Source: ANME-2 cluster archaeon (GTDB taxonomy: Archaea; Halobacteriota; Methanosarcinia; Methanosarcinales; Methanogasteraceae). From it: DNA of 5,510 nucleotides. The stretch covers positions 1 through 5,510 of the forward strand of contig PIXW01000054.1 of assembly GCA_003601535.1 (NCBI GenBank), written 5' to 3'. Shown one piece after another: positions 1 through 5,510 of this stretch (position 1 is its first letter; each line of letters begins with the position of its first letter). Made by a program: the position numbers and the translations under genes. The notes beneath the pieces were generated by a model. It searched no databases, had not been told where the DNA came from, and was given only the letters and a program-made list of their open reading frames with translations.

Positions 1-579
1 AATCAGGAGGTCTTTGAGAAACTCAAGGAAGAGAATACAAGGATCATCAACGAGAGCGGTATCGAGACGCTTGTTGTGAGCTGTGCGGAGTGTTACAGGA
101 CATTTCTTCTGGACTATGATCTCGATTGCGAGGTGAAACACATCAGCCAGGTTCTATCCGATGCAGATCTCGGAATAACAGACGACTCAGAGACCGTAAC
201 GATCCACGATGCGTGCAGGCTCGGGCGCCATACCGGTGAGTACGAGGCTCCACGAAAGGCAGTTGCAGCAACCGGCGCAAACATGGTCGAGATGCAGCAC
301 AACCGCGAGAATGCGCTCTGTTGCGGTGTCAGTTCGATGATGAACTGCAATGACCGTTCAAAAGCACTCAGAGTCCTGCGTATGGATGAGGCGAAAGCGA
401 CAGGTGCTGATGTGATGATCACGTCATGTCCGAAGTGTCTTGCGCATCTGAACTGTCTCAAGGAAGAGGAGGATACAGAGCACGGGCACGATTATCCGTT
501 CGAGGTGCTTGATCTTACCGTGTATCTGGCACGCAAATTAAACGGCAATAATGACAATGGAGTCGGTAGCGATGAGTGA
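1..579 (+). CDS. HdrD-like (Fe-S) protein with CCG domains, 5' end missing
   Basis: The reading frame is open from the first base of the window, so the start lies upstream; only the last 192 residues are seen. They begin in the tail of one CCG domain, whose closing CxxC is fragment C28/C31 (SCAEC, nt 82-93). A complete second CCG domain follows: C72 (HDAC), C107-C108 (CCG), C143/C146 (CPKC). The spacing C-x34-CC-x34-CxxC is close to the family pattern that binds a noncubane [4Fe-4S] cluster in HdrB and is also found in HdrD, GlpC, LutA and TmcB. Two CCG domains in tandem suggest a soluble electron-transfer or disulfide-reductase protein; any N-terminal ferredoxin domain would be outside the window. 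Its stop codon overlaps the hdrC start by 8 bases, so it is very probably co-translated with the Hdr complex. HdrD-like is the best general label; the true substrate cannot be read from this fragment. A GTG at 76 is internal to the CxxC motif region and is not the start. Confidence 0.85.
   Translation, partial: NQEVFEKLKEENTRIINESGIETLVVSCAECYRTFLLDYDLDCEVKHISQVLSDADLGITDDSETVTIHDACRLGRHTGEYEAPRKAVAATGANMVEMQHNRENALCCGVSSMMNCNDRSKALRVLRMDEAKATGADVMITSCPKCLAHLNCLKEEEDTEHGHDYPFEVLDLTVYLARKLNGNNDNGVGSDE
559..562 (+). promoter_or_regulatory. Ribosome binding site deciding the hdrC start
   Basis: GGAG sits 9 bases before the ATG at 572. The two in-frame ATGs further upstream, at 551 and 557, have only AT-rich sequence before them and no purine-rich site, so 572 is preferred as the hdrC start. 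The site lies inside the coding region of the preceding gene, consistent with translational coupling. Confidence 0.6.
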
Positions 580-1111
580 CACTGACATGAAGGTTATCAA
601 GACGAGCGATCTTGATCTGGCATTCAGAGAAGAGATAATGAAAGAACACGGTGCTGAAAAACTGAGTATGTGCTTCAACTGCACAGGCTGTACCGCGGGC
701 TGCACGATGGCAGAGCACGAACCAAACTACAACATCAGGCAACTACTCCGGATGGCGAATCTCGGAATGCGAGAGGAACTCTTAAATCACCCGTATCTCT
801 GGAACTGCACGACCTGCTACAAGTGTCAGGAGCGGTGCCCGCAGGGCGTGCATAATGTCGATATCCTCTTAAAAATCCGAACGATGGCGGTTCACAGCGG
901 AATCATGCTCGACAAACACAGAAAGGTTGCACAGTTGATGGCAAATACCGGACACGCAGTTCCGATAAACGACGATAACAAGGAGAAACGGAAGAAACTC
1001 GGCATGGGTGAGCTTCCTGAGACCGTGCACAAATATCCTGACGCACTCGAAGAGGTGCACAAGATCGTCAGGATCACAGGATTTGACAAACTGACAGAGG
1101 CGCAATCATGA
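572..1111 (+). CDS. hdrC: CoB-CoM heterodisulfide reductase subunit C (two [4Fe-4S] ferredoxin-type protein)
   Basis: HdrC is the small electron wire between HdrA and the catalytic HdrB in the soluble Hdr complex. From the ATG at 572 the product is 179 aa, the usual length of the family. Two cubane-cluster motifs are intact: C34-C37-C40-C44 (CFNCTGCTAGC) and C79-C82-C85-C89 followed by proline (CTTCYKCQERCP). The helical C-terminal part, with the segment KLGMGELPET and the ending ITGFDKL, is typical of HdrC. There is no signal peptide or membrane segment, which separates it from membrane-bound HdrE-type partners. The start at 572 is chosen for its GGAG site; starting at 551 would add MTMESVA. 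It overlaps the upstream CCG gene by 8 bases and hdrB by 4 (ATGA). The identification is firm; whether the physiological disulfide is CoM-S-S-CoB depends on the host. Confidence 0.95.
   Translation: MSDTDMKVIKTSDLDLAFREEIMKEHGAEKLSMCFNCTGCTAGCTMAEHEPNYNIRQLLRMANLGMREELLNHPYLWNCTTCYKCQERCPQGVHNVDILLKIRTMAVHSGIMLDKHRKVAQLMANTGHAVPINDDNKEKRKKLGMGELPETVHKYPDALEEVHKIVRITGFDKLTEAQS
1097..1100 (+). promoter_or_regulatory. Ribosome binding site for hdrB
   Basis: GAGG lies 7 bases before the hdrB ATG at 1108, inside the 3' end of hdrC. Together with the ATGA stop-start overlap (1108-1111) it supports coupled translation of HdrC and HdrB and fixes the HdrB start. Confidence 0.55.
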
Positions 1112-2007
1112 GCGAACTATCATTCTTCCTTGGGTGTATCGCACCTAACAGGTATCCTGGTATCGAGAAAGCAACAAAGATCGTGATGGAGGAGCTCGGT
1201 GTGCATCTCAAAGAACTGAAAGGTGCATCATGCTGTCCCGCGCCCGGAGTCTTCAGATCATTTGACAAGATCACATGGCTTGCGCTTGCATCCAGAAACG
1301 TCGTACTCTCCGAAGAGATGGGCGTGGACCTCCTGACGGTCTGCAACGGATGCTTCGGATCACTCGTGGATGCAAACAACCAGCTCAAAGAAGACCAGGA
1401 TCTGAGGGCTGAGGTGAACAAGATACTTGCAGAGGTTGGACACGAGTTCAAGGGCACAATCAGGGTGCGCCATATCATGGAGTATCTGTACGATGATGTT
1501 GGTGTCGAGAAGGTCAAAGAATCGATCAAGTATCCTGTTGACCTGAAGATTGCTGTGCATTACGGCTGCCACCTGATCAAACCGTCAAAGGAGAGGCATC
1601 TCGGCAGTATAGAGAACCCAACGTTCTTTGACGAGCTTGTTGAGGCAACAGGAGCGACATCGGTGATGTACAAGGACAAGAACGCATGCTGTGGCGCAGG
1701 CGGCGGCGTGCGGACATCAAGTCTCGAGACCGCACTCAAGCTTGCCAGAGCCAAGATCGAACATGCGCAGGCAGCCGGTGTTGACTGCATCGTGGATGCG
1801 TGTCCGTTCTGTCATCTGCAGATGGATGTTGGTCAAACCGAGATTGAAAAGAAGTTTGGAGATGTTTTTAATATGCCAATCGTTCACTATTCACAGCTTC
1901 TCGGACTTGGAATGGGATATACTCCGCAGGAACTGGGTATCGACATGAACTACGTCAAGAACGACGAGTTCATAGCAAAGATTGAGAAGATAGGGGGTGG
2001 TAACTGA
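1108..2007 (+). CDS. hdrB: CoB-CoM heterodisulfide reductase subunit B (catalytic, noncubane clusters)
   Basis: HdrB is the disulfide-reducing subunit; in the characterised methanogen enzyme two noncubane [4Fe-4S] clusters cleave CoM-S-S-CoB. The 299-aa length is normal. Both CCG domains are complete: C10, C42-C43, C79/C82 in the first and C154, C194-C195, C232/C235 in the second. From memory this register is one residue off the ligand set reported for the Methanothermococcus HdrB structure, so every cluster ligand appears to be kept. The signatures FLGCIAPNRYPG, VCNGCFGS, HYGCHLIKPS, CCGAGGG and DACPFCHLQMD are characteristic. There is no membrane segment, so the protein is cytoplasmic. The start at 1108 overlaps hdrC by 4 bases and the stop overlaps the hdrA ATG by 1 base (TGATG). 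Intact ligands argue for a working thiol-disulfide active site, though a related disulfide other than CoM-S-S-CoB cannot be excluded. Confidence 0.96.
   Translation: MSELSFFLGCIAPNRYPGIEKATKIVMEELGVHLKELKGASCCPAPGVFRSFDKITWLALASRNVVLSEEMGVDLLTVCNGCFGSLVDANNQLKEDQDLRAEVNKILAEVGHEFKGTIRVRHIMEYLYDDVGVEKVKESIKYPVDLKIAVHYGCHLIKPSKERHLGSIENPTFFDELVEATGATSVMYKDKNACCGAGGGVRTSSLETALKLARAKIEHAQAAGVDCIVDACPFCHLQMDVGQTEIEKKFGDVFNMPIVHYSQLLGLGMGYTPQELGIDMNYVKNDEFIAKIEKIGGGN
1996..2000 (+). promoter_or_regulatory. Ribosome binding site for hdrA
   Basis: GGTGG, within a G-rich run from 1993, lies 6 bases before the hdrA ATG at 2007. It matches the GGTG part of the anti-Shine-Dalgarno complement and supports this start together with the TGATG overlap with hdrB. 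Confidence 0.5.
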
Positions 2008-5000
2008 TGGCAGACTTGATAGGCGCGGTTGCGATAGCAGGCGGCGGTATCGCTGGGATACAGTCAGCACTCGATCTTGCTGATAGCGGGCTCAAGGTCT
2101 ACCTGATCGAGTCGAAGCCATCGATCGGCGGCGTGATGGCGCAGCTCGACAAGACGTTCCCGACGCTCGACTGCTCGATGTGTACGCTCTCGCCGAAGCT
2201 TGCAGAGGTAGCAAGACACCCAAACATCGAAATCCTGCCGTACAGCGAGATCAAATCGATATCAGGAGCTGCTGGTAACTTCGATGTCACGGTAACAAGA
2301 AAAGCGACGTATGTTGACCCTGATAAGTGTACGGCATGTGAACTCTGTCTTGCCAAGTGTCCTTCGAAGGTTCTGGATGAGTACAACGAGGGGCTGACCA
2401 AACGAAAGGCGATCTATCTTCCATTCCCACAGGCAGTGCCAAGGGTGATGGTAATCGATGCCGAGCACTGTCTCTATCTCACGAAAGGCAAGTGCGGCAA
2501 CTGCAAGAAGGTCTGTGAGAACGATGCGATCGATTACGATATGAAGGACAGGGATGAGGTGATCAAGGTCGGATCGGTCATCCTCTCGACAGGATTCGAG
2601 CCTTATGATCCCACGCCACTCGAACAGTACCATTACGAGCACCCTGATGTCCTAACATCCATTGAGTTCGAACGCCTCCTATCAGCATCAGGTCCATCCG
2701 AAGGGCATGTGCAGCTGGCAGACGGAACGACTCCAAAGAAGATCGCATGGCTCCAGTGCATAGGATCGCGAAATCCTGAGATCGGGCGTCCGAACTGTTC
2801 TGCGGTCTGCTGCATGTACGCAACCAAGGAGGCGATGGTTGCGATGGAGCACGACCCTGAACTGGAGGCGACGATCTTCAACATCGATGTGCGTGCATTC
2901 GGTAAGGGCTTTGAACAGTTCTACCAGCGTGCAAAGAACGAGAAAGGGGTCAGATTTATCAGATCACGTCCATCAGGCGTTGATATCGATCCGATCACAA
3001 ACAGACTCTCAGTGCAGTACGAGGTCGAGGAATCGGTTGAGACTGCTATCGAAGAGTTTGACATGATCGTGCTATCAATTGGACTCACACCATCCGAGTC
3101 AAGCAAGAAACTCGCTGAGATCGCAGGTGTTGAGATGGACGAGTACGGAAACATCGCTACCTCGATTGAGAAGCCGATGACGACAAGCGTTCCTGGAATC
3201 TTTGCATGTGGAACGATGATAGCACCAAAGGACATACCAGACACCGTGGCAGATGCATCAGGCGCTGCATCAAAGGCACACTCGGTCCTTGCATCAGAGA
3301 GAGGGACGCTCGTTACCGAACGAGCATATCCGCCTGAAAAGGACATAACAGGCGAAGAACCGCGAATCGGGGTTGTTGTCTGTGACTGCGGAATTAACAT
3401 CGCTTCGGTCGTGGACGTTCCAGCGGTTGTAGAGTACGTAAAGACCTTGCCGCATGTGGTTCATGCCTACGAACAGACGTATGCATGTTCGACAGACTCA
3501 CTCGACGTCATCAAGGAGAAGATCAAGGAGCATAACCTGAACAGGTTCGTTGTAGCTTCATGCACCCCGAGAACGCACGAACCCTTATTCCAGGACACAT
3601 GCAGAGGTGCGGGCTTGAATCCGTATCTCTTTGAGCTTGCAAACATCAGGGAGCATTGCGCATGGGTGCACCAGAAGGAGCCGGAAAAGGCTACAGAGAA
3701 GGCAAAAGAGATCGTCAGGATGAGTGTGGCAAGGGTCGCTCTTTTGGATCCGCTCTACACCCAGAAACTGGACTTCAGTCACAGCGGGCTTGTTATCGGC
3801 GGCGGCGTTGCCGGAATGACTGCGGCGCTCGACATTGCTGAGAAGGGCTTTACAGCGTATCTTGTTGAGCGGGAACATGAACTCGGCGGGCTTCTCAGGA
3901 AGTTTACGAGGCTGCAGGACGGACGTAAGACGAGCGAGGTCATTGACCCGATGATCGAGGCTGTTATGAGCAATCCGAATATTGCTGTTTACACCGGCAC
4001 AACGCTTGATGAGGTCGAGGGCGCGATGGGAAGCTTCAAAGGAAAACTCTCAAACGGTGAAGAGATCGAGTTTGGATCAGCGATCATTGCAACCGGCGCA
4101 AACGAGTTTGTACCCGAGGGCTACTTCGGATACGGAAGCGACAACGTGATCACGCAGTCAACACTCGAAACGATGCTCGAAGAAGGAACTGTCGATGCGA
4201 AGACTGTAGTGATGATCCAGTGCGCAGGTGGCAGAAACGAGGAGAGACCATACTGTTCCCGTGTCTGCTGTACGACAGCTATGAAGAACGCGATCCGGCT
4301 CAAGGAAGCTGACCCGAATATAACGATCTACATCCTCTACCGTGACATCAGGACTTTCGGAATCTGGGAAGATCTCTACACCCGTGCACGAGAGCTCGGC
4401 GTCTTCTTCATGCGCTACACCGAGACCGACGAACCGGTTGTTGCGAATGGAACCGTGACACTCCATGACAAGCTCCTGCACAATACACCATTCGAGATCG
4501 CAGCAGACCTCGTTGTATTGAGCTCGCCACTCGTGGCACCAGACGGAGTGGAAGACCTTGCGACACTCTTCAAGGTACCGATAGACGCGGACAGGTTCTT
4601 CCTTGAAGCACACATCAAGCTGCGACCGGTTGACTTTGCAACCGATGGTGTATTCCTCGCAGGGTGCGCTCAGGCACCAAAGTTGGTCAACGAGTCGATC
4701 TCGCAGGGATCGGCTGCTGCATCGCGGGCATGTTCGATCCTTGCAAAGGACTTCCTTGAGACGAGTGGTGTTATGGCGGTCGTGGATGAGGATGTCTGCA
4801 TCGGATGTGGCAGATGTACTGAGGTCTGTGCGTACAGCGCACCCACACTCAAGGAGGTGGAGGTTGTGACCGAGGAGATCACGTACATAACCCGCAAGAG
4901 CGAGATCAATCCTGCGATCTGCAAGGGTTGTGGATCATGCGCTGCGGAATGTCCAACAAGTGCGATCACGTCACGGCATTTCACAACAGAACAGATATCG

Positions 5001-5054
5001 GCTGTGATCGATGCGTTCGCTTATGCTGATGGTCGCGTCAGGGAGGTGGCGTAG
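2007..5054 (+). CDS. hdrA: Double-length fused HdrA (two FAD domains, about seven [4Fe-4S] clusters)
   Basis: HdrA is the FAD-bearing, electron-bifurcating hub of the soluble Hdr complex. This one is 1015 aa, against roughly 650 aa for the usual methanogen subunit, and contains two HdrA-like halves. First half: FAD motif GGGIAG (residues 12-17) with acidic E35; DCSMC loop (55-59); inserted ferredoxin with C108/C111/C114/C118 and C155/C163/C166/C170; cluster motif C251-x12-C264-x3-C268-C269; and the signature PKDIPDTVADASGAA (407-421). A linker follows at about 431-452. Second half: HdrA N-terminal domain at about 453-585, with VCDCG (C459, C461), YACS (C494), SCTPRTHEPLF (C519) and C551; second FAD motif GGGVAG (598-603) with E621; cluster motif C739-x10-C750-x3-C754-C755; and a C-terminal ferredoxin with C931/C934/C937/C941 and C972/C975/C978/C982. 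The second FAD domain has no inserted ferredoxin. The frame is uninterrupted and both halves keep their motifs, so this is a genuine fusion. There are no membrane segments and no in-frame selenocysteine codon. Roles by analogy: the ferredoxin domains exchange electrons with ferredoxin and HdrC, and MvhD feeds one FAD; which FAD bifurcates is unknown. Confidence 0.95.
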   Translation: MADLIGAVAIAGGGIAGIQSALDLADSGLKVYLIESKPSIGGVMAQLDKTFPTLDCSMCTLSPKLAEVARHPNIEILPYSEIKSISGAAGNFDVTVTRKATYVDPDKCTACELCLAKCPSKVLDEYNEGLTKRKAIYLPFPQAVPRVMVIDAEHCLYLTKGKCGNCKKVCENDAIDYDMKDRDEVIKVGSVILSTGFEPYDPTPLEQYHYEHPDVLTSIEFERLLSASGPSEGHVQLADGTTPKKIAWLQCIGSRNPEIGRPNCSAVCCMYATKEAMVAMEHDPELEATIFNIDVRAFGKGFEQFYQRAKNEKGVRFIRSRPSGVDIDPITNRLSVQYEVEESVETAIEEFDMIVLSIGLTPSESSKKLAEIAGVEMDEYGNIATSIEKPMTTSVPGIFACGTMIAPKDIPDTVADASGAASKAHSVLASERGTLVTERAYPPEKDITGEEPRIGVVVCDCGINIASVVDVPAVVEYVKTLPHVVHAYEQTYACSTDSLDVIKEKIKEHNLNRFVVASCTPRTHEPLFQDTCRGAGLNPYLFELANIREHCAWVHQKEPEKATEKAKEIVRMSVARVALLDPLYTQKLDFSHSGLVIGGGVAGMTAALDIAEKGFTAYLVEREHELGGLLRKFTRLQDGRKTSEVIDPMIEAVMSNPNIAVYTGTTLDEVEGAMGSFKGKLSNGEEIEFGSAIIATGANEFVPEGYFGYGSDNVITQSTLETMLEEGTVDAKTVVMIQCAGGRNEERPYCSRVCCTTAMKNAIRLKEADPNITIYILYRDIRTFGIWEDLYTRARELGVFFMRYTETDEPVVANGTVTLHDKLLHNTPFEIAADLVVLSSPLVAPDGVEDLATLFKVPIDADRFFLEAHIKLRPVDFATDGVFLAGCAQAPKLVNESISQGSAAASRACSILAKDFLETSGVMAVVDEDVCIGCGRCTEVCAYSAPTLKEVEVVTEEITYITRKSEINPAICKGCGSCAAECPTSAITSRHFTTEQISAVIDAFAYADGRVREVA
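2313..2546 (+). other. Inserted ferredoxin domain of the first HdrA half
   Basis: Residues about 103-180 of HdrA interrupt the first FAD domain. They hold a canonical CxxCxxCxxxCP motif (C108 to P119) and a second, atypical one, C-x7-C-x2-C-x3-C (C155, C163, C166, C170), the form seen in HdrA inserted ferredoxins. In the methanogen complex this domain is taken to be the outlet to free ferredoxin. The second half has no counterpart: there, FAD-domain strands are joined by a short segment (residues about 676-692). Confidence 0.8.
3360..3761 (+). other. HdrA N-terminal-type domain located mid-protein
   Basis: Residues about 452-585 match what normally forms the amino terminus of HdrA: IGVVVCDCGINIASVVD at the start, YACS, SCTPRTHEPLF, LNPYLFELANIREHCAWVH, then a helix rich in KA/EK leading into the second FAD domain. 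This marks the junction of the fusion, since a second HdrA reading begins here after the end of the first FAD domain (about 430). The usual VCHCG is VCDCG here. Its cysteines would ligate one [4Fe-4S] cluster. Confidence 0.8.
4770..4976 (+). other. C-terminal 2x[4Fe-4S] ferredoxin domain of HdrA
   Basis: Residues about 922-990 carry CIGCGRCTEVCA (C931, C934, C937, C941) and CKGCGSCAAECP (C972, C975, C978, C982). This is the only C-terminal ferredoxin of the fused protein. In the known complex it docks to HdrC, so one HdrC/HdrB arm per polypeptide is expected. The first motif ends in CA rather than the usual CP; the second is canonical. Confidence 0.85.
5042..5048 (+). promoter_or_regulatory. 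Strong ribosome binding site for mvhD
   Basis: GGAGGTG, a 7-base match to the complement of the 16S rRNA 3' end, lies 6 bases before the mvhD ATG at 5055, inside the last codons of hdrA. It is the strongest such site in the window and may give MvhD its own efficient initiation, where no stop-start overlap is available. Confidence 0.65.
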
Positions 5055-5471
5055 ATGGCTGAATTCGAACCGAGGATCGTCATGTTCTGCTGCAACTGGT
5101 GTTCGTATGCCGGCGCAGACCTGGCTGGCGTCGCCAGGCTCCAGTACCCGACAAACACCAGGGTCATCCGGGTGATGTGCTCAAGCAGAGTACAGCCCAC
5201 ATTCATCCTGCGAGCGTTAAAAGAAGGCGCGGACGGCGTGCTTGTCACAGGCTGCCACATCGGTGACTGCCACTACGTTGACAGTAATGTGCACACCAGG
5301 GACCGGATGGAACACGTGGTCGATGCGATGGAGCATCTCGGACTTGAGGGCAGGGTACGTCTCGAATGGATCTCTGCAAGCGAGGGACCGAAGTTTCGGG
5401 AGACGGTCACCGAGTTTGTCGGACAGATCAAGGCGCTTGGACCGAGTCCGCTTCGGGACACAGCAGAATAG
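5055..5471 (+). CDS. mvhD: MvhD-type [2Fe-2S] adaptor subunit
   Basis: MvhD links an electron-input enzyme (hydrogenase MvhAG, formate dehydrogenase or others) to HdrA through a [2Fe-2S] cluster. The 138-aa product is full length for the family. Its signature motifs are present in order: [11 protein letters not shown] (C12, C13, C16), [10 protein letters not shown] (C42), and GCHIGDCHY (C67, C72). The C-terminal segment with [13 protein letters not shown] (about residues 103-115) is also typical. The gene starts at the base after the hdrA stop, with a strong ribosome binding site, so it belongs to the same operon. Position after hdrA fits its known docking to HdrA. No hydrogenase gene accompanies it in the window, so the partner may be encoded downstream or elsewhere. 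All cysteines are encoded by normal codons. The family call is secure; the partner is unknown. Confidence 0.95.
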
Positions 5472-5510
5472 ACGCGAACGCGAAAGTTATGGTATCGCGG
5501 GCGGCGGCGT
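5472..5510 (+). other. Post-mvhD end of window, possibly the edge of another gene
   Basis: These 39 bases hold a doubled ACGCGA (5472-5483) and a GC-rich end. No T-rich terminator or TATA-like element is seen. An ATG at 5489 opens a frame reading MVSRAAA with no clear ribosome binding site. The frame beginning at 5488 instead reads YGIAGGG, which resembles the glycine-rich nucleotide-binding start of a flavoprotein such as the two in hdrA, but it lacks a good start codon in the window. Too little sequence remains to decide. Confidence 0.25.

Follow-up and report, generated by a model that had tools for sequence, protein, structure and literature searches.

In its solved forms (5odc, 8rvu and 7bkb) HdrA is a symmetric homodimer. 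Each chain of about 650 aa has a single thioredoxin-reductase domain, and the dimer has two arms and two ferredoxin outlets. In the scheme proposed from cryo-EM, the arm of one protomer feeds the FAD of its partner; the high-potential electron exits via HA4', while the low-potential electron passes via the shuttle cluster of the arm, HA3, to HA5'. The text of PMC9012536 states that Cys197 ligates the N-terminal cluster of the partner protomer.

Fused forms have also been described. In the text of Chadwick 2022, HdrA3/HdrA4 of ANME archaea are fusions of two HdrAs, each its own heterodimeric partner (PMC9012536), and a 2024 fusion survey mentions fused duplicated HdrA across archaea (PMC11237513). 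Lyu 2025 traces type II HdrA to a fusion of the type I classes A6 and A12, the latter resembling the C-terminal region of type II HdrA, and names A3 as the most common class (PMC12054007). According to the same text, E356 and K409 are both conserved in 75% of type II proteins and double bifurcation is possible; no biochemistry was done on type II HdrA (PMC12054007). The MetFV-HdrABC-MvhD complex of Moorella thermoacetica contains 2 FAD and 9 [4Fe-4S] in the table of Buckel and Thauer (PMC5861303); both FADs of the purified complex were assigned to HdrA. Its HdrA is described as much like HdrA3/HdrA4 (PMC9012536); it differs in being bacterial and coupled to methylene-H4F reductase.

The fused architecture and the idea of an internal heterodimer are thus already published, as far as the texts of PMC9012536, PMC11237513 and PMC12054007 go. 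What we add is a sharper, proposed single-circuit mechanism with a testable asymmetry. The initial annotation of the sequence studied here had mentioned HdrAs of similar size from some ANME archaea and sulfate reducers. The relatives that we found come from archaea and bacteria.

The locus and the integrity of the fused gene

The window analysed here is an entire contig (C241) of 5510 bases from a genome of 1.67 Mb that is 78% complete and has a McrA match. The closest named protein, among 120 matches listed of 7999 scored, is 91% identical and annotated as Candidatus Methanogaster, which we take to be ANME-2c. The features of the window are collected in Table 1. The HdrA ORF runs from ATG to TAG with zero internal stops. 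It aligns with the solved HdrA of M. thermolithotrophicus (5odc_A) in three stretches of rearranged order, and with 675.9 bits and an E value of 8.6e-202 this likeness is not due to chance.

Table 1. Positions of genes, predicted domains and residues in the window. Residue equivalents refer to 5odc_A; the sets of rows are defined in the text.
Feature	Positions	Strand	Remarks
HdrD-like Fe-S protein, 3' part, cysteine-rich CCG domain	1..579	+	PF02754, E 4.4e-19; cut by contig start
HdrC, 186 aa	551..1111	+	TIGR03290, 179.4 bits (cut-off 160)
HdrB, 299 aa, two CCG stretches	1108..2007	+	TIGR03288, 473 bits (cut-off 345.15); PF02754, two stretches
Fused HdrA, 1015 aa	2007..5054	+	ORF; 5odc_A alignment
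Half 1: thioredoxin-reductase core, FAD1, inserted ferredoxin	2007..3299	+	residues 1-431
FAD1 motif GGGIAG (residues 12-17)	2040..2057	+	G12, G14, A16, G17 invariant in 48/48 A1 rows
C56 and C59	2172..2183	+	= C194/C197 of 5odc_A; C59 aligns with Cys197
Inserted ferredoxin, two clusters (C108/111/114/118, C155/163/166/170)	2328..2516	+	predicted sole ferredoxin outlet; all eight cysteines in 80/80 rows
E222 (= E356)	2670..2672	+	E in 80/80 rows
First thioredoxin-reductase-domain cluster site (C251, C264, C268, C269)	2757..2813	+	kept in 80/80 rows
K274 (= K409, flavin N5)	2826..2828	+	K in 80/80 rows
Linker (residues 432-449) between the halves	3300..3353	+	outside aligned ranges of both halves; break point of unfused pairs
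N-terminal HdrA domain, mid-chain (residues 450-588)	3354..3770	+	query 450-622 aligns to 5odc_A 2-174, 204.4 bits
FAD2 motif GGGVAG (residues 598-603)	3798..3815	+	G598, G600, G603 in 80/80 rows
E721 (= E356, half 2)	4167..4169	+	E in 75/80 rows
Second thioredoxin-reductase-domain cluster site (C739, C750, C754, C755)	4221..4271	+	kept in 80/80 rows
K760 (= K409, half 2)	4284..4286	+	K in 59/80 rows; at least 8 changes on tree
C-terminal ferredoxin, two clusters (C931/934/937/941, C972/975/978/982)	4776..4973	+	PF12838, PF00037; eight cysteines in 76/80 rows
MvhD (FlpD), 138 aa	5055..5471	+	PF02662, E 3.4e-52

A collinear fused HdrA, seen as a single row covering at least residues 6-1003, was found in 38 of 60 genomes, the window's own included. 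For 33 of the 38, no stop is listed within the gene. Three others (G022, G026 and G034) were listed with an in-frame TGA, which is apparently the terminal stop, since their ORFs are open over 995-999 aa. Two copies are broken: a real in-frame TAA interrupts half 2 of G053, and in G036 (L029) the frame is lost between about residues 440 and 465, which is the junction.

We also compared named loci, that is, the best 80 of 579 confirmed stretches. They were located by two peptide words, one from half 1 and one from the N-terminal domain, and the sample leans to copies that keep both. Among them 79 of 80 carry a fused, collinear HdrA, four with one in-frame TGA; the remaining locus (L124, Bathyarchaeota) has an unfused pair. 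Hosts of the fused form in this sample include Methanosarcinales, Bathyarchaeota, Lokiarchaeota, Thermoplasmata, sulfate reducers and Chloroflexota, among others; locus L070 is from the record of Methanosarcina sp. DH2. The fused form is found in methane-oxidising archaea as well as in numerous other archaea and bacteria. Counts over 80 rows given below refer to the window plus the 79 loci with a fused protein, without L124; two of these rows (L065 and L066) are near-identical. A second alignment, A1, consists of the window and 47 relatives from the top of the 120 proteins listed of 7999 scored. Fused proteins were chosen for it, and all 48 rows are full-length and collinear.

An assembly or base-calling error could in principle have united two genes. 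Three genomes of the same family do have unfused tandem pairs with one stop codon in between, and the copy in G036 is broken precisely at the junction. However, the same collinear fusion recurs in 38 of 60 genomes and in 79 of the best 80 of 579 loci, a linker sits between the halves, and both halves branch apart from the unfused pairs. We regard the probability of an artefact as negligible. The region around 3297-3362, where a stop or frameshift in sequencing reads would have spoken against the initial annotation, is open in the window, and conservation rules out such an error in its HdrA, although two of the 38 relatives, G036 and G053, have the broken copies described above.

The neighbouring genes are tightly packed. 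HdrB and HdrA overlap in TGATG, and MvhD starts with an ATG that follows the stop of HdrA directly and in frame (TAG/ATG). In relatives, the HdrD-like protein measures 358-361 aa, and a full-length copy (L043:6458-7534) consists of a Fer4 domain and two CCG stretches. Its gene heads the operon, in the same position, in L043, L044, L045, L047, L048 and L062. In L043-L045, L047 and L048, which belong to the window's family, no further Hdr-related gene of the operon follows MvhD; L062 ends at MvhD. The TAG after HdrA is an ordinary stop, because the stop codon varies among relatives (TAG in 3/7 and TAA in 4/7 of the same family, TGA or TAA in 5 others) and PylB scored above the curated cut-off in 0/11 same-family genomes. 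On the same grounds we rejected pyrrolysine read-through of TAG, both within the unfused HdrA pairs and at the boundary of HdrA and MvhD; the genomes are mostly incomplete, 10 of the 11 gave weak sub-threshold PylB matches, and one control genome scored above the cut-off.

The window's genome has a second block, on contig C97, with a full-length HdrA of 655 aa, MvhD and FdhB/FdhA-like genes. In L046 the fused-HdrA block and the second-HdrA block are divergent neighbours, and in L057 and L058 fused HdrA and MvhD are followed by a second HdrA, MvhD, FdhB-like and FdhA-like genes. Following Chadwick 2022 and Lyu 2025 in outline, we infer that the two loci would be expected to form one functional system, running towards F420 in a methane oxidiser.

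Origin and classification of the fusion

When 20 fused proteins were cut in two and placed in a tree with single HdrAs, all N halves (20/20) and all C halves (20/20) fell into two separate groups. This rejects an internal duplication as the origin of the gene; judged by the trees, the fused HdrA is two paralogues joined. Possible forerunners exist in the same family. In G003, G007 and G013 an HdrA of 433 aa ends in TAG and is immediately followed by the in-frame ATG of an HdrA with the N-terminal domain; a similar in-frame unfused pair is present in L124. The named loci (best 80 of 579) contain 16 tandem HdrA pairs, one of which lies on a contig already counted for G003, G007 or G013; 4 of the 16 are in the same frame, and several lie beside a fused HdrA. 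In the C-half tree, the 80 fused C halves group to the exclusion of the two unfused rows (support 99). The N-half tree has a clade of 79 fused halves (99), with four unfused rows and one fused Freyarchaeota protein (L103) branching in no clear order at its base. These data fit a tandem pair that would have fused through loss of the stop codon; the trees do not fix the number of such fusions. The tandem pairs HdrA5/6 and HdrA12/13 in the text of Chadwick 2022 have the same domains split over adjacent unfused genes, and are candidate matches to the classes of our pairs.

We assign the predicted protein to type II in the sense of Lyu 2025. It has two thioredoxin-reductase (FAD) domains in one chain, its N part has the A6 domain pattern (no N-terminal domain, no C-terminal ferredoxin), and its N and C parts lie on separate branches. 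A type I HdrA would have one such domain in about 650 aa, which does not describe a chain of 1015 aa, and in type Ia (HdrA2) MvhD is part of the same chain, whereas here it is a separate ORF. The score with NF040770, 985.8 bits, lies under the cut-off of 1100. Like the type II proteins in the text of PMC12054007, the one studied here belongs to a group in which some clusters include HdrBC and MvhD; the difference from that text is that residue loss is here split by half and found on the C side only (see below).

The protein resembles HdrA3/HdrA4 in having the complementary Cys197 and N-terminal domain in one chain, often in clusters with HdrBC and MvhD (PMC9012536). In the wording of that paper, however, the N-terminal domain belongs to the first HdrA of the fusion and Cys197 to the second. 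We see the opposite order in 48/48 A1 rows and in 80/80 fused rows, which is why we call the protein only HdrA3-like. The discrepancy, which concerns the text of PMC9012536, may be a slip of wording.

Complementary halves

Both FAD motifs named in the initial annotation are present (GGGIAG at residues 12-17, GGGVAG at 598-603), as are the two C-x(10-12)-C-x3-CC motifs (C251-x12-C264-x3-CC and C739-x10-C750-x3-CC). It had further counted one inserted ferredoxin in the first half, one N-terminal domain in the middle and one C-terminal ferredoxin at the end, and the alignment to 5odc_A agrees. By this alignment half 1 has neither the N-terminal domain nor the C-terminal ferredoxin, and an N-terminal-domain motif ahead of half 1 was found in 0/80 fused rows. 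The N-terminal-domain cysteines (C459, C461, C494, C519 and C551) are all in half 2, which has T642/E644 at the C194/C197 positions and is missing the inserted ferredoxin. The proposal of one ferredoxin outlet held in that the inserted ferredoxin occurs in half 1 only. Per chain, seven [4Fe-4S] sites and two FAD sites are predicted.

C59 is a Cys in 76/80 fused rows and an in-frame TGA in 4/80; among unfused first-gene rows, TGA stands at the equivalent position in 3/19. Sec has been reported in HdrA, in a CxxU motif. The ORFs of L096, L134, L135 and L136 start after the in-frame TGA, hence their first FAD motif appears as gaps; beyond these four rows, one more of the 80 has a gap at G12 and G14. 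The cysteines of the C-terminal ferredoxin are partly missing in 4/80 fused rows, so the arm is not always whole, a point against the mechanism proposed below.

In a predicted model of the chain, each half fits an HdrA protomer of 5odc, 8rvu, 7bkb or related entries, compared chain by chain. Confidence in the model is low at residues 48-56, which adjoin C59. The initial annotation had interpreted the protein as an asymmetric internal dimer. The complementarity of the ligands and the superposition of half on protomer both speak for this, and unfused two-gene versions show the same complementarity between the genes.

Proposed electron flow through the fused chain

We think it likely that the complementary halves fold as the protomers of the dimer do, and that this type II, HdrA3-like chain probably holds one bifurcating or confurcating unit, centred on FAD1. 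In this mechanism, C59 of half 1 would help to ligate the cluster in the N-terminal domain of half 2, and the half 2 arm (N-terminal domain, C-terminal ferredoxin, MvhD) would thereby dock on half 1. Mid-potential electrons from MvhD would then reach FAD1 via this arm, and the inserted ferredoxin of half 1 would be the ferredoxin outlet. FAD2, without arm or outlet, would be mainly structural or an electron relay. Half 2 has the one arm of the chain, and half 1 its one C197 and one inserted ferredoxin, so that just one complete circuit would be formed, at FAD1. Neither this reading nor a loss of K409 confined to the C side appears in the text covered of PMC9012536, PMC12054007, PMC12350162, PMC5861303, PMC6019823, PMC13188914, PMC2702500 or PMC11237513. 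If the single trans circuit is true, it would correct the reading of type II HdrA as bifurcating twice. It would also make the cryo-EM scheme testable by altering one half at a time, which a symmetric homodimer forbids.

If there is a single circuit at FAD1, constraint should be stronger on FAD1 than on FAD2. In the 80 rows, K274 and E222 are never lost, while 21 rows lack K760 and 5 lack E721; E or K or both are missing at FAD2 in 22 of 80. On a quick tree the loss of K760 requires at least 8 changes and K274 shows no loss. Single HdrAs served as control: of 16 such ORFs (600-860 aa) from the named loci, 15 retain K409 and 15 retain E356. Against a less constrained FAD2, the core of half 2 is only a little less conserved, with a mean pairwise identity of 0.49 versus 0.54 in half 1.

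It is also conceivable that both FADs bifurcate and each chain carries out two reactions; this is the suggestion of Lyu 2025 on type II HdrA, in which both flavin sites are considered competent (PMC12054007). By sequence, both flavins of the window have the E356 and K409 equivalents of an electron-bifurcating site (E222/K274 and E721/K760), and in 48/48 A1 rows each half retains its E/K pair, FAD motif and cluster cysteines. However, half 1 lacks an arm that could feed FAD2, half 2 lacks the inserted ferredoxin, and K760 is lost repeatedly while K274 never is. We consider double bifurcation quite improbable. FAD2 is nevertheless not degenerate here, because the window, all 48 A1 rows and 17/17 unfused second-gene rows retain E and K on the FAD2 side. 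Moreover, the GxGxxG motif of FAD2 and the four cluster cysteines of half 2 are kept in 80/80 rows, which exceeds what half 2 would require if it were purely structural. Flavin is probably still bound at FAD2, which may serve as an electron relay.

The single circuit could also be closed between chains. Fused HdrAs might associate among themselves or with the standalone HdrA of 655 aa that the window's genome encodes, C59 then serving the N-terminal domain of a neighbouring chain in a domain-swapped higher oligomer. The block on C97 and the full-length HdrA downstream of fused HdrA and MvhD in L057 and L058 would supply a partner, and such an oligomer is compatible with the single-chain model. 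Yet one chain already contains one arm and one acceptor half, and the linker joins the very parts that would meet. Moreover, L064, L113 and L126 have a fused HdrA and no other labelled HdrA within stretches of at most 17 kb. A domain swap therefore seems unlikely to us, and we retain the circuit within one chain.

The high-potential exits are less clear-cut. The thioredoxin-reductase cluster, the exit to HdrBC, keeps its four cysteines in both halves in 80/80 rows, and an HdrD-like gene is part of the operon. For these reasons we have reservations about the single HdrC/HdrB arm of the initial annotation, and hence about its 1:1:1:1 stoichiometry. The halves might use different high-potential partners, HdrBC on one and the HdrD-like protein on the other, giving two exits per chain. 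The conservation of both cluster sites and the HdrD-like gene at the head of the operon in the six loci named above would agree with this, but L049, L056 and L060 have HdrB and HdrC and no HdrD-like gene in the stretch covered; we judge two exits to have a rather low probability. Somewhat less doubtful, though still tentative, is a stronger form of the FAD1-centred mechanism: the fusion would have made HdrA a one-site enzyme, bifurcating at FAD1 alone, to which the half 2 arm would supply electrons in trans, and with FAD2, its lysine repeatedly lost but its flavin motif and cluster kept, as a relay or dock for a second acceptor, e.g. the HdrD-like protein. The 9 [4Fe-4S] of the Moorella complex would fit 7 in HdrA and 2 in one HdrC.

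Separate and fused forms of the HdrA pair

The two halves joined in the fused HdrA of the window occur as two separate genes in three genomes of the same family (loci L052, L055 and L054). In all three, the TAG of the first gene is followed immediately by the ATG of the second in the same frame. Section 15 of Chadwick 2022 (PMC9012536), as printed, places the N-terminal domain in the first of the fused halves, an order opposite to that seen in the fused sequences analysed here.

A tandem pair (about 440 + 565 aa) also lies beside a fused HdrA within one cluster at seven loci (L083, L086, L092, L093, L107, L112 and L130), six from Lokiarchaeota records and one from Bathyarchaeota.

Coordinates of HdrA features in relatives and in the window's own genome
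Feature	Locus and positions	Strand
Unfused HdrA pair	L052:15737-17039	
Unfused HdrA pair	L055:6878-8180	
Unfused HdrA pair	L054:8145-9447	minus
Apparently interrupted window-type operon (genome G007, contig C45)	L052:5376-9432, L053:5844-8077	
HdrA (655 aa), MvhD, FdhB-like, FdhA-like and beta-helix protein genes (window's own genome, contig C97)	L061:486-8870	

Partner-donated ligand and structural fit

The position of Cys197, the ligand that one HdrA protomer gives to its partner's N-terminal cluster, is an in-frame TGA in a CxxU context in the fused HdrA of L096, L134, L135 and L136 and in the unfused first gene of L099, L134 and L135. Selenocysteine is thus the predicted partner-donated ligand in these sequences. 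In the predicted structure of the fused HdrA (model m2451e144f619), half 2 is closer to the state-2 form of HdrA (8rvu_A, rmsd 3.0) than to state 1 (8rvy_A, rmsd 8.8).

Gene boundaries, broken copies and a second HdrA block

The TAG of HdrA abuts the ATG of MvhD in the same frame (window 5052-5057), and loss of this stop would fuse MvhD to HdrA, an arrangement seen in other HdrA classes. Among seven same-family relatives, the corresponding stop is TAG in three and TAA in four.

Two fused copies are broken, one where the halves join, with a disturbed frame (G036, L029), the other by a TAA within half 2 (G053, L034); they may be pseudogenes, split genes or sequencing errors. On contig C45 of G007, a window-type operon appears interrupted: HdrA is cut down to about residues 448-1015, HdrB is also shortened, and the operon parts lie on either side of a block of ~16 kb, which holds other genes, including many Hdr genes. 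This apparent break may be an insertion or a misassembly.

On contig C97, the FdhA-like protein (485 aa) has molybdopterin domain matches, and its gene is followed by one whose 1009-aa product is a beta-helix protein that matches dockerin weakly.
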